Positions 1 through 64,000 of a stretch of 64,000 nucleotides of DNA are shown one piece after another. Source of the DNA: Rickettsia bellii RML369-C (GTDB lineage: Bacteria; Pseudomonadota; Alphaproteobacteria; Rickettsiales; Rickettsiaceae); NCBI RefSeq assembly GCF_000012385.1, contig NC_007940.1, forward strand, positions 248,001 through 312,000, read 5' to 3'. Under the pieces are notes generated by a model. That model did not search any database, was not told where the DNA came from, and was given only the letters and a program-made list of their open reading frames with translations. Every line of letters begins with the position of its first letter. Within the stretch, counting starts at the first letter, position 1. Made by a program: the position numbers and the translations under genes.

Positions 1-1640
1 AGCATAAAATAGTTTATAAAAATGTATTTTTCGAGGTATATGGTATACCAGTTTTTTACTTACCATATTTTTTTCATCCAACTCCGTCAGCTCCTGCTTC
101 CTCAGGTCTACTAGTGCCAGATGTGAAGAATGGAAGATTTGGAGTGCCTCTATATTTGCGTGCAAAACCTAATATGGATTTTACATTAACTCCAAGAGTT
201 TTTAATAAAGACCCAATTTTTGAGCTAGAAGGGCGTTATAGACCAAATAATACCGATAATATAAGTTTTGATGGTAGTTATGGTAGACTACCTTATCTTC
301 TAGAAAAAAATGGAGATAAAATAAAGGATAAAAAAATCTCTTCCTATCATTATATTGTAAATGGTAATTTTTATAGTAGTGATAAAGTTTATAATTATGG
401 TTTTAAAGCAGAGCGTACGTCTGATAAAGCTTATTTAAAAAATTATTATAATAACTATGCTTCATACCTAACTTCTAGGGTATTTTTAAATAAAATTCAT
501 AAGGCGGATTATTTTCAGATAGAAGCTTTAACTTCGCAAGGGTTAGGTAGTAATGATAGTAGATCTAACTATCCGCTAGTATTACCAAAAATCACTACAA
601 AAAATGTAATAAGTCTAAATGATGACGAAAGTAGGCATATCGTTATCGAAAATAACACTTCAATGTATAAAGAAAGGATAGGAAAGCAGCTTACTAGAAC
701 TTCTCTACAATTATCTTATATTCATAATCTTATGACTTCTTCGGGACAAATTTTTGAGTTTGTTGCTCGGGATAGAGGAGATTTTTATATAACAAAACAG
801 GCTTATTTTGAGAGAACAAGATCAGCTAAATCGCTTCAACGTAATATACCAGAATTTCAAACTTTATGGCGTTATCCATTCGCAGGTGCTATAACAAAAA
901 CAATAAATGTACTTATTGAGCCGATAGTTTCTTTTACTATAGGGCGTAAATTATCCAGTAAAGATATGAAGTTTGTTATAATTGATCCTATAAAATATGA
1001 GCTATCAGGAAAAAACCTCTTCTTATCAAATCGTTATAGCGGTATTGATTGCCATGATTTTGGTAATAGATTAAATTATGGTTTAAACGCTAGTTTTGCT
1101 AAAGAACAAAATTATTTAAGATTGTTTTTAGGTCAGTCTCTTAATACTAGATATAGTGTATATCAGAAAGCAAGTGATACTGAAAATGTTGGTAAAATTT
1201 CAGGAAATATTTATGATAATTTAGAATTATTTTATGATTTCCGAAAAAATAGATATTTTAAGCCTATACGTGATGAGGTAGGAGCTAATTTATATTATGG
1301 TAGAATAAGTTTAACCGGGAGTCTTATTCAGCTTACAAATCTTAAAAAGTATTATAGAGCAGAAGAGATGCAGCTTTCAAGTAATCGAGCAAGACAATTT
1401 TACGGAAATGTCAATTACCAATTGACAGATAATTGGTCTGTTGGAATTGGTGGACGTATTGATCTTTCAAAAGGCTCAGCAGATTTATTGACTAGGATTA
1501 TTAGAGTGACATATGCTAAAGATTGTGTTAGAATCGCAACTAAGATTTATTCTGATTATTTATCCGATGAAAGTAGAGGAATTAAAAAAACTAAATCCTC
1601 GTTTACTATTTCTGTTGGTTTAAGAGTCCTGAATATGTAG
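1..1640 (+). CDS. lptD: LPS-assembly protein LptD, 3' part (5' end outside window)
   Basis: LptD is the outer-membrane beta-barrel that inserts LPS into the outer leaflet. The reading frame is already open at base 3 and runs without a stop into the annotated part, so the gene starts before the window. The first residues visible (VYGIPVFYLPYFFHPTPS) are the typical LptD segment just before the barrel. The remaining ~500 residues are rich in alternating aromatic and polar residues, as in barrel strands, and end near a Ser/Val-Gly-Leu-Arg terminal strand. An internal ATG at 114 should not be taken as the start. The SurA-like gene downstream repeats the lptD-surA order of many proteobacteria. Confidence 0.88.
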   Translation, partial: HKIVYKNVFFEVYGIPVFYLPYFFHPTPSAPASSGLLVPDVKNGRFGVPLYLRAKPNMDFTLTPRVFNKDPIFELEGRYRPNNTDNISFDGSYGRLPYLLEKNGDKIKDKKISSYHYIVNGNFYSSDKVYNYGFKAERTSDKAYLKNYYNNYASYLTSRVFLNKIHKADYFQIEALTSQGLGSNDSRSNYPLVLPKITTKNVISLNDDESRHIVIENNTSMYKERIGKQLTRTSLQLSYIHNLMTSSGQIFEFVARDRGDFYITKQAYFERTRSAKSLQRNIPEFQTLWRYPFAGAITKTINVLIEPIVSFTIGRKLSSKDMKFVIIDPIKYELSGKNLFLSNRYSGIDCHDFGNRLNYGLNASFAKEQNYLRLFLGQSLNTRYSVYQKASDTENVGKISGNIYDNLELFYDFRKNRYFKPIRDEVGANLYYGRISLTGSLIQLTNLKKYYRAEEMQLSSNRARQFYGNVNYQLTDNWSVGIGGRIDLSKGSADLLTRIIRVTYAKDCVRIATKIYSDYLSDESRGIKKTKSSFTISVGLRVLNM

Positions 1641-1765
1641 TATACTCGTTTTATTTGAAAAATTGGCTACGTTGTCTTTTGCTGATAATCCTCACGTACT
1701 ATATGTATGCTCCGGTTATCATCTGGGGGACGCCTTGCTCTTTTCCAAATAAAACTTCGTCTACT
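1641..1765. repeat. Rickettsial palindromic element, class with tcgttttatttg ends
   Basis: This ~125-bp imperfect palindrome lies directly after the lptD stop. Its ends (actcgttttatttg and caaataaaacttcgtcta) recur, inverted, at 43660-43781, and a diverged relative lies at 3165-3297. Each copy has a middle with cctcacgtac-like and gctccg-like pieces. It probably folds as a hairpin in the lptD transcript. I see no gene in it. Confidence 0.7.
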
Positions 1766-1803
1766 AAATTGTATTAATATTACATAATATTACAGAGTTA
1801 AAT

Positions 1804-2688
1804 ATGAAAAAATTATTACTAATAATTACTGTTTTTTTTACATGTAGTGCGGTTGCTGAAACATCAAATATAGTGGCACTTGTAAATAATGAACCGATTA
1901 CTCTTAATGAGTTTCGTGCCAGAAAAAAAATGATCATGGCATTAAACAATGTTGAGGAGGTAACACCTGCTCAGAATAAGCAGTTAAGTGATATAGCTAT
2001 AAAAAGCTTGATTGATGAATCTTTACTTTTCCAATATTATGGTGATAAAGAAATTTCACAAGAAGAAATAGATAACGCTATCAAATCTATTGAAGATCGT
2101 AACAAAATGCCTCATGGCTCTCTTCTTCAATATTTAAAAAGTAGATCGGTTAATCCTGATAGCTTTATTTCCCAAATTAAGTCTGAACTAATCAAAATGA
2201 ATGTTTTATCAGGTTTATCAAGGTCAGTACAAGTAAGTAATAAAGAAATAGATGTAGCAATTTTATCTAGCGATCAAAAAGAAGTAGAAGTGTCAATGCA
2301 GATTTTTACCTCTAAAGATAAGAGTGATAAAACTTTTGCACAGATGAATAATTTAAAAAGTAAGTTAAAGAACTGTTCAGATGTTAAGAAATCTCTTTAT
2401 GAAAATTTCGCAACAATGACAGTAATTACTGATAAGCTTAGTAAAATAGAAGAAGCCAAGCAAACTATAGTAAAAGACTTGAACCCTAATCAAACAAGTA
2501 ATGTTTTTGAAAAATATAATGAGTTTGAGATAGTGCAGGTATGTACTAAAAAAATCTTAAACATTAGCGAAGACGAAAATAATTATGTGGTAAATTTCCT
2601 GACAAATAAAAAGATTTCTCAAAAAGCTCAGAAATTTTTCGAAGATATGCATAAGAAGGCATATATAAAAATAACTCTCCCGTCTTAG
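1804..2688 (+). CDS. SurA-like periplasmic chaperone (SurA N-terminal domain protein)
   Basis: This is a 294-residue exported protein. Residues 1-18 form a signal peptide (MKKLLLIITVFFTCSAVA). Residues ~22-150 resemble the SurA N-terminal chaperone domain, with the opening IVALVNNEPITLNEF and the LIDESLLFQYYGDKEIS segment. I cannot see a clear parvulin prolyl-isomerase domain after it: the length is well below E. coli SurA (about 430), and residues 170-294 are Lys/Asn-rich and poorly conserved. It lies downstream of lptD, separated by an RPE, so it may assist folding of LptD and other barrel proteins in the periplasm. The start is fixed by the signal peptide. Chaperone function is inferred from family and position. 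Confidence 0.75.
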   Translation: MKKLLLIITVFFTCSAVAETSNIVALVNNEPITLNEFRARKKMIMALNNVEEVTPAQNKQLSDIAIKSLIDESLLFQYYGDKEISQEEIDNAIKSIEDRNKMPHGSLLQYLKSRSVNPDSFISQIKSELIKMNVLSGLSRSVQVSNKEIDVAILSSDQKEVEVSMQIFTSKDKSDKTFAQMNNLKSKLKNCSDVKKSLYENFATMTVITDKLSKIEEAKQTIVKDLNPNQTSNVFEKYNEFEIVQVCTKKILNISEDENNYVVNFLTNKKISQKAQKFFEDMHKKAYIKITLPS

Positions 2689-2700
2689 TTGTAGCAATAT

Positions 2701-2860
2701 CATACCGTGGGATCGAAAAACGTCTTTGATGTGTTATCCCGTGGCTTGGGAACTAGATCCAGTAAAAAATACGGAGTATTTTTTATTATTTTTCTGGATA
2801 CCACGGTTAAGTTGCGGTATGACAGGGGTAAGCTTTTTGGACAAGCCGCAGGATGACAAT
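2701..2860. repeat. Rickettsial palindromic element (tgtcatcccgtgg class)
   Basis: The left arm ttatcccgtggcttggga (2733 onward) and the right arm near 2794-2823 (ctggataccacgg ... gcggtatgac) form a large imperfect inverted repeat around an A/T-rich spacer. The same arms recur across the window. The right tip here reads gcggtatgac, the variant that best fits the IS110 guide described below. The repeat keeps the frame of the next gene open upstream, which creates a false N-terminal extension for it. Confidence 0.75.
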
Positions 2861-2896
2861 AGTAAACACAATAACCCTATTTCAAAAAATAATATT

Positions 2897-3166
2897 ATGT
2901 CTCCAAAATTCATGAAGTTTTATGAAAAATACATGACTGTAGTAGGTACAGTTGGTAATTTCATGTTTTACGTACAAGCTCATAAAATTTTTACCTGTAA
3001 ATCGGCAGCATCTGTATCACTTCCTGCTTTTACTATAAGTGCTGTTGCTTTAAGTAGTTGGTTACTATACGGCATTTTAATAAAAAATACTCCTATCATA
3101 ATTGCAAATATAGTAGGCTTTATTGGTGCATTACTTGTTTTAGTAGCTATAATATTACATACTTGA
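2897..3166 (+). CDS. SemiSWEET/MtN3 family small sugar transporter
   Basis: An 89-residue membrane protein with three hydrophobic segments (about 12-30, 42-60 and 66-86), the layout of bacterial SemiSWEET (PQ-loop) proteins that work as dimers and move small sugars. Visible family features are KIFTCKSAASVSLPAF (the S-x-VSLPxF segment after helix 1), SSWLLYGILIKN, and a final helix beginning with PIIIANIVGF. I chose ATG 2897. The frame is open back to 2726, but that part is palindromic-repeat sequence. No clear Shine-Dalgarno is seen. The stop lies at the edge of the next RPE. The substrate is unknown; uptake of host sugars is an inference. Confidence 0.78.
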   Translation: MSPKFMKFYEKYMTVVGTVGNFMFYVQAHKIFTCKSAASVSLPAFTISAVALSSWLLYGILIKNTPIIIANIVGFIGALLVLVAIILHT

Positions 3167-3297
3167 TCAATTTCAAAAATTGGCGGCAATGTCTTGTAAG
3201 TCCTCTGGTGCTCACGTTACTTGCGTGTACGCTCCGCTCCTCGGCTTACAATCTCCTTGCTCTTTTTGAAATTGATCTTCGTCTGCTTTTCATATTT
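3165..3297. repeat. Rickettsial palindromic element between SemiSWEET and der
   Basis: An imperfect palindrome with ends gatcaatttcaaaaa and tttttgaaattgatctt, and inner arms around cttgtaag...cttacaa. It shares the cttcgtct tail and the gctcacgt / acgctccg middle with the elements at 1641 and 43660. It overlaps the end of the SemiSWEET gene and leaves an open frame running into der. Confidence 0.65.
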
Positions 3298-3313
3298 GTA
3301 TTGTATAAACATA

Positions 3314-4672
3314 ATGACTAAAAAAATTATTGCCAAAAAGATTATTGCCTTAGTAGGGCGTCCAAATGTTGGTAAATCAACGCTGTTTAATCGCTTAAGT
3401 ATGCGTAAAAAAGCTATTGTTCATGATCTGCCCGGCGTTACTAGAGATAGGAAATATACGGATGGCAGAATTGGCTCGTTTGAGTTTTCGCTTATTGATA
3501 CGCCAGGGCTCGAAGAAAATCCTGATAGCTTTGGTAAAAGGCTAATGGAGCAGACTACTAAAGCGATAAATGAAGCAGATTTGATTTGCTTTATGGTGGA
3601 TAGTAGAAGCGGAATATTGCCTGATGATAAATTACTTAGCGATTTTGTTAGAAAATATAATAAGCCGGCGGTCTTGGTAATTAACAAATGCGAAAAGGCT
3701 TTTGATTTCGATAAGGAATATTACAAGCTTGGATTTGATAGCATGGTTGCTATCTCTGCTGAGCATGGTACAGGAATGATTGATTTATATGATGAAATTA
3801 TTGCCAAACTGCCCGAAGAAGATTCAGCAGAAGCAGAAATACATGACCCAATTAAAGGGGATTGTCTGCAAATAGTTGTAAGCGGTAGACCTAATGCTGG
3901 TAAATCTACTTTCATAAATGCTTTAATTAACGATGAAAGATTACTAACCGGACCGGAAGCAGGAATTACTCGTGAATCGATTGAAATTGATTGGCAATAT
4001 AAAGGTAATCATATCAAACTGATTGATACGGCAGGACTTCGTAAAAAAGCTACTATTACAGAATCTTTAGAAAAATTATCAGCATCAGACGCTATTAATA
4101 GCATCAAATTTGCTAATACTGTGATTTTAATGATTGATGCCTTATCGCCTTTGAAGCAGCAAGATTTAAACATTGCAAGCCATGTAGCAAATGAAGGGCG
4201 AAGCATCGTTATAGTAGTCAATAAATGGGATCTAATTAAAGAATCAGAGAAAGAAGCATTTAAAGAAGAGTTTTATTATCAGATAAATACTACTTTGCCT
4301 CAGGTTAAAGGCGTTCCTGCCTTGTTTATCTCAGCAAAAAATAAACAAAATATAGCCGATGTATTGGATAGCTGTATTAAGATTTATAAAACTTGGAATA
4401 AAAAAATAACTACCAGCAAATTAAATGAGTGGCTTAATTTTACTACCGAAGCACATCCATTGCCATTGCAAAAAGGCGGCAAGCGAGTACGTGTAAAATA
4501 TATGACTCAAACAAAAACTAGACCGCCTACATTCAAATTATTTTCCAATAATCCAGAAAAAATTACCGATAGCTACACAAGATATTTGGTGAATAATATG
4601 CGTGAAGCTTTCGATATGCCAGGTGTTCCTATTAGATTCAATTATATAAAAACCAAGAACCCTTACGTATAA
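3314..4672 (+). CDS. der: Ribosome-assembly GTPase Der (EngA)
   Basis: Der is an essential double GTPase acting in maturation of the 50S subunit in the cytoplasm. Both G domains are complete. The first has ALVGRPNVGKST, DTPG and NKCE at about residues 12-150. The second, from ~185, has SGRPNAGKST, DTAG and NKWD. The C-terminal KH-like domain ends the protein with RVRVKYMTQTKTRPPTF and FDMPGVPIRF. The length of 452 is normal. I chose ATG 3314 (MTKKIIAKKIIAL); the same frame is open 31 codons further up only because the upstream RPE has no stop. No sign of damage. Confidence 0.95.
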   Translation: MTKKIIAKKIIALVGRPNVGKSTLFNRLSMRKKAIVHDLPGVTRDRKYTDGRIGSFEFSLIDTPGLEENPDSFGKRLMEQTTKAINEADLICFMVDSRSGILPDDKLLSDFVRKYNKPAVLVINKCEKAFDFDKEYYKLGFDSMVAISAEHGTGMIDLYDEIIAKLPEEDSAEAEIHDPIKGDCLQIVVSGRPNAGKSTFINALINDERLLTGPEAGITRESIEIDWQYKGNHIKLIDTAGLRKKATITESLEKLSASDAINSIKFANTVILMIDALSPLKQQDLNIASHVANEGRSIVIVVNKWDLIKESEKEAFKEEFYYQINTTLPQVKGVPALFISAKNKQNIADVLDSCIKIYKTWNKKITTSKLNEWLNFTTEAHPLPLQKGGKRVRVKYMTQTKTRPPTFKLFSNNPEKITDSYTRYLVNNMREAFDMPGVPIRFNYIKTKNPYV

Positions 4673-4673
4673 G

Positions 4674-5364
4674 GTCATTGCGAGGAAAAACTGTAAGTTT
4701 CGACGAAGCAATCTTAGGAGTCAAGATACTACTTCATGAGATTGCCACGCTCCCTTTGATCGCGTAGCTTATGACGGAAAAATTGATATACAAAGCCTCT
4801 CCCTCGCAATGACGCTAATTTCTCAAAACAATAAACCATTCCATAAATCCGATAAAAATTCCTCTACTATTTTTTCTTTAAAAATATTTAATTTTAATAC
4901 TAATTTAGCGTGCCACTACAAATTAGTATTACTATTTTGTAGCATAGCACCAAATAGTATACTAATATTTTACTTGCTCCCTTTTTGGGATCTTAATATT
5001 ATAAAATATAATCGACTTTGCTGTATGGCTCAAGAAAATCTCACAATGTCATTCCTAGCTAAAAGCAGGAATCCAGAAAAATTACAAATGAGCAAGTTTT
5101 TTGGGTTAAAAGTTCGAATTTCGCTTTATGCTAGATTCCTGCTTTCGCAGGAATGACATCATAAGAACGTCTTCATCGAGCCATCCAGAAAACTAGGAAA
5201 ACTTTCCGATACTATTGATTTGTAGGAACTCATGCAGAATATAGCTTCAATCGATAAGGTTTATACATGAAATTTTGCGAGTCTCGATTGTGCTCACGTA
5301 TTTTTATACGCTCCGCAATCTCGCTCGGTATTGTTGCGTGGATCGAAAAGCACTTTCAATGTCA
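4674..5364. repeat. Gene-free stretch with several rickettsial palindromes
   Basis: About 690 bp without a credible gene. 4674-4813 is an element with ends gtcattgcgagg and ccctcgcaatgac; the same class is at 25438, and inside two genes at 12232 and 37411. 5047-5159 is an element with ends gtcattcctagct and gctttcgcaggaatgac. 5277-5364 is half of a third palindrome, ending in gatcgaaaag...gtcat, which the IS110 copy interrupts. The stretch 4814-5046 is A/T-rich with no motif I recognise. A 115-codon open frame across it (4809-5156) is repeat-derived and not supported. Confidence 0.7.
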
Positions 5365-6322
5365 TCAACTATGTTTTAAATTAAAAAGAAGAGATTTTAA
5401 TTTAGCATTAGCGATGACAATAATTTTACGCATTAAAGCGGTAAGAGCGACCATTTTCTTTTTACCATTGTTAATGAGTCGCTCATAAAAGAGTCTTAAA
5501 CCAGAAGTCTTGCTATTACGGGCTGACATAGCAGCAAGGAATAGTATAGGCTTGACTCCTGCTCTACCATGTCCTACCTTTCTATATCCTTGATATTTAC
5601 CACTATCATTAGCTTTTGGAGCAAGCCCTGCAAGAGAAGCAATCTGCCGTCTTGTTAACTTCCCTAACTCCGGTAATAATATTAATAACTCAAAAGCAAC
5701 TATATTACCAATGCCATTTATCTCTTTCAATATCTCATGCTTTGCTTTTAACAGCTGATCTGATGATATAATCACTTCTACCTGATTAGTAATCTCTGTA
5801 ATTTGATTACTTAAAACATCTATCATATTTATACAGCTATTTTTAACAAACTTATCTGTATTTGCTTGTTGTAATCTATTCTTTTCGGCAACTAACATTT
5901 GCTTTAAATCATTCCGTCTTTGTACTAACCGAAAATAATTGTATATTTTGTTTTGATTCAGGCTTAAATACTTCAAGCTTATCTGCTCGCTCCTTACCAT
6001 ATAATCCTAATGCTTTAGCATCTAACTTATCTGTTTTTGCACTATTACCATATGATCTGATAAAATTCTTTACCTTTCTTGCATCTGCTCTATGTACTAC
6101 ATAACCTCTTTCACATAAGCTATACAATAACTCTAGTTCATATCCGCCTGTTGTTTCAACTACAGTTAGAGAGTTTGCTAAAATATCCTTATTATCATTA
6201 ATAAATTCAAATATACCGGAACTTGTATTCTCATATTCTTTTGTATCTTTTATGCCCTCTATTCCTACTACAAAATTATATTTTCCTATATCAATTCCTA
6301 TATGTTTGTGATATTTTATCAT
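5365..6322 (-). pseudogene. IS110-family transposase, frameshifted copy
   Basis: The gene is split into an N-terminal part (5909-6322, with DEDD residues D11, E56, D98, D101) and a C-terminal part (through 5365, with the LAGLAPKANDSGKYQG serine region). Compared with the two intact copies there is one extra A in the run at 5932-5935 (gaaaataatt against gaaataatt), right after the codons for QLF. The first frame then ends after seven wrong residues. Slippage in a run of only four A is unlikely to restore much protein, so I call it a pseudogene. Confidence 0.9.
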
Positions 6323-6571
6323 ATGTACCTCGAGATTTTATATTGTTTAGGATTGTAATCGGGCGTGCTTATCGCATCCCTTCCAACTATTCAAACTTCT
6401 CGAGAGTCGGGCTATAGTACCTTGATGACTCCGGTCGTATAAAACCTACTATACCGTGACGGTCGCTTATGCCCGCTTAATACCCTATATCATTATATAG
6501 GGTATTAACACTCTCTTATAAATGTTTATATTACATTTATAACTTATATTATATCACTTTCTTTTCTTACA
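5366..6571 (-). mobile_element. IS110-family insertion sequence, copy 1 (decayed)
   Basis: Almost base-for-base equal to copies at 29650-30854 and 49596-50800. It is 1206 bp rather than 1205 because of one extra A that breaks the transposase. The right end abuts gtcAT of a palindromic element at 5364-5365. The left end abuts accgtggcttgc of the same class of element, but the AT present at that junction in the other two copies is missing here. There are no terminal inverted repeats, as usual for IS110. It is probably unable to move without a transposase from another copy. Confidence 0.9.
6327..6541 (-). ncRNA. Predicted bridge RNA of IS110 copy 1
   Basis: The same ~215-nt sequence as in copy 3 (49626-49840), here on the minus strand between the element's left end and the transposase start. 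The four guide segments are unchanged. The mobile-element logic is explained at copy 3. Exact ends are inferred from the TATAAT at 6548-6553 (minus strand) and from the transposase start. Confidence 0.6.
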
Positions 6572-6709
6572 ACCGTGGCTTGCTAACTAGATCCAGAAAA
6601 TAATAAAAAATACTAATTTTATTAGTATTTTTAACTGGCTCTAGTTCATAAATCACGGGATGACAGGGGAAAATGATCCACGCAGGCAACGCCACCACGG
6701 GATGACACG
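6572..6709. repeat. Rickettsial palindrome targeted by IS110 copy 1
   Basis: The arms accgtggcttgctaactag and ctagttcataaatcacggg face each other around an internal tactaattttattagta hairpin and end in gatgac at 6664. A further half-repeat (tgatccacgcagg ... cacgggatgac) runs to the next gene. The same ~93-bp palindrome borders IS110 copies 2 and 3 at the same end. Confidence 0.75.
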
Positions 6710-7585
6710 CTACCTACTAATCCTTGCTATACAAATCCTTTCAGTGATTTCTTTTAGTTTTTCTATTTGCTCAATAAGATAAAGTAATTGTTCTTTTGTG
6801 ATCTTATAATTTTTATCATATCGTGCATCAACATAAGCTTTTTTTAACAACTCGAAACATTCTTTTTGTTCAGGCGTTGCAATAGGAAAAACTTGTAATA
6901 ACTCACTGCTATAATTTTCTGCCATACTACTTAGTTTTTCTAAATCATGTAACTTCGGCTTATAATTAGAAAAAACTAATAAAATAGCATTATAGAAACT
7001 TTCGGTAGCTTGATGAAGATAAAAAGCACTTATATTGAGATGGTTTCTCTCAATTGGGTATTTACAATCAATAAAAAAACCGCATCCTTTTTCAAACCAA
7101 TAATTATAATCATCTTGAGCTATTTCTTTCATCTCGCTCCAAGGTAAATCTTTAGCCTCGCTTAAAATATATTCACCACTATCATACAAAAGAATACCTT
7201 CTTTTTTAATATCGGTATAGAAATAACGTCCTTTTTCTAACTGTCTATTTATTTCTTCTATTGATTCAAGAATTATAGATATCCGTGAATCATACGGAAT
7301 AATTTGTTTAGGGTTTATTACTCCTGTCTTTATTAATCTTTTATATATATTATCTTCTAAATTTAAAGTAGCATGACCTTTATACTTACCTTTTTTCAAA
7401 ATAATCAAAATATCTGTATCGCTATGATAGCCGTTAGGTAGATCACGTACCCAATCACCTCTAGCAAAAGAGCCGTACAAGATAATCATAGCGATTTTAT
7501 CTTGTGCGAGTTCTAAAATTTGTTGCACTATAAAATTTAGCCTGCCCCTAATATGTAAAGAGCGTTCAGGTAGTTCGGTTTTCAT
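6710..7585 (-). CDS. MNT nucleotidyltransferase-HEPN fusion protein
   Basis: A 291-residue two-domain protein. Residues ~25-115 are a minimal nucleotidyltransferase domain with the signature GSFARGDW, then DTDILIIL, giving the G-S...D-x-D metal-binding motif. Residues ~145-285 are helical and HEPN-like (FYLHQATESFYNAILL and LHDLEKLSS). MNT and HEPN proteins usually form a toxin-antitoxin pair in which the MNT partner AMPylates or shields the HEPN RNase; here they are one chain, so self-control in cis is possible. The canonical HEPN RNase motif R-x4-6-H is not obvious. Its start codon is a plain ATG. It stands alone between RPE-rich gaps. Confidence 0.75.
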   Translation of the reverse strand: MKTELPERSLHIRGRLNFIVQQILELAQDKIAMIILYGSFARGDWVRDLPNGYHSDTDILIILKKGKYKGHATLNLEDNIYKRLIKTGVINPKQIIPYDSRISIILESIEEINRQLEKGRYFYTDIKKEGILLYDSGEYILSEAKDLPWSEMKEIAQDDYNYWFEKGCGFFIDCKYPIERNHLNISAFYLHQATESFYNAILLVFSNYKPKLHDLEKLSSMAENYSSELLQVFPIATPEQKECFELLKKAYVDARYDKNYKITKEQLLYLIEQIEKLKEITERICIARISR

Positions 7586-7993
7586 TGAAATATTTATTTT
7601 CTATAGCCAAGGTGGTGTTACCTGCTTCTTATGTAATTCCTGCATAGGCACATGTGTGTCAACTTAAGGATCGGTGTCATATTGTGGCGACATTGCCCGC
7701 ATGGATCGGTTTTCCAATTGTCATCCCGTGATTTATTTCACGGGATCCAGTTAAAAATTATAAAATAATTTTTTCATATAAATCATCCCATTTTTTATAA
7801 TATTTGAAGTTTCTTCAATATATAATGTACCATTATGCTGGCTTGCTAGTATATATACATAATATTGTTTCATTATATTATTAAAATTAAAAGCTCGATT
7901 TCTCTCGCTTTATGCTGGATACTGCGATCAAGTCGCGGGATGACAACAGGAAAATTGATCCACGCGGGCAATGCTTCCTCACAATGACGTATA
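7586..7993. repeat. Gene-free gap with rickettsial palindromes downstream of rne
   Basis: About 400 bp. At 7637-7670 there is a half-arm (cataggcacatgtgtgtcaac) of the outer palindrome class seen complete at 36925. At 7719-7944 there is a large element with ends tgtcatcccgtgatt and gtcgcgggatgac and the aaaagctcgat...ctcgctttat segment shared with other copies. The middle (7770-7870) is plain A/T-rich. Hairpins here could serve as the 3' end of the rne transcript. Confidence 0.65.
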
Positions 7994-10075
7994 TTACCCC
8001 TCACTGCCCCCGCTATCCTCTGCCACAGAACTCTCTTTATTAGCCACAGGACGGTTCTTATTCGATTTTTTATTACGATATCTGCGTTTTGTCTTTTTTG
8101 GTAGTGGTTTTTCTTCTACTACTACACCATCATCTGTAATCTCTACTTCTTCCTTTACAACACTTACTACCTGATCTTTTACCTCTTTTATTTCAGGTAC
8201 TTTTTTCTTTTCTTCACTGACGACGTTATTATTATTGCCTGTTTTCCATTTATACTTATTTTTACGTAGCTGCTCTTTTTTAGGCTCTTCTTCGGTATAA
8301 TCAGCACTATGATTTTGAATCACCGGCTTACCAGCATTGAGGTTATTATTATTTTTCTTTAATAATTTTACTTTTTCGATTGAATAGCTATCAGATGTAG
8401 CGTTAGGATCAGAATAAAAATTGAGCCTTATATTATATTTCTCTTCAATAAACTTTATTTCCTGACGTTTATTATTAAGTAGATAAATCACCGAAGAAAC
8501 ATTAGCAAAAACATTTATTATATCAATTCTATCTTCGAAAATTTCATTTTCAATAGTACGCAAGATTAGCATAGCATTCGACTCATCGGCTCTAACAACA
8601 CCTTTGCCATTACAATGAGAACAAATTGAAGAATTAGTTTCTAGGAAAGAAGAACGTAATCTTTGCCTTGAAAATTCAAGCAATCCAAACTGGCTAATAT
8701 TACCGGTTTGTATACGTGCACGATCACGACTTAAGAATTCTTTAAAAGATCTCTCAATAATTTTACGATTTTTTGTTTCATCCATATCAATGAAATCAAC
8801 AACTATAAGACCTGATAAATCTCTAAGCTTAACTTGTCTTGCTATTTCTTTTGCTGCTTCTAAATTAGTTTTTAAGGCTGTTTCTTCAATATTTTTTTCA
8901 GAAGTTGATCTACCGGAATTCACATCTATAGAAATAAGAGCTTCAGTTGGATTAATAACAATATATCCTCCTGAAGGTAAAGTTACCACAGGCTGATATA
9001 GCTTAATTAATTGTTCCTCTACTTGAAACTTAGTAAATATAGGAGTTTTACTTTTATGCTCTTTAAGTTTTGTCATCTCTGAAGGTAGCAAATCTTGCAT
9101 AAATTTTGCCGCATCTTCATATGCTTCTTGCCCATAAATTATGACCTCTTTGACATTATGATCACACATATCACGTATAGTTTTACGTATTATGCTATCT
9201 TCTTCATGAATAAAGCAAGGAGCTGGAAATTTAACAGTACTCTTACGGATTTTATTCCATAACCTTGATAAATAGCTATAATCTTTTTTCAGGTCCAAAG
9301 TACTACAACCTCTACCTGCTGTCCTGATAATTACGCTATAAGGACTCTTATCGCCGTTTACTACCTTATTTAAAATATTCTTAAGTCTTTTTCTTTCATC
9401 ACCATTTGATATTTTACGAGATATACCATTTTGTGCTGCTTTATTAGGCATTAAAACACAATATTTACCCGCTAAAGATACATAAGTAGTAAAAGCTGCA
9501 CATTTATTTCCACGCTCCTCTTTAGTAACTTGAACTAGTAATATTTGGTTTTTTCTTATTACGTCTTGTACTTTATATTGCTTATATTGAGGAATATTTT
9601 CTTCCTTATCGCTTTGGATAATTTCAATATCATCTGCTGCTTCTAAATTAAGCTCTGACTGAAATTTACTCTCTACTAAATCCTCTATAGCCTTTAGATC
9701 GATTTCTTCACCATCAATTAATGGGTCATATGAAGTAGCTGCCCGCACCTCATCCTCATCATCAAGAATGATATTAGGTGGTACTATCTCAGGAAATGCG
9801 TTAATTGGAAAATTCTTCTCTGATGCAGGTAAATTATAATAATTGGGATGTATTTCGCTAAAAGGCAAAAAGCCACTTTTATCCATACCATATTCTATGA
9901 ACACAGCTTGCAAAGATGGCTCTATTCTCGTTACTTTTGCTAAATAAATATTACCTTTATTTTGTTGTTTTCTTGTTGTTTGAAATTCAATATCTTCTAT
10001 ATTATTGCTTTGTCCCAATAAAACTACTCTTGTTTCATTTGAGAAATTAGCATCAATTATTATCTTTTTATTCAT
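7994..10075 (-). CDS. rne: Ribonuclease E/G
   Basis: Endoribonuclease that starts mRNA decay and processes rRNA and tRNA precursors. The catalytic half (about 1-510) is complete. It has the S1-type region (GNIYLAKVTRIEPSLQAVFI), the RNase-H-like and DNase-I-like regions with IDVNSGR and LSGLIVVDFIDMD (the metal-binding Asp pair), and the zinc-link CSHCNGKG near residue 490, which joins subunits of the tetramer. The C-terminal ~150 residues are highly charged (KKTKRRYRNKKSNKNR), like the RNA-binding or scaffold tail of RNase E but much shorter than in E. coli. An acidic insert at ~95-165 within the S1 region is typical of alphaproteobacterial RNase E. The length of 693 fits rickettsial homologues. 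Confidence 0.93.
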   Translation of the reverse strand: MNKKIIIDANFSNETRVVLLGQSNNIEDIEFQTTRKQQNKGNIYLAKVTRIEPSLQAVFIEYGMDKSGFLPFSEIHPNYYNLPASEKNFPINAFPEIVPPNIILDDEDEVRAATSYDPLIDGEEIDLKAIEDLVESKFQSELNLEAADDIEIIQSDKEENIPQYKQYKVQDVIRKNQILLVQVTKEERGNKCAAFTTYVSLAGKYCVLMPNKAAQNGISRKISNGDERKRLKNILNKVVNGDKSPYSVIIRTAGRGCSTLDLKKDYSYLSRLWNKIRKSTVKFPAPCFIHEEDSIIRKTIRDMCDHNVKEVIIYGQEAYEDAAKFMQDLLPSEMTKLKEHKSKTPIFTKFQVEEQLIKLYQPVVTLPSGGYIVINPTEALISIDVNSGRSTSEKNIEETALKTNLEAAKEIARQVKLRDLSGLIVVDFIDMDETKNRKIIERSFKEFLSRDRARIQTGNISQFGLLEFSRQRLRSSFLETNSSICSHCNGKGVVRADESNAMLILRTIENEIFEDRIDIINVFANVSSVIYLLNNKRQEIKFIEEKYNIRLNFYSDPNATSDSYSIEKVKLLKKNNNNLNAGKPVIQNHSADYTEEEPKKEQLRKNKYKWKTGNNNNVVSEEKKKVPEIKEVKDQVVSVVKEEVEITDDGVVVEEKPLPKKTKRRYRNKKSNKNRPVANKESSVAEDSGGSEG

Positions 10076-10482
10076 TAATCTCGCTCACTAACTCGAAGAA
10101 TAAATAATTAATATAACACCTTAAGCATATCTTGTATTAATCTATTTAAATAAGTACCTATCTTTTTTTGGATTCTGTGCATAACCATAGGTAAATTAAG
10201 TAGCGAATTATATTATTATTTTTCTTACATTAAATTATTTATCATATATAAAAACTACATTAGATATTTATTTTATATATCTAATGCTATATAAGCTCAT
10301 CATACTAAAATATTAACTATAAATATCTTAATGAAAAAATCTCTTTAATTATTTAGAATAACTATTTATACTAAACTCTGTATATCTAAAATAGTTTTAA
10401 CCTTTGTATCGTATCTTGATACAGTAAACTTATTAACTATGAGTTATATACCATGTATGTATGTTTAGCAAACACTTAATTT
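10076..10482. other. Intergenic region between divergent rne and MFS gene
   Basis: About 400 bp of A/T-rich DNA that must hold the promoters of rne (minus strand) and of the MFS pair (plus strand). I see no RPE, no tRNA and no credible open frame. A TTGATA at about 10417 lies near the downstream gene, but I cannot pair it with a convincing -10 box. Confidence 0.5.
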
Positions 10483-11640
10483 ATGACTTTAAAAAACGAT
10501 TATAAGACAATTTTATTTTCACTTTTGGGAATATTTATTTTTTCTTGTATTAATGCTACAAATTTTTATACTTCTAAAATTTTCTTACTTATAAATAAAG
10601 GTTTAGGTGGAGAAGAGATAAATAATATCAATCAAACTAAATTCCTAGGCTCAATAATTGCTGCTTTCGCTTTAACCCAGCTAATCAATAAATTAAGTAA
10701 TAAAGTAATTATTATTACTAGTTTAATATTGCTCATTCTTTGTACTATTAACTTAGTCTTACTAGATGATTTTACTTTCATTAAAATTAACTTTATTCTA
10801 ATCAACGCAGGAATATTTGCATATTTCACCTCAACAGTACTAGAGATTATTGAAACTTCCGGCGAGAAAAAATATTTTTTCTTAGCTTGTGTAATATTAT
10901 TATGGGCATGCGGAAATCTAATAATAAACTTAATAAGTCAATTCATTAACCCAACAAATAATACCATAATAATTTGTGCTTTATTATACTGCATCAATAT
11001 TTTAACTGAGTTTCTACATTCTAATCCCACTATCCACACTTTGAAATTGAATTCAAAATTTTCATCTTTGATAAAAAATGTGGAATTACAGATATTAACG
11101 GGATTTGTAGTGTCTTATGTTACCTTAGATATATTTTGGTATTATGAAGCGTTTGCTTTAAAAAAAGAATTAGCATTAATTAATCTATCACTAATATTGA
11201 AATATATTTTTACAGGAATATTTTTTTCCATAATACCTATTTGTTATCTAATAAATAAAGCAAATAAATATTTAGCTAATTTCATATTAACTTTAGTCCT
11301 ACTCATATGCTTTATTCTATTACCACTACATGGTTGGAACAAAAACCTAAATATATTATATGTTATATTGATCGGAAGTTGCTTAGGATCAATTTTTATT
11401 TGCAATATTTTAATATTGATTGATAAATTTAAAGGATATGAATTTAGAACAGCATTATTTTCATACTTTTCTATGTGTAGCGTAGGTATTTATGCTGGTG
11501 CTTTATCTTCTAGCGTTCCGTATGGCACAGTTAATGGTAGTGATTTCCTATTTTCTATTTCTGCTGTAGTTGGTAGCTTTGTCGTTTATCATGCTTGGTA
11601 TCTTATTAGCTACAGATTATATAATATGCCTACAAAATGA
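10483..11640 (+). CDS. MFS-like multi-spanning transporter
   Basis: A 385-residue, strongly hydrophobic inner-membrane protein with roughly 11-12 predicted helices (for example 10-25, 49-66, 73-90, 98-115, 132-155 and 340-378). It has no signal peptide and few charged residues, and the overall layout is that of a major facilitator protein. I cannot name a substrate. Its last codons overlap the next gene (ATGA at 11637), so the two are translationally coupled; the partner is an MFS protein of the ProP type. The start ATG at 10483 has no clear Shine-Dalgarno. Confidence 0.7.
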   Translation: MTLKNDYKTILFSLLGIFIFSCINATNFYTSKIFLLINKGLGGEEINNINQTKFLGSIIAAFALTQLINKLSNKVIIITSLILLILCTINLVLLDDFTFIKINFILINAGIFAYFTSTVLEIIETSGEKKYFFLACVILLWACGNLIINLISQFINPTNNTIIICALLYCINILTEFLHSNPTIHTLKLNSKFSSLIKNVELQILTGFVVSYVTLDIFWYYEAFALKKELALINLSLILKYIFTGIFFSIIPICYLINKANKYLANFILTLVLLICFILLPLHGWNKNLNILYVILIGSCLGSIFICNILILIDKFKGYEFRTALFSYFSMCSVGIYAGALSSSVPYGTVNGSDFLFSISAVVGSFVVYHAWYLISYRLYNMPTK

Positions 11641-12911
11641 AAAACTCCTTAAATAAAAGAGACATCTCAATATTAATCGGTAATGCATTAGATCATTTTG
11701 ATACCGTGCTTTATGGATTTCTCGCTCCACTTCTTGCCGGCATTTTCTTCCCGAATCACGATAAAATAGTAGCGTTAATTTTAACTTATAGCGTTCTTGC
11801 TACTTCCCTATTTACTCGCCCTATAGGTTCTTATTTTTTTGGAGTAATTGCTAAAAAATATGGTGGAGTTTTTGCATTATCTCACTCTTTAATCGGCGTT
11901 GCTTTAACCACTGCTTTAATAGGATTGATACCCTCACATGCTCAAATAGGCTGGCTTGCACCGCTATTATTAGTCGTAATTAGGACTATGCAGGGTATAT
12001 ATTCTGAAGGAGAATGTGCTATTGCTAAGTTATTTATTTTAGAGAATAAAGAAGGAAAAAAAGCCTTTAAAGCTTCTTACCTTTATAATACCTCTACCAT
12101 GTTTGGGATTATCTTCGCATCTTATATCAGTACTATAGTTTTAAATACTGATTATAACGGTTACTGGCGGGTATGCTTTATATTTGGCGGACTTACTGCA
12201 CTTGTCGGTTATTTTTTAAGGAAGAGCGAAATGTCATTGCGAGCGACTAAAAGGAGCGTGGCAATCTCATTTCATTATCCCGAGATTGCTTTGTCAAAAC
12301 TTGCAGTTTTTCCTCGCAATGACATAATAAATAACCTACTCACAATATGGAATAATAAGCTAAATATCATACGAATCAGCTTTGCCGTAGGCTTTTCATA
12401 TATGACCTACATAGTGCCATTCGTCTTTATGAATAGCTTTATTCCTCTCATTACTGATATTTCCTTAGAAACAATGATGAAGTTTAATACGGAATTTCTG
12501 ATTTTTGATATGATTATGATTCCAGTAATCGGGAATCTAACCAAAAAATTTCATTATCTTAAAATATTAAGAGGCACTCTTATATTAATGATTTTAAGCT
12601 TAATTCCCCTATGGTGGTTTTTAAATAACTCATCAATATGGTATGTTAATTTTGTTCGCATATTTATTATATTAGCCGGAGTTAGCTTTCTTGCCCCATT
12701 AAATTGCTGGCTAAATGATCTGTTTAAAACTGCCGATAAATATATGCTAGTTGGTATCGGCAGTAGCATCGGCTCTTCACTAATCGGACGGCTTGCTCCC
12801 TCCACATGTTTAATGCTCTGGCATATCACAAATAGCAGTATATCGATTGCGGTTTATATAGTCGCAATATCGCTAATAGCTTTGTGGTGTGTTAAACCTA
12901 AAGTGAATTGA
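11637..12911 (+). CDS. MFS transporter, ProP-like (proline/betaine type), with in-frame RPE
   Basis: A 424-residue inner-membrane protein of the metabolite:H+ symporter branch. The N-terminus (LIGNALDHFDTVLYGFLAPLL) and FTRPIGSYFFGVIAKKYGG (the conserved loop 2-3 motif) are typical of ProP-like carriers; RTMQGIYSEGE is the helix-4 segment. Residues 199-229 (from nt 12232-12324) are not family sequence. They are a palindromic element read in frame, between helices 6 and 7, in the cytoplasmic loop where an insertion is likely tolerated. The gene overlaps the upstream MFS gene by 4 bases and the convergent unknown gene by 14. The substrate is unproven; Rickettsia carry several such paralogues for host-derived solutes. 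Confidence 0.85.
   Translation: MKNSLNKRDISILIGNALDHFDTVLYGFLAPLLAGIFFPNHDKIVALILTYSVLATSLFTRPIGSYFFGVIAKKYGGVFALSHSLIGVALTTALIGLIPSHAQIGWLAPLLLVVIRTMQGIYSEGECAIAKLFILENKEGKKAFKASYLYNTSTMFGIIFASYISTIVLNTDYNGYWRVCFIFGGLTALVGYFLRKSEMSLRATKRSVAISFHYPEIALSKLAVFPRNDIINNLLTIWNNKLNIIRISFAVGFSYMTYIVPFVFMNSFIPLITDISLETMMKFNTEFLIFDMIMIPVIGNLTKKFHYLKILRGTLILMILSLIPLWWFLNNSSIWYVNFVRIFIILAGVSFLAPLNCWLNDLFKTADKYMLVGIGSSIGSSLIGRLAPSTCLMLWHITNSSISIAVYIVAISLIALWCVKPKVN
12232..12324 (+). repeat. Rickettsial palindromic element inside the ProP-like gene
   Basis: The ends tgtcattgcgagcg and cctcgcaatgaca, with inner arms ggcaatctcatt / gagattgc, match the intergenic elements at 4674 and 25438. The unit is about 93 bp, a multiple of three in effect, with no stop in the frame used, so the host gene stays open. 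Confidence 0.88.
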
Positions 12912-13272
12912 GATATTCCTCAGGCGTCATACCTATAATCTCTGTTAGTTCCTGATAACAATCATCATGGACAAGATTGCTAAATTTAGTTTTGTCATGA
13001 TCGATTAACGGAGCATATAAGTGAGCATTTTCTTTTATAAAAGAAATACCTTTCTTAAATTCATCTTTATTATTACGGTATTTTTTTGCTATTTCATCAA
13101 ATATAAAGCTATTTATGTCTTGCATTCTATAATTGTGAATACCAAAACTACCCGTAAGTAAACCATAAGTAATATCATTCTTTTTATATTCGATAACTTC
13201 TCTAATATTTTGTAATAACGAATCCCTAATATTTGCATTTAAGTTTTCTTTATATGTGTCATTCTTTAGCAT
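12898..13272 (-). CDS. Conserved-looking protein of unknown function
   Basis: A soluble, mainly helical protein of 124 residues; I do not recognise the family. I chose ATG 13272 (MLKNDTYKENLN) because AAAGGA lies 8 bases upstream; the open frame extends 12 codons further without a ribosome site. Visible are DITYGLLTGSFGIHNYRMQDINSF in the middle (no nucleotidyltransferase motif follows the GSFG) and an acidic end, IIGMTPEEYLNSL. It is convergent with, and overlaps by 14 bases, the ProP-like gene. Function unknown. Confidence 0.65.
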   Translation of the reverse strand: MLKNDTYKENLNANIRDSLLQNIREVIEYKKNDITYGLLTGSFGIHNYRMQDINSFIFDEIAKKYRNNKDEFKKGISFIKENAHLYAPLIDHDKTKFSNLVHDDCYQELTEIIGMTPEEYLNSL

Positions 13273-13522
13273 AATTAATATCCTTTTTATATTTTGTGTA
13301 CAATACAAGTACTACTAAAAATATAAAAAGTAAATTAGTTTTCTACTATGAATAAAAATATTTATAGAGCTTTCATAAAATGATAATGATTTTAATCTAC
13401 GAGTTAATTGCAACTTTTTTATTACAATAATTCTACTTTTTAAATCAAATATTAATAATCGCTTATATTTTTTAATAAAATATGTTCTTATTAATTAATA
13501 AGAATTAAATATTATTAAAAAT

Positions 13523-16003
13523 ATGTCTAAAGCTGTAATTAGTGAAAAAGCAGAACCTAGAGAATTAAAAGCACTATACATAGTAGGTCCTGAAATTGAA
13601 CCCGATCCTGAAATATTGAAATTATATGATAGAAAAGACTGTTTAGTAGTGGGTGATGGAATAGATGATGCTGATATATATGCAATATACTTGGAATTAA
13701 AAAAACATAATGTACAAATAGGTCCTAATACCAGAATTGATATTGCAGCACATGGTAAGAGAGTCGATAAGAAACATTATCTACGATTAAGTACAGAAGA
13801 AGTTACGGAAACAAAAAAATTTTTACAACAATTACAAGGTTCTTCACCTATTGATCCTATCTATGTTCATCTTTGGTCATGTTATGGAGGAACAGCAAAT
13901 AAGGATATAGCATTCTTAAATCCAGGAAGTATAATAGTAACTCATGTCAAATCTCAATATAGTTCGTTTGGACCAGCGGATAATTTTGCTCATTTACATT
14001 CTATTACCCGTTATATAAATGAAAAAAATCTAACTCCACATTTGCAATATTTATATGACCAGCTTGAAAACTATCAGGCTACTACGTTTAATCAAAAAGA
14101 AAGTGATGGTCGTATTGTAAAATTTAAGACTACTCGCACTCCTGAACATGATTCAATGGCTAATATTATTTCAAATATTTTAGAACAAAAACAATCTGAA
14201 GAATTATTAAAGGAATTTCAAAATTATTTAAATAAAGAAGCAGAAAATTTTTCTAAGTTATTTGGAGAATATTTAGCTTCAGAGGATAAAGAAAAATTCC
14301 AACATTATACTAGTAATATTTCTGATAAAGATTTAAAAAATTATGTTACAGGTTTATTACTAAATATAGCCAATTTAAGTAATAAGAATAATATAAAAGA
14401 TAAAGAAAAAATATTAACTATCTTAAATAAGATAGTTAATATTTTAGGTACTTCACTTTTAGCTGTTACTGTTAGAAATAATAATGTAGAACTAACTAAA
14501 GCTTTACTAAATAAAGGAGCAGATCAGCATGCTAAATATACAAAAATAGATATGTCACTTTTATATATTGCGTGCTTGAATAAGTCAGTAGATATTGCTA
14601 AATTATTACTGGAATATAATGTTGATCCTAATTATCCTACTACTGATAATGATACTCCCTTATTACAAGCCTGTGAAAAAAAATCTCCAGAACTCGTAAA
14701 AGCTTTATTAGCAAAAAATGCTGATCCTAATAAAGTAAGTGATAGAGGGCTTAGCCCATTGATTGTTTCTTGTATTAATCCATCAGAAGAATCTAGAGAA
14801 ATTGCTCTTAATTTACTCGCTAATAAAAATATTAAAGTTAATATTTTAGGACCAAATGATTTTACACCATTAATTTTAGCTTGTTACAATAATTCTGAAA
14901 GGGTAGTACAGGCTTTATTAGATAAAGAAGCTGATGTTAATGCAAAAGATAAAGATGGTTTTACCCCATTATTTGCAGCTTATAGAAACCATTCAACAAA
15001 AATAACAGAACTTTTATTAGAGAAAGGAGCAAATCCTGACGTCATTAACCCTAAAACCAAGTCTTCTATTTTATATAATGCTTGTAATGAGGGTGATTTA
15101 AATATAATAAAACTTTTATTAAAGCATAAAGCTAATCCTAATTTAACTACTTTTGATGGAACTACTCCTTTAATGGCTGCATGCGAAAAAGGAGATTTAG
15201 AAATAGCTGCACTTTTACTAAAGAATGGAGCTGATATAAATAAATCAAATAATAATGGAGATAATGCTTTATTTTTAGCATGTAAAAATGGTAATTTAGA
15301 GCTGGTAAAAATGCTTGTAGAAAATGGTGTAGATTTAAAGAAAGGAAGCCGAGGAATGATCGCAAGTTCTATTGCTAAAAAGAACGGTTATGAAAAAGTA
15401 GGAGCGTTTTTAAAAGCAGAAATTAAATCTCAAAGAACATTAAATACTAATCAATCAAATAATCCGCTTCCACCAAAGCCGCCACGTCTTATTAAAAATA
15501 CTACCACGCAAAACGAAGAGAATAAAAAAACTTGGATAAAGTCAGAAGCTAATTTAACTTTGAGTCAGCCACATTACAATTTCCTTCAATCAAATAGTGA
15601 AGCTAAAAGCAGAGCATTAAGAGAAATAAATCCGTTAATAGAAGCAGCGATAAAAGAAGTAGATAAAGTAAATACAGTTAATGTTGCAGTACGTGAAGAA
15701 GTACAAAATATTTTATCAAAAGAATTACTAAGAATTCCTATTAATAATTTAGTAGATAATAAAAAAGGAATAATAAATCAGATTACTAAAGAATTAAAAT
15801 TAAATAACAGCCAAGATAACAATAATAGAGAATATAAAATTTCCCAGCAAAGTTTAAAAGAAATAGGTAATAAAATATTTGCAGCATATGGTCATAAAAT
15901 ACAGCCGCAATTAACGAACACCACAACTCATAGATGGCAAAACTATATTAAAACTACTAATAATACCAATGCCAATAAAAGTAATTATTTGGGGAAAAGA
16001 TAA
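13523..16003 (+). CDS. RARP-2-like ankyrin effector with caspase-like N-terminal domain
   Basis: An 826-residue protein. Residues ~12-190 resemble a clan CD (caspase-like) cysteine peptidase: H77 in RIDIAAHGK and C120 in VHLWSCYGG form the expected His/Cys pair at the ends of adjacent strands. Residues ~300-640 hold about nine or ten ankyrin repeats (TPLLQAC, TPLILAC, TPLFAAY, TPLMAAC, NALFLAC and others). A proline-rich linker (NNPLPPKPPR) and a charged C-terminal region follow. This layout matches rickettsial RARP-2, described in R. rickettsii as a type IV secreted effector affecting the host secretory pathway. There is no Sec signal. Repeat number varies between strains, so the count here may differ from virulent strains. 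The 200-bp upstream gap is very A/T-rich and no RPE is inside the gene. Confidence 0.82.
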   Translation: MSKAVISEKAEPRELKALYIVGPEIEPDPEILKLYDRKDCLVVGDGIDDADIYAIYLELKKHNVQIGPNTRIDIAAHGKRVDKKHYLRLSTEEVTETKKFLQQLQGSSPIDPIYVHLWSCYGGTANKDIAFLNPGSIIVTHVKSQYSSFGPADNFAHLHSITRYINEKNLTPHLQYLYDQLENYQATTFNQKESDGRIVKFKTTRTPEHDSMANIISNILEQKQSEELLKEFQNYLNKEAENFSKLFGEYLASEDKEKFQHYTSNISDKDLKNYVTGLLLNIANLSNKNNIKDKEKILTILNKIVNILGTSLLAVTVRNNNVELTKALLNKGADQHAKYTKIDMSLLYIACLNKSVDIAKLLLEYNVDPNYPTTDNDTPLLQACEKKSPELVKALLAKNADPNKVSDRGLSPLIVSCINPSEESREIALNLLANKNIKVNILGPNDFTPLILACYNNSERVVQALLDKEADVNAKDKDGFTPLFAAYRNHSTKITELLLEKGANPDVINPKTKSSILYNACNEGDLNIIKLLLKHKANPNLTTFDGTTPLMAACEKGDLEIAALLLKNGADINKSNNNGDNALFLACKNGNLELVKMLVENGVDLKKGSRGMIASSIAKKNGYEKVGAFLKAEIKSQRTLNTNQSNNPLPPKPPRLIKNTTTQNEENKKTWIKSEANLTLSQPHYNFLQSNSEAKSRALREINPLIEAAIKEVDKVNTVNVAVREEVQNILSKELLRIPINNLVDNKKGIINQITKELKLNNSQDNNNREYKISQQSLKEIGNKIFAAYGHKIQPQLTNTTTHRWQNYIKTTNNTNANKSNYLGKR
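14408..14445. repeat. 38-bp perfect palindrome inside the RARP-2-like gene
   Basis: Two 18-base arms (aaaatattaactatctta and its exact complement) are separated by only aa. It is read as part of the coding sequence (about residues 296-307), just before the ankyrin array. It is unrelated to the RPE classes. As RNA it would form a strong A/U hairpin. Confidence 0.85.
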
Positions 16004-16023
16004 ACTTATAATATTATTTTTTC

Positions 16024-16722
16024 CTAACAGGGCAAGAAATTTAAGAAATGGTTATCCCCTAATAATTTAATTTTTTCTTTCTGCTCGTTTTTTTCAAATT
16101 CTTCAAAAGTTTCAGTATCTATTACTTTTGATATTTCATATTCAAAAATTTTCTTGTCAAAAAATTTTTCTACTTTTCTATTTGGAAAATATTTAGCATT
16201 TTTTATAAATTTATGTAAATGATCTAACTTTTGCATATGCTCTTCTAAAAAATTTTGGTTATTTTGTATAGAATTAATATTTAAAGTTTCAAGTTTTAAT
16301 TTGATAAATTCGGCTATTTGTTTATATGGTTGATTGTTAAGATTTTGACTTTGCTTAGACAATATTGAACGATATTTTGAAGAAATATTCATACCAAAAA
16401 TAATCTCTGCTCGCTTAAAATCTTTCTCATAAAATGCTGTTTCAAGCTGAATAAAATTTTGTAATTCTTTGTTATCTGTTAAATTGATTATATTCTTACT
16501 AAACTCACCAACACTATTGCGTTTTACGCTCATATCGGGGTTATAAGGTGAAAGTATTTTTATCCCTTCTAAATTATGCCGAGTGGCAAGCAATTCAACA
16601 AGACTATTACCATTTTCGTCTTCAGCATTAGGATTTCCGCCTGCTTCAAGCCAAGCTTTGAATGCTGCCATATTATTTTGTTTAATTGCTTCAAAAGGGG
16701 TAGGTATAATTTTATTAGGCAT
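16024..16722 (-). CDS. Short ankyrin-repeat protein
   Basis: A 232-residue protein. Residues ~8-75 contain two ankyrin units: FEAIKQNNMAAFKAWLEAGGNPNAEDENGNSLVELL, shown here by its key residues G29-G30-NPN and the following LLATRHN helix. The remainder is helical, Lys/Asn-rich and unrecognised. It is convergent with the RARP-2-like gene, 20 bp from its stop. No signal peptide. It could be a minor effector or a remnant of a longer ankyrin protein; the second part does not show repeat consensus. Confidence 0.7.
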   Translation of the reverse strand: MPNKIIPTPFEAIKQNNMAAFKAWLEAGGNPNAEDENGNSLVELLATRHNLEGIKILSPYNPDMSVKRNSVGEFSKNIINLTDNKELQNFIQLETAFYEKDFKRAEIIFGMNISSKYRSILSKQSQNLNNQPYKQIAEFIKLKLETLNINSIQNNQNFLEEHMQKLDHLHKFIKNAKYFPNRKVEKFFDKKIFEYEISKVIDTETFEEFEKNEQKEKIKLLGDNHFLNFLPC

Positions 16723-16839
16723 TTATTTTATAAAGATTAATTAAAAGTTAATCTATCAATATACGTAAATTACTAAAAAATCAATTAATTTTATTATGTG
16801 TAGTGTTTTTGCTACCAACAATTAAAAATAGGTTAAGAT

Positions 16840-17781
16840 ATGAGTAGGTTAACAATAACTAATTCTAATAATGATTTAAACCCTATAACGATCGGTAATT
16901 CTCAATGTATGTTTACATTTAAAAATACCCTTACCTCAGAAAGTAATGTTACAATTATTAATGATAATAGTAAGGGTAGAGATTTGAGTTATACTAAAAT
17001 CTTTTATAATTATGGCGGTAATGATGTTGAGATTGAAACTAATAATGAAGGAATTATTTTTAATAACTCAGTAGGAAAATTTAAGGTTGAAACTAAAGAA
17101 GCTATTATACCTGCGGATGGTTTTAAAATTACCTATCACAATAATCACGGTTTAAATTATACTATGATTTCTTATGATAATGGAATTATTGTTGAAATTA
17201 GTGCTGGTATAGTTAGAATTAGTAGTAGTGGTTTTGGAGATCGCCTTGAGTTTAGCAATTATTGTAGTGTTGCTCAGGTTACTTTGGAATCAGAAATTAC
17301 TATAAGTAATCATGGAGAAAATCTAATCGACTTTATTATTCAAAAAGAAGGTTGCACTAAAAATGAACCTATAATATTTAATAATTATTGCTCATTTTTA
17401 CCGGATATTTTTATTAAAACTGATACAATATTTAATAATTTATGTCCATATAGTAAACTGAATTCTATTAATATTGCAAAGGGAAAAAACTTTGAGCAAA
17501 CGTTGAATGACCTAGATATAAATGAGTTAACACTAGAATCAGCAGCAAAAATACAATTTACTCATAATAGAAGTAATTATAAATTCATTAATCCATCCCC
17601 AAGTAACGATTTAGTGATTAGGAATTTGTATAATATTGCAGAGGATGCTAAAAATATTAATACGATTGAAGATTATAGTGCTAAAAAAACAGGAGATTAT
17701 GATTTTTGTCATCTTACGGCATTTAAATTTTTAAATTCTGACGTATCACATCTAGGAGATATTCCTCCTGATTCGCAGTGA
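16840..17781 (+). CDS. Asn/Ile-rich beta protein of unknown function
   Basis: A 313-residue protein that I do not recognise. It opens MSRLTITNSNNDLNP and is made of short beta-strand-like stretches with recurring I-x-F-N-N and N-N-x-G turns (IIFNNSVG, PIIFNNYCS, TIFNNLCPYS), suggesting a beta-helix or stacked-strand fold. No signal peptide, membrane helix or catalytic motif is visible. The last ~60 residues (NIAEDAKNINTIEDYSAKK onward) change to mixed composition. It stands between the ankyrin genes and a tRNA in what looks like an accessory island. Secreted effector or surface role is only a guess. Confidence 0.6.
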   Translation: MSRLTITNSNNDLNPITIGNSQCMFTFKNTLTSESNVTIINDNSKGRDLSYTKIFYNYGGNDVEIETNNEGIIFNNSVGKFKVETKEAIIPADGFKITYHNNHGLNYTMISYDNGIIVEISAGIVRISSSGFGDRLEFSNYCSVAQVTLESEITISNHGENLIDFIIQKEGCTKNEPIIFNNYCSFLPDIFIKTDTIFNNLCPYSKLNSINIAKGKNFEQTLNDLDINELTLESAAKIQFTHNRSNYKFINPSPSNDLVIRNLYNIAEDAKNINTIEDYSAKKTGDYDFCHLTAFKFLNSDVSHLGDIPPDSQ

Positions 17782-17799
17782 ATAACGAATTATTTTAAA

Positions 17800-17905
17800 A
17801 GCTCGATTTATCTCGCTTTTTCTGGATTTCTACTTTTAGCTAAGAATGACACCAAGAATGTTTTCCGCTTTACGTGGGACAAGCCTCATACGGGAATGAT
17901 ATAAA
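17800..17905. repeat. Degenerate rickettsial palindrome
   Basis: It contains aaagctcgatttatctcgc and ttagctaagaatgacacc, parts of the common element class, but only one arm is well kept. No gene. Confidence 0.5.
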
Positions 17906-18003
17906 AGCTATCTGATAACATTAATTTTTTCTCACATTGACACTGATTTTTTAAATTATTTAGTGCTATTTTACTGTAGACAGAATATTAAAAAAAGAAG
18001 AAA

Positions 18004-18080
18004 TGGTAGCGAGGGAGGGATTTGAACCCCCGACACACGGATTATGATTCCGTCGCTCTAACCAACTGAGCTACCCCGCC
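18004..18080 (-). tRNA. tRNA-Met (elongator, anticodon CAU)
   Basis: 77 bases on the minus strand with encoded CCA. The acceptor arm is ggcggggta...ctcgctacca, the D arm agctcagttggttagagc, the anticodon stem-loop cggaatCATaatccg, and the T arm ggggttcaaatccc. The body matches alphaproteobacterial elongator tRNA-Met rather than initiator (no CCC-GGG anticodon stem pairs) or tRNA-Ile2 (different acceptor and stem). Confidence 0.95.
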
Positions 18081-18484
18081 AAGGATGTGTTTTTATTGTG
18101 GATTTTGCTGTAAATGCGATATTTTATTGTTCTTCAGTTAGTCTTAATTTCGTCCAATCTAAAAGCGTGTTCGGTATCATCTAGTTAGCTTGTACCTAGT
18201 TATTGCATGGCTTCAATGTCATTCTCGCCTAAGGCTTGCCCTGCGTGGATCAATTTTACCGTCTGAGCTAAGGAAATTACGAAGTAATTGACGAAGCAAT
18301 CCAGTAAAAAATGCTAACTTATAGCATTTTTTATTATTTTTTCTGGATTGCCACGCTCCTTGCAGTCGCTCGCAATGACGACTCTCGACCTACGCAACAA
18401 TACCGCCACGGGATGACGCAGAGGACGTTTTTCAATCCCACGCAATAATGCTTCACCTACACGAAAACGAAATAAAACAATAAA
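18081..18484. repeat. Gap between tRNA-Met and rpsI with rickettsial palindrome
   Basis: About 400 bp. 18219-18452 holds a composite palindrome: gtcattctcgcc, an inner actaacttatagcatttttt hairpin, ctggattgccacgctcc, cgctcgcaatgacg, and finally cacgggatgac. Parts of two element classes are nested here. The first 130 bp next to the tRNA are plain. No gene seen. Confidence 0.6.
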
Positions 18485-18979
18485 TTAACGTTTAGAGAAT
18501 TGTGTTTTCTTACGTGCTTTATGTTGCCCGTATTTCTTACGCTCTACTACTCTAGAATCACGTGTTAAGAAACCACCTTTACGTAAAACAGCATGAAAGT
18601 CTGGAGCTGATTGTGCTAATGCTTTAGATATACCGTGCAAGATAGCACCTTTCTGTCCTGAAATACCACCACCTCTAACTGTACAAACTATATCATACTG
18701 ATTATTAGTTTTCGTTAAAGTAAAAGGTTGCAATATAGTTTTAACTTGCGTTTCAGAAGCAAAATATTGATCTAAACTTTTTTTATTAACAATTACTTGC
18801 CCTTTTCCTGGTTTAAGCCAAACTCGTGCTATAGCGTTTTTTCTTTTACCAGTGGCATAGAATCTACCTGAGTTATCCATTTTCTCTTTAGGAGTTTTAA
18901 CTGTTTGTTTATCAGCAATTAAAGCTTCCTTATTTAGCGGCTTTTCTACTTTGTCTGTTTTAATCTTTAACGTTGTCAT
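18485..18979 (-). CDS. rpsI: 30S ribosomal protein S9
   Basis: The 164-residue protein of the small-subunit head whose C-terminal tail reaches the P-site tRNA. The S9 core starts at about residue 38 ([21 protein letters not shown]) and ends with the basic tail [17 protein letters not shown]. The first ~37 residues are a Lys-rich extension, usual in alphaproteobacteria. It follows rplM with a 6-bp gap, the normal rplM-rpsI operon. Confidence 0.96.
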
Positions 18980-18985
18980 AGTTGA

Positions 18986-19453
18986 TTACTTCTTATTTTT
19001 TGGATTTTGGCTTGCAAAATCATAAACTACAGGCTGCTGCCCTGCGTGCGGATGTTCACTATTTGCATAAATATATAGATTACTCATTTGCTTAGCACCT
19101 AAAGCATTTCTTGTAATCATTCTTTTAACTGCCATTTTAATGACTCGCTCAGGGTGTTTACCACTTAAAATTTTACCTGCAGTAGTATCCTTAATACCGC
19201 CTGGGAATCCCGTATGTCTATAATATATCTTCCCGTCTTTAGGATTTGCTTTTTTACCGGTTAATGTTACATGCTCTGCATTGATTATGATTATATTATC
19301 ACCACAATCCATATGAGGAGTAAAGCTAGGTTTATGTTTACCACGAAGCATATTAGCAACTCTACTTGCAAGTCTCCCAAGTACAACATTTTTTGCGTCT
19401 ATAACCCACCATTTTTTTTCAATTTCCGATGGTTTTGCAGAATAAGTTTTCAC
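18986..19453 (-). CDS. rplM: 50S ribosomal protein L13
   Basis: A 155-residue primary 23S rRNA-binding protein of the large subunit. Family segments are [16 protein letters not shown] near residue 15, [28 protein letters not shown] and AVKRMITRN. It is the first gene of the rplM-rpsI operon, so its promoter must lie in 19454-19545, which is A/T-rich. No anomaly. Confidence 0.96.
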
Positions 19454-19545
19454 AACAATATCTTTTTAATTAAAATTTTTGAATAAAGATCTAAAGCCAT
19501 ATTTAATAGCATTAATACCAGTAGTTTGTCAAGTTATATTTAGTA

Positions 19546-20790
19546 CTATTTGTTTCCAAATATTATTTTTCTATCGGTAGAAAAATATAAGTTTTTATTA
19601 GCAGTTAAGCCATAATAATGGATATTATTAATGATTTTAGTAATATTTGGCACTGTACCTAAATGATCATTATTATCTAAATCAAAGCTATATAAAACAC
19701 CACTCATAGAAATAATATCTAGGCTGCGGCTGCCGTTATTCTCTGCTATAAAAGGTGCTAAGAAAGTAGAAGCTTTGAGTTTTTTGGAATCTTTTCCATC
19801 ATTTAAATCAGCTACAAATTTTACTAAGCTTGTTTCAGGATTAAAAGCAGCTACCTGCCTTGCATTATTTGTGACAAATAAACTATTACCGATTAAGGAT
19901 GTTGATTGAATATCCTCAGCATTTACTTGCCAAATAGCTGCTCCTGTATCGAGATTTAATTTAATAAGCTTACCAAGCCCTGTTGCTATATATAAATTAT
20001 TATTATCATAAATAGGAGCACATAAAATGCTAGCTTCTTCAAAATTTGGTATAGCTACATGATCGAAACTTGCAAATTCAAAATTCCATTTTACTTCACC
20101 ATTTTTTGTATTTAATGCAAGTATTTGTCCGGAATTATAAGTTATTATTACACTATCTTTATGTACTATCGGTGTCATGAAATAGCTTGCTGATAGAACT
20201 TCAGCTAAGCTCTCATGCTCCCAAACATTTTTTAAAGTTTCAGCATTTAAAGCTGTTGTTTGATTGCTGATTGTTTGGACTAAAACCGTGCTATCATTTA
20301 GCATAACCGGTTTTGTTCGGATGATATCAGGAAGCTGTTTTCTAATTATTTCATAACCTGTTTTTGCATCCAGTACTACTAACAATCTTGAACCATATGT
20401 TACATATAATTTGTCGTTATAATGTAAAATGCCGCCACCAATGTAATTATCTTTTTTATTTCGGCTTAAATTATAAGACCAAATAACTTTATTTTTCTCT
20501 ATAGAAAATGCTGAAACATTTGACCTTATATCTAACGCATAAATCATATTACCTACAAAAACAGGCTCTGTAATGGTTTTATTTTTAACAAAATCATATC
20601 GCTTGTTTTTTAACATATTTGGATTAAATGCATATATATTTGCACTGTTCCCTAAATATATTGGCTCGTTAGATTGCAGAGATAATTTAGGAGTTAATTC
20701 AACTATATTTTTTACTCTTTTTGGACCAAGTGCGTTACATGCACTTAAAATAATGAGCGGTAATAATAAACTTACTATTTTTTTGATCAT
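19546..20790 (-). CDS. bamB: BamB-like outer membrane assembly lipoprotein (beta-propeller)
   Basis: A 414-residue lipoprotein. The signal peptide has lipobox LSAC with Cys18. The rest is a PQQ-type eight-bladed propeller with repeated units of the form LD-x-TG-x-x-IW and ALN-x-x-x-G (VVLDAKTGYEIIRKQLP, LALNTKNGEVKWNF, KLNLDTGAAIWQVNAE, VAAFNPETSL). BamB helps the BAM complex insert beta-barrel proteins. It lies 18 bp after the YfgM-like gene; yfgM-bamB pairing is standard in proteobacteria. The gene name follows from order plus fold. Confidence 0.88.
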   Translation of the reverse strand: MIKKIVSLLLPLIILSACNALGPKRVKNIVELTPKLSLQSNEPIYLGNSANIYAFNPNMLKNKRYDFVKNKTITEPVFVGNMIYALDIRSNVSAFSIEKNKVIWSYNLSRNKKDNYIGGGILHYNDKLYVTYGSRLLVVLDAKTGYEIIRKQLPDIIRTKPVMLNDSTVLVQTISNQTTALNAETLKNVWEHESLAEVLSASYFMTPIVHKDSVIITYNSGQILALNTKNGEVKWNFEFASFDHVAIPNFEEASILCAPIYDNNNLYIATGLGKLIKLNLDTGAAIWQVNAEDIQSTSLIGNSLFVTNNARQVAAFNPETSLVKFVADLNDGKDSKKLKASTFLAPFIAENNGSRSLDIISMSGVLYSFDLDNNDHLGTVPNITKIINNIHYYGLTANKNLYFSTDRKIIFGNK

Positions 20791-20808
20791 ATTTCTCCTT
20801 TAATTCTA

Positions 20809-21477
20809 TTATTTAGCTCTATCTAAGCCTGCAAGCAAAGCTTTTGCTTGATCTTTTAGTAAATCTGAAGTGTTATTTGATGCTACTAAACTTCTTAAAT
20901 TCTTTTCTGCTTCTGCAAGCATATTACTCTTAATATCCCAAATAGCTTTCATAATATTTGCCGTAGCCCAAAAAGGCTTATTTTCATCATCAAAATAATT
21001 TAAATATTTCACTAATTTTTCTTTGTCAGCAATATCTAGCTTTTCGTCATCGATAACGAGACTACACCATGCAATACGAGCATATGAAGTGACGATTTCT
21101 GAATATTCCTTATTTTCAATAATCTTACTAAGTAAATCTTTGGCTTCCGAATTTTGTTGCCCTGAAAGTTTTATAGCAACTTGCTCTAGTAAAGCAATCT
21201 CTTTTATCTTAGTATCACTAATGCCAACTAAATTTTCCAAGGTACTAATAGCAAGTTCCTTATTGCCTTGCACAGCTTCTAAATTAACTGCTTTAACAAA
21301 AATATCACCATTTTTTTGGTTATTTTCAATTTGCTTATTTTTATTGTTATTATTAATGACCATTATAGTAATAGCTATTAAGGCAATAATTATTACTATA
21401 GGTAAAAGTCTTTTAAAAAAAATTAGCCTTTTTTCTTCATTTTGATCATTTAATACTTCGTCTAGAATATCTGTCAT
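20809..21477 (-). CDS. YfgM-like membrane-anchored TPR protein
   Basis: 222 residues. A short cytoplasmic N-terminus is followed by one membrane helix at about 25-42 (LLPIVIIIALIAITIMVI), then a periplasmic helical region with TPR-like pairs (GNKELAISTLENLVG, NSEAKDLLSKIIENKEYS, MLAEAEKNLRSLVASN). YfgM in E. coli is an ancillary SecYEG/PpiD-associated chaperone. Here the gene sits between cpoB and bamB, with 5 and 18 bp gaps, so all three are probably one transcript for envelope biogenesis. Rickettsial relatives are often labelled DUF2659. Confidence 0.78.
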   Translation of the reverse strand: MTDILDEVLNDQNEEKRLIFFKRLLPIVIIIALIAITIMVINNNNKNKQIENNQKNGDIFVKAVNLEAVQGNKELAISTLENLVGISDTKIKEIALLEQVAIKLSGQQNSEAKDLLSKIIENKEYSEIVTSYARIAWCSLVIDDEKLDIADKEKLVKYLNYFDDENKPFWATANIMKAIWDIKSNMLAEAEKNLRSLVASNNTSDLLKDQAKALLAGLDRAK

Positions 21478-21482
21478 ATTTT

Positions 21483-22235
21483 TTATTTTGATTTAGTGGT
21501 ACAGCCAAATTTGAGCTTAGCATCTTCTGCCATTTTTTTAGATGCAGCTGTTCTATTATTACCTGGGAATTCCTTATTCAGCTTATCAAGTATATTGCAA
21601 GCTTCCGTAGTCTTTTTTAATTCGCCAAGTGAAAGTGCTAGCTTTAATAGAGCGTCAGATGATTTTGCTCCTTTTGGCGATTCTTTATAACCTTTCAAGT
21701 AATTGACAGCAGCCGTATTATAATCTTTTTGTTTAAAAAAGCATTCTCCATACCAAAAATAAGCATTACTAATCATCGAACTCTTAGGATATTTTTGGAT
21801 AAAGTTTTTGAATTTATTTTTAGCATCATCAGTTTTATTATCTTTGTAAGAAGCAAGAGCTAAATCATAAGCTTGTTTATCAGGTGCAACATCCTTGTTA
21901 GGTTCGGGAGCAGTTTTTACTTCCTCTACGTTATTAGGCAGATCTTTAAGCAGACTTACGTCAAAAATATCAGGGGTATTTTGATGATCTGTTTCCGAAG
22001 TTTCAGTGTTTTCACTTAATTGTGGAACATTAGAATTTTTGCTTAATATATCAATTTTATGTTGCAAAACCTCAATTTTACCAATCAATCTTCTAATTTC
22101 TTGCTCTTGCTCATCTAATCTACTTTCAAAATCATTACTTGCTGCATATTTTAAAGGTTGTCCCTTTATAGTGCCACTTTCTGCAAACGTTAATAATGAA
22201 AATAAAAGAGTAAATATTAAAATAACTAGCTTCAT
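21483..22235 (-). CDS. cpoB: Tol-Pal coordinator CpoB (YbgF)
   Basis: A 250-residue periplasmic protein: signal peptide 1-18, a trimerising coiled coil at ~33-65 (RLDEQEQEIRRLIGKIEVLQ), an acidic/proline linker, and three C-terminal TPR units (AYDLALASYKDNKTDDA, SNAYFWYGECFFKQKDYNTA, SDALLKLALSLGELKK) ending in the AGP-like SKKMAEDAKLKFGC region. CpoB links the Tol system to septal peptidoglycan synthesis. In many species it follows pal; here it leads the cpoB/yfgM/bamB operon, about 40 kb from tolQR. Confidence 0.9.
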   Translation of the reverse strand: MKLVILIFTLLFSLLTFAESGTIKGQPLKYAASNDFESRLDEQEQEIRRLIGKIEVLQHKIDILSKNSNVPQLSENTETSETDHQNTPDIFDVSLLKDLPNNVEEVKTAPEPNKDVAPDKQAYDLALASYKDNKTDDAKNKFKNFIQKYPKSSMISNAYFWYGECFFKQKDYNTAAVNYLKGYKESPKGAKSSDALLKLALSLGELKKTTEACNILDKLNKEFPGNNRTAASKKMAEDAKLKFGCTTKSK

Positions 22236-22342
22236 ATTATTTTTTTATTTTTACAATAATGTTTCTTATAATACTGAAAATTTTCTAACATTCCACATGT
22301 TTTTAAAAATCTTATAATAAACTATCATATACCGCAGATATT

Positions 22343-23845
22343 TTATATTTCGATGCTGCCGTCATAAGCAAAAGTCAGTATAATAGTAGTTCCTTCATTT
22401 ATTTTACTTTGCAAATCAAATTTACCATTCATAAGCTCAACTAACTTTTTAGTAAGGGGTAGTCCAAGCCCAGTACCTTCATATTTGCGGCTAAGTTCAC
22501 TATCAATCTGTCCAAATGTTGATAAAGTTTTTGGAATATCTTTTTCTTCAATACCAATACCGGTATCTATAACTTTTATATATACTAATTTAGCTAGCTC
22601 ATCTTTTTCCATTGTAATAGTAACACTTCCGCCGGCATTCGTAAATTTCACAGCATTTGATAGAAGATTTAAAAATACTTGTTTAAGTCTTTTTGGATCT
22701 GCCTTTATAACGATATGCTCTTTCGGTGACTTGTTAACTAATTCTACTCCAGCTTGATCAGCACGAGGCTTAACAAGTATAAGTGATGAGCTAACCAGTT
22801 TATTTAAATCGAGATCAATACTATCTACTTTTAATTTATCGGCAGAAGCCTTAGAAAGATCCAAAATATCGTTAATCATACTAAGTAGATGCTTACCAGC
22901 ATCATTAATATCTTTAATATAATTTCTACTTTTTTCTGGATCTTTTTCTGACATTAAAATTTCAGAAAAACCTATTATGGCGTTAAGAGGGGTTCGTAAC
23001 TCATGACTAATATTGGCAAAGAATTTTGTATTTGATGAACTAGTCTTTTCTACCTTTATTATTTCAGCTTTTAAATTTCTATTTGTTACTAGCTGCTCTT
23101 CGATAATATGCCTAGCATAATTGGTATTACTAACAATTATAGTACAAAATATTATAAAGATAATAATAAAAGTTATAAAAACTTTTTGCTCAAGAGATAT
23201 TATATTTTGCCATTGATTAGTAATATTAGTATTAATCTCAAGTATTGCATCTACTGGAAAATTGTTTAAATCACTACCTATAATAGGTATATAGCTAGTA
23301 ATAAAAGAGGCTTTTTTTTCTGTTAAATCATTTTCATTCTGAATTATAACCTTGGGAAGTAATATATGGCTGGTAATACCTTCAAGAGCACTTAACAAAG
23401 GTGCTTTTGCAGTAAGAGATCTAAAAAAATATTTATCAATTTTTGCGGTGAATATTTCAACTAAACTATCATCTGGATAATTATCCACACTATACATATT
23501 TAGCATATTACTGGTAATAAATTTATTACCGTTAAGATCATACAGAGAAATATTAATATCAAGATTAGTAAACCAATCAGCGGTAATAATGACAAAATCA
23601 ATGAATTCTTGATCTTGTAATAATTTTAAATAGCCAAATTTATGTAATTTATTAATTACATTTTCATGAGCATTCCAAATATTGCGGGTATAAAGACAAG
23701 CAATTTTAGTGTTTTGTAAAGCTACCTGTTTTACTATCATCTCTTTTATCATAAAATAACGATAGAACATCATATTTATGACAATATTAAGAAACAATAC
23801 AACAAATGATAATCTGACTATATATTTATTATGGTTCATTATCAC
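22343..23845 (-). CDS. Membrane sensor histidine kinase
   Basis: A 500-residue inner-membrane kinase. Helix 1 is at ~8-30 and helix 2 at ~215-240, enclosing a ~185-residue periplasmic sensor of unknown ligand. A coiled segment follows, then HisKA with the H-box FFANISHELRTPLNAIIGFSE, and HATPase with N-box LNLLSNAVKFT, G1 VIDTGIGI and G2 GTGLGLPL. No receiver domain is attached and no response-regulator gene is adjacent, so it is an orphan by position. It is close to the BarA/PleC-like kinases of other Rickettsia. All catalytic motifs look intact. Confidence 0.9.
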   Translation of the reverse strand: MIMNHNKYIVRLSFVVLFLNIVINMMFYRYFMIKEMIVKQVALQNTKIACLYTRNIWNAHENVINKLHKFGYLKLLQDQEFIDFVIITADWFTNLDINISLYDLNGNKFITSNMLNMYSVDNYPDDSLVEIFTAKIDKYFFRSLTAKAPLLSALEGITSHILLPKVIIQNENDLTEKKASFITSYIPIIGSDLNNFPVDAILEINTNITNQWQNIISLEQKVFITFIIIFIIFCTIIVSNTNYARHIIEEQLVTNRNLKAEIIKVEKTSSSNTKFFANISHELRTPLNAIIGFSEILMSEKDPEKSRNYIKDINDAGKHLLSMINDILDLSKASADKLKVDSIDLDLNKLVSSSLILVKPRADQAGVELVNKSPKEHIVIKADPKRLKQVFLNLLSNAVKFTNAGGSVTITMEKDELAKLVYIKVIDTGIGIEEKDIPKTLSTFGQIDSELSRKYEGTGLGLPLTKKLVELMNGKFDLQSKINEGTTIILTFAYDGSIEI

Positions 23846-23930
23846 CTTATTTTTCTTTTAAAAGAAGCATTTTATACATTCAATATCGTCCCCGCATGAG
23901 GTTTTGCACAGATAAAAAAGCGTCTTCGGT

Positions 23931-24030
23931 GTCATCCCGTGTCTTGTCCACGGGATCCAGAAAAACAATTAAAAATATCAATATCATTGATATTTTTAAC
24001 TGGACCCCGTGGTCAAGTCACGGGGTGACA
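23931..24030. repeat. Rickettsial palindromic element
   Basis: A 100-bp palindrome with arms gtcatcccgtgtcttgtcca and the complementary right arm ending in cacggggtgac, around aaaatatcaatatcattgatattttt. It lies in the gap between ctpA and the kinase gene. A close copy is at 55412, fused to xthA. Confidence 0.88.
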
Positions 24031-24050
24031 TAGGTGGGGCTGGTCCACTC

Positions 24051-25412
24051 TTATTTAACTTCCCCTTTTGTCTCTAGATTCTTATTAATAATTAACCCTG
24101 TAATTACATCATAAGCACGAGCAAATTGGTAATCTTTTTTGTATAATTCAGATAATTCGTTATCTTCTTGTTTGTTATTTTTATCTTTTGTTTCTTTTTT
24201 ACTATCTTTATTTTTGGATGAATTATCTTTTTCAACATCATTCTTTAAATAATTTTTTAAAGAACTTTCAGAAAAACGTTTATCTATTTTTTTAACTTCC
24301 GGATATTCTACTTTTGCTGGTTCAATTATAATATCAGGCTCTATACCATCTGCTTGAATAGAACGACCGCTTGGTGTGTAATATTTAGCGATAGTAAGTT
24401 TTACAGCTGCTCTTTGATTAATTTGAGTCAAAGCCTGAACTGAACCTTTACCAAAAGATTTAGTCCCAAGTATTATCGCTCTTTTATGATCTTGCAACGC
24501 TCCTGCTACTATTTCTGAAGCTGAAGCAGAATTACCGTTTATCAGGACTATCATAGGAACTTTTGGAGCTTTCAGTGAAAACTCATTTGCTTTGGTTTCA
24601 GTATCGATCAAGTTAGCTCTACCTTTTGTCGTTAATATTATACCGGAATCAATAAAGTAATCACTAACAGCAATTGCCTGTTCTAGTATACCTCCTGCAT
24701 TATTACGTATATCGAGAATAATACCTTTAATATCGTCTTTACTTTCAGATTTGAGCTTCTTTATTGCTGCTTTCAATTCAGAGATTGTTGATTCGTTAAA
24801 AGTAATAATACGTATATAAGCAATATTATTTTTTTCTAAATGTGCTTTTATTGGGTTCATTTTCACTATTTCACGAGTAAGCTCTATATCTTGTGGTTTC
24901 ACCTCATCGGCTTTTATAACTAGTAATTTAACTTTAGTCCCCGGCGTACCTCGCATTTCTTTCACGGCTTTGTTAGGACCAATTGTAGATACTAATTCGT
25001 TATTCACCCCGACTATGTAATCCCCTCCTTTTAGACCAGCTTTGAATGCAGGCAAATCATCAATAGGAGATATTATTTTTATAGCCCCGCTATCATACAT
25101 TATGGTAACTCCAATTCCGCCAAACTCACCTTTAGTAAATGTAAAAATATCTTCAAAATCCTCACCTGTGTAATAACCTGAATGCGGATCAAGCGAATTT
25201 AACATGCCGTTAATCGCTTCATCTATCATTTTTTGTTTATCTGGTATTTCTACGTATTCTTTTTCAACACGTTCAAATATTTCCTGAAATTGCTTATAAG
25301 CCTCTTCGTTTGTTATTTTATTTTCAGGCTCTTTTGTTTCTTCTTTAGTAGCGGCAAATACAGAAACAAAATTTATAGTAAAAAATAATGCTATAATTAA
25401 ACGTAAATACAT
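24051..25412 (-). CDS. ctpA: C-terminal processing protease (S41, CtpA/Prc family)
   Basis: A 453-residue exported serine protease with a Ser-Lys dyad. It has signal peptide 1-20 (MYLRLIIALFFTINFVSVFA), a PDZ domain at ~85-165 (GEFGGIGVTIMYDSGAIKI ... GLKGGDYIVGVNN), and the S41 core with LDIRNNAGGILEQA. The catalytic serine is in NGNSASASEIVAGAL and the lysine in TKSFGKGSVQ. The C-terminal ~60 residues are a Lys/Asp/Asn-rich tail. Such proteases trim periplasmic proteins with unstructured C-termini. An RPE lies on each side, so the gene is probably its own transcript. Confidence 0.93.
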   Translation of the reverse strand: MYLRLIIALFFTINFVSVFAATKEETKEPENKITNEEAYKQFQEIFERVEKEYVEIPDKQKMIDEAINGMLNSLDPHSGYYTGEDFEDIFTFTKGEFGGIGVTIMYDSGAIKIISPIDDLPAFKAGLKGGDYIVGVNNELVSTIGPNKAVKEMRGTPGTKVKLLVIKADEVKPQDIELTREIVKMNPIKAHLEKNNIAYIRIITFNESTISELKAAIKKLKSESKDDIKGIILDIRNNAGGILEQAIAVSDYFIDSGIILTTKGRANLIDTETKANEFSLKAPKVPMIVLINGNSASASEIVAGALQDHKRAIILGTKSFGKGSVQALTQINQRAAVKLTIAKYYTPSGRSIQADGIEPDIIIEPAKVEYPEVKKIDKRFSESSLKNYLKNDVEKDNSSKNKDSKKETKDKNNKQEDNELSELYKKDYQFARAYDVITGLIINKNLETKGEVK

Positions 25413-25437
25413 AATACTCCATTTTTATTGTCATCCC

Positions 25438-25537
25438 GTCATTGCGAGGAGAAACTGTAAGTTTCGACGAAGCAATCTTAGGAGTCTTGTACTACTGCCT
25501 TATGAGATTGCTTCGTCGCTTCGCTCCTCGCAATGAC
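25438..25537. repeat. Rickettsial palindromic element (gtcattgcgagga class)
   Basis: Exact 13-base ends gtcattgcgagga and tcctcgcaatgac with inner arms gacgaagcaatct / agattgcttcgtc. It lies in the gap between parE and ctpA. The same class is inserted in frame in the ProP-like gene and tatD. Confidence 0.9.
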
Positions 25538-25544
25538 GCTTATC

Positions 25545-27536
<1,992 letters not shown>

Positions 27537-27651
27537 TTAGAATTACGATTAAAAAAGAATTTCTGATACTTCTTTAAATTAAACTATTTAGTATAGAAAA
27601 GCAATTAGGGTTTGAAGAAAATATATAATTAATAATAATGTAAGACGAGTA

Positions 27652-29541
27652 TTAGTAACCCTTAGCTTTGGTCAGCATACATGCTATATTAGTGTTTCCT
27701 CGTGCTAGGGCGATATCTAGAGGATATTGACATTCAGAGTTTAAAGTAGAAATTTTGATGCCGCGTATTACTAAATATTTTGCTAGATAATAATTATCTT
27801 TATAAACGGCAGCGGTAAGTAATGTATCACCTTTATTATTTTTTTCTTGTAATATAGGGTAAACATCAAGTAAAACACGTAATTTAGAAAGGTTATTTCT
27901 ATCGATTGCTCTAAAAGAATTATCTATTGCACTACAATAAGATAAGGTAGCGGTAATATCTTTTTTCTTATTTAGATCGTTGTCATATTTAACAAGACTT
28001 TCTACAGCTTTTCTTCTATCAGCATTTGCTATCCATTCTTCTTTTTTCTGGAATAGCTTAATATATGAATATATATCCATCTGATCTAAAGTAGCCTGCT
28101 CGGTTAACTTACCAAGTATAATATCATCATCAGGCAATAATAACATTTGGCTTTCATCTTTAGCAAATTTCGTTGCTGATTCCGTTAGTTCTGTATTTAC
28201 GATATTATCTTGCTTCTTAACAACTACATTTGAAGAACTTACTGAAGTGCTTGTATTTTGTGGCTGTATCTGTTTCTGATTAGCTGGCACTGAATTATTA
28301 GCAGCATTAGTATTATTAGAACCTTGATTCTGATTTGCAGATAACACTTCCACAGGCTTTAATGGAGCATCCCAATCTTGCTTTTTCGGCAAATTCACAT
28401 CAGCAGTAAATGTTTCTTTCGAATTATCAGTTTTGGCTGAAGAATCGGTTGTATTTGGCATTGTTGCAGGCGGAACTACAGGCTGTACCGCCGGTATAGG
28501 CGTATTACTAGGTGCAGTTGGTGCTGCCGGCTGATTAACTGTAGGTACAGGCGTATTAGGCGTAGATGGTGTTGCCGGTACAGGTACAGGAGTCGTTATT
28601 GGCGGTGTTACTACGTCACTTGCTGTAGGCTGATTAACTACAGGAATAGGAGTAGCTGGCATTACTGTTGGTGCAGGAGCTACCACTTGAGGAGGTGGTG
28701 GTGCAGTTACATTATCTTGCTGTTCATTCGCCTCTGGTGGAGGAGTAAGCTTTATATATTGATGCGTAGGCGGCAGAGCAATAGGTTGATATACTTGGGT
28801 ACGTGGTGCAGGTGGTACTACATAGCTACCTGGACGAAGAGGCGGATTAGATATAAGAGAGCCAGCTACTTTAAGCTCCGGCTGTGCTTCTTCATTATTT
28901 GCAGTATTAGGCAAAGGCGTACTATTTGCTTCTTTTTCACTAGAAGCTGCCCCATCTTTCGTATCATCATGAGAAGCTAAATTTGCATTAGCTTGATGAG
29001 TCTGATTACTTGCACTAGGTAATGTTGCATTACCCATATCTATAAAAGGCTCAGATGCTTCTTTTTCACTATTCGTATCACTATGTGAAGCTAAATTCGT
29101 ATTAGTTTGATGAGTCTGATTACTTGCACTAGGTAATGTTGCACTACCCATGTCTATAAAAGGCTCAGATGCTTCTTTCTCGCTATTCGTATCATTATGC
29201 GAAGCTAAATTCATATTAGTTTGATGAACCTCATTATTTGCACTAGGCAATTGTACTTCGTTTTTGTTAGGTTCTTGTGAAACTAATTTATCACTTGGCT
29301 TATCTGGTTGTGCTTGCGGTTTAGGCAATGGTTTTTTTTTTGGTGATTTATGGAAAAACTGTTTAATCTTATCGAAAATGGACATAGATGATCCAGAGTC
29401 AGAAGTAGGCTGCTCATCTTTACTTTTTATATCAGAATTTTGTGATGGCATAGGTAATGGCGGCGGTGCAGCAGCATAGCTTTGCAACGTGGCTAGGGAT
29501 AGACTTATAAAAAATAATATCCTGCATAATTTATTTAACAT
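27652..29541 (-). CDS. RARP-1-like secreted ankyrin protein
   Basis: A 629-residue exported protein. I start at ATG 29541 (MLNKLCRILFFISLSLATLQ), 12 codons inside the open frame, because it gives a clean Sec signal peptide cut near residue 24 and has AGGGAAA upstream. Then come a tandem ~38-residue repeat (EPFIDMGxATLPSASNQTHQ, about three units, residues ~100-210), a long Pro/Thr/Val-rich region (residues ~240-360), and two or three C-terminal ankyrin units (GDTLLTAAVYKDNYYLAKYL). The plan matches RARP-1 of R. typhi, reported as exported through Sec and TolC; later work in R. parkeri placed it in the periplasm. tolC lies ~2 kb upstream, separated here by IS110 copy 2. Confidence 0.85.
   Translation of the reverse strand: MLNKLCRILFFISLSLATLQSYAAAPPPLPMPSQNSDIKSKDEQPTSDSGSSMSIFDKIKQFFHKSPKKKPLPKPQAQPDKPSDKLVSQEPNKNEVQLPSANNEVHQTNMNLASHNDTNSEKEASEPFIDMGSATLPSASNQTHQTNTNLASHSDTNSEKEASEPFIDMGNATLPSASNQTHQANANLASHDDTKDGAASSEKEANSTPLPNTANNEEAQPELKVAGSLISNPPLRPGSYVVPPAPRTQVYQPIALPPTHQYIKLTPPPEANEQQDNVTAPPPPQVVAPAPTVMPATPIPVVNQPTASDVVTPPITTPVPVPATPSTPNTPVPTVNQPAAPTAPSNTPIPAVQPVVPPATMPNTTDSSAKTDNSKETFTADVNLPKKQDWDAPLKPVEVLSANQNQGSNNTNAANNSVPANQKQIQPQNTSTSVSSSNVVVKKQDNIVNTELTESATKFAKDESQMLLLPDDDIILGKLTEQATLDQMDIYSYIKLFQKKEEWIANADRRKAVESLVKYDNDLNKKKDITATLSYCSAIDNSFRAIDRNNLSKLRVLLDVYPILQEKNNKGDTLLTAAVYKDNYYLAKYLVIRGIKISTLNSECQYPLDIALARGNTNIACMLTKAKGY
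28960..29240 (-). repeat. Tandem ~114-bp direct repeats inside the RARP-1-like gene
   Basis: Three imperfect units, each coding for about 38 residues (key words LPSASNQTHQ, NLASHSDTNSEKEAS, EPFIDMG). The middle units are nearly identical and the outer ones degrade. This is a likely site of copy-number change between strains. Confidence 0.8.
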
Positions 29542-29648
29542 ATATTTCCCTATTAAATAGTTATTTGAGTTTATCATCTTGTAGGAGCTTTAGCTGCGTG
29601 GCTCAATTTTTCAGTCATTGCGAGGATCGAAAAACGCCCTCGGTGTCA

Positions 29649-30605
29649 TCAACTATGTTTTAAATTAAAAAGAAGAGATTTTAATTTAGCATTAGCGATG
29701 ACAATAATTTTACGCATTAAAGCGGTAAGAGCGACCATTTTCTTTTTACCATTGTTAATGAGTCGCTCATAAAAGAGTCTTAAACCAGAAGTCTTGCTAT
29801 TACGGGCTGACATAGCAGCAAGGAATAGTATAGGCTTGACTCCTGCTCTACCATGTCCTACCTTTCTATATCCTTGATATTTACCACTATCATTAGCTTT
29901 TGGAGCAAGCCCTGCAAGAGAAGCAATCTGCCGTCTTGTTAACTTCCCTAACTCCGGTAATAATATTAATAACTCAAAAGCAACTATATTACCAATGCCA
30001 TTTATCTCTTTCAATATCTCATGCTTTGCTTTTAACAGCTGATCTGATGATATAATCACTTCTACCTGATTAGTAATCTCTGTAATTTGATTACTTAAAA
30101 CATCTATCATATTTATACAGCTATTTTTAACAAACTTATCTGTATTTGCTTGTTGTAATCTATTCTTTTCGGCAACTAACATTTGCTTTAAATCATTCCG
30201 TCTTTGTACTAACCGAAATAATTGTATATTTTGTTTTGATTCAGGCTTAAATACTTCAAGCTTATCTGCTCGCTCCTTACCATATAATCCTAATGCTTTA
30301 GCATCTAACTTATCTGTTTTTGCACTATTACCATATGATCTGATAAAATTCTTTACCTTTCTTGCATCTGCTCTATGTACTACATAACCTCTTTCACATA
30401 AGCTATACAATAACTCTAGTTCATATCCGCCTGTTGTTTCAACTACAGTTAGAGAGTTTGCTAAAATATCCTTATTATCATTAATAAATTCAAATATACC
30501 GGAACTTGTATTCTCATATTCTTTTGTATCTTTTATGCCCTCTATTCCTACTACAAAATTATATTTTCCTATATCAATTCCTATATGTTTGTGATATTTT
30601 ATCAT
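29649..30605 (-). CDS. IS110-family DEDD transposase, copy 2
   Basis: A 318-residue recombinase. The RuvC-like domain has D11 (IGIDIGKYN), E56 (VVETTGGYE), D98 and D101 (KTDKLDAKALG). A helical middle follows, and the C-terminal domain has NGIGNIVAFELL and the serine region APKANDSGKYQG with S240, the position of the catalytic serine in IS621. The stop codon TGA uses two bases of the element plus the A of the flanking AT, so the gene reaches the very end of the element. It is identical to copy 3 except for one residue (S35 here, F35 there). Confidence 0.95.
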   Translation of the reverse strand: MIKYHKHIGIDIGKYNFVVGIEGIKDTKEYENTSSGIFEFINDNKDILANSLTVVETTGGYELELLYSLCERGYVVHRADARKVKNFIRSYGNSAKTDKLDAKALGLYGKERADKLEVFKPESKQNIQLFRLVQRRNDLKQMLVAEKNRLQQANTDKFVKNSCINMIDVLSNQITEITNQVEVIISSDQLLKAKHEILKEINGIGNIVAFELLILLPELGKLTRRQIASLAGLAPKANDSGKYQGYRKVGHGRAGVKPILFLAAMSARNSKTSGLRLFYERLINNGKKKMVALTALMRKIIVIANAKLKSLLFNLKHS

Positions 30606-30854
30606 ATGTACCTCGAGATTTTATATTGTTTAGGATTGTAATCGGGCGTGCTTATCGCATCCCTTCCAACTATTCAAACTTCTCGAGAGTCGGGCTATAG
30701 TACCTTGATGACTCCGGTCGTATAAAACCTACTATACCGTGACGGTCGCTTACGCCCGCTTAATACCCTATATCATTATATAGGGTATTAACACTCTCTT
30801 ATAAATGTTTATATTACATTTATAACTTATATTATATCACTTTCTTTTCTTACA
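29650..30854 (-). mobile_element. IS110-family insertion sequence, copy 2 (intact)
   Basis: 1205 bp with no terminal inverted repeats. It is bordered at the right end by gtcAT (29645-29649) and at the left end by ATaccgtggcttgc (30855 on), so an AT dinucleotide is present at both junctions, as expected for the core of IS110 recombination. It carries an intact transposase and the bridge-RNA region. It sits between the RARP-1-like gene and popZ/tolC. Confidence 0.93.
30610..30824 (-). ncRNA. Predicted bridge RNA of IS110 copy 2
   Basis: The same sequence as in copy 3 except one base (c at 30751 where copies 1 and 3 have t, in the cgcttaygcccg stretch), which lies outside the guides. See copy 3 for the guide analysis. 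Ends are inferred. Confidence 0.62.
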
Positions 30855-30856
30855 AT

Positions 30857-30960
30857 ACCGTGGCTTGCTAACTAGATCCAGAAAATAATAAAAAATACTA
30901 ATTTTATTAGTATTTTTAACTGGCTCTAGTTCATAAATCACGGGATGACACAGAAAAAAT
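30857..30960. repeat. Rickettsial palindrome at the left end of IS110 copy 2
   Basis: accgtggcttgctaactag ... ctagttcataaatcacggg, ending in gatgac, equal to the element beside copy 1. The IS lies exactly at its tip. Confidence 0.8.
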
Positions 30961-30997
30961 TGATCTACGCAACAATGCCGCCACAGATTAATAATTG

Positions 30998-31381
30998 TTA
31001 CTTTCTACTATTCTGCACTAATTTTTTTATTTCACTCTCTACTAATTCTTTTACAAGCGAAGGTAGGTTTTTATCAAGCCATGTTTTAAGCTCCGGCTTT
31101 AACATTTCGATTACTAATTCTTCAAGAGCATTTTTAGATGAAACATTATTATCTAAATTTTTATCTTTAATAGTTGAGGTGAAATTTTTTAAAATATCAT
31201 TTATTTTTTCAGCAGATTTAGTTGATATTAACTCCTCTTCATCTTGGTCTATTATTTCTGTTAACTCAAGTATATCTTCGTCTTCATTGCTTAAATTTTT
31301 ACGCTCGTTAATCACTCCTTTGACAGATTTTAGAATGTCTTCTATCGACATATCTTGGCTTTTCTTGCTTTCCTTACTCAC
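30998..31381 (-). CDS. PopZ-like polar organiser (DUF2497)
   Basis: A 127-residue protein that starts at GTG 31381. The first ~30 residues contain MSIEDILKSVKGVI, a short N-terminal helix like the partner-binding helix of PopZ. An acidic low-complexity middle follows (NEDEDILELTEIIDQDEEEL). The C-terminal block LVIEMLKPELKTWLDKNLPS plus VKELVESEIKKL is the signature of PopZ/DUF2497, which forms polymeric condensates at cell poles and anchors ParB. The GTG follows the tolC stop directly (TAAGTG), so translation is probably coupled to tolC. Polar function is by family. Confidence 0.85.
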   Translation of the reverse strand: MSKESKKSQDMSIEDILKSVKGVINERKNLSNEDEDILELTEIIDQDEEELISTKSAEKINDILKNFTSTIKDKNLDNNVSSKNALEELVIEMLKPELKTWLDKNLPSLVKELVESEIKKLVQNSRK

Positions 31382-32746
31382 TTAGAAACCTATAAACATT
31401 TTCTTTTTAATAGTCTTAAATTCCTCTTCAGGACTGAAATATTTTACCTTAAGCTTTAAACTTTGAGCAGTTAACTCCCCAGTTAATGATTTCATTTGAT
31501 ATGCACTAAGTATAGAAGCTTTATAAGCATCAACACGTGTTATTTTTGCATCATAGAGTTTTTCTTCAGCACTTAAAACATCTAACATTGTTTTAGAACC
31601 TACTATTTCCTCTTGTACTGTACCATCATAGGATATTTGAGCTGCCGCTACTCCTTGATCCGCTGCAATAATACGAGATTTTGCTGCTTCAAACCCTTCC
31701 CATATGCTTATAACATAAGCCTGGGTTTGTCTTATCACACTATCAAGCTGTATTGCACTATTTCTTGTTTGATTTTTAGCTGATCTAATTTTTGAATATT
31801 GAGCTCCTCCATTTGGATAAATAGGGACATTAACAGATAACGTAGTAGTAACACTTCTAGTATTTATTTGTTGAGTATTTAAATTTTGTGGGTTGTAATT
31901 AGTTTTACCAGATTGTAATTGCACACTTACTTGCGGTAATAATCTTCCTTTTTCTACTAACTCTTGTGCCTTTGCTGAAGTTACGCTATGTTTTGCTGAA
32001 TCAATCTCAGGATTTAAATTAACAGCTCTTTTTGTTAGCTCATCTAATGAATTTGGCAATCCTTGAGGTAAAATAGGCATAGCTATGTCAGTAGGTTCTA
32101 TACCAAATACTCTTATAAAGTTTGCTTTTTTTGCTTGGAAATCAGCATAAGCAGTTAACTTATTCGTTTCTGCTGCTGCAAGCCCTGCTCTTGCAGTTGC
32201 TATATCAATCTCGGTTGCTTCACCAAGTCTTAATTTTTCTTCTACAGTGTTTACTTGTTGGATATTAGTACGAACTCTACTTTCTGAAATATCATATTTC
32301 TCTTTACTTTCAAAATAATCAAGATAAGCACCGATTAAGTCTAATAATACTTTTTGCTCACTAGAATAATATTGACCACGTGATGCTCTAAAAGCTGCTT
32401 GTGCAGATCTAAGAGCAGCAACATCTGAACCACCATTAAATAAAGATTGTTGAATTGTTAATGCTCCTTGATTATTGTCTATTTCTGGCGGGTTACCAGC
32501 TAATTGAGCATATCTTTTATTAGTATATTTGGTTTTACTATTATTTCTGTTAACACTCAACGATGCACTAGGCATAAATCCTGAAAAAGCTTGAGGAAAT
32601 TGCTCAATAGAATTAACAAATTTAACTCTTGCAGTCTTCAGATCATTGTTATTTTTATATCCTTCTGTTAAAGCTTCTTGCAAATCTATTGCAATAACAG
32701 GAGAAGTTAGTAATAATGAGAAAATAAATATAGTTAACTTACGCAT
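31382..32746 (-). CDS. tolC: Outer membrane efflux protein TolC
   Basis: A 454-residue outer-membrane channel of type I secretion and efflux systems. It has signal peptide 1-19 (MRKLTIFIFSLLLTSPVIA), then two TolC-type repeats with long helical stretches (DLQEALTEGYKNNNDLKTA and the matching ELTKRAVNLNPEIDSAKHS) and barrel-strand segments (SLSVNRNNSKTKYTNKRY, VSVQLQSGKTNYNPQNL). The AEEKLYDAKITRVDAYKASI segment is typical of the second half. In R. typhi TolC was linked to export of the ankyrin protein RARP-1, whose homologue is nearby. Confidence 0.93.
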   Translation of the reverse strand: MRKLTIFIFSLLLTSPVIAIDLQEALTEGYKNNNDLKTARVKFVNSIEQFPQAFSGFMPSASLSVNRNNSKTKYTNKRYAQLAGNPPEIDNNQGALTIQQSLFNGGSDVAALRSAQAAFRASRGQYYSSEQKVLLDLIGAYLDYFESKEKYDISESRVRTNIQQVNTVEEKLRLGEATEIDIATARAGLAAAETNKLTAYADFQAKKANFIRVFGIEPTDIAMPILPQGLPNSLDELTKRAVNLNPEIDSAKHSVTSAKAQELVEKGRLLPQVSVQLQSGKTNYNPQNLNTQQINTRSVTTTLSVNVPIYPNGGAQYSKIRSAKNQTRNSAIQLDSVIRQTQAYVISIWEGFEAAKSRIIAADQGVAAAQISYDGTVQEEIVGSKTMLDVLSAEEKLYDAKITRVDAYKASILSAYQMKSLTGELTAQSLKLKVKYFSPEEEFKTIKKKMFIGF

Positions 32747-32958
32747 AAATTTTTTAAATGAATTGATAATATGGTAGTGAGATTAGTTTAATCTTTCAAG
32801 AATATAGCTATTTTTAAGTTAGATAATATAATATTATGTAACAATGTTAGCACGTAATATAACAAAAATTAATTCTAAGGGCAATGATAACTATTTTATA
32901 TTTCATTTTTCTACACAAAGCGTTACAATTAATTAACAATTGATAATAAATAACATAT

Positions 32959-34158
32959 ATGCCTAATACTCTCATCAATTTTTCGCACTTTGTTGGTTTA
33001 AGTAAAGAACAAGAATCAGAGTTACTAAACCTCTTAAAAAGATTACATAGTTTTTCTGGTTCTTTAAAAACTAATCTAAAAGATTTAGAAGCAGATATTT
33101 TTAGTATTTTAAAAAGCTCTTTAAAAGAATTAGCCCAAACTGAAAATTTAGATTTAGAGAAAATAGAAAAACTTTTTAACAAAACAATAAAAACATCTCT
33201 TAGTGAATTATCAAAAGCTTTAGATAAAACTTATCAAGATCAGTTAAAGACAAAAGATATATTTCTATTTGATGGAATTATCGTAGAAAAATGTTTAAGT
33301 GTTTTAGAACAAGTCCTAAAATTTCAAAAAGAATTAGATGAAGTTTATCCGGGTGCTTCTAAGAAAATTATAACATCATTAGAAAACATATTAGTTGCTG
33401 TAATTGCAACTCAACTGCCTATTCTTTCAACGTTCATAAAAGCAAGCGGTATACTTGAAAAAGTCAATAATCTCATCGATCACGAAAAATTATTGCCAAA
33501 AATAAAAAAATGGCATAACGATATTAAAAATATGCAACAAGAAATAAGGGATAATAAAAACCTTAAGGATGTTTATAAAAAAGCTGAACAAGTTGCCGAA
33601 ATTTCAGAAATATCCAACGAACCTGTTAAGAAAATTATTGAGGTAGCAAAAAATCCTAATAATCAATCCTTGTTAGATTACGTGATAGAAGCTAACAAAG
33701 CTATACCGCAAACTACTAAAGAAGTAGAAGAAAAAATATCAAAAATAAAAAGTGATGTAGAAAAAGCACTTCCTGAAGAGATAAAAGATGAAAAACTACA
33801 TTCCATCAAAAATACTATTAGTGATAGATTAAATAGTACAAAAACAGAATTATTAAAAGCAGCAAACCCTGAAACTCCTTTTGTTGATAAAATAACTTCT
33901 TTATTTAAAGCAGCAGAAACAGCTACCAAAATTGCAAGTGATGTGAAAAAAATAGCAGGAGTAATACCGGGTGGACAAAAATTAGAAAACGTTATAAGCG
34001 GGATAATAACAACTAACCTAATACCTAAGCCGATTTTAACAATAGCTAAATTAGCTCCTGAGGTAGCAGAGTTAGTTAAAGTAGGTAAGGCAATAATTAC
34101 AGTGCTTTCCAAATCACAAAACTTAAATCAAACACAAGGCAGGTCAAAAAGTGCTTAA
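32959..34158 (+). CDS. Large helical protein of unknown function
   Basis: 399 residues, almost wholly alpha-helical, Lys/Leu/Glu/Ile-rich with heptad-like spacing (ELLNLLKRLHSFSGSLKTNL, EIAKNPNN-type breaks). Two more hydrophobic stretches, at ~135-160 (ILVAVIATQLPILSTFIKA) and ~340-385, could contact membrane. No signal peptide, no known motif. Composition resembles the 596-residue unknown at 47273, but I see no clear common segment. It is divergent from tolC (212-bp gap with both promoters) and overlaps the next gene by 8 bases. Confidence 0.6.
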   Translation: MPNTLINFSHFVGLSKEQESELLNLLKRLHSFSGSLKTNLKDLEADIFSILKSSLKELAQTENLDLEKIEKLFNKTIKTSLSELSKALDKTYQDQLKTKDIFLFDGIIVEKCLSVLEQVLKFQKELDEVYPGASKKIITSLENILVAVIATQLPILSTFIKASGILEKVNNLIDHEKLLPKIKKWHNDIKNMQQEIRDNKNLKDVYKKAEQVAEISEISNEPVKKIIEVAKNPNNQSLLDYVIEANKAIPQTTKEVEEKISKIKSDVEKALPEEIKDEKLHSIKNTISDRLNSTKTELLKAANPETPFVDKITSLFKAAETATKIASDVKKIAGVIPGGQKLENVISGIITTNLIPKPILTIAKLAPEVAELVKVGKAIITVLSKSQNLNQTQGRSKSA

Positions 34159-34549
34159 TACTCATATTTTAATTGCTATAGGATGTTTAGTAGTATTAGT
34201 AATATACTTAATATATAAAACAACATCACGTAAAAAAAATATTACGACTTCCGGAGAAAATAATTCTGAAGAAACTTTTGCTCTTAATAGCAAGAATCAG
34301 GATAATAAAAAACTCACCTTACAAAAACGAATAGAATTATCTTGGAAATTTCTTTATGACATTACAGAAACTATTCTCAATAAATTTACTAAAGATGATA
34401 TAACTTTAGTGAATAAATGTGGTCGTGTTTTACTTGAAAACGGAGCACGCTATGAACATATAGTTGATCTGGCAATCCCTCGTGCCAAATCTCATACTCA
34501 ATCTGTAGAACAAGAGCAAACTAAAGGCAAAAAAACTTTAGGGGTGTAA
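34151..34549 (+). CDS. Small single-helix membrane protein of unknown function
   Basis: 132 residues, starting with GTG 34151, which overlaps the end of the preceding helical-protein gene. One N-terminal membrane helix (about 5-23, HILIAIGCLVVLVIYLIY) is followed by a basic stop-transfer RKK and a soluble part with no recognised domain. The two genes are probably one unit; the membrane protein may anchor the helical partner. Function unknown. Confidence 0.6.
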   Translation: MLNTHILIAIGCLVVLVIYLIYKTTSRKKNITTSGENNSEETFALNSKNQDNKKLTLQKRIELSWKFLYDITETILNKFTKDDITLVNKCGRVLLENGARYEHIVDLAIPRAKSHTQSVEQEQTKGKKTLGV

Positions 34550-34707
34550 TTTTTCTACCTTGAAAAAAGCAGCTACTCGACGTATAAACTACCTATAAAA
34601 ATAGAGTCTATTCTGTTTACTCTTCATTTATTAGCGATATACAATCCTTGTAAATATTTTTTTAAAAGATATTATTAGAAAGTTATAGTTAAAAATAATT
34701 GCAATTA

Positions 34708-35328
34708 ATGAGCAAATTAAAACAAGGAACATTTATCACTTTTGAGGGAGGGGAAGGAATTGGCAAATCCACCCAATGTCAAATGTTATATGAATATCTA
34801 AAATCCCAAAATATTCCCGTAATTCTAACCCGTGAAGTTGGCGGAACTAACGTAGCCGAAAAGATGCGTGAGATTCTAGTGCATACTGATTTATTGCCAA
34901 TGTCTGAATTACTACAAGCTATGGCAGCACGTTATGACCATATGGTAAAAAAAATTATACCGGCTTTACAGGCAGGGAATATAGTAATATGCGACCGATT
35001 TATTGACTCAACAGCCTGCTATCAAGGATTAGAGCTAGAAAATGGTATAGAACTTGTGTATAATCTGCACAAAGATTTAATGCCGCCTCTTATGCCGGAT
35101 CTTACCTTTTTTATTGATGTAGAATCTTCTATTGCCATTGAGCGGGTAAATTCACGAAATATGAGCAATAAATTTGACGTAAGAGGGTTAGATTTTTACA
35201 ATAAAATTTATGATTGCTTTAAAGGATTAAGTAAAAAATTTCCTGAGAGAATAGTAACAATTAAGGCTTCTGATCTTAATCCAGAACAAGTACACGAGTT
35301 AATAAAAAAACACTTAAATTTAATATGA
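34708..35328 (+). CDS. tmk: Thymidylate kinase
   Basis: Phosphorylates dTMP to dTDP in the cytoplasm. The P-loop [12 protein letters not shown] is near residue 10, the DRF motif is in [14 protein letters not shown], and the LID area is [16 protein letters not shown] chose ATG 34708 (MSKLKQGT), three codons inside the open frame, which begins with TTG. The length of 206 is usual. It overlaps metG (ATGA). Confidence 0.95.
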
Positions 35329-36854
35329 ATAATACCTACTATATTACCACTCCCATATATTATGTTAATGATGTCCCGCATATTGGGCATGCTTATACCA
35401 GCGTTGCAAGTGACGTGATTGCCCGCTTTATGCGTCTTAGCGGTCATGAAGTCATGTTTTTAACCGGCACTGATGAACATGGGCAGAAAGTAGAAAAAGC
35501 TGCTATTGATAAAAATATTGATCCGCAAAAATTTACTGATCAGACTTCTCAAAGTTTTCGTCATCTTATGACTGCCATGCATATTTCAAATGATGATTTT
35601 ATCAGAACAACGGAAGAAAGGCATAAAAAAGCAGTAGCTATATTTTGGCAAAAATTACTAGATAACGGTTCTATCTATGAGGGTTTTTATGAGGGGTGGT
35701 ATGCCGTTCGTGATGAAGCTTTTTATGATGAATCTGAGCTAACAGCGGACAAATTAGCCCCAACCGGTGCAGCGGTGGAATGGGTTAAAGAACCTAGCTA
35801 TTTCTTTAATCTCTCAAAATGGCAAGATAAATTGCTTGAGTTTTATGAAGCAAACCCTGATTTTATCAGACCTATATCAAGACGTAACGAGGTCATCAGC
35901 TTTGTTAAGTCAGGTCTAAAAGATTTGTCCGTATCACGCACCACTTTTAACTGGGGTATCAAAGTCCCAAACGATAATAAGCACGTGATTTATGTGTGGC
36001 TTGATGCACTTGCTAATTATATCTCAGCTCTTGGCTATCCTGATCAAAATAGCAATTACGGCAAGTTTTGGCCAGCCAATTTACAGGTAGTCGGTAAAGA
36101 TATTCTACGTTTCCATGCCGTTTATTGGCCAGCTTTCTTAATGGCTGCTGAAATTCCGCTACCTAAGACAATTATGGCACATGGCTGGTGGACTAATGAG
36201 GGGCAGAAAATTTCTAAATCACTTGGTAATACTATTGATCCGATTAAGCTGATAGAGGAGTTTGGTGTTGATCAGGTTAGATATTTTTTAATGCGTGAGA
36301 TAACATTTGGAGCGGATGGTAACTTTGCCCGCAGCAATCTAATTACCCGTATTAATAGCGAATTATCTAATAAGATCGGTAATTTATTGCAACGTACTAC
36401 TTCTTTTGTTTATAAAAATAATGATGGCAAAGTGCCAGCAATCACGCAAGATGCAATTAATAAAATATATGAATTACCGCTTCTAAAAACAGCAATTAAT
36501 TCTGCCAAACAGAATATTTTGTTAATGGAAAAAACCGAGATTAACAAGATTCTTGATAATATTATTAATTTAGCCGAAGAAGCAAATATTTATATTGATA
36601 GCGAAGCTCCTTGGAATTTGAAAAAAACAGACCCTGAGAAAATGCTAGAGGTGTTATATGCTCTGCTAGAAACTTTGCGTTATATCGCCGTAATGCTTCA
36701 GGCTTTTATGCCAAGTTCTGCCGGTAAAATGCTTGATCAGCTAGGGGTAAACACAGAAGAGCGTTTATTTAAGCATTTATCGCTTGAGTTTGCTTTAACA
36801 TCAGCTAGCGATATTCTAGAACCGGTTATAGTATTTCCAAGGTTTGAAGAGTAA
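35325..36854 (+). CDS. metG: Methionyl-tRNA synthetase
   Basis: A 509-residue class I synthetase charging tRNA-Met. The HIGH motif is in [16 protein letters not shown] and KMSKS appears as [14 protein letters not shown]. The anticodon-binding helices follow, with PWNLKK (anticodon recognition, W-x-L-K type). It lacks the zinc-knuckle insert and C-terminal dimerisation domain of longer forms, as usual for this branch. It is coupled to tmk by a 4-base overlap. It shares the window with its tRNA substrate (18004). Confidence 0.95.
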
Positions 36855-36889
36855 TTTTTTACGTGGTTTCTATGCCATTTCTGATTATG

Positions 36890-37185
36890 CGTTGCATGGA
36901 TCATGGATCGGAAAAGTGTACAATGTCATTCCCGTATAGGCACATGAGTGTCAACTTAAGGAGTGATGTCATCTAGTTGCTTGTCCACGGGATCCAGAAA
37001 AAAAGCCTAAATACAACAAGTTTTTAAAATTAAAAGCTCGATTTTATCTCGCTTTATACTGGATCCCGTGGACAAGCAACTAGATGACACCGAACACATT
37101 TTTCGATCCATGCAACAATAATACTAGGACATGAATTGATCCTTAAGTTGACACCCATGTACCTACGCAGGAATGACATAAGCCG
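36890..37185. repeat. Nested rickettsial palindromes
   Basis: The inner element has exact 30-base arms at 36968-36997 and 37059-37088 (gtcatctagttgcttgtcca and onward). The outer element has 36-base imperfect arms at 36925-36960 (gtcattcccgtatagg ... caacttaag) and 37142-37177 (cttaagttgacac ... gcaggaatgac). The inner unit looks inserted into the centre of the outer. No gene is in this 354-bp gap. Confidence 0.9.
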
Positions 37186-37208
37186 TAACACATTTACTAA
37201 AAACACAT

Positions 37209-38072
37209 ATGCTAATAGATTCACATTGCCACCTTAATTTACTGAAAGATGTAGAAATAGACGATATAATCAAACAAGCTATAGAAAATAATGTGCAGTA
37301 CCTACAAACTATTTCCACTAAACTTGATGACTTGCCGGTTATTTTAGAAATAGCTGAAAAATATGAAAATGTTTTTGCATCTGTCGGTGTGCATCCGTGT
37401 GAGGTGAACGGTCATTGCGAAGCACTACAAGTGCTGAAGCAATCTCAGGAAATTTTAATGAGATTGCCACGTCAAGGCTTCGCCTTTCCTCGCAATGACG
37501 CTGCCACAATTATAGAACTTACTAATCACCCCAAAATCATTGGAATAGGTGAAACTGGGCTTGATTATTATCATGAGCCTTATGATAAAAAACTACAAAA
37601 AGATTCCTTATTACATCATATAGAAGCCGCTGCTATAACAAAGTTACCGCTTATTGTTCACACGAGAGAAGCAGACGATAACACTATAGATATTTTAACC
37701 TCGGAAATGCGTAATAATAAATTTCCTGGGTTAATACATTGCTTTACTTCCTCAAAAAAGCTAGCAGAAAAAATGCTAGATATCGGTTTATATATTTCAA
37801 TGTCAGGTATTATAACTTTTAAAAATGCAACTGATTTGCAGGAAATAGTTAAATATGTGCCGCTTGATAGATTACTGATTGAAACCGATGCACCTTATCT
37901 AGCCCCTACCCCTATGCGTGGCAAACAAAACGAACCGGCTTTCGTTAGATATGTTGCCGAGAAAGTCGCCGAACTCAAAAACATCACCTCCAAAGAAGTA
38001 GCAAATGTTACTACTAATAACTTCAAAACATTATTTTCTAAATTTACAAATTACCTAAATTCTAGTGATTAA
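37209..38072 (+). CDS. tatD: TatD-family metal-dependent DNase with in-frame RPE
   Basis: 287 residues. The metal-ligand motifs are complete: DSHCHL at 4, GETGLDYY, HTREADD, HCFTSSK and ETDAPYLAP. Between GVHPCEV and the IGIGETGLD strand, residues 68-97 (nt 37411-37500) are palindromic-element sequence read through in frame (EALQVLKQSQEILMRLPRQG is in it). The insert replaces a surface loop in a region away from the metal site. TatD proteins are 3'-5' DNases. The enzyme is probably still active, but that is inferred. Confidence 0.92.
   Translation: MLIDSHCHLNLLKDVEIDDIIKQAIENNVQYLQTISTKLDDLPVILEIAEKYENVFASVGVHPCEVNGHCEALQVLKQSQEILMRLPRQGFAFPRNDAATIIELTNHPKIIGIGETGLDYYHEPYDKKLQKDSLLHHIEAAAITKLPLIVHTREADDNTIDILTSEMRNNKFPGLIHCFTSSKKLAEKMLDIGLYISMSGIITFKNATDLQEIVKYVPLDRLLIETDAPYLAPTPMRGKQNEPAFVRYVAEKVAELKNITSKEVANVTTNNFKTLFSKFTNYLNSSD
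37411..37500 (+). repeat. Rickettsial palindromic element inside tatD
   Basis: Ends gtcattgcgaag and tcctcgcaatgac, inner arms gcaatctcagga / atgagattgcc: the same class as at 4674, 12232 and 25438. 90 bp, a multiple of three, no stop in the used frame. Confidence 0.88.
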
Positions 38073-38151
38073 TAATTAAAAGTTGAAAATTTTTATTAAC
38101 TAATATATTATTTTTAGTAGTATGTTAATATAATTAATTTCAGTAATTATT

Positions 38152-39152
38152 ATGGAATTTAATCGTAAAAATGCAATTATCAGTTTTTTAGAAGAACGTG
38201 CGGAACAAAAATTCACTCCTTATGACATAGCTAAATGGCTTGTAGCAAATTACCCTGAAGAAGCTGAACGCAAAGCTACTACAAGTAAGAATAAGCAAAT
38301 AATAAAAGCAAGAACTTTAGAAGAAAAAATTAAGGAAGTTACAAAGGCTTATGCAGCTAAAATTAGTAGAGGTAGGTTTGATGAGTGGAGATCGAAACCT
38401 AACATCAAAATAGATTCAGAGCCTCGAGTAAGTTTGTATTACACTAAAAACCCTAGTCACCTAATTAATGACGAAGAAGTAACAAACCTTAAGAATAAAG
38501 TAAATAAAGACAATAGCATCACAGAAGAAAAGCGTATGAGATACTTAAGTCATATCTTGATGTATTAGGTATCCATAATATGCGTATTAATCATACTTTC
38601 TCTTCAAATAAGCATGGAGTCGGAGGAAATATATGGTTACATCCTGACTGGGTAGGGATGGAAGTTCTTAACAAAAACTGGAGTCCATTAATTAAAGATT
38701 GTGCTAAATATTATACAGGAAAACAAGCAAGATTATGGTCTTTTGAAGTTAAAAGGGAAATAAACCGTAGTAACGTAAGAGAGTCTTTTTTTCAGGCTTT
38801 ATCAAACTCCTCATGGGCTCATTACGGTTATTTGGTTGCACCTATACTAGACGAAACTAAAGCTGACACTAAGAATGAGCTAGAAATGTTATGCACTAGA
38901 CACGGGATAGGTTTTATTTTATTAAATGTAGACTTCCCTGAAGATAGTAAAAAATTAATTCCTGCCAGAGAAAGATCTGAAATAGATTGGAATATGGCTA
39001 ATAGGTTGGCAGAAAAAAATAAGAATTTTGAAAATTATTTAAATAAAGTAGATATATTTTGTCAAAAACCTACAAAAGAAGTTCTAGAAAGTATATGGTA
39101 TAATATTAATAAACTTAAAGAAATCCCAACAAAAACTAAAAAGAAAAAATAA
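38152..39152 (+). pseudogene. HrgA/COG2958-like HARE-HTH protein gene, frameshifted
   Basis: Two adjacent open frames (38152-38568 and 38580-39152) together look like one protein. The N-terminal part is a HARE-HTH/winged-helix domain (AIISFLEERAEQKFTPYDIAKWL). The C-terminal part has GVGGNIWLHPDWVGMEVL, ARLWSFEVKREINRSNVRE and PARERSEIDWNMANRLA, the conserved endonuclease-like half of the HrgA family (found near restriction systems). Adding one A in the run at 38528-38531 makes the frame continue as EEKAYEILKSYLDVLGIHNM into the second part. So a one-base deletion probably split the gene. Without it, the second part could still be made from ATG 38580. Confidence 0.75.
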
Positions 39153-39199
39153 CTAAAATATTTTCTTATTAGTACCGGATAATTATTAAAAAAGAATTC

Positions 39200-39324
39200 G
39201 TCATTGCCAGGATATGCATAGCTAAGGGCGTGGCAATCTAGAAAAAATAATAAAAAATACTATAATTTAGTATTTTTTATACTTCCTTGCTTCGTCAATT
39301 ATTTCATAATTTCCTCATAATGAC
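39200..39324. repeat. Rickettsial palindromic element
   Basis: The ends gtcattgccagg and cctcataatgac surround an inner palindrome with aaaaaatactataatttagtatttttt. It is a diverged member of the gtcattgcgagg class. Confidence 0.7.
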
Positions 39325-39751
39325 AGATAAAACTATAGTCAATTCTATTGAATTTTGTGACAGGCTTGAGGGTAGATCCTATAATAATAGGCGAGACGAC
39401 GAGCGACCTGCTACATACGTTCAAATCAGTTTACTATACATTGCACTTAAAAGCTTATAAAATTAGATTGACTTATTTAAAGTTTTGCCTAGAATCATTT
39501 TGGAGCAGTGAATAGCTGTTCTGGGGTTTAGAAGCCTTTTGAAAATGTGGTGAGTATCTACCATTAACGATACTATCCTCAACTATGGTTGGGGTGGCAA
39601 TAGCATATGTCCAGGGTTTAAGGTGCATACCTTAAACCTAAAAGCTATTGCAAACTGTCATTTTCGGTTTCTTCTAACTCCCCAACCACCATAAAATATT
39701 TTGTGGTGGTTAATACTTGAATAATTTAAGTTTAAAGGATATTAAACCGTT
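39325..39751 (+). ncRNA. Structured leader or small RNA candidate upstream of the 138-residue gene
   Basis: A 430-bp gene-free stretch with a long nested hairpin: ggttgggg 39587-39594 with ccccaacc 39680-39687, gcaatagc 39597-39604 with gctattgc 39644-39651, and ggtttaaggt 39615-39624 with accttaaacc 39629-39638. A second hairpin (aaccacca 39684-39691 with tggtggtt 39704-39711) uses four of the same bases, so the two folds exclude each other. No U-run follows. The long rod with a large 3' bulge also resembles 6S RNA in outline. Exact ends unknown. Confidence 0.45.
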
Positions 39752-40168
39752 ATGAACAATATTGTAGAAAAAAGAATAGCTCTTATTGAGCCATATTTAG
39801 ATTTTATTATTAAAAGCGAAGAATTATTGCGTGAAATTTATCCAAATGGCTTGGATAGGGATTTAATGATAGAATTTATTTTAGCTAAGAAACCTTATAA
39901 ATCTTATGCTTATTATACTCTAATTCGTAGTTTATTCAAATCGCCATGCAATAAAATTATACTTATAATTGATAAACAATTGCTAAAATCCTTTCTGGGT
40001 TTATTTCGCTCTATTATCTTTGGTACGTTATCATATCTCAAATTAATTAAAATTTTTATCTATGATGAGAATGATTTTGCTCTAGATATAAAAGCCTTAA
40101 AAAGCGATGAGAATTACTTCTGGTCTTATAAAATCAACTACTTCAAAAAACTGATTAATGGGGAGTAA
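39752..40168 (+). CDS. Small protein of unknown function
   Basis: 138 residues. AAAGGA lies 12 bases before the ATG. The middle (KIILIIDKQLLKSFLGLFRSIIFG) is hydrophobic enough for one membrane contact but is not a clear helix. The end, ALDIKALKSDENYFWSY, is acidic. No known family seen. The structured region just upstream may be its leader. It could be a remnant of a longer gene. Confidence 0.5.
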   Translation: MNNIVEKRIALIEPYLDFIIKSEELLREIYPNGLDRDLMIEFILAKKPYKSYAYYTLIRSLFKSPCNKIILIIDKQLLKSFLGLFRSIIFGTLSYLKLIKIFIYDENDFALDIKALKSDENYFWSYKINYFKKLINGE

Positions 40169-40176
40169 TTAGATTT

Positions 40177-40440
40177 GCCCGCATGGATCGAAAAACGCCC
40201 TATATGTCATCCCGTGGCTTGGGAACTAGATCCAGTCAATAGAAAGATAAGCATATTAAATTTCTTAAATTAAAAGCTCGATTTTTCTCGATTTTTTCTG
40301 GATACCGTGGTCAAGCCACGGGATGACATATAGGGCATTTTTCGATCCACACAACAATGCCCACTCGCAATAACAATTTGATATCCACGCAGACAATGCT
40401 TTCCCGCTTCTGCGGGAATGACATTAAGCCTTATTTTGTC
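40177..40440. repeat. Complete large rickettsial palindrome and half-repeats
   Basis: 40181-40355 has ~50-base arms (gcatggatcgaaaaacgccc and gggcatttttcgatccac outside, cccgtggcttggg / caagccacggg inside) around aaagctcgatttttctcga. This is the best full example of the class struck by the IS110 element. A half-repeat with cccgcttctgcgggaatgac follows to 40428. Confidence 0.88.
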
Positions 40441-40444
40441 TCTT

Positions 40445-40684
40445 TTATCTTTGAGCTTCAACTTGCTGCACTTCTTGCTCTTGTTGTTTTTTATATTCTT
40501 CTGCTTTTTCTTCAATATAATTAAAAAAGAAATAAGTAAAAGTTAAAAAACTAGTTAGAATAATTGCAAGAGTTATTAATATTGCTTTGAGTTGTTTGCG
40601 TGAATCTTCTGCTCTTAGTCGTTTCTCTTCTTCATCAATTTCAGATTCAGATAATAATATTTGTTCTTCTGTTGTATTTTCCAT
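40445..40684 (-). CDS. Small single-pass membrane protein
   Basis: 79 residues from ATG 40684 (an upstream GTG would add four). An acidic N-terminus (TTEEQILLSESEIDEEEKRL) is followed by a membrane helix at ~35-55 (AILITLAIILTSFLTFTYFFF) and a Lys/Glu/Gln-rich tail. No family recognised. It stands alone before an RPE. Confidence 0.6.
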   Translation of the reverse strand: MENTTEEQILLSESEIDEEEKRLRAEDSRKQLKAILITLAIILTSFLTFTYFFFNYIEEKAEEYKKQQEQEVQQVEAQR

Positions 40685-40696
40685 GTTATAACTCAC

Positions 40697-40990
40697 AATA
40701 TGATTTAGTTTTTTAGTAACATAGAAATCAATTCTGTGATTTAAATTAACTCCGCTGTTACTTAACGTATAAATAGACTTATGTTAATGACGGAGCTTAA
40801 ACATCATTATTTAAAATAAATTAAGGTATATACTTTTTTTTCTTTTAAGAACAGCCTTAAGTACTACTCTTAGAAGAAGATTTTATTATACCTTTCATTT
40901 ATTAGGGATATATAAGGAATACATAAACAAGTTAATAATTAAACTATTAAATTATAAACATTTATTAGTAAATTGATTATTTTACACTAT
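40697..40990. other. Intergenic A/T-rich region
   Basis: 294 bp between two minus-strand genes. No RPE arms, tRNA or credible open frame; it may hold the promoter of the 79-residue gene. Confidence 0.5.
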
Positions 40991-41509
40991 TTAATGTTGA
41001 TTTCCTAGCAATTCTGGAATATCAGAGATATAAGCAGAATGATCAAAATAGTTCCCGCTTCCATTTACGTCACTATTACTAATAGTTTCACGATATGAAA
41101 GAGGCGAAGCAGCTAATAATACTGCATCATCAAAACAAACTTCTCTATTCTCAGCACAATTTTTAATAAAATTATTAGCTGTATATTCTAATATTGTATA
41201 TTTTGATGGCTCAGATTCAACTATTTTTTTACACTCTGTATCACCTAATTTATAACCTATTAATGTTAATAAAATGGAATTATATTCATCTTTTGGCTGA
41301 GTTAAAAAATCTACTTCATAAACTTTAGCAAGAGTATAACAGGCTTCTGAATTACCTTGCATTACATTTGATTTAAGGTTTTTTAAAATTATAGGCAAAA
41401 ATACTTGTTCATAAATTTTGTATTCGGATGTTGGGTTTAATTGTGCTTTTAGAAGGGTATTAAATAAAATTTTGGCTTGTTTTAAATTACAAGGCTTTTC
41501 TTTACTCAC
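40991..41509 (-). CDS. Protein of unknown function, possible Sel1/TPR-like helices
   Basis: 172 residues, helical. KQAKILFNTLLKAQLNP and MQGNSEACYTLAKVYEVDF have the small-residue pattern of Sel1/TPR helices, but there are too few repeats to assign a family. The C-terminal 50 residues contain ENREVCFDDAVLLAAS and are polar. It starts 1 bp after the broken manC, so it may be the last gene of that operon. Confidence 0.5.
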   Translation of the reverse strand: MSKEKPCNLKQAKILFNTLLKAQLNPTSEYKIYEQVFLPIILKNLKSNVMQGNSEACYTLAKVYEVDFLTQPKDEYNSILLTLIGYKLGDTECKKIVESEPSKYTILEYTANNFIKNCAENREVCFDDAVLLAASPLSYRETISNSDVNGSGNYFDHSAYISDIPELLGNQH

Positions 41510-41510
41510 T

Positions 41511-42540
41511 TCAATTTTCTCCCATTTTCATTACTAATTCTTTTATTTCAGTCATTCTTGACTTATTGGCAACTAAAAGACCATGTATAGTATTGATAAC
41601 CATAACATTGTCAAGCCCTATCACTGTTGTTACTTTACTGTTAGAACTAATGAAAGAATTAGTAGTATTACTAGTTATTACATTCCCCTCACAGTAATTA
41701 TCCTTTATGTTTTGTTGCTTCAATTGTAATAAAGAAGACCAGCTGCCAAGATCATTCCAAATAAAATCCGCTTTGACCATAACCATTTGAGAAATATATT
41801 CCATTATAGCGTGATCTATCGAAATAGATTCGGCTTCGTTATAAGTTTATTGCTATATTATTTTTAGTTTTTATAGCACTATCATATGCCGCAGCTGCAA
41901 TTTTAAATAATTGAGGTTGTATACCCATCGCTAAACTTAAGAAAAAATTAATATCATATATAAAAATTCCTGAATTCCAAAAATATTCATTACTATTACA
42001 ATATCTTTCTGCTTCCTTAAATTCAGGTTTTTCAATAAAATTGTCAACTTGGTAAATATTTTCTGCAACTAAAATTCCTGATTTTATATAACCATATTCG
42101 GTATTTACGCTATTTATTGGGATACCGATAATACAAATTCCATATTGCTCAACATAACATAAAGCTTTATTTATAGTATTGAAGTAATTTTCTTCATCTT
42201 CTATATGATGGTCCGCCGGTAGTAATACTAACCTATCGAACCCTTGTGCCTTAGCTGACAGAGCCGTAATAATTGCACAAATTGCTGTATTTTTCTGCTC
42301 GGGTTCGATAATTAATTCAAATTCTATTTCTATATCTGCTGCTTGCTTTCTAGTAATTTCTTCATATTGGTTAGAGGTAATTATTGTAGGTTTCCCTAAA
42401 AATTTATTTCTGATTAAAGTTTGCTGTAATAAAGTTAAATCACCTAATATTTTTTTAAATTGCTTTGGTTTATCACTGGCAGATAGAGGCCATAACCTCT
42501 TACCGCTGCCACCTGCCATAATAACCGGCTTTACTTTCAT
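41511..42540 (-). pseudogene. manC: Mannose-1-phosphate guanylyltransferase, frameshifted
   Basis: ManC would make GDP-mannose for surface sugars. The N-terminal frame (42540-41839) has VKPVIMAGGSGKRLWPLS (the nucleotide-binding loop), IIEPEQKNTAICAI and FIEKPEF. The C-terminal part (41840-41511) continues with SISIDHAIMEYISQM and FIWNDLGSWSSL. The two join if two bases (TA) are restored at the tata near 41835: the protein would read NIAINLYNEAESISIDH. So a 2-bp deletion in a short TA repeat split the gene. The C-terminal isomerase domain of bifunctional forms is absent. Confidence 0.85.
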
Positions 42541-42602
42541 ATGATTTCAACTATTGATTGAGTAAATAATGACAGGCTTTATAGATGGCTTTATAAAATA
42601 AG

Positions 42603-43424
42603 TCAAGCTTTTTGACAGCTTTTACAATAAAAAGTGCTTCTTCCTGAGTGTTTAGTCTTAATAATGCTACTAGAGCAGCTTAGGCACTCTTGCCCGTCTC
42701 TTGCATAAACCATAAGTTGCTGTGTAAAATAACCTGGTTTATTATCACCATTAACAAAATCTTTAAGAGTAGTGCCGCCAGCAATTATAGCTTTAGATAG
42801 AACATTCTTAACTGCTGCAATTAAATTCTTTATCTCATCATCGTTTAAATCTTTTCCAAATTTATCAGGATGAATTTTAGCTAAATGAAGACTTTCAGAA
42901 GCATAAATATTGCCGACTCCAACGACAATTCTATTATCCATGAGTAAATTTTTTATCGGTACTTTTTTATTCATTAGCTTACTTTTTAAATATTGAAGCT
43001 CAAACGAATCAGATAAAGGCTCTAATGCCAAATTAGCGAAAAAATCTTTCTCCAACAGCTCAGTATGAAAGCTATAAATCATTCCGAATCTTCGAGTATC
43101 GTTAAAAATCAGCTTTTCATTATTACTTAAGTTAAAAACTACATGGTCATGTTTTTTGACTTCATAATTATTCGGTTGCAAAGTAAACCTGCCGCTCATA
43201 CCTAAATGAACTATTAAAGAATGATTATTATTAAAGTCGATTATTAAATATTTGGCACGACGCCTAACATTTATTATATTCGTATTTACGATTTGGTCAG
43301 CTAAATCAGCAGATAATTTATAACGTAGATTATCTCTTTTAAACTCCACTTTCTTTATAACAAGCCCTATTAATTTACTTTCTAAAGAGTTTTTTAAAGT
43401 TTCTACTTCAGGAAGTTCCGGCAT
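42603..43424 (-). CDS. mutM: Formamidopyrimidine-DNA glycosylase
   Basis: A 273-residue repair enzyme that removes 8-oxoguanine and nicks the strand. Pro2 ([10 protein letters not shown]) is the catalytic nucleophile. GNIYASESL is the helix-two-turn-helix part, and a zinc finger at the C-terminus has the spacing C-x2-C-x16-C-x2-C (ECLSC to YCKSC). All in place, normal length. Confidence 0.95.
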
Positions 43425-43485
43425 TTTTACTATTATTTTAATAATTTTATGTTTATACTATATCAGATAATTATAAATTATACAT

Positions 43486-43653
43486 ATGGAAACTACTTAT
43501 TCTACTGATGATACCAAAAGCAAAAAAGGTTTTGAATCTGCTTTTGGTATATGGAAAGATATGAAATTAGATAGTTTAGAATATCAAGCTAAATTACGGG
43601 ATGAATGGATACTCGATGAACTTGAAAATAACATATATACTGCTAATAAATGA
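43486..43653 (+). CDS. 55-residue antitoxin-like small protein
   Basis: Reads METTYSTDD, a Lys/Gly turn, then FESAFGIWKDMKLDSLEY and a charged end. The F-G-I-W-K-D-x-x-L pattern resembles the toxin-binding C-terminus of VapB/Phd-type antitoxins, but no DNA-binding N-terminus is present. No toxin gene follows; an RPE begins 7 bp after the stop. It may be an orphan or a remnant of a lost toxin-antitoxin pair. Coding status is supported only by the clean frame. Confidence 0.5.
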   Translation: METTYSTDDTKSKKGFESAFGIWKDMKLDSLEYQAKLRDEWILDELENNIYTANK

Positions 43654-43659
43654 AATAGA

Positions 43660-43781
43660 TAGACGAAGTTTTATTTGGAAAAGAGCAAGGCGTCTTGAAG
43701 CTGAGAACCGCAGCGTACATTTAGTACGTGAGGATTATCAGCAAAAGACAACGACGCCAATTTTCAAATAAAACGAGTATA
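43660..43781. repeat. Rickettsial palindromic element before ubiE
   Basis: Inverted match of the element at 1641-1765 (tagacgaagttttatttgga ... ttcaaataaaacgagtat). The final bases lie just before the ubiE ATG, so the element probably forms part of the ubiE leader. Confidence 0.8.
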
Positions 43782-43784
43782 AAC

Positions 43785-44531
43785 ATGAACCAAACAAATT
43801 TTGGATTTAAGAAAATAAAAGCAAACGAAAAACAATCGCTTGTAAATAGCGTTTTTTCTAACGTTGCTGATAAATACGACTTAATGAATGATCTTATGAG
43901 CTTTGGAATGCATCGCTTATGGAAAGATGAGTTTATTAGACAAATCCCCAATCTTAACTCTAATATATTAGATGTTGCTAGCGGTAGCGGCGATATTGCT
44001 TTGAAGCTTGCTAAAAAAGCGAAAGATAGAGGCAGCAATATATCCTTAACTTTAAGCGATATTAATGAAGAGATGCTAAGGCAGGCTAAGAAAAAATCAA
44101 TTGATCTAAACCTATTTCAGAATCTTAAATTTACTGTAGCAAGTGCCGAAGAATTGCCATTTCCTGATAATAGCTTTGACTATTATACCATTGCATTTGG
44201 GATTCGAAACGTTCCTGATATTAATAAAGCTCTAAAAGAAGCTTATAGAGTTTTAAAACCGATGGGTAAGTTTATCTGTCTTGAATTTTCTAAGGTAAAA
44301 GAAAGTTTATTGCAAGATTTCTACAAATTCTATTCGTTTAATGTTATCCCTAAAATCGGTCAAATAATTACCGGCAATAAAGAAGCCTATGACTATTTAG
44401 TCGAGAGTATAGATTTATTTCCATCGCAAGACGAGTTTAGAATAATGATTAAAGAGGCAGGCTTTGAAGAAATTAACTATAAAAACCTAAGCGGCGGCAT
44501 TGTTGCCATCCACAGTGCATATAAGTTATGA
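43785..44531 (+). CDS. ubiE: Ubiquinone biosynthesis methyltransferase UbiE
   Basis: A 248-residue SAM-dependent C-methyltransferase of the ubiquinone pathway. Motif I is [12 protein letters not shown], with further matches at [20 protein letters not shown] and [15 protein letters not shown] chose ATG 43785 ([10 protein letters not shown]); the same frame is open into the RPE back to 43728, which is not family sequence. It overlaps ubiB by 4 bases. Confidence 0.94.
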
Positions 44532-45994
44532 GTTGTAATTTTTTTAATCTAGTACGCATTTTTCATATCATTAGCAAAAAACAAATTTTGACTAATACGA
44601 ATAATGTTAAAATACCTAAAGATATTAGATTTATTGGCTATATATTAGCATTATTTTTTGCTCCATTATCGTTATTTAGAAAACCAAAAGAAGATTACGG
44701 CAAACGCTTAATAGATTCCTTAAGTAGCCTTGGACCGATTTATATAAAATTTGGGCAGACGCTTTCCACTAGACCCGATTTAGTAGGAACACAAATTGCA
44801 AATTACTTAAGATTATTACAGGATAAATTACCACCATTTGATAGTAAGGTGGCAAGGGGGATAATAGAGAGGGAATTTTTATGTCATCCCCGTGAAAACG
44901 GGGATCCAGAAAAAAAATTACTGGATTCCCGCCTATGCGGGAATGACATAGAGGGAAGCGGGATGACAACAATATTCAGCCACTTTCACGATACCCCCAT
45001 AGCTGCTGCATCGATCTCACAGGTGCATAAGACACAGCTCGCAACAGGTGAGTATGTAGCGGTGAAAATACTGCGTCCTGATATTCATAAAAAATATAAT
45101 AGGGATATCAGGCTATTATATTTCCTTGCAAAAATTGCTTCAAAATTTTCTAAAGCAAAAAGGCTGAAACCGATTAAAGTAGTTGATAAATTTCATGAAA
45201 CTATGAAATTTGAGCTTGATTTACGCCTCGAGGCTGCTGCTGCTTCAGAGCTTGCTGATAATATGCGTAAAGATCATAATGTAATAATCCCTAAAATATA
45301 TTGGGATTTAACATCAGAAAATATACTAACTACGCAGTGGTTAGAAGGCACTTCCATATATGATACTCCACTATTGAAAGAAATGGGGCTAGAGCCTGCA
45401 AAAATAGCCCAAAACTTTGCCGTAATATTCTTTAACCAAGCTTATAGAGACGGCTTTTTTCACGCTGATTTACACCCAGGAAATATTTTAGTAGATAAAC
45501 AAGGTAAGCTAATTTTACTTGATTTTGGTATTATGGGTAGACTTAAAGAAAAGGATCGTTTAGCGGTTGCCGAAAGCTTATTTGGTTTTTTAAATCGTGA
45601 TTATAAATTAGTTGCCAAAGTACATTTAAGAGCTGGTTACGTCCCTATTAATACCGATTTAGACTTATTTGCTCAAAGTTGCAGAGCCGTTACCGAGCCG
45701 GTTGTGGGTGCACCTACTAAAAATATTTCAGTTGGTAAGTTGCTTGCTCATTTATTTAAAATCACCGAGGATTTTGGTATGGAAGTGCAGCCGGATTTAT
45801 TATTATTGCAGAAAACTTTAATAATGGTTGAAGGGATAGGCAGACAATTAGATGAAAACGTTAATATGTGGCAACTTGCCGAACCTTGGATTAAAAAATG
45901 GGCTATCAAAAACTTAAGCCCTGAAGCAAAAATATTACGTCTAGTAAAGCATCATTTAGAAAAATTATATGATAAAGTAGATGAATTAGACTAA
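44528..45994 (+). CDS. ubiB: UbiB (AarF) atypical kinase-like protein with in-frame RPE
   Basis: A 488-residue membrane-linked protein kinase-like ATPase needed for ubiquinone synthesis. The KxGQ motif is in [13 protein letters not shown], the A-rich loop is [12 protein letters not shown], the Lys is in [19 protein letters not shown] is the catalytic loop, and LLDFGIMG carries the metal Asp. Residues ~119-147 (nt 44882-44968) are palindromic element ([11 protein letters not shown] ... [12 protein letters not shown]), inserted between the KxGQ helix and the A-rich loop. The enzyme core is otherwise intact. Coupled to ubiE (ATGA overlap). Confidence 0.93.
44882..44968 (+). repeat. Rickettsial palindromic element inside ubiB
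   Basis: tgtcatccccgtgaaaacgg, then ggatccag / ctggattcccgcctatgcgg and gaatgacat, and a last gcgggatgac. It is made of two overlapping half-elements of the tgtcatcccg and gcgggaatgac classes. The frame stays open. Confidence 0.85.
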
Positions 45995-46000
45995 AAATCT

Positions 46001-46065
46001 TGTAATTATTTTGCTAAAGTTATATTGTAAATTCAAATTCATATTATGAAATTGCAAGGATGATA
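46001..46065 (+). repeat. Left copy of a ~65-bp direct repeat
   Basis: Starts tgtaattattttgctaaag and ends attatgaaattgcaaggat; matches 49074-49139 over its length with few differences. Here it includes the leader codons ATGAAATTGCAAGGATGA (M-K-L-Q-G stop), overlapping the ATPase start. Confidence 0.75.
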
Positions 46066-47196
46066 GAAAGAAATTATTACTTAGAATACATCAAAGATTC
46101 TTTTTATATATTCCCTATATGTGCCATTCTTGGACCAAGACAGTGCGGGAAAACTACCTTAGCACATAGCTATATCAAGCAACTTAATGATAAAAATTAT
46201 TTTTTTGATTTAGAAGATCCATCCCATTTAGATCAGCTTAAAAATCCTAAAGCAACTTTAGACCCACTAGATGGATTAATAGTTATCGATGAAATTCAAA
46301 GGCAGCCGGAACTTTTCCCTTATTTACGTGTTCTTGCTGATTATTCAAATAAAAAATTCTTAATTTTAGGCAGTGCATCAGGTGAATTACTTAGACAATC
46401 CTCAGAATCATTAGCAGGTCGCATTGAATATACAGAACTTACACCTTTTAATTTAACAGAAATAACTGACTTTAAAGAATTATGGCTAAGAGGCGGATTT
46501 CCCAAATCATATTTAGCAAAAAATCATGATTTAAGCCTTAGATGGCGTAACAGCTACATTACTAGCTTTATTGAGCGTGATTTACCTACTCTTGGAATAA
46601 CTCTTAATCCTCATCTAATGAGGCAATTATGGATGATGCTTGCCCATAATCATGGACAGTTACTAAATTATAGCGAACTTGGAAGATCGCTTGGCTTAAC
46701 TGATATGACTATCAGACGTTATACTGAAATATTAGAGCAAACTTTCATGATTAGACTGTTAAAACCTTGGCATGAAAATATCTCAAAACGTCAAGTTAAA
46801 GCACCGAAAGTTTATATACGAGATAGTGGGATATTACATGCGTTACTAGGAGTTAACGAAAATGATTGGTACGTTCACCCTAAGCGAGGTCTATCATTTG
46901 AAGGATTTGTAATAGAGGAACTAATACGTAAATTTAAAATAGATGCAGAATGTTTTTTTTGGCGAACACAAACAGGAGCTGAATTAGATTTATTAATTAT
47001 TAAGAATGGTAAAAAATATGGTTTTGAAGTAAAAAATTCTGACGCCCCTGATATTACTAAATCTATGCATATTGCTCTTACCGATTTAAAATTAGAGCAT
47101 TTATATGTAGTAACTAGCGGTGATAGTACATATAAAAAGCTTGATAACATAACTGTAATCGGGATTAAAAAATTATCTGCTTTACAATTAGCTTAA
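46060..47196 (+). CDS. AAA-type ATPase with DUF4143
   Basis: 378 residues. Walker A is GPRQCGKTTLAHSY near residue 26, Walker B LIVIDEIQ near 85, and sensor-like GSASGELLRQSS. Winged-helix and DUF4143 parts follow, then a nuclease-like C-terminus (FFWRTQTGAELDLLI ... GFEVKNSD, the E-x-K type core of restriction-like folds). This family is common in reduced and mobile genomes; its role is unknown. It is flanked by ~65-bp direct repeats together with the next gene. The ATG at 46060 overlaps the stop of a five-codon leader (GGATGATAG). Confidence 0.85.
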   Translation: MIERNYYLEYIKDSFYIFPICAILGPRQCGKTTLAHSYIKQLNDKNYFFDLEDPSHLDQLKNPKATLDPLDGLIVIDEIQRQPELFPYLRVLADYSNKKFLILGSASGELLRQSSESLAGRIEYTELTPFNLTEITDFKELWLRGGFPKSYLAKNHDLSLRWRNSYITSFIERDLPTLGITLNPHLMRQLWMMLAHNHGQLLNYSELGRSLGLTDMTIRRYTEILEQTFMIRLLKPWHENISKRQVKAPKVYIRDSGILHALLGVNENDWYVHPKRGLSFEGFVIEELIRKFKIDAECFFWRTQTGAELDLLIIKNGKKYGFEVKNSDAPDITKSMHIALTDLKLEHLYVVTSGDSTYKKLDNITVIGIKKLSALQLA

Positions 47197-47272
47197 ATTT
47201 GGAATATTTAAACTATTGTAATATAGCAATACTCACAAAGATTAATAAAAATTAAAAAGTAAAGGTTTTAAT

Positions 47273-49063
47273 ATGTCTAAGAGCCAGGATCAGGAATCCA
47301 TTGATAAAATAAAACAACAGCTTGATGAAGAATATCAAAATCTTACTTATCTAGAAACAGGTTGGGCAGCTCTTGGGATCGAAACCGGTAATACAAAATA
47401 TGATGAATTAAATAAAAAATATTTAGATCTTAATAAGGGTAATTTGGGTATAATACAAACAGTTACCCAGGCTGTTAGTGATGGTGCTAGTGCTTTACAA
47501 TTTACATGGGAAGCTGCTCAAGTTTTGCCTGATCTTTTAACAGAGTTTAATAACTTAAAAGCTGCCAAGAATGCTGCTGATAGTGCCGGCTCTATTGAAG
47601 CGGGTAGCAAAATGATACAAGATGCAGAGTCACTTATAAAAAAATGTGCTGGTATTTTACATTCAGAAAGCATATCAGATAGCTCTAAGGAAGCTATTTT
47701 AGAATCTACTATTATTCCCTATGTTCTTACGCCTATTTTAAATAAGCGATTTGGTAAAATAACTAAGAATTTTCAAACTTCCGAAACAGAAAAAATAAAT
47801 GTATTAGATGGCATAAGCCCTAAATTTATTAGAGAATTATCTACACTCAGAGTAGATATAATATCTAAAGCATTAGAAAGTGATCTAAATCCAAAAGTAC
47901 AAGGGATATATAAGAATATTAAACAAAAAAATGAATCATCCCAAGCTAATATATTACAAAATATACGTGAGATTATTACTTCAGATCAAGTAAGCCCTGC
48001 TCTTAAGAAAGATCTAGTAAATTTTCTAAAAAAGCCTGAGAGTCAAAAAGAAATAGCTCAGTTTGCAGAAAATATAATAAATAATAAAGTACAAAAATTT
48101 GCTAATCCTGAATTAATTGTAAATACAGTAGCACTACTTGCAAATTCTAGTGATAAATTCATCGAAAGTGTCCCTGCCGCTATAGATGCTTTGAATCAAT
48201 TTAAAGCAAATCAGCGTTGGTCTAATACCAACCTAAATATGGATGGATTAGATACTGCAAGTAAAAAAGATTTACTAGCAGCAAAAAAGCCTGAAGTAGT
48301 AGAATTGGTTAAAAATGCTAAGATTATTATAGATAATTTATCTCCTGTTTTAGAGAAAGAATTGCCAAAATATTTGAAGGATAATCAAGAAAATATATTA
48401 GCTGTTTTAAATAATAGTAAAGTAACGGAAAAAATAGCATCATCAGGAAAAGATCCAGAATTTATACATAAAGCAGCAAAAGCGTCAATGCCTTTCTTAC
48501 AGGATGCTATGCCATCAATTACTAAAATTGCTAATCTCGCTCTTTCCGATAGTGATAAAGTTGCCGATATAATGCAAAAAAAAGCTGCATTAATTAAGTC
48601 ACTTCCAAAAGAAGAAAAAAAGGAAGAATTAAAAGCATTACTTAGTACTTTAATAGAAATAAAAAATAACAATCCTGAAATAAATAAAATAATTGAAAAA
48701 GATATCCCTAATCTATTAACAACACATGCAGATAAATTAGGACCTGTTGTACAAGAATTTTTAGATACAAAACCAATAGGACAAAAACTAAAATTAGAAG
48801 GTAAAAAGTTAGTAGAACTAGCCGGTAAACATGCACCTGAATTAATTAAAATTGCCGATAAGATCAATAAACGTGAATATGGGGGGGTTATAGTACCGGC
48901 GTTTAAATTATTAGCAGACCCAAAAGTTCTAGGATTAGTCGCAAAAAGTATAGTTAATTTAGGAACAAGTACAATTAGTAAAAAACCGGTAGGACCACAT
49001 ACAAATAAGGTATTAGAAGAAAGACAAAACAATGTTGGTAAGCAAACTAGTAGAGGAGTATAA
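47273..49063 (+). CDS. Large helical protein of unknown function
   Basis: 596 residues, nearly all helix, rich in Lys, Ala, Leu, Asn. It opens MSKSQDQESIDKIKQQLDEE, with a Gly/Ala-rich hydrophobic stretch at ~65-85. Repeated P-E-x-[VI] helical turns follow (KKPEVVELVKNAK, APELIKIADKIN, PKVLGLVAKSIVNLG), which suggest degenerate helical repeats. No signal peptide or known domain. Similar in style to the 399-residue unknown at 32959. Possibly a secreted or scaffold protein, but nothing proves it. Confidence 0.6.
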   Translation: MSKSQDQESIDKIKQQLDEEYQNLTYLETGWAALGIETGNTKYDELNKKYLDLNKGNLGIIQTVTQAVSDGASALQFTWEAAQVLPDLLTEFNNLKAAKNAADSAGSIEAGSKMIQDAESLIKKCAGILHSESISDSSKEAILESTIIPYVLTPILNKRFGKITKNFQTSETEKINVLDGISPKFIRELSTLRVDIISKALESDLNPKVQGIYKNIKQKNESSQANILQNIREIITSDQVSPALKKDLVNFLKKPESQKEIAQFAENIINNKVQKFANPELIVNTVALLANSSDKFIESVPAAIDALNQFKANQRWSNTNLNMDGLDTASKKDLLAAKKPEVVELVKNAKIIIDNLSPVLEKELPKYLKDNQENILAVLNNSKVTEKIASSGKDPEFIHKAAKASMPFLQDAMPSITKIANLALSDSDKVADIMQKKAALIKSLPKEEKKEELKALLSTLIEIKNNNPEINKIIEKDIPNLLTTHADKLGPVVQEFLDTKPIGQKLKLEGKKLVELAGKHAPELIKIADKINKREYGGVIVPAFKLLADPKVLGLVAKSIVNLGTSTISKKPVGPHTNKVLEERQNNVGKQTSRGV

Positions 49064-49073
49064 AAAATTAATT

Positions 49074-49139
49074 TTGTTATTATTTTGTTAAAATTATCCT
49101 TGTAAATTCAAAATCTCATTATGAAATTGCAAGGCTGAT
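49074..49139 (+). repeat. Right copy of the ~65-bp direct repeat
   Basis: tgttattattttgttaaaa ... attatgaaattgcaaggct; it matches 46001-46065. Here no gene follows the ATGAAATTGCAAGG leader, as though a second ATPase gene had been lost or the leader had been duplicated. Confidence 0.75.
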
Positions 49140-49179
49140 AATAATTTATATGTTATAATTTTCCCAATTTACAACTTAC

Positions 49180-49395
49180 TTAAGCTCGTTTTTTTTCACA
49201 TTCTTGAATTAAAATATCAGCCGGTATATGTAATTCTTTATGTAACTTTCTAATCATAGGTAGAGTTAATGTTCTTTTTTTGTTAAGAATTTCTGATACT
49301 CTACTTCTAGGTTCTGTGAAAGTTTCTAATTGATTTTCAATTTCTCTCAAAACCTCATTATATTCTTCTTCTGTTTTTATGATATGTAATTCCAC
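49180..49395 (-). CDS. Shortened HigA-like antitoxin
   Basis: 71 residues. The start MELHIIKTEEEYNEVLREIE and the end SRVSEILNKKRTLTLPMIRK match the two ends of HigA-type (HTH XRE) antitoxins of ~120 residues; PADILI closes the family match. About 45 residues, including the first half of the HTH, are missing between them. An in-frame internal deletion is likely. No toxin partner is adjacent. DNA binding is doubtful. Confidence 0.7.
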   Translation of the reverse strand: MELHIIKTEEEYNEVLREIENQLETFTEPRSRVSEILNKKRTLTLPMIRKLHKELHIPADILIQECEKKRA

Positions 49396-49500
49396 TTAAA
49401 CCTCTCTAGCATTAATTTTATCATATAGCAAAAAGCAATAAGGTTTAGACATTAAATTTACGAGCGAGATGGTATTGTTGCGTAGATCATTCTCCTTCCT

Positions 49501-49593
49501 GTCATCCCGTGATTTATGAACTAGAGCCAGTTAATAATACTAATAAAATTAGTATTATTTATTATTTTCTGGATCTAGTTAGCAAGCCACGGT
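49501..49593. repeat. Rickettsial palindrome at the left end of IS110 copy 3
   Basis: gtcatcccgtgatttatgaa at the far end and ctagttagcaagccacggt at the IS junction, with an inner tactaataaaattagta hairpin. It equals the elements beside copies 1 and 2, apart from a few bases. Confidence 0.85.
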
Positions 49594-49619
49594 ATTGTAA
49601 GAAAAGAAAGTGATATAAT
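49591..49619 (+). promoter_or_regulatory. Junction promoter halves of the IS110 element
   Basis: A TATAAT is at 49614-49619. In the chromosome the -35 position reads GGTATT. If the ends join as ...agttg-AT-tgtaag..., the same position reads TTGATT with exactly 17 bp to TATAAT. The strong promoter would thus exist only in the excised circle and would drive the bridge RNA and transposase. Confidence 0.65.
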
Positions 49620-50800
49620 ATAAGTTATAAATGTAATATAAACATTTATAAGAGAGTGTTAATACCCTATATAATGATATAGGGTATTAAGCGGGCATAA
49701 GCGACCGTCACGGTATAGTAGGTTTTATACGACCGGAGTCATCAAGGTACTATAGCCCGACTCTCGAGAAGTTTGAATAGTTGGAAGGGATGCGATAAGC
49801 ACGCCCGATTACAATCCTAAACAATATAAAATCTCGAGGTACATATGATAAAATATCACAAACATATAGGAATTGATATAGGAAAATATAATTTTGTAGT
49901 AGGAATAGAGGGCATAAAAGATACAAAAGAATATGAGAATACAAGTTTCGGTATATTTGAATTTATTAATGATAATAAGGATATTTTAGCAAACTCTCTA
50001 ACTGTAGTTGAAACAACAGGCGGATATGAACTAGAGTTATTGTATAGCTTATGTGAAAGAGGTTATGTAGTACATAGAGCAGATGCAAGAAAGGTAAAGA
50101 ATTTTATCAGATCATATGGTAATAGTGCAAAAACAGATAAGTTAGATGCTAAAGCATTAGGATTATATGGTAAGGAGCGAGCAGATAAGCTTGAAGTATT
50201 TAAGCCTGAATCAAAACAAAATATACAATTATTTCGGTTAGTACAAAGACGGAATGATTTAAAGCAAATGTTAGTTGCCGAAAAGAATAGATTACAACAA
50301 GCAAATACAGATAAGTTTGTTAAAAATAGCTGTATAAATATGATAGATGTTTTAAGTAATCAAATTACAGAGATTACTAATCAGGTAGAAGTGATTATAT
50401 CATCAGATCAGCTGTTAAAAGCAAAGCATGAGATATTGAAAGAGATAAATGGCATTGGTAATATAGTTGCTTTTGAGTTATTAATATTATTACCGGAGTT
50501 AGGGAAGTTAACAAGACGGCAGATTGCTTCTCTTGCAGGGCTTGCTCCAAAAGCTAATGATAGTGGTAAATATCAAGGATATAGAAAGGTAGGACATGGT
50601 AGAGCAGGAGTCAAGCCTATACTATTCCTTGCTGCTATGTCAGCCCGTAATAGCAAGACTTCTGGTTTAAGACTCTTTTATGAGCGACTCATTAACAATG
50701 GTAAAAAGAAAATGGTCGCTCTTACCGCTTTAATGCGTAAAATTATTGTCATCGCTAATGCTAAATTAAAATCTCTTCTTTTTAATTTAAAACATAGTTG
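49596..50800 (+). mobile_element. IS110-family insertion sequence, copy 3 (intact)
   Basis: 1205 bp between AT dinucleotides at 49594-49595 and 50801-50802. It has a long non-coding left end (49596-49844) and practically no right end, as the transposase runs to the last base. The arrangement (long left end, short right end) is that of the IS110 group, whose bridge RNA is encoded upstream of the recombinase. It lies in opposite orientation to copies 1 and 2, so recombination between copies could invert the 20 kb or 44 kb between them. Confidence 0.93.
49626..49840 (+). ncRNA. Predicted bridge RNA of IS110 copy 3
   Basis: A structured ~215-nt region between the TATAAT and the transposase start. 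A 5' hairpin (accctata ... tatagggt, 49663-49686) is followed by a first loop with cacggtat (49709-49716) and gtcatc (49738-49743). The first equals the left half of the target plus core AT; the second is complementary to core plus right half (gatgac). A second loop has atagttg (49777-49783), equal to the element's right end, and ttacaat (49809-49815), complementary to core AT plus left end tgtaa. tatagta and tactata (49714-49720, 49748-49754) can close the first loop. Four guides fitting four expected sites is strong evidence. Confidence 0.75.
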
Positions 50801-50801
50801 A
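49845..50801 (+). CDS. IS110-family DEDD transposase, copy 3
   Basis: 318 residues, with the DEDD set D11, E56, D98, D101 and S240 in the C-terminal domain. It differs from copy 2 only by F35 for S35, next to a non-catalytic turn. It starts at ATG 49845, with GAGGTACAT just before (ribosome site gagg). Its stop TGA is completed by the A of the target AT at 50801. It would form an RNA-protein recombinase complex with the upstream bridge RNA. Confidence 0.95.
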   Translation: MIKYHKHIGIDIGKYNFVVGIEGIKDTKEYENTSFGIFEFINDNKDILANSLTVVETTGGYELELLYSLCERGYVVHRADARKVKNFIRSYGNSAKTDKLDAKALGLYGKERADKLEVFKPESKQNIQLFRLVQRRNDLKQMLVAEKNRLQQANTDKFVKNSCINMIDVLSNQITEITNQVEVIISSDQLLKAKHEILKEINGIGNIVAFELLILLPELGKLTRRQIASLAGLAPKANDSGKYQGYRKVGHGRAGVKPILFLAAMSARNSKTSGLRLFYERLINNGKKKMVALTALMRKIIVIANAKLKSLLFNLKHS

Positions 50802-50802
50802 T

Positions 50803-50870
50803 GACATTGAAAGTGCTTTTCGATCCACGCAACAATGCCCAAGCCTCACGCAGGAATGACATCAGAGCTA
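50803..50870. repeat. Rickettsial repeat at the right end of IS110 copy 3
   Basis: gacattgaaagtgcttttcg and atccacgcaacaatgcc, the same as the flank of copy 1 in inverted form, then a half-element ending in cgcaggaatgac. Confidence 0.7.
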
Positions 50871-50924
50871 TGCGACAACATCTTTAACCATTTGCAATAA
50901 CTTACATATAAAAACAATATAAAA

Positions 50925-51482
50925 ATGATAAAAATCGTATTTGTATCCGGTAATGGTAATTCTACAACAAAGGATAATTGGTTTCCAAGTGTTAAAAAAG
51001 AATTAGAGCTGCATGACATAGAAGTAGTTGCAGCAACATTTCCAGATCCTGATTTAGCTCGAGAATTTTATTGGATTCCTTTCCTACATGATGAAATAAA
51101 GGTTGATGATCAAACTATTCTAGTTGGGCACTCTTCAGGAACAATAGCGGCAATGCGTTTGGCAGAACAATATCCTATTTTAGGTTCCGTTTTGGTTGGT
51201 GCATATCATACTGATTTAGATATGGAGAAAGAAAAATTATCAGGTTATTTTTCTCGCCCATGGAATTGGGAAAAAATACGTTCTAATCAAAAATATATAA
51301 GTCTATTTGCTTCTGAAGATGATCCCTGGATCCCTATTGACCATGCTAGATATCTACATAAACACTTAAATTGCGAATATCATGAATATAAAAATCAAGG
51401 GCATTTTGGTGGAGATTATACCAAAAAAGAATTTCCTGAACTCACATTAAGTATTTTAAATTATCTAAATTTAACAAAGTAA
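50925..51482 (+). CDS. RBBP9/YdeN-family alpha/beta hydrolase
   Basis: A 185-residue cytoplasmic serine hydrolase. The nucleophile elbow is LVGHSSGTIAAMR (Ser in G-H-S-S-G). The acid is in FASEDDPWIPIDHAR and the His in NQGHFGGDY, so the Ser-Asp-His triad is complete. The family acts on unknown esters or peptides. It ends 13 bp before ctaA, so co-transcription is likely. Confidence 0.88.
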   Translation: MIKIVFVSGNGNSTTKDNWFPSVKKELELHDIEVVAATFPDPDLAREFYWIPFLHDEIKVDDQTILVGHSSGTIAAMRLAEQYPILGSVLVGAYHTDLDMEKEKLSGYFSRPWNWEKIRSNQKYISLFASEDDPWIPIDHARYLHKHLNCEYHEYKNQGHFGGDYTKKEFPELTLSILNYLNLTK

Positions 51483-51495
51483 TAAAACTATATAA

Positions 51496-52506
51496 GTGCA
51501 GAAAAATTTAACTAGATGGCTATTAACTTGCTGTATAATGGTCGTGGCGATGATTATTGTAGGCGGGATAACAAGGCTTACTGATTCCGGTTTGTCAATA
51601 GTTGAGTGGCGTCCGGTAACGGGTATTTTGCCCCCATTTAGTTATGATACTTGGCAAGCTGAATTCGCTAAATATAAAGCATTTCCGGAATATAATGCAG
51701 TTAATTACGGGATGACTTTATCAGAGTTTAAATTCATCTATTTATTAGAGTTTGTGCATCGCCTGCTTGGTAGGGCTACAGGTTTGATATATATATTACC
51801 TTTAATATATTTTTATTTTAAAGGGATCATAAAAAATCGTGATATATTATCTTATATAATTGTTTTGCTATTATTCTGCGTGCAGGGCTTTATGGGATGG
51901 TATATGGTTAAAAGCGGTTTAGTTAACCACCCATCTGTTAGCCATTTTCGTCTAGCTTTTCATCTAATTATTGCCGTAATTATTTATCATTTACTTTTTT
52001 ACAAGCTAGTCAAAAATTGTTGTGATATTTTATTAATTCCATCACAAATAAATTTAAAATTACCGCTAATATTTTCTGTTGCTGCTATTGCTATGATATA
52101 CGTACAGATTTTTTTAGGTGCTTTAGTTGCAGGGCTCGATGCAGGACTAATATATAATAGCTTTCCATTGATGGGTGGCAATTTTATTCCTATAGAAATA
52201 AAAGATAATTTCATTAGTTTCAAAAATTGGTATGATCCGGTTTTTGTCCAGTTTATACACCGTCTAGGTGCTTATAGCTTGTCTATAATCGTCATAGCTT
52301 TGATTATTTCTTTGTTAAAAGTCAAAAATCCAAAATTAAATAAAGTAGCATTTTATTTGTCTATTGCTTTATTAATACAATTATCTACTGGCGTAATTAC
52401 TCTTTTATATCACGTTCCTATAATAGCAGCTTCTATGCATCAATTTTTTGCTATAGTGCTTTTATCTGTAGTAATTTGGTGCTATTCTCTAATAAAAAAT
52501 TCTTAA
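51496..52506 (+). CDS. ctaA: Heme A synthase
   Basis: A 336-residue, eight-helix inner-membrane enzyme that oxidises heme O to heme A for cytochrome aa3. Visible are GGITRLTDSGLSIVEWRPV in the first periplasmic loop and the heme-ligand histidines in EFVHRLLGR, SHFRLAFHL, QFIHRLGAY and ASMHQFFA. It starts with GTG 51496. Its TAA overlaps the next ATG by one base. Confidence 0.94.
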   Translation: MQKNLTRWLLTCCIMVVAMIIVGGITRLTDSGLSIVEWRPVTGILPPFSYDTWQAEFAKYKAFPEYNAVNYGMTLSEFKFIYLLEFVHRLLGRATGLIYILPLIYFYFKGIIKNRDILSYIIVLLLFCVQGFMGWYMVKSGLVNHPSVSHFRLAFHLIIAVIIYHLLFYKLVKNCCDILLIPSQINLKLPLIFSVAAIAMIYVQIFLGALVAGLDAGLIYNSFPLMGGNFIPIEIKDNFISFKNWYDPVFVQFIHRLGAYSLSIIVIALIISLLKVKNPKLNKVAFYLSIALLIQLSTGVITLLYHVPIIAASMHQFFAIVLLSVVIWCYSLIKNS

Positions 52507-53411
52507 TGATCATCACTGTAAACAGCCCTATCGCCTCAAGGTTAGATAAATATTTAAGGCGTCTATATCCTCTTTTGACCCAAGGAGTGATAGAGAAAGC
52601 ATTACGTCAAAAGCAAATAATCGTTAATTCTAAAAAAGCAGAAGCGAGTTTAAGAGTAGTGGAGGGTGATGAAATTTTTATTCATGATAAGTTTAATTTA
52701 CCTATAGCTCAACCAACTAAACTGGTTTTTACTGATGCTGAAATTACATTAGCAAAAAAAATTACCACTGAATATTTAATATATGAGGATGATAATATAA
52801 TAGCGATTAATAAACCAGCAGGGCTTGCAACGCAAGGCGGTAGTAAAATTAATTTATCGGTCGATTCTGCGTTAAAATATTTAAACAGTCAAGGTGCTGA
52901 TTTTAAGTTAGTACATAGACTCGATAAAGAAACAAGCGGTTTACTTTTAATTGCTAAAAATTATGTAAGTAGTGTAAAACTTCATGATGCTTTTAAAGAA
53001 AAATTGGTTGAAAAGACCTATCTCGCTGTAACCTATGGAAAACCAATTAAAGATCAAGGAGAGGTCAAAACTAACATAGAAAAAAGTAAGGGGAGTATAC
53101 CTAAAATTACTGATATAAATGATAATAATGGTAAACTTGCCATTACTTATTATAAATTACTTAAATCACTTACCAATAACTTATTTTTGGTTGAATTTAT
53201 TCCGATTACGGGTAGAATGCATCAATTAAGATTGCATGCTAAATTACTAGGTTGTCCAATATTTGGTGATAATAAATATGGCAATGACAAATTAATGCCG
53301 TATAGTAAATATATGTTTTTGCATGCTAATAATATAGTATTGTCTAAAAAAGTTTTTGGCAAAGAAGTTAATTTAGAAGCAAAATTGCCTTCTTATTTTA
53401 ATAGAGTTTAA
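52506..53411 (+). CDS. rluC: 23S rRNA pseudouridine synthase, RluC type
   Basis: 301 residues from ATG 52506, which overlaps the ctaA stop (TAATG); the frame extends ten codons up inside ctaA. An S4 domain at ~7-65 (SRLDKYLRRLYPLLTQGVIE) is followed by the catalytic domain with FKLVHRLDKETSGLLLIAK (catalytic Asp) and GRMHQLRLHAKLLGCPIFGD. RluC against RluD is a judgement: the S4 domain and the IYEDDNIIAINKPAG stretch fit both. Confidence 0.85.
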   Translation: MIITVNSPIASRLDKYLRRLYPLLTQGVIEKALRQKQIIVNSKKAEASLRVVEGDEIFIHDKFNLPIAQPTKLVFTDAEITLAKKITTEYLIYEDDNIIAINKPAGLATQGGSKINLSVDSALKYLNSQGADFKLVHRLDKETSGLLLIAKNYVSSVKLHDAFKEKLVEKTYLAVTYGKPIKDQGEVKTNIEKSKGSIPKITDINDNNGKLAITYYKLLKSLTNNLFLVEFIPITGRMHQLRLHAKLLGCPIFGDNKYGNDKLMPYSKYMFLHANNIVLSKKVFGKEVNLEAKLPSYFNRV

Positions 53412-53440
53412 GTTTTAGTTTGTATAGAGTTAAAGTTATT

Positions 53441-54631
53441 ATGTTCCGTAGTTATATTTTCTTGTTGGTGCTTTTAGTCATTAATTGTGTTGATAGTTTT
53501 GCAGATATTCAGCAAAGAATTAGTGAAGCAGAAAAAGAATATATAAGCAATAGGTTTGTAAACGCTGTTTTTATGTTTGCCGATGACTATAAGCAGCTAT
53601 TAACCGGAGCTAAAGGAATTTTTGCTTTAAACGGGGAGCAGTTAAAAGCAAATGAAATGATGCCTATCGCTTCTGCTACGAAACCCATAACTGCGGCAGG
53701 AATCTTAAGGCTGCAAGAGCAAAAATTATTAAACGTCAATGATAAGATATATAAATATATTGATTTAGAAATGTGGCAAGGTAAAGTACCGGATTGGGCA
53801 TATAAAATATCAATTCATAATTTATTAACTCATAGTAGTGGTATTGCTGAATATTTTAGTTTTGTGAAACTTGATTTAAATATGACTAGAAAAGAGGCCC
53901 GTAAAAAAATATTACAATATGTTGCGTCTAAGCCTTTAGAAGTACCTATAGGGAAAAAGTTCAAATATAGTAATACTAATTTCGTTATACTTGGTATGAT
54001 TATTGAAAAAGTAACTAAAAAAGATTTATGTAATTTTTTTCAAGATGAATTTTTTAGACCATTAAATATGAAGTCTACTAGTTTTGCTTCATATAGTGAA
54101 GCGGCTAGAATTCAAAGAAATGTGGTTAGTTCTAATTATCCAGTAAGATATTTCATAACGCCGAATAATAGTAATAAACCTATATTTACTCCTGCAACTG
54201 CTGATTTTGTAGCACTTCCTTGTGCTGATGGCGGGATTATATCAACTCCAAGCGACCTTATTAAATGGTATAGAGCGTTAAATAGTGGCAAAATTCTTTC
54301 TACAAAGTCCTATAAGCTTATGACTACCAAGTATTTTCCTGCAAAAGAGATAGATGGGCGTAAAACTTACATGGGATATGGTATCTATATTACTGACCTT
54401 GATTCTAAACATACAATGATTCATTTTTTTGGTAAAGCTTTAGGAGTGCAGAGTGAAATGGGATATATTTTGCCTAATAATCTTTATTTTGCTATAATCA
54501 GTAATACTATGGTAAAAATTCCTGAGGAAATGCAAGATAAAATTGATCTAAAAAATCCTCTAAACCAAATTGGAATAATTTATTTCAGAGACGCAATAGT
54601 AAATGCAGCTATAAAAGATGATAAAACCTAA
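53441..54631 (+). CDS. Beta-lactamase-like serine hydrolase (class C/PBP4* family)
   Basis: 396 residues from ATG 53441, which gives a signal peptide (MFRSYIFLLVLLVINCVDSF, cut near 23); a TTG seven codons up is possible. Motif S-x-x-K is in IASATKPITAAG, Y-x-N in KYSNTNFV, and the third motif is reduced to HFFGKALG. These proteins are periplasmic peptidases, esterases or lactamases. The target is unknown. xthA begins directly after its stop. Confidence 0.87.
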   Translation: MFRSYIFLLVLLVINCVDSFADIQQRISEAEKEYISNRFVNAVFMFADDYKQLLTGAKGIFALNGEQLKANEMMPIASATKPITAAGILRLQEQKLLNVNDKIYKYIDLEMWQGKVPDWAYKISIHNLLTHSSGIAEYFSFVKLDLNMTRKEARKKILQYVASKPLEVPIGKKFKYSNTNFVILGMIIEKVTKKDLCNFFQDEFFRPLNMKSTSFASYSEAARIQRNVVSSNYPVRYFITPNNSNKPIFTPATADFVALPCADGGIISTPSDLIKWYRALNSGKILSTKSYKLMTTKYFPAKEIDGRKTYMGYGIYITDLDSKHTMIHFFGKALGVQSEMGYILPNNLYFAIISNTMVKIPEEMQDKIDLKNPLNQIGIIYFRDAIVNAAIKDDKT

Positions 54632-55453
54632 ATGAAGATAGTTACGTGGAACATTAATTCGCTACGTTTACGTATTGATTTATTAAAAAGATTGGCATAT
54701 GAACATCAGCCTGATATTATTTTATTACAAGAGACAAAAGTAGATGATCCTTTATTTCCTCTTGAAGTAATTAAAAATATAGGCTATGAACATGTAATAT
54801 ATTCGGGGCAGAAATCATATAACGGCGTTGCTATTATCTCAAAACTTCCACTGCAAAATGTTTCTTCGCTTGAGCTATATAACGGTGATAAAAGGCATAT
54901 AGCAGCTACTGTTAATAATATTGAGATACATAATTTTTATGTTCCTGCCGGTGGTGATATACCTGATATAGAGCTAAATTCAAAGTTTAAACATAAGCTA
55001 GAATATATAAGGTTGATGCAAGAATGGCTGACTAATAACCGCACCAGAGATGATAAGATTATAATTGCAGGTGATTTAAATATTGCACCACACCCGCATG
55101 ATGTATGGTCTAGCAAGCAGCTGCGAAATGTTATTAGCCATACTGATATTGAGCGTTCTTTATTGGTAGAATTGCAAAACTCATTAGAGTTTATTGATAG
55201 TAGTAGGCATTTTGTGCCACTTGATGAAAAATTTTATACTTGGTGGAGTTATAGAAACGTAGATTGGAAAAAATCTAACAGAGGTAGGCGGCTTGATCAT
55301 ATTTGGGTTAGTAATAATTTAAAAGATGAATTGTTTTCTATACATTTATTATCAGAAGCAAGAGATTGGATGCCACCTTCGGATCATGTGCCGTATTTTG
55401 TGACGTTAAGATGTCATCCTGTGGCTTGTCCACGGGATCCAAAAAACAACTAA
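54632..55453 (+). CDS. xthA: Exodeoxyribonuclease III with RPE-derived C-terminus
   Basis: A 273-residue AP endonuclease/3'-exonuclease of base-excision repair. It has TWNINSLRLRI, LQETKVDD (metal Glu), AGDLNIAP and the final SDHVPYFVTL with catalytic Asp-His. After residue ~260 the protein continues CHPVACPRDPKNN, which is the left arm of a palindromic element (55412 on), so the natural stop has been replaced by one inside the repeat. The catalytic part is intact. It begins directly after the beta-lactamase-like gene (TAAATG). Confidence 0.92.
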   Translation: MKIVTWNINSLRLRIDLLKRLAYEHQPDIILLQETKVDDPLFPLEVIKNIGYEHVIYSGQKSYNGVAIISKLPLQNVSSLELYNGDKRHIAATVNNIEIHNFYVPAGGDIPDIELNSKFKHKLEYIRLMQEWLTNNRTRDDKIIIAGDLNIAPHPHDVWSSKQLRNVISHTDIERSLLVELQNSLEFIDSSRHFVPLDEKFYTWWSYRNVDWKKSNRGRRLDHIWVSNNLKDELFSIHLLSEARDWMPPSDHVPYFVTLRCHPVACPRDPKNN

Positions 55454-55510
55454 AAATATCAATAATGTTGATATTTTTAACTGGACCCCGTGATCAAGTC
55501 ACGGGGTGAC
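55412..55510. repeat. Rickettsial palindromic element forming the xthA 3' end
   Basis: gtcatcctgtggcttgtcca with a complementary right arm ending cacggggtgac; inner aatatcaataatgttgatatt hairpin. Close to the intergenic element at 23931. Confidence 0.88.
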
Positions 55511-55564
55511 ACAGCAGGCTTTACATCTCCTCGCAATGACGTTTAAGATTATAAGGAGTAATTA

Positions 55565-56545
55565 GTGGATATTAAATTAGGAAAATATAAACCGGTAAAA
55601 GAAGAATACATAAAAAGCTTCAAAGATATGTTGTTGCTTAGGCGTTTTGAAGAAAAATGTGGGCAGCTATATGGTATGGGTGAAATAGGCGGTTTTTGTC
55701 ATTTATATATCGGGCAGGAAGCAGTAATTTCTGCTGTAGATATGGTTAAACAAAAAGAAGATAGTATGGTTACCAGCTATCGCGATCATGCTCATATTAT
55801 TCTAGCAGGTACAGAACCAAAATATGTGCTAGCCGAGCTTATGGGGCGTGCTACAGGCTGCTCAAAAGGTAAGGGCGGGTCGATGCATTTGTTTGACGTG
55901 CCGAATAAGTTTTATGGCGGACATGGCATAGTAGGGGCACAAGTGCCGATAGGTACAGGGCTTGCTTTTGCTGAGAAATATAATGGCACAAATAATATTT
56001 GTTTTACTTTCTTAGGTGATGGAGCCGTTAATCAAGGTCAAGTATATGAAGCCTTTAACATGGCCGCTTTATGGGGTTTACCGGTAGTTTATATTATCGA
56101 AAATAATGAGTATTCTATGGGTACTTCGGTTGCTCGTTCTACCTTTATGCGTGATCTTTATAAAAAAGGTGAGTCGTTTGGGATTAAAGGATTCCAGTTA
56201 AATGGCATGGATTTTGAAGAAATGTATGACGGTGTTAAGCAAGCAGCGGAATATGTTAGAGAAAATAGTATGCCTCTGATATTAGAAGTAAAAACCTATC
56301 GCTATCGTGGGCATTCAATGTCTGATCCGGCAAAATATCGCAGCAAAGAAGAAGTTGAGACATATAAAGAACGTGATCCTATTACTGAAATACGGAAGAT
56401 AATATTAGAAAATAACTATGCAAGTGAAGCTGATTTAAAAGAAATAGAGCAATCAGTTAAAGAGATTGTTAAGGAAGCTGTGGAGTTTTCAGAAAACTCA
56501 CCACTGCCCAATGAAGAAGAGCTATATACACAAATTTATGTTTGA
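55565..56545 (+). CDS. pdhA: Pyruvate dehydrogenase E1 component, alpha subunit
   Basis: 326 residues. With PdhB it forms the TPP-dependent E1 that decarboxylates pyruvate, the main carbon entry into the rickettsial TCA cycle. The TPP motif is GDGAVNQGQVYEAFNMAALW ending in ENN. SYRDHAH and GKGGSMH are active-site segments, and the phospho-loop is YRGHSMSDP. GTG 55565 (gtggatattaaa) preceded by AAGGAGT is the start. pdhB follows after an RPE. Confidence 0.95.
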   Translation: MDIKLGKYKPVKEEYIKSFKDMLLLRRFEEKCGQLYGMGEIGGFCHLYIGQEAVISAVDMVKQKEDSMVTSYRDHAHIILAGTEPKYVLAELMGRATGCSKGKGGSMHLFDVPNKFYGGHGIVGAQVPIGTGLAFAEKYNGTNNICFTFLGDGAVNQGQVYEAFNMAALWGLPVVYIIENNEYSMGTSVARSTFMRDLYKKGESFGIKGFQLNGMDFEEMYDGVKQAAEYVRENSMPLILEVKTYRYRGHSMSDPAKYRSKEEVETYKERDPITEIRKIILENNYASEADLKEIEQSVKEIVKEAVEFSENSPLPNEEELYTQIYV

Positions 56546-56552
56546 GTTAGGT

Positions 56553-56674
56553 GTCATCCCGTGGCTTGGGAACTAGATCCAGTATAAAGTGAGATAAAAT
56601 CGAGCTTTTAGCTTTAAAAATTTGTTGTATTTATGGTTATTTTACTGGATCCCGTGGACAAGCCACGGGATGAC
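56553..56674. repeat. Rickettsial palindrome between pdhA and pdhB
   Basis: gtcatcccgtggcttggga and agccacgggatgac arms with gataaaatcgagctttt between. It probably forms a strong hairpin within the pdhA-pdhB transcript. Confidence 0.9.
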
Positions 56675-56716
56675 ACCAATGCTAAATATAAAGATTCAAT
56701 TTAACTAAAAAGAAAG

Positions 56717-57694
56717 ATGCAAATAACTGTACGGGAAGCGTTGCGTGATGCGATGCAAGAAGAGATGATAAGAGACGACAAAGTTTTTGTCATGGGTGAA
56801 GAAGTCGCTGAGTATCAAGGGGCTTATAAAGTAACGCAAGGATTGCTTGAGCAGTTTGGTCCTAAAAGGGTGATTGATACACCAATAACGGAGTATGGTT
56901 TTGCTGGACTTGCCGTTGGAGCAGCCTTTGCAGGGCTTCGTCCAATCGTTGAGTTTATGACCTTTAACTTTGCTATGCAAGCGATGGATCATATAGTTAA
57001 CTCGGCTGCTAAAACGCATTATATGTCAGGTGGTCAGGTCAGATGCCCAATAGTATTTAGAGGTCCAAACGGAGCAGCAAGTAGAGTAGCAGCACAACAT
57101 AGTCAAAACTACGCAGCTTGTTATTCTTATATACCTGGGCTGAAAGTAGTAGCTCCTTATAGTGCTGAAGATCATAAAGGGCTGATGATTACAGCTATTA
57201 GAGACGATAATCCGGTTATTTTCTTAGAAAATGAGATTTTATATGGTCACAGTTTCGATATTTCTGAAAATGTTGAGCCTATTCCTTTTGGTAAGGCAAA
57301 AGTCTTAAAAGAGGGCGATAGTGTTACTATAGTGACATTCTCGATTCAGGTAAAACTTGCATTAGATGCTGCAAATATTTTACAAAGCGATAATATTAAT
57401 TGCGAGGTCATTGATTTACGTACCATCAAACCGCTTGATATAGATACTATAATAGAGTCAGTAAAAAAAACCGGTCGTTTAGTTGTAATTGAAGAGGGAT
57501 GGTTTTTTGCCGGTATCGGTGCAACTATCGCAGCTATCGTTATGAAAGAAGCATTTGATTATTTAGATGCACCGGTAGAGATTGTAAGCGGTAAAGACGT
57601 ACCGCTTCCTTATGCAGTAAATCTAGAAAAATTAGCTTTACCTAGTGAGTATGACGTAATAAACGCAGTTAAAAAAGTTTGCTACATTAAATAA
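56717..57694 (+). CDS. pdhB: Pyruvate dehydrogenase E1 component, beta subunit
   Basis: A 325-residue partner of PdhA. Visible are [33 protein letters not shown], the [18 protein letters not shown] segment, and the C-terminal domain with [13 protein letters not shown] and EEGW. It lacks the lipoyl domain seen in some alphaproteobacterial E1-beta. It overlaps the convergent ankyrin gene by 8 bases. Confidence 0.95.
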
Positions 57695-58625
57695 ATTTAT
57701 TCCCAATTAATGCTACTTCATCTGTATCTAAAACGTTGTTAATAGATGCATTATTTGTATTAGAAAATGCAATAAGTAACTTATCTAACTCATTATATGA
57801 GGTAGTAGTTGTTGTTTTGCTTGTAGAGTTTAAATCGTTATCTAATCTCTTATTTTCAATAGATGAATATAAATTATGATGTGAGTCATTACTGATAGTT
57901 TTATGTTTCTTTGTATTATTATATTCAATACTATTTGTTTTACGCTTGTGTCCAGGAGGTGCTAGATCTCTAAATGAGGAAGTTTCATTTATATCTCTAA
58001 GTAAGGTTATACGAGGTAGTAAAGGCTTGAAGTTATTAATAGGTGTATTTATATCAGATAAAATTGGTGCTGAAGGCTTATGATGCATAAAATGATTAAA
58101 AGTTGCAACATTATAGTTAAAATCTATAATAGGCTTAAAAATATACTCTAAATTAATCAGTACCCCAATAAATTGCGATGATATTTCGTCCTTATTTTTA
58201 AAATTAACTATATTTAAAAGAGTATTTTTAGCCTTTGTAAAAGCTGGATAACTTTGAGCATATATTAATTTTTTATAAGCAAGATGAAGAGGGGTATCTC
58301 CATCTTTGTTTGGTATTCCCAGATTAAATCCAATAGATGGAATATGCTTTAGAAAATCAATTTTATCGTATCTAACACATTTATGAATAACATTTTCACC
58401 TTGTTCATCAATAATATCAGTACTAACTATATTTAATGGGTATCTTTGCCAATGTTCTAAATGCATAAATTTAAAGTGCTTTAAAAAAGCGGCACTAATA
58501 AGATCATTAGCTTGCTCTACACCTAAAGTATTTAATATATCTATAATAGCTTTATCTTCTCCAACTATATTTTGATGTATTACTTGTAAGAACTCATCAA
58601 ATACTTGTGTACATTTTTTTGGCAT
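57687..58625 (-). CDS. Ankyrin-repeat protein
   Basis: 312 residues from ATG 58625, preceded by TAGGAAT (the frame extends 19 codons further). Ankyrin-like units lie at ~65-135 ([20 protein letters not shown] and [19 protein letters not shown]). The second half is disordered, Ser/Asn/Lys-rich, with a basic cluster ([18 protein letters not shown]) that could act as a nuclear-type signal in a host cell; that is speculation. No signal peptide. The C-terminus overlaps the end of pdhB. Confidence 0.75.
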
Positions 58626-58937
58626 TTTTATTCCTAAAATATAATAATGCTTAATTATAGTAAAAGAAGTTGAATTATACATTATTTTTTAATTTTTTAA
58701 AAACATACCTCATACCATAAATGGGTTAGCATTAGCGGTATTCGCTATATCCTTAAAAAAATAAAATATTTACTATAAATAACACATAATTCAACTTCTT
58801 TTACTATAATAAAAAATTGAAAAAGTGAAAGAGTTTTTTATAAAAAAAATAGTAAATTTTTATTTATTAATTATACTAAAGTTCATCATTATATTGATAT
58901 ATCTAAATAAATAACTTATTATAAAAATAAAAATCCT
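58626..58937. promoter_or_regulatory. Divergent promoter region with 25-bp inverted repeat
   Basis: 312 bp between the minus-strand ankyrin gene and cydB. attatagtaaaagaagttga (58654-58678, 25 bases in all) is repeated exactly in reverse complement at 58786-58810. One arm lies ~30 bp upstream of each gene-proximal region for the ankyrin gene and ~130 bp upstream of cydB. No RPE arms here. Confidence 0.7.
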
Positions 58938-59957
58938 ATGTTTGATTTCTCTGCTTATATAGATTTACCGCTTGTTTGGGGTGGGCTGATAGCTACTGCT
59001 ATTTGTTTATATGTCTTGTTAGATGGCTTTGATTTAGGGATTGGTATATTATTCCCATTTGCTCCAACAGATGACTGCCGCCATAAAATGATTAATTCCA
59101 TTGCACCTTTTTGGGATGGTAATGAAACTTGGTTAGTGCTTGGTGGTGGCGGCTTGCTTGCTGCTTTCCCTCTTGCATATTCTTTGCTATTACCGGCTTT
59201 GTATATTCCTATTATCCTGATGTTACTTGGTCTTATATTCCGCGGAGTTGCTTTTGAATTTCGTTTTAAAGCACATATAGGGCATCGTTATATTTGGGAT
59301 TATGCTTTTCATTTTGGTTCTATGCTTGCTGCTTTTTGTCAAGGTTTAATGCTTGGTACGTTTGTGCAAGGTATAGAAGTGGAGGGACGAGAATTTGTAG
59401 GAAACGCCTTTGATTTTCTGACTCCTTTTTCAGTGATGACAGGAATAGCTTTGATATTTGGTTACGCTCTCTTAGGTGGTACATGGCTGATCATGAAAAC
59501 CGAAAAAGAAACGCAAGATTGGGCATATAAATCTACCTTATATATTTTGTTTTATGTAGCTCTTTTTATAGGTCTTGTAAGCCTTTGGGTGCCATTCTTA
59601 AATGATCAAATACGTCATCGCTGGTTTAGTATACCAAATATTTATTACTTATCGATTGTTCCTATTTTGACAGCTATAGTATTTATTAGGCTAATTAAAG
59701 CTGTGAGAGATAAAAAAGAAGTAGCTCCATTTATATATACTATTTCTTTGTTTTTATTAGGATATTTAGGGCTTGCTATAAGCATATGGCCATTTATAGT
59801 GCCTTATAAGGTAACGCTTGCAAAAGCAGCGGCAGCACCAGAGTCGCAATCTTTACTATTAGTTGGGGCAGGGATATTTTTACCTGTTATACTTGGTTAC
59901 ACTTTTTATTGTTATTATATATTCCGTGGCAAATCTTCGCATCACCCTATGTATTAA
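58938..59957 (+). CDS. cydB: Cytochrome bd oxidase subunit II
   Basis: A 339-residue, multi-helix inner-membrane subunit of the bd-type quinol oxidase. YVLLDGFDLGIGILFPF, WDGNETWLVLGGGGLLAAFP and RGVAFEFRFK are family hallmarks. cydA normally stands directly upstream but is not here; the neighbour is a divergent ankyrin gene. The complex can function only if cydA is elsewhere. A DUF2474-type small gene follows. Confidence 0.94.
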   Translation: MFDFSAYIDLPLVWGGLIATAICLYVLLDGFDLGIGILFPFAPTDDCRHKMINSIAPFWDGNETWLVLGGGGLLAAFPLAYSLLLPALYIPIILMLLGLIFRGVAFEFRFKAHIGHRYIWDYAFHFGSMLAAFCQGLMLGTFVQGIEVEGREFVGNAFDFLTPFSVMTGIALIFGYALLGGTWLIMKTEKETQDWAYKSTLYILFYVALFIGLVSLWVPFLNDQIRHRWFSIPNIYYLSIVPILTAIVFIRLIKAVRDKKEVAPFIYTISLFLLGYLGLAISIWPFIVPYKVTLAKAAAAPESQSLLLVGAGIFLPVILGYTFYCYYIFRGKSSHHPMY

Positions 59958-59973
59958 AAATTTATATCTCAAA

Positions 59974-60093
59974 ATGACTTCCCGTTTGAATAGATGGCAG
60001 TGGTTTATTGTCCTATGGCTTACGGGATTACTATCAACATTCCTGCTATCTTGTTTGGTTAAATTAATATTTTGGGCAATAAAATTGCTATAA
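59974..60093 (+). CDS. DUF2474/CydX-type small membrane protein
   Basis: 39 residues (MTSRLNRWQWFIVLWLTGL, then a hydrophobic run to the end). It has an R-x-x-W/F start and one membrane helix with the WLTGLLSTFLLSC pattern, like DUF2474 proteins, which lie after cydB and stabilise bd oxidase. ATG 59974 is 16 bp after the cydB stop. A longer open frame in the same phase begins inside cydB (59863) and is not the start. Confidence 0.75.
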   Translation: MTSRLNRWQWFIVLWLTGLLSTFLLSCLVKLIFWAIKLL

Positions 60094-60303
60094 TTACTTT
60101 TTTCTGCCATGTGGTTTTTATACCATCTCTTTTTCTCTGTATTTAATTATATAGAATCAGTATTATCTCCATTTCGTTAATAACTATTAAGTTAAATTTC
60201 CAACTGTAATTTCAACTTTCTATATATTTTTATTTTAGGCTTATTAAATAACTTGTAATATTAATATTACATTAATTAATATTAAACATATCGGAGTGTT
60301 ATT

Positions 60304-61113
60304 ATGTATACGAGAGAAGAAAAGCAAGATTATGAACAAAAGCCAAATATAATTCTAGAATTTTTAGAAAAAAATGTAAAATTCACGCTAGAAGAAATAT
60401 TAAAAAAAAATGCAGCAAATAAGGTTATAACTAAATGGCTTTCTAATATGAGTATAGAAAAGCAAAAACAACTTACAGACTTGATAAATTCTGAATTTCG
60501 TGCGGAGTTGTCATGTCTGATTGACGACGAATTAGAGAAAAATTTACCAAGAGAAGAAAATGAGGGAGAAACAAAGGAAAGGGAAATTACTGAAGCAGAT
60601 GTGGCAAATATATATAAAAAGATTGTTGATGATTCTAATGGTTATTTAACAATAATTGATGACATTTTGATTATAGATAGGCAGCACAATAATTTTGTGT
60701 TAGGTGTCTATGCTGAAGATAAAGTGGAACAATTCTTGTTAAAAAATTATGACTGTCGTAGCACCGAGACCGCTGTTTTTACATGGCTTGAAAATTTAGA
60801 TTCAGAAAAAAAAGAGCAAATAATTAATAATAGTAATGAGAAAATCATCAAAGTTTTGAAGCAAAAAATAGTACCAAATATCTTTAAAGAAAAATATGAT
60901 GTTAGCCTATCTGAAGAAGATATTGCTGCAGAGTATAAAAAAATTAGCGATAAAGAAATTAATCAAATAATTAGAGATTGTTGTAAATTACCTATTACAT
61001 ATTTTGCCGATAGTTGTAATGAATGGTCTGGATCAGAAGAGCTAGCTCGTAATACTTATAAAGATCATATATCGGTAGATGATACAATTATATTAGGAAA
61101 TAATATACATTAA
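60304..61113 (+). CDS. Unknown protein with internal duplication
   Basis: 269 residues, acidic and helical. The two halves resemble each other: VITKWLSNMSIEKQKQLTDL with ITEADVANIYKKI, and AVFTWLENLDSEKKEQIINN with LSEEDIAAEYKKI, each about 75-80 residues apart. No signal or membrane part; no recognised family. The gene precedes the first 39-bp repeat, which starts just after its stop. CGGAGTG before the ATG is a good ribosome site. Confidence 0.6.
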   Translation: MYTREEKQDYEQKPNIILEFLEKNVKFTLEEILKKNAANKVITKWLSNMSIEKQKQLTDLINSEFRAELSCLIDDELEKNLPREENEGETKEREITEADVANIYKKIVDDSNGYLTIIDDILIIDRQHNNFVLGVYAEDKVEQFLLKNYDCRSTETAVFTWLENLDSEKKEQIINNSNEKIIKVLKQKIVPNIFKEKYDVSLSEEDIAAEYKKISDKEINQIIRDCCKLPITYFADSCNEWSGSEELARNTYKDHISVDDTIILGNNIH

Positions 61114-61114
61114 T

Positions 61115-61153
61115 ATTGTACAAATTATAAATCCAATTTCTAATTTGTACAAT
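61115..61153. repeat. 39-bp palindromic direct repeat, left copy
   Basis: attgtacaaatta, a 13-base spacer taaatccaatttc, and taatttgtacaat (exact complement of the first arm). It is identical to 62365-62403 and together they enclose the DUF4143 ATPase gene. Confidence 0.95.
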
Positions 61154-61185
61154 TATTGTTCTAGATAATAAATTTGATATAAAGT

Positions 61186-62340
61186 TTAAGTGATGATTTT
61201 GTTAATTTTATTCCAAGGTAAAACTTCTATATTTCCTCTTATTTGCTCCGTATCACCTGTATATACTAAATAACCTTTTTCTTGATTTGCTAAGCTGCTC
61301 CAATAGTTAATTCCTTTGAAAAATTCTTGAATTATAGTTTTACTTGCCTTGACTTCAATTGGAGTTAGCTTATCACTTTCAATTAATATATCAAGTTCAT
61401 GACCATGGCTATCGCGCCAAAAATATATCCCCTCTTCTTTGCCTTTATTAAGACGATTTTTAAGTATCTCAATTATTATCATATTTTCAAACAAGCTTCC
61501 TTTGGCATAATACTTTTCTAACTGCTCCATCGATTCTAATCCCAGTAAAGTACAAGCAAGACCGGTATCGTAAAAATATAACTTTTCTTGCTTAACTAAG
61601 CGTTTATTATAATTTTTATGATGTGGTTTAACTAAATAAATTATAAAGCTTGTTTGCAATAAAGAAAGCCACGACTTTACAGTGTTATAACTAACACCGC
61701 ATTCAGTAGCTATAGATGAGAAATTTACTAATTGTCCGATACGAGTAGCACAGATTTTTAAAAAAGTCTGAAATGTGGAAATATCACTAATATTTTTAAT
61801 TTGCCTTATATCCCTTTCTATGTAAGTACGGATGTAGTTTCTATACCACACACTAGGTAATAAATCTTGAGTATAAAGCTTAGGATAAAAACCTTTGAAT
61901 ATAAAATTTAGAGGATCACCTGTAACGGGTAACTTCTTACTTATTTCATTATAACTAAGAGGAAGTAAATAAACTATAGCTGCTCTACCCGCTAAGGATT
62001 GTGAAATACTTTCAAGCAATAAAAAATTCTGTGAGCCTGTTAAAATAAACTGCCCAGCAATTTGGTCATTATCTACTTTTGTTTGTATATATGAAAATAA
62101 ATTAGGACAGTATTGTACTTCGTCAATAATTGCACCTTGACTATAAGTAGATAAAAAACCTCTAGGATCTTTTTGGGCAAACTCTCTTATATCTATATCC
62201 TCAAGTGAGACATAGGGTTTATCTGAAAAAATCATTTTTACTAAAGTAGTTTTACCAGATTGGCGTGGACCTGTAACAGTAACTACTGGATAATATTTTG
62301 CCGAATATTTTATATAATCGGTTATATCACGATCAAACAT
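61186..62340 (-). CDS. AAA-type ATPase with DUF4143, second copy
   Basis: 384 residues. Walker A is GPRQSGKTTLVKMIF near residue 25, Walker B GAIIDEVQYCPN near 75, sensor TGSQNFLLLESISQSLAG. DUF4143 follows and then the nuclease-like end (YFWRDSHGHELDILIE ... PIEVKASKT). It is related to, but clearly different from, the gene at 46060. No partner gene lies inside the repeats. The cassette (gene plus two identical 39-bp repeats) may be mobile or recently duplicated. Confidence 0.88.
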   Translation of the reverse strand: MFDRDITDYIKYSAKYYPVVTVTGPRQSGKTTLVKMIFSDKPYVSLEDIDIREFAQKDPRGFLSTYSQGAIIDEVQYCPNLFSYIQTKVDNDQIAGQFILTGSQNFLLLESISQSLAGRAAIVYLLPLSYNEISKKLPVTGDPLNFIFKGFYPKLYTQDLLPSVWYRNYIRTYIERDIRQIKNISDISTFQTFLKICATRIGQLVNFSSIATECGVSYNTVKSWLSLLQTSFIIYLVKPHHKNYNKRLVKQEKLYFYDTGLACTLLGLESMEQLEKYYAKGSLFENMIIIEILKNRLNKGKEEGIYFWRDSHGHELDILIESDKLTPIEVKASKTIIQEFFKGINYWSSLANQEKGYLVYTGDTEQIRGNIEVLPWNKINKIIT

Positions 62341-62364
62341 AATATAAATTTGCTAATATTAATT

Positions 62365-62403
62365 ATTGTACAAATTATAAATCCAATTTCTAATTTGTAC
62401 AAT
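62365..62403. repeat. 39-bp palindromic direct repeat, right copy
   Basis: Identical to 61115-61153. It lies 25 bp upstream of the ATPase start (minus strand), so it could also serve as an operator for that gene. Confidence 0.95.
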
Positions 62404-62511
62404 ATTTTTATATCTTAATCCTCTAGAAACTCAAAATTTTCTATATACCTAATGACAAAATCAAAATATGAATATATTATTTAATTTTAAGATAATTAAA
62501 TAATATATTCA

Positions 62512-63237
62512 ATGAGTGCAGATACTAATATTAGCGATGGTTTAGAAGTCGCTGTGCAAGATCATTTATCGATTTTTTCTTTAATAAGTTCATCTGATAT
62601 TATTGGTAAGTCAGTTATGCTAATGCTGCTTATCGCTTCTATTTGGTCGTGGGCTATCATTCTGGATAAGGTATTTAAGTTAATGCAAGTGCAACGAAAA
62701 ATGCGAGCATTTGAAAATACTTTTTGGTCAGGTGGTGTTTTAGAGCAGCTATATGATAGCATAAAAAGGTCAGTTAATAATCCGCTAGCTTTAATATTCG
62801 TCTCAGCTATGGATGAATGTAAAAGTATAAATACTAAGGGACTTCCTGAGCTATTAAAAAATAATCATAAAGAGCGTATTACAAATTCTATGTATCTTGC
62901 TCAAAACAGAGAAATCGAAAAACTAGAGAAGAACTTAAGCTTTCTAGCAACTGTTGGCTCTAGTAGCCCGTTTATTGGGTTATTTGGTACTGTTTGGGGG
63001 ATTATGCACAGTTTCCAGTCGATTGCTACTTCTAAAAATACCTCACTTGCTGTAGTAGCCCCTGGTATTGCTGAAGCGTTACTTGCAACCGCAATAGGCT
63101 TATTTGCAGCTATTCCTGCCGTAATTTTTTACAATTATCTTATTTCCCGTATTACTCTGATCAATAATAAAATTGAGGATTTTATTAGCGAGTTAAACTC
63201 TATACTTTCTAAGGCAATCGATCAGGAGAAGATGTAA
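62512..63237 (+). CDS. tolQ: Tol-Pal proton channel subunit TolQ
   Basis: 241 residues with three membrane helices (~32-52, ~140-160 and ~185-208). The TolQ/ExbB hallmarks are FLATVGSSSPFIGLFGTVWGIM and GIAEALLATAIGLFAAIPAV. With TolR it uses the proton gradient to energise TolA during outer-membrane constriction. Its stop overlaps tolR by one base. Confidence 0.95.
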   Translation: MSADTNISDGLEVAVQDHLSIFSLISSSDIIGKSVMLMLLIASIWSWAIILDKVFKLMQVQRKMRAFENTFWSGGVLEQLYDSIKRSVNNPLALIFVSAMDECKSINTKGLPELLKNNHKERITNSMYLAQNREIEKLEKNLSFLATVGSSSPFIGLFGTVWGIMHSFQSIATSKNTSLAVVAPGIAEALLATAIGLFAAIPAVIFYNYLISRITLINNKIEDFISELNSILSKAIDQEKM

Positions 63238-63668
63238 TGGCTATTAAGCTTGCCGGAAGTAATAGAAAAAGTAAAAGAGCTGTAGTTAGTGAAATCAACG
63301 TTACGCCGCTTGTCGACGTAATGCTTGTGTTGCTAATTATTTTTATGATCACTTCCCCGATGTTAGTTTCAGGCGTAAATGTCGACTTACCTGAAACAAA
63401 TTCGAGTCCAATCTCAGGACAAGATGAGCCTTTAGTTGTTACTATCAATAATAAAGGTGAAGTTTTTCTTCTTGAAACACCTATTGAAAGAAAGTATTTA
63501 ACGGATAAGCTTGTAAATATTACTAAAGAGAAAAAAGATACTAGGATTTTTGTGAGAGGTGATAAAAACGTTTCTTATGGTGAAGTGGTAGAAATAGTAT
63601 CAGAAATTCATGCAGCCGGATTTTCTCGTGTAGCTCTTATTTCAAATATTAAAAATAATGAAAAGTAA
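63237..63668 (+). CDS. tolR: Tol-Pal subunit TolR
   Basis: A 143-residue protein with an N-terminal basic stretch, one helix containing VSEINVTPLVDVMLVLLIIF (the proton-path Asp in L-V-D-V), and a periplasmic ExbD/TolR domain ending FSRVALISN. Start ATG 63237 shares its A with the tolQ stop. tolA overlaps its 3' end. Confidence 0.95.
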   Translation: MAIKLAGSNRKSKRAVVSEINVTPLVDVMLVLLIIFMITSPMLVSGVNVDLPETNSSPISGQDEPLVVTINNKGEVFLLETPIERKYLTDKLVNITKEKKDTRIFVRGDKNVSYGEVVEIVSEIHAAGFSRVALISNIKNNEK

Positions 63669-64000
63669 CGATACAAACAATAAGGATAATTTCACAGTTT
63701 TCCTTAGCTGCTCTATTGCACTGCACTTACTTCTTTTATATTTTTTTCTATTTGGTATGCCATCTCTTTTTGAAAAATTACCTGAAGAGCAAATCATCAC
63801 TTTTGAAATGCTACCTGTTAACGACAAACCCAATATCATAACACAGACGAAGCAAAAAGAAGCTCCGATAGAGAACGAAGATGCTAAAAAATCAGAGCAA
63901 ACTAAACCTAAAGAAGAGAAGCCTAAAGATTTGCCTAAAGAGGAAAAAGCAAAAGAACCTGAAACCAAATCGGTAGAAGAAAAGCCTAAAATAGAAGAAA
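63658..64000 (+). CDS. tolA: TolA-like protein, 5' part (runs out of window)
   Basis: Start ATG 63658 overlaps tolR by 11 bases. The N-terminal cytoplasmic MKSNDTNNKDN is followed by a helix at ~14-32 (FLSCSIALHLLLLYFFLFG) and a long Lys/Glu/Pro-rich stretch (KPKEEKPKDLPKEEKAKEP), the expected TolA domain I-II. The frame is open at the window end. A minus-strand frame over it is a shadow. Confidence 0.85.
   Translation, partial: MKSNDTNNKDNFTVFLSCSIALHLLLLYFFLFGMPSLFEKLPEEQIITFEMLPVNDKPNIITQTKQKEAPIENEDAKKSEQTKPKEEKPKDLPKEEKAKEPETKSVEEKPKIEE

Follow-up and report, generated by a model that had tools for sequence, protein, structure and literature searches.

The window, which is the whole stretch of 64,000 nucleotides analysed here (bases 248001-312000 of a source genome of 1,522,076 bases in one contig), carries at 49596..50800 on the + strand an insertion sequence of 1205 nt between two AT cores. 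The element starts with TGTAAG... at 49596 and ends with ...CATAGTTG at 50800, and the core AT is found at 49594-49595 and again at 50801-50802. An earlier sequence-only reading of this DNA had the element boundaries right. The short core is common to the target and both junctions, with AT at both ends of the element; one other copy (L028) is without the left AT. Altogether 25 full-length copies of 1200-1206 nt were found in the genome.

The element encodes a DEDD recombinase of 318 aa (49845..50801, +). The protein contains the DEDD RuvC-like domain (PF01548, 8.6e-18) and the Transposase_20 domain (PF02371, 1.2e-12) with the conserved Ser of the IS110 family, and in sequence comparisons it matched the solved recombinases of IS621 (8wt6, 6.2e-23) and ISCro4 (2.3e-22). 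The gene reaches the very end of the element, where its TGA stop spans the end and takes the A of the core. The residues D11, E56, D98, D101 and S240 align with D, E, D, D and S of IS621, which we take to be the catalytic residues of that enzyme.

The left non-coding end (49596-49844, 249 nt) carries the RNA and the right non-coding end is about 0 nt long, which is the layout of the IS110 group. The IS1111 group was also considered and rejected, as the RNA sits in the left end and not in the right. Subterminal inverted repeats of 7-17 bp, as in IS1111, were searched for in the outer 60 nt, where all that turned up was one A-rich 7-mer, at unequal offsets, and two 6-mers. A scan of genome contigs returned one distant relative with 25% identity that was not used further. 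Rfam at its gathering thresholds gave no match within the element. Elsewhere in the window, Rfam matched WsnRNA46 (Wolbachia sRNA 46) at 36950-37107 with 72.8 bits and Rp_sR47 (Rickettsia sRNA47) over its full length at 24395-24710 with 256.8 bits.

The sequence-only reading had proposed that the left end encodes a bridge RNA, and had named four strings in it as guides. All four were found where it had put them: CACGGTAT at 49709-49716, GTCATC at 49738-49743, ATAGTTG at 49777-49783 and TTACAAT at 49809-49815. In the predicted RNA, the left target guide is CACGGUAU, 8 nt including the core (49709..49716, +), and the right target guide is GUCAU, 5 nt including the core (49738..49742, +); both covary with the respective flanks of related elements. 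The left donor guide AUAGUUG (49777..49783, +) equals the last 7 bases of the element, an end that recurs as ATAGTTG in the relatives, and the right donor guide UUACAAU (49809..49815, +) is complementary to the core AT followed by TGTAA. Both donor guides were invariant in 20 of 20 aligned RNAs. For a control, 200,000 first-order Markov sequences were modelled on the left end, with the second string scored as the 5-mer GTCAT. Singly, the strings occurred in 0.5%, 15%, 2.7% and 2.2% of these sequences, in the same order as above, and not one sequence had all four in order.

Two of the guides needed to be redrawn. For the right target guide, GTCAT holds as a 5-nt match that pairs with the core AT and GAC, whereas the sixth base of the proposed GTCATC has to be dropped: the C after GTCAT stays the same in all 20 aligned RNAs irrespective of their target, and the G with which it would pair at the right junction belongs to the element and not to the target. 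The left donor guide matches the element end over 7 bases as proposed, but does not include the core, since ATAGTTG is followed by GA and not by AT. The core is thus contained in the other three guide pairings only.

The fold of the RNA was examined in the left end itself and in an alignment. The left end folds with z = -3.8, and none of 200 shuffled sequences folded as well. Of 23 RNAs that were cut out, 20 entered the alignment. L003 and L013 were set aside for their lost bases, and L163 because it repeats L161. The consensus consists of two stem-loops with the target guides in the first and the donor guides in the second, in agreement with the two-loop structure that had been expected. The predicted RNA contains a 14-bp hairpin 5' of the guide loops (49659..49690, +), a target-binding stem-loop (49693..49758, +) with helices 1-3, each of which has one pair with changes on both sides, and a donor-binding stem-loop (49762..49839, +) with helices 4-7, where such changes occur in helices 4 and 7 only. 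There are two internal loops, the target loop first, with a guide on both sides of each, which is the architecture of a bridge RNA. In the consensus for the free RNA the donor guides partly pair together (helices 5-6), and the donor loop is not seen open.

Standard pairs fill 97.5% of the pair cells, compared with 35-45% when the partners were slid by 1-3 columns. Changes on both sides were counted in 36 cells versus 12.5 in shuffled alignments (0 of 500 as high), and the covariation score was likewise above all 500. Counted by pairs, changes on both sides were only weakly raised (7 versus 5.2, 19 of 500 as high), and the number of further pair types pointed in the contrary direction (17 versus 18.5, 481 of 500 as high). 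A covariance model was then built from 17 relatives outside this genome, and it found the RNA here with 97 bits, as the proposal of a bridge RNA would predict. The same model gave three hits in the window at 97-98 bits, and a recombinase gene stands next to each of them. The second copy has its predicted bridge RNA at 30611..30759 (-) and its recombinase at 29652-30605 (-), and the third has the RNA at 6328..6476 (-) and a broken recombinase gene at 5368-6322 (-). With 138 of 491 candidates scored, the genome gave at least 26 matches, every one of them next to a recombinase copy, and at least 3 of the other 22 genomes of the genus had at least one match each (138 candidates scored per genome). 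Taken together, the sequence analysis confirmed the stretch 49596-50800 as an IS110-group insertion sequence with a predicted two-loop bridge RNA in its left end.

The protein search gave 40 matched stretches, which we merged to 27 copies of the element in the genome, counting L001-L026 and, as one copy, the pair L027/L028; the remaining 12 are 3' fragments of copies with frameshifts that are already in this count. The flanks of the other copies were the obvious check of the proposed target, and they bore it out. The sequence CACGG[T/C]AT adjoins 24 of 26 left ends exactly; the other two are L017, with a single mismatch distant from the core, and L028, which is short of two bases. On the right, ATGAC adjoins 25 of 26 ends, the exception being L021. 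In the copy described here, the left half of the target (CACGGT) and the left core AT occupy 49588..49595 (+), and the right core AT with the right half of the target (GAC) occupies 50801..50805 (+). The left half belongs to the tip of a palindromic repeat, the rest of which extends on the left side over 49475..49587 (+). The BLAST similarity of many copies passes the left end to about 49470-49507, and this sequence is common to many insertion sites because the sites lie in the same repeat family.

The target repeat is probably the Rickettsia palindromic element (RPE). The tip CACGGNATGAC was found at 272 unoccupied sites in the genome, and a control with the reversed pattern found 0. The 8 other genomes of the genus that were searched have 50 to 550 such sites apiece, an abundance across the genus that is expected of the RPE. 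The description of the tip as present in dozens of copies therefore falls short for the tip as a whole, with its 272 free sites, and fits the variants that are used, which have T or C at the variable position (31 free, 25 occupied).

The repeat had further been described as a safe landing site. In 23 of 24 reconstructed empty sites, no ATG frame of at least 100 aa crosses the junction. Of 1000 positions drawn at random from the window, 83% do have such a frame, and the description was upheld in this respect. The remaining site has a frame of this size, and ATG frames of at least 60 aa span six of the 24. The element thus seems to land in palindromic repeats that are mostly outside genes. An adoption of the repeat for the sake of its safety would be one reading of these counts.

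The base next to the core differs strongly between free and occupied sites. Among the 272 free CACGGNATGAC sites there are 230 with G (CACGGGATGAC, obtained by subtraction), 31 with T or C (22 T, 9 C) and 11 with A. The 25 occupied left ends that could be scored have 17 T, 8 C, 0 G and 0 A (Fisher p = 3.7e-21). At this position, 17 of 25 full-length copies have U as the guide base and the other 8 have C. A guide U would allow a target T, where it pairs with A, and by wobble also a target C, where it pairs with G. This pairing is our inferred explanation for the T/C bias, by analogy with IS621, for which a comparable position with a tolerated rG:dT is described (PMC11208160).

A different origin of the bias is conceivable if the insertions are not independent. 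The element together with its repeat flank would then have been copied or converted by homologous recombination, and T and C would simply be the flanks of the founders. The copies are indeed not fully independent, as one 13-nt context, ATCTAGTTAGCAA, stands at 15 of the 25 scorable left ends and next to the tip in none of the 30 free T/C sites that were read (of 31). However, when each of the seven distinct left contexts was counted once, all of them had T or C, which at the free-site frequency has a probability of 2.5e-7. Each copy also has its own coordinate and the right flanks vary. We regard founder flanks as an unlikely explanation, and one that touches the site bias only and not the guides.

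Pairing by the guide as the cause of the bias has to accommodate the variation among the copies themselves. This is dense in the target loop (49714-49744) among the 25 full-length copies. The left target guide given above is present in most of them, but 8 of 25 (L003, L007, L010-L014, L024) carry another, CACGGCAT, which is three bases shorter, and to this extent the guide assignment of the sequence-only reading is incomplete. In 4 of these 8 copies one base has been lost in or beside the right target guide. The donor guides match the element ends, and neither the guides nor the ends vary in this clade. By eye, no association was found inside the genome between the guide allele (U or C) and the flank base (T or C): 6 of the 8 C-guide copies stand at T sites, which corresponds to a C-A mismatch. 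For these copies movement in trans or gene conversion is needed as an explanation, and movement in trans could account for them because all copies have the same donor guides.

Broken recombinase genes also recur among the copies. A one-base deletion late in the gene, at about 50598-50616, is common to 11 of 25 full-length copies, and 4 of these 11 have a two-base insertion near it. Movement in trans would explain the common deletion, with gene conversion as the alternative; the occurrence of the same breaks at different sites suggests one or the other. The broken genes could also mean that the element is a dead relic, which once used its bridge RNA and no longer moves, and further breaks in other copies are in line with this. 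Nevertheless, a full recombinase frame over residues 1-318 was found in 12 copies, and the copies are nearly identical save for the target loop and a few sites, which suggests a recent spread. We therefore consider a dead relic improbable, somewhat more so than founder flanks.

The decisive test followed guides and targets through related elements. These were sought in 85 genomes from the family and 343 from the order, came mostly from other Rickettsiales and had mostly 44-62% identity. Many of the relatives are present in several copies in genomes labelled f4/g37, which are probably Wolbachia; there the right ends are well over 100 nt long. The ends of the relatives (...CATAGTTG|AT and TTGTAAG...) are nearly the same as here, and their insertion sites are different. 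In the aligned left ends the donor guides are fixed and the target guides variable. A scan with the RNA signature gave 67 non-redundant rows, and the 62 with both flanks, comprising 16 guide types, were tested. The null distribution was obtained by permuting the flanks among the guide types. On the left, 4.56 of 7 non-core guide bases match the element's own flank, compared with 2.33 (sd 0.32) after permutation, and on the right 3.43 of 5 match, compared with 1.64 (sd 0.22); in both cases 0 of 10,000 permutations were as good. Without this genome (G000) and G061, which left 13 types in 41 rows, the values were 4.34 versus 2.59 on the left and 3.46 versus 1.65 on the right, again with 0 of 10,000.

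When the register was shifted, the signal on the right was gone. On the left a weaker signal remained at offset +1 (2.99 versus 2.12, 4 of 10,000 permutations as high), and offset -1 gave 2.60 versus 2.24 (435 of 10,000); the value at offset -2 was disregarded as an artefact of an empty slice. The fit is uneven among the elements. On the left, L173 and L174 fit poorly with 3/9 each, and the means for four multi-copy groups are no higher than 5.0-6.2 of 9. On the right, one group matches at 3.5 of 7. The first TTGTAA[AG] upstream served to place the left flanks. This puts L211, at the least, in the wrong position, and the flank of L027 is displaced by the two bases it has lost; both stand uncorrected.

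The test left out L025, L062, L063, L074 and L158 for lack of a right flank, rows identical in flanks and guides (for example L015 with L009), and the more distant IS110 groups. L003, L013, L014 and L024 of this genome were also left out, since the loss of a base from their target loop kept them from matching the pattern. The signature gave no rows in the distant IS110-like stretches L118-L136 and L138-L156 (from G040, G041, G047, G070, G071, G072, G077, G079, G080 and G082), which enter no count; eight of them, L145-L152, could not be oriented by tblastn.

These results agree with the bridge-RNA interpretation of the left end, as the target guides change with each element's flanks across the relatives and the donor guides stay constant. 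Recognition of the palindromic tip through protein-DNA contacts of the recombinase, with the left-end matches as by-products or chance, is highly improbable: although nearly all copies here have one target, so that protein and RNA specificity are inseparable within this genome, the targets of related recombinases differ while the element ends are nearly the same, the guide segments change along with the targets, and in none of the Markov sequences did all four strings stand in order.

Other genomes of the genus contain further relatives. In G061 a decayed relative has the guide CACGGGAT beside a flank with the same sequence, CACGGGAT, and ATGAC on the right. In G062 a left end was found with the guide TGTGAGCGT beside the flank AGTGAGCGT, matching at 8/9; a right end was looked for in this element and not found. 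The G062 stretch (L221, about 1394 onward) contains the bridge RNA and the element is interrupted right after the gene start, by what looks like a group II intron when the sequence is read. In G058 an IS110-like remnant of ~245 bp (L224, reverse complement, about 315-559) retains the two ends and the greater part of the bridge RNA, but no recombinase gene lies between the ends. Its right guide CTGGAT stands before the flank ATCCAG (6/6) and its left guide TGAAGCGAT beside the flank CGAAGCAAT (7/9).

The guide base next to the core may have been retuned in nature, being U or C here and G in another genome of the genus, so that lineages divide the variants of the host repeat among them. The U allele would read two variants by wobble, and copies with a broken recombinase would spread in trans via the same donor guides. 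We propose this tentatively and would sooner bet against it than for it, while rating it above either founder flanks or a dead relic.

Our interpretation is that the IS110-group element very probably moves by bridge-RNA-guided recombination at the RPE-like tip. Its boundaries, target, guides, RNA structure, covariation and site bias can be read from the sequences compared. The following steps, with the circle, the transcript, the RNA-protein complex and the strand exchange, are modelled on IS621. Excision would join the two ends of the element around an AT core. In the joined ends, TTG (50798-50800), the core AT and T49596 would form TTGATT at a 17-nt spacing from a TATAAT -10 box (49614..49619, +), and this predicted circle junction has 10/12 consensus positions versus 7/12 at the integrated end. 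The integrated left end was rejected as a weak promoter for this reason, and a general promoter scan of the integrated sequence found no + strand site at 49614-49619. The sigma-70-like junction promoter (TTGATT-17-TATAAT) would drive transcription of about 215 nt of the left end, giving an RNA to be held by the DEDD/Ser recombinase. The second loop of the RNA would pair with the joined ends (ATAGTTG, AT+TGTAA) and the first loop with CACGGYAT and GAC at the tip of the Rickettsia palindromic repeat, and the recombinase would exchange strands at AT. With U as the guide base next to the core in most copies, T and C targets would be accepted and the commoner G targets would not.

Such a targeting would help to explain how the element rose to 27 copies in a small genome with few gene hits. 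The genome can be regarded as a natural specificity experiment, in which hundreds of near-identical free sites differ by one base and insertions are confined to the bases with which a guide U pairs. As a natural record of specificity for one base it is unusually clean. The relatives add 16 natural guide types with nearly the same donor ends. A literature search for bridge RNA with IS110 and Rickettsia, or with Wolbachia, found no paper, which does not imply absence from print.

The same anatomy is described for IS621, an IS110-group element of E. coli (PMC11208160, PDB 8wt6). IS621 likewise targets host palindromic repeats, the REPs of E. coli, and the present element would extend bridge-RNA targeting of such repeats from there to the Rickettsiales. 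It differs in that its core is AT and that of IS621 is CT, its target is the tip of a rickettsial repeat, and it has almost no non-coding right end, the stop codon overlapping the end. Moreover, its left donor guide is without the core, which IS621 has in all four guide pairings, and it has two guide alleles in one genome.

The seekRNA elements ISEc21 and ISMch6 of the IS110 family are similar according to the account in PMC11187229, where the upstream non-coding region gives an RNA with matches to the two strands of the target, that to the bottom strand being placed 5' of that to the top strand. The target of ISEc21 is given there as IS3-family transposase genes, whereas here it is a palindromic repeat. 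Natural redirection with changes of the guide is reported for ISMch6 (PMC11187229); as described, it lies between two elements with different targets, whereas here it would concern variants of a single repeat. That IS110 elements occur in palindromic repeats has been known for long: copies of ISPa11, ISPpu9, ISPpu10 and ISRm19 sit in extragenic palindromic repeats as the element does here, in a description that was given before bridge RNAs were known (PMC1525189). In that paper, Rickettsia conorii is named as a genome without IS elements.
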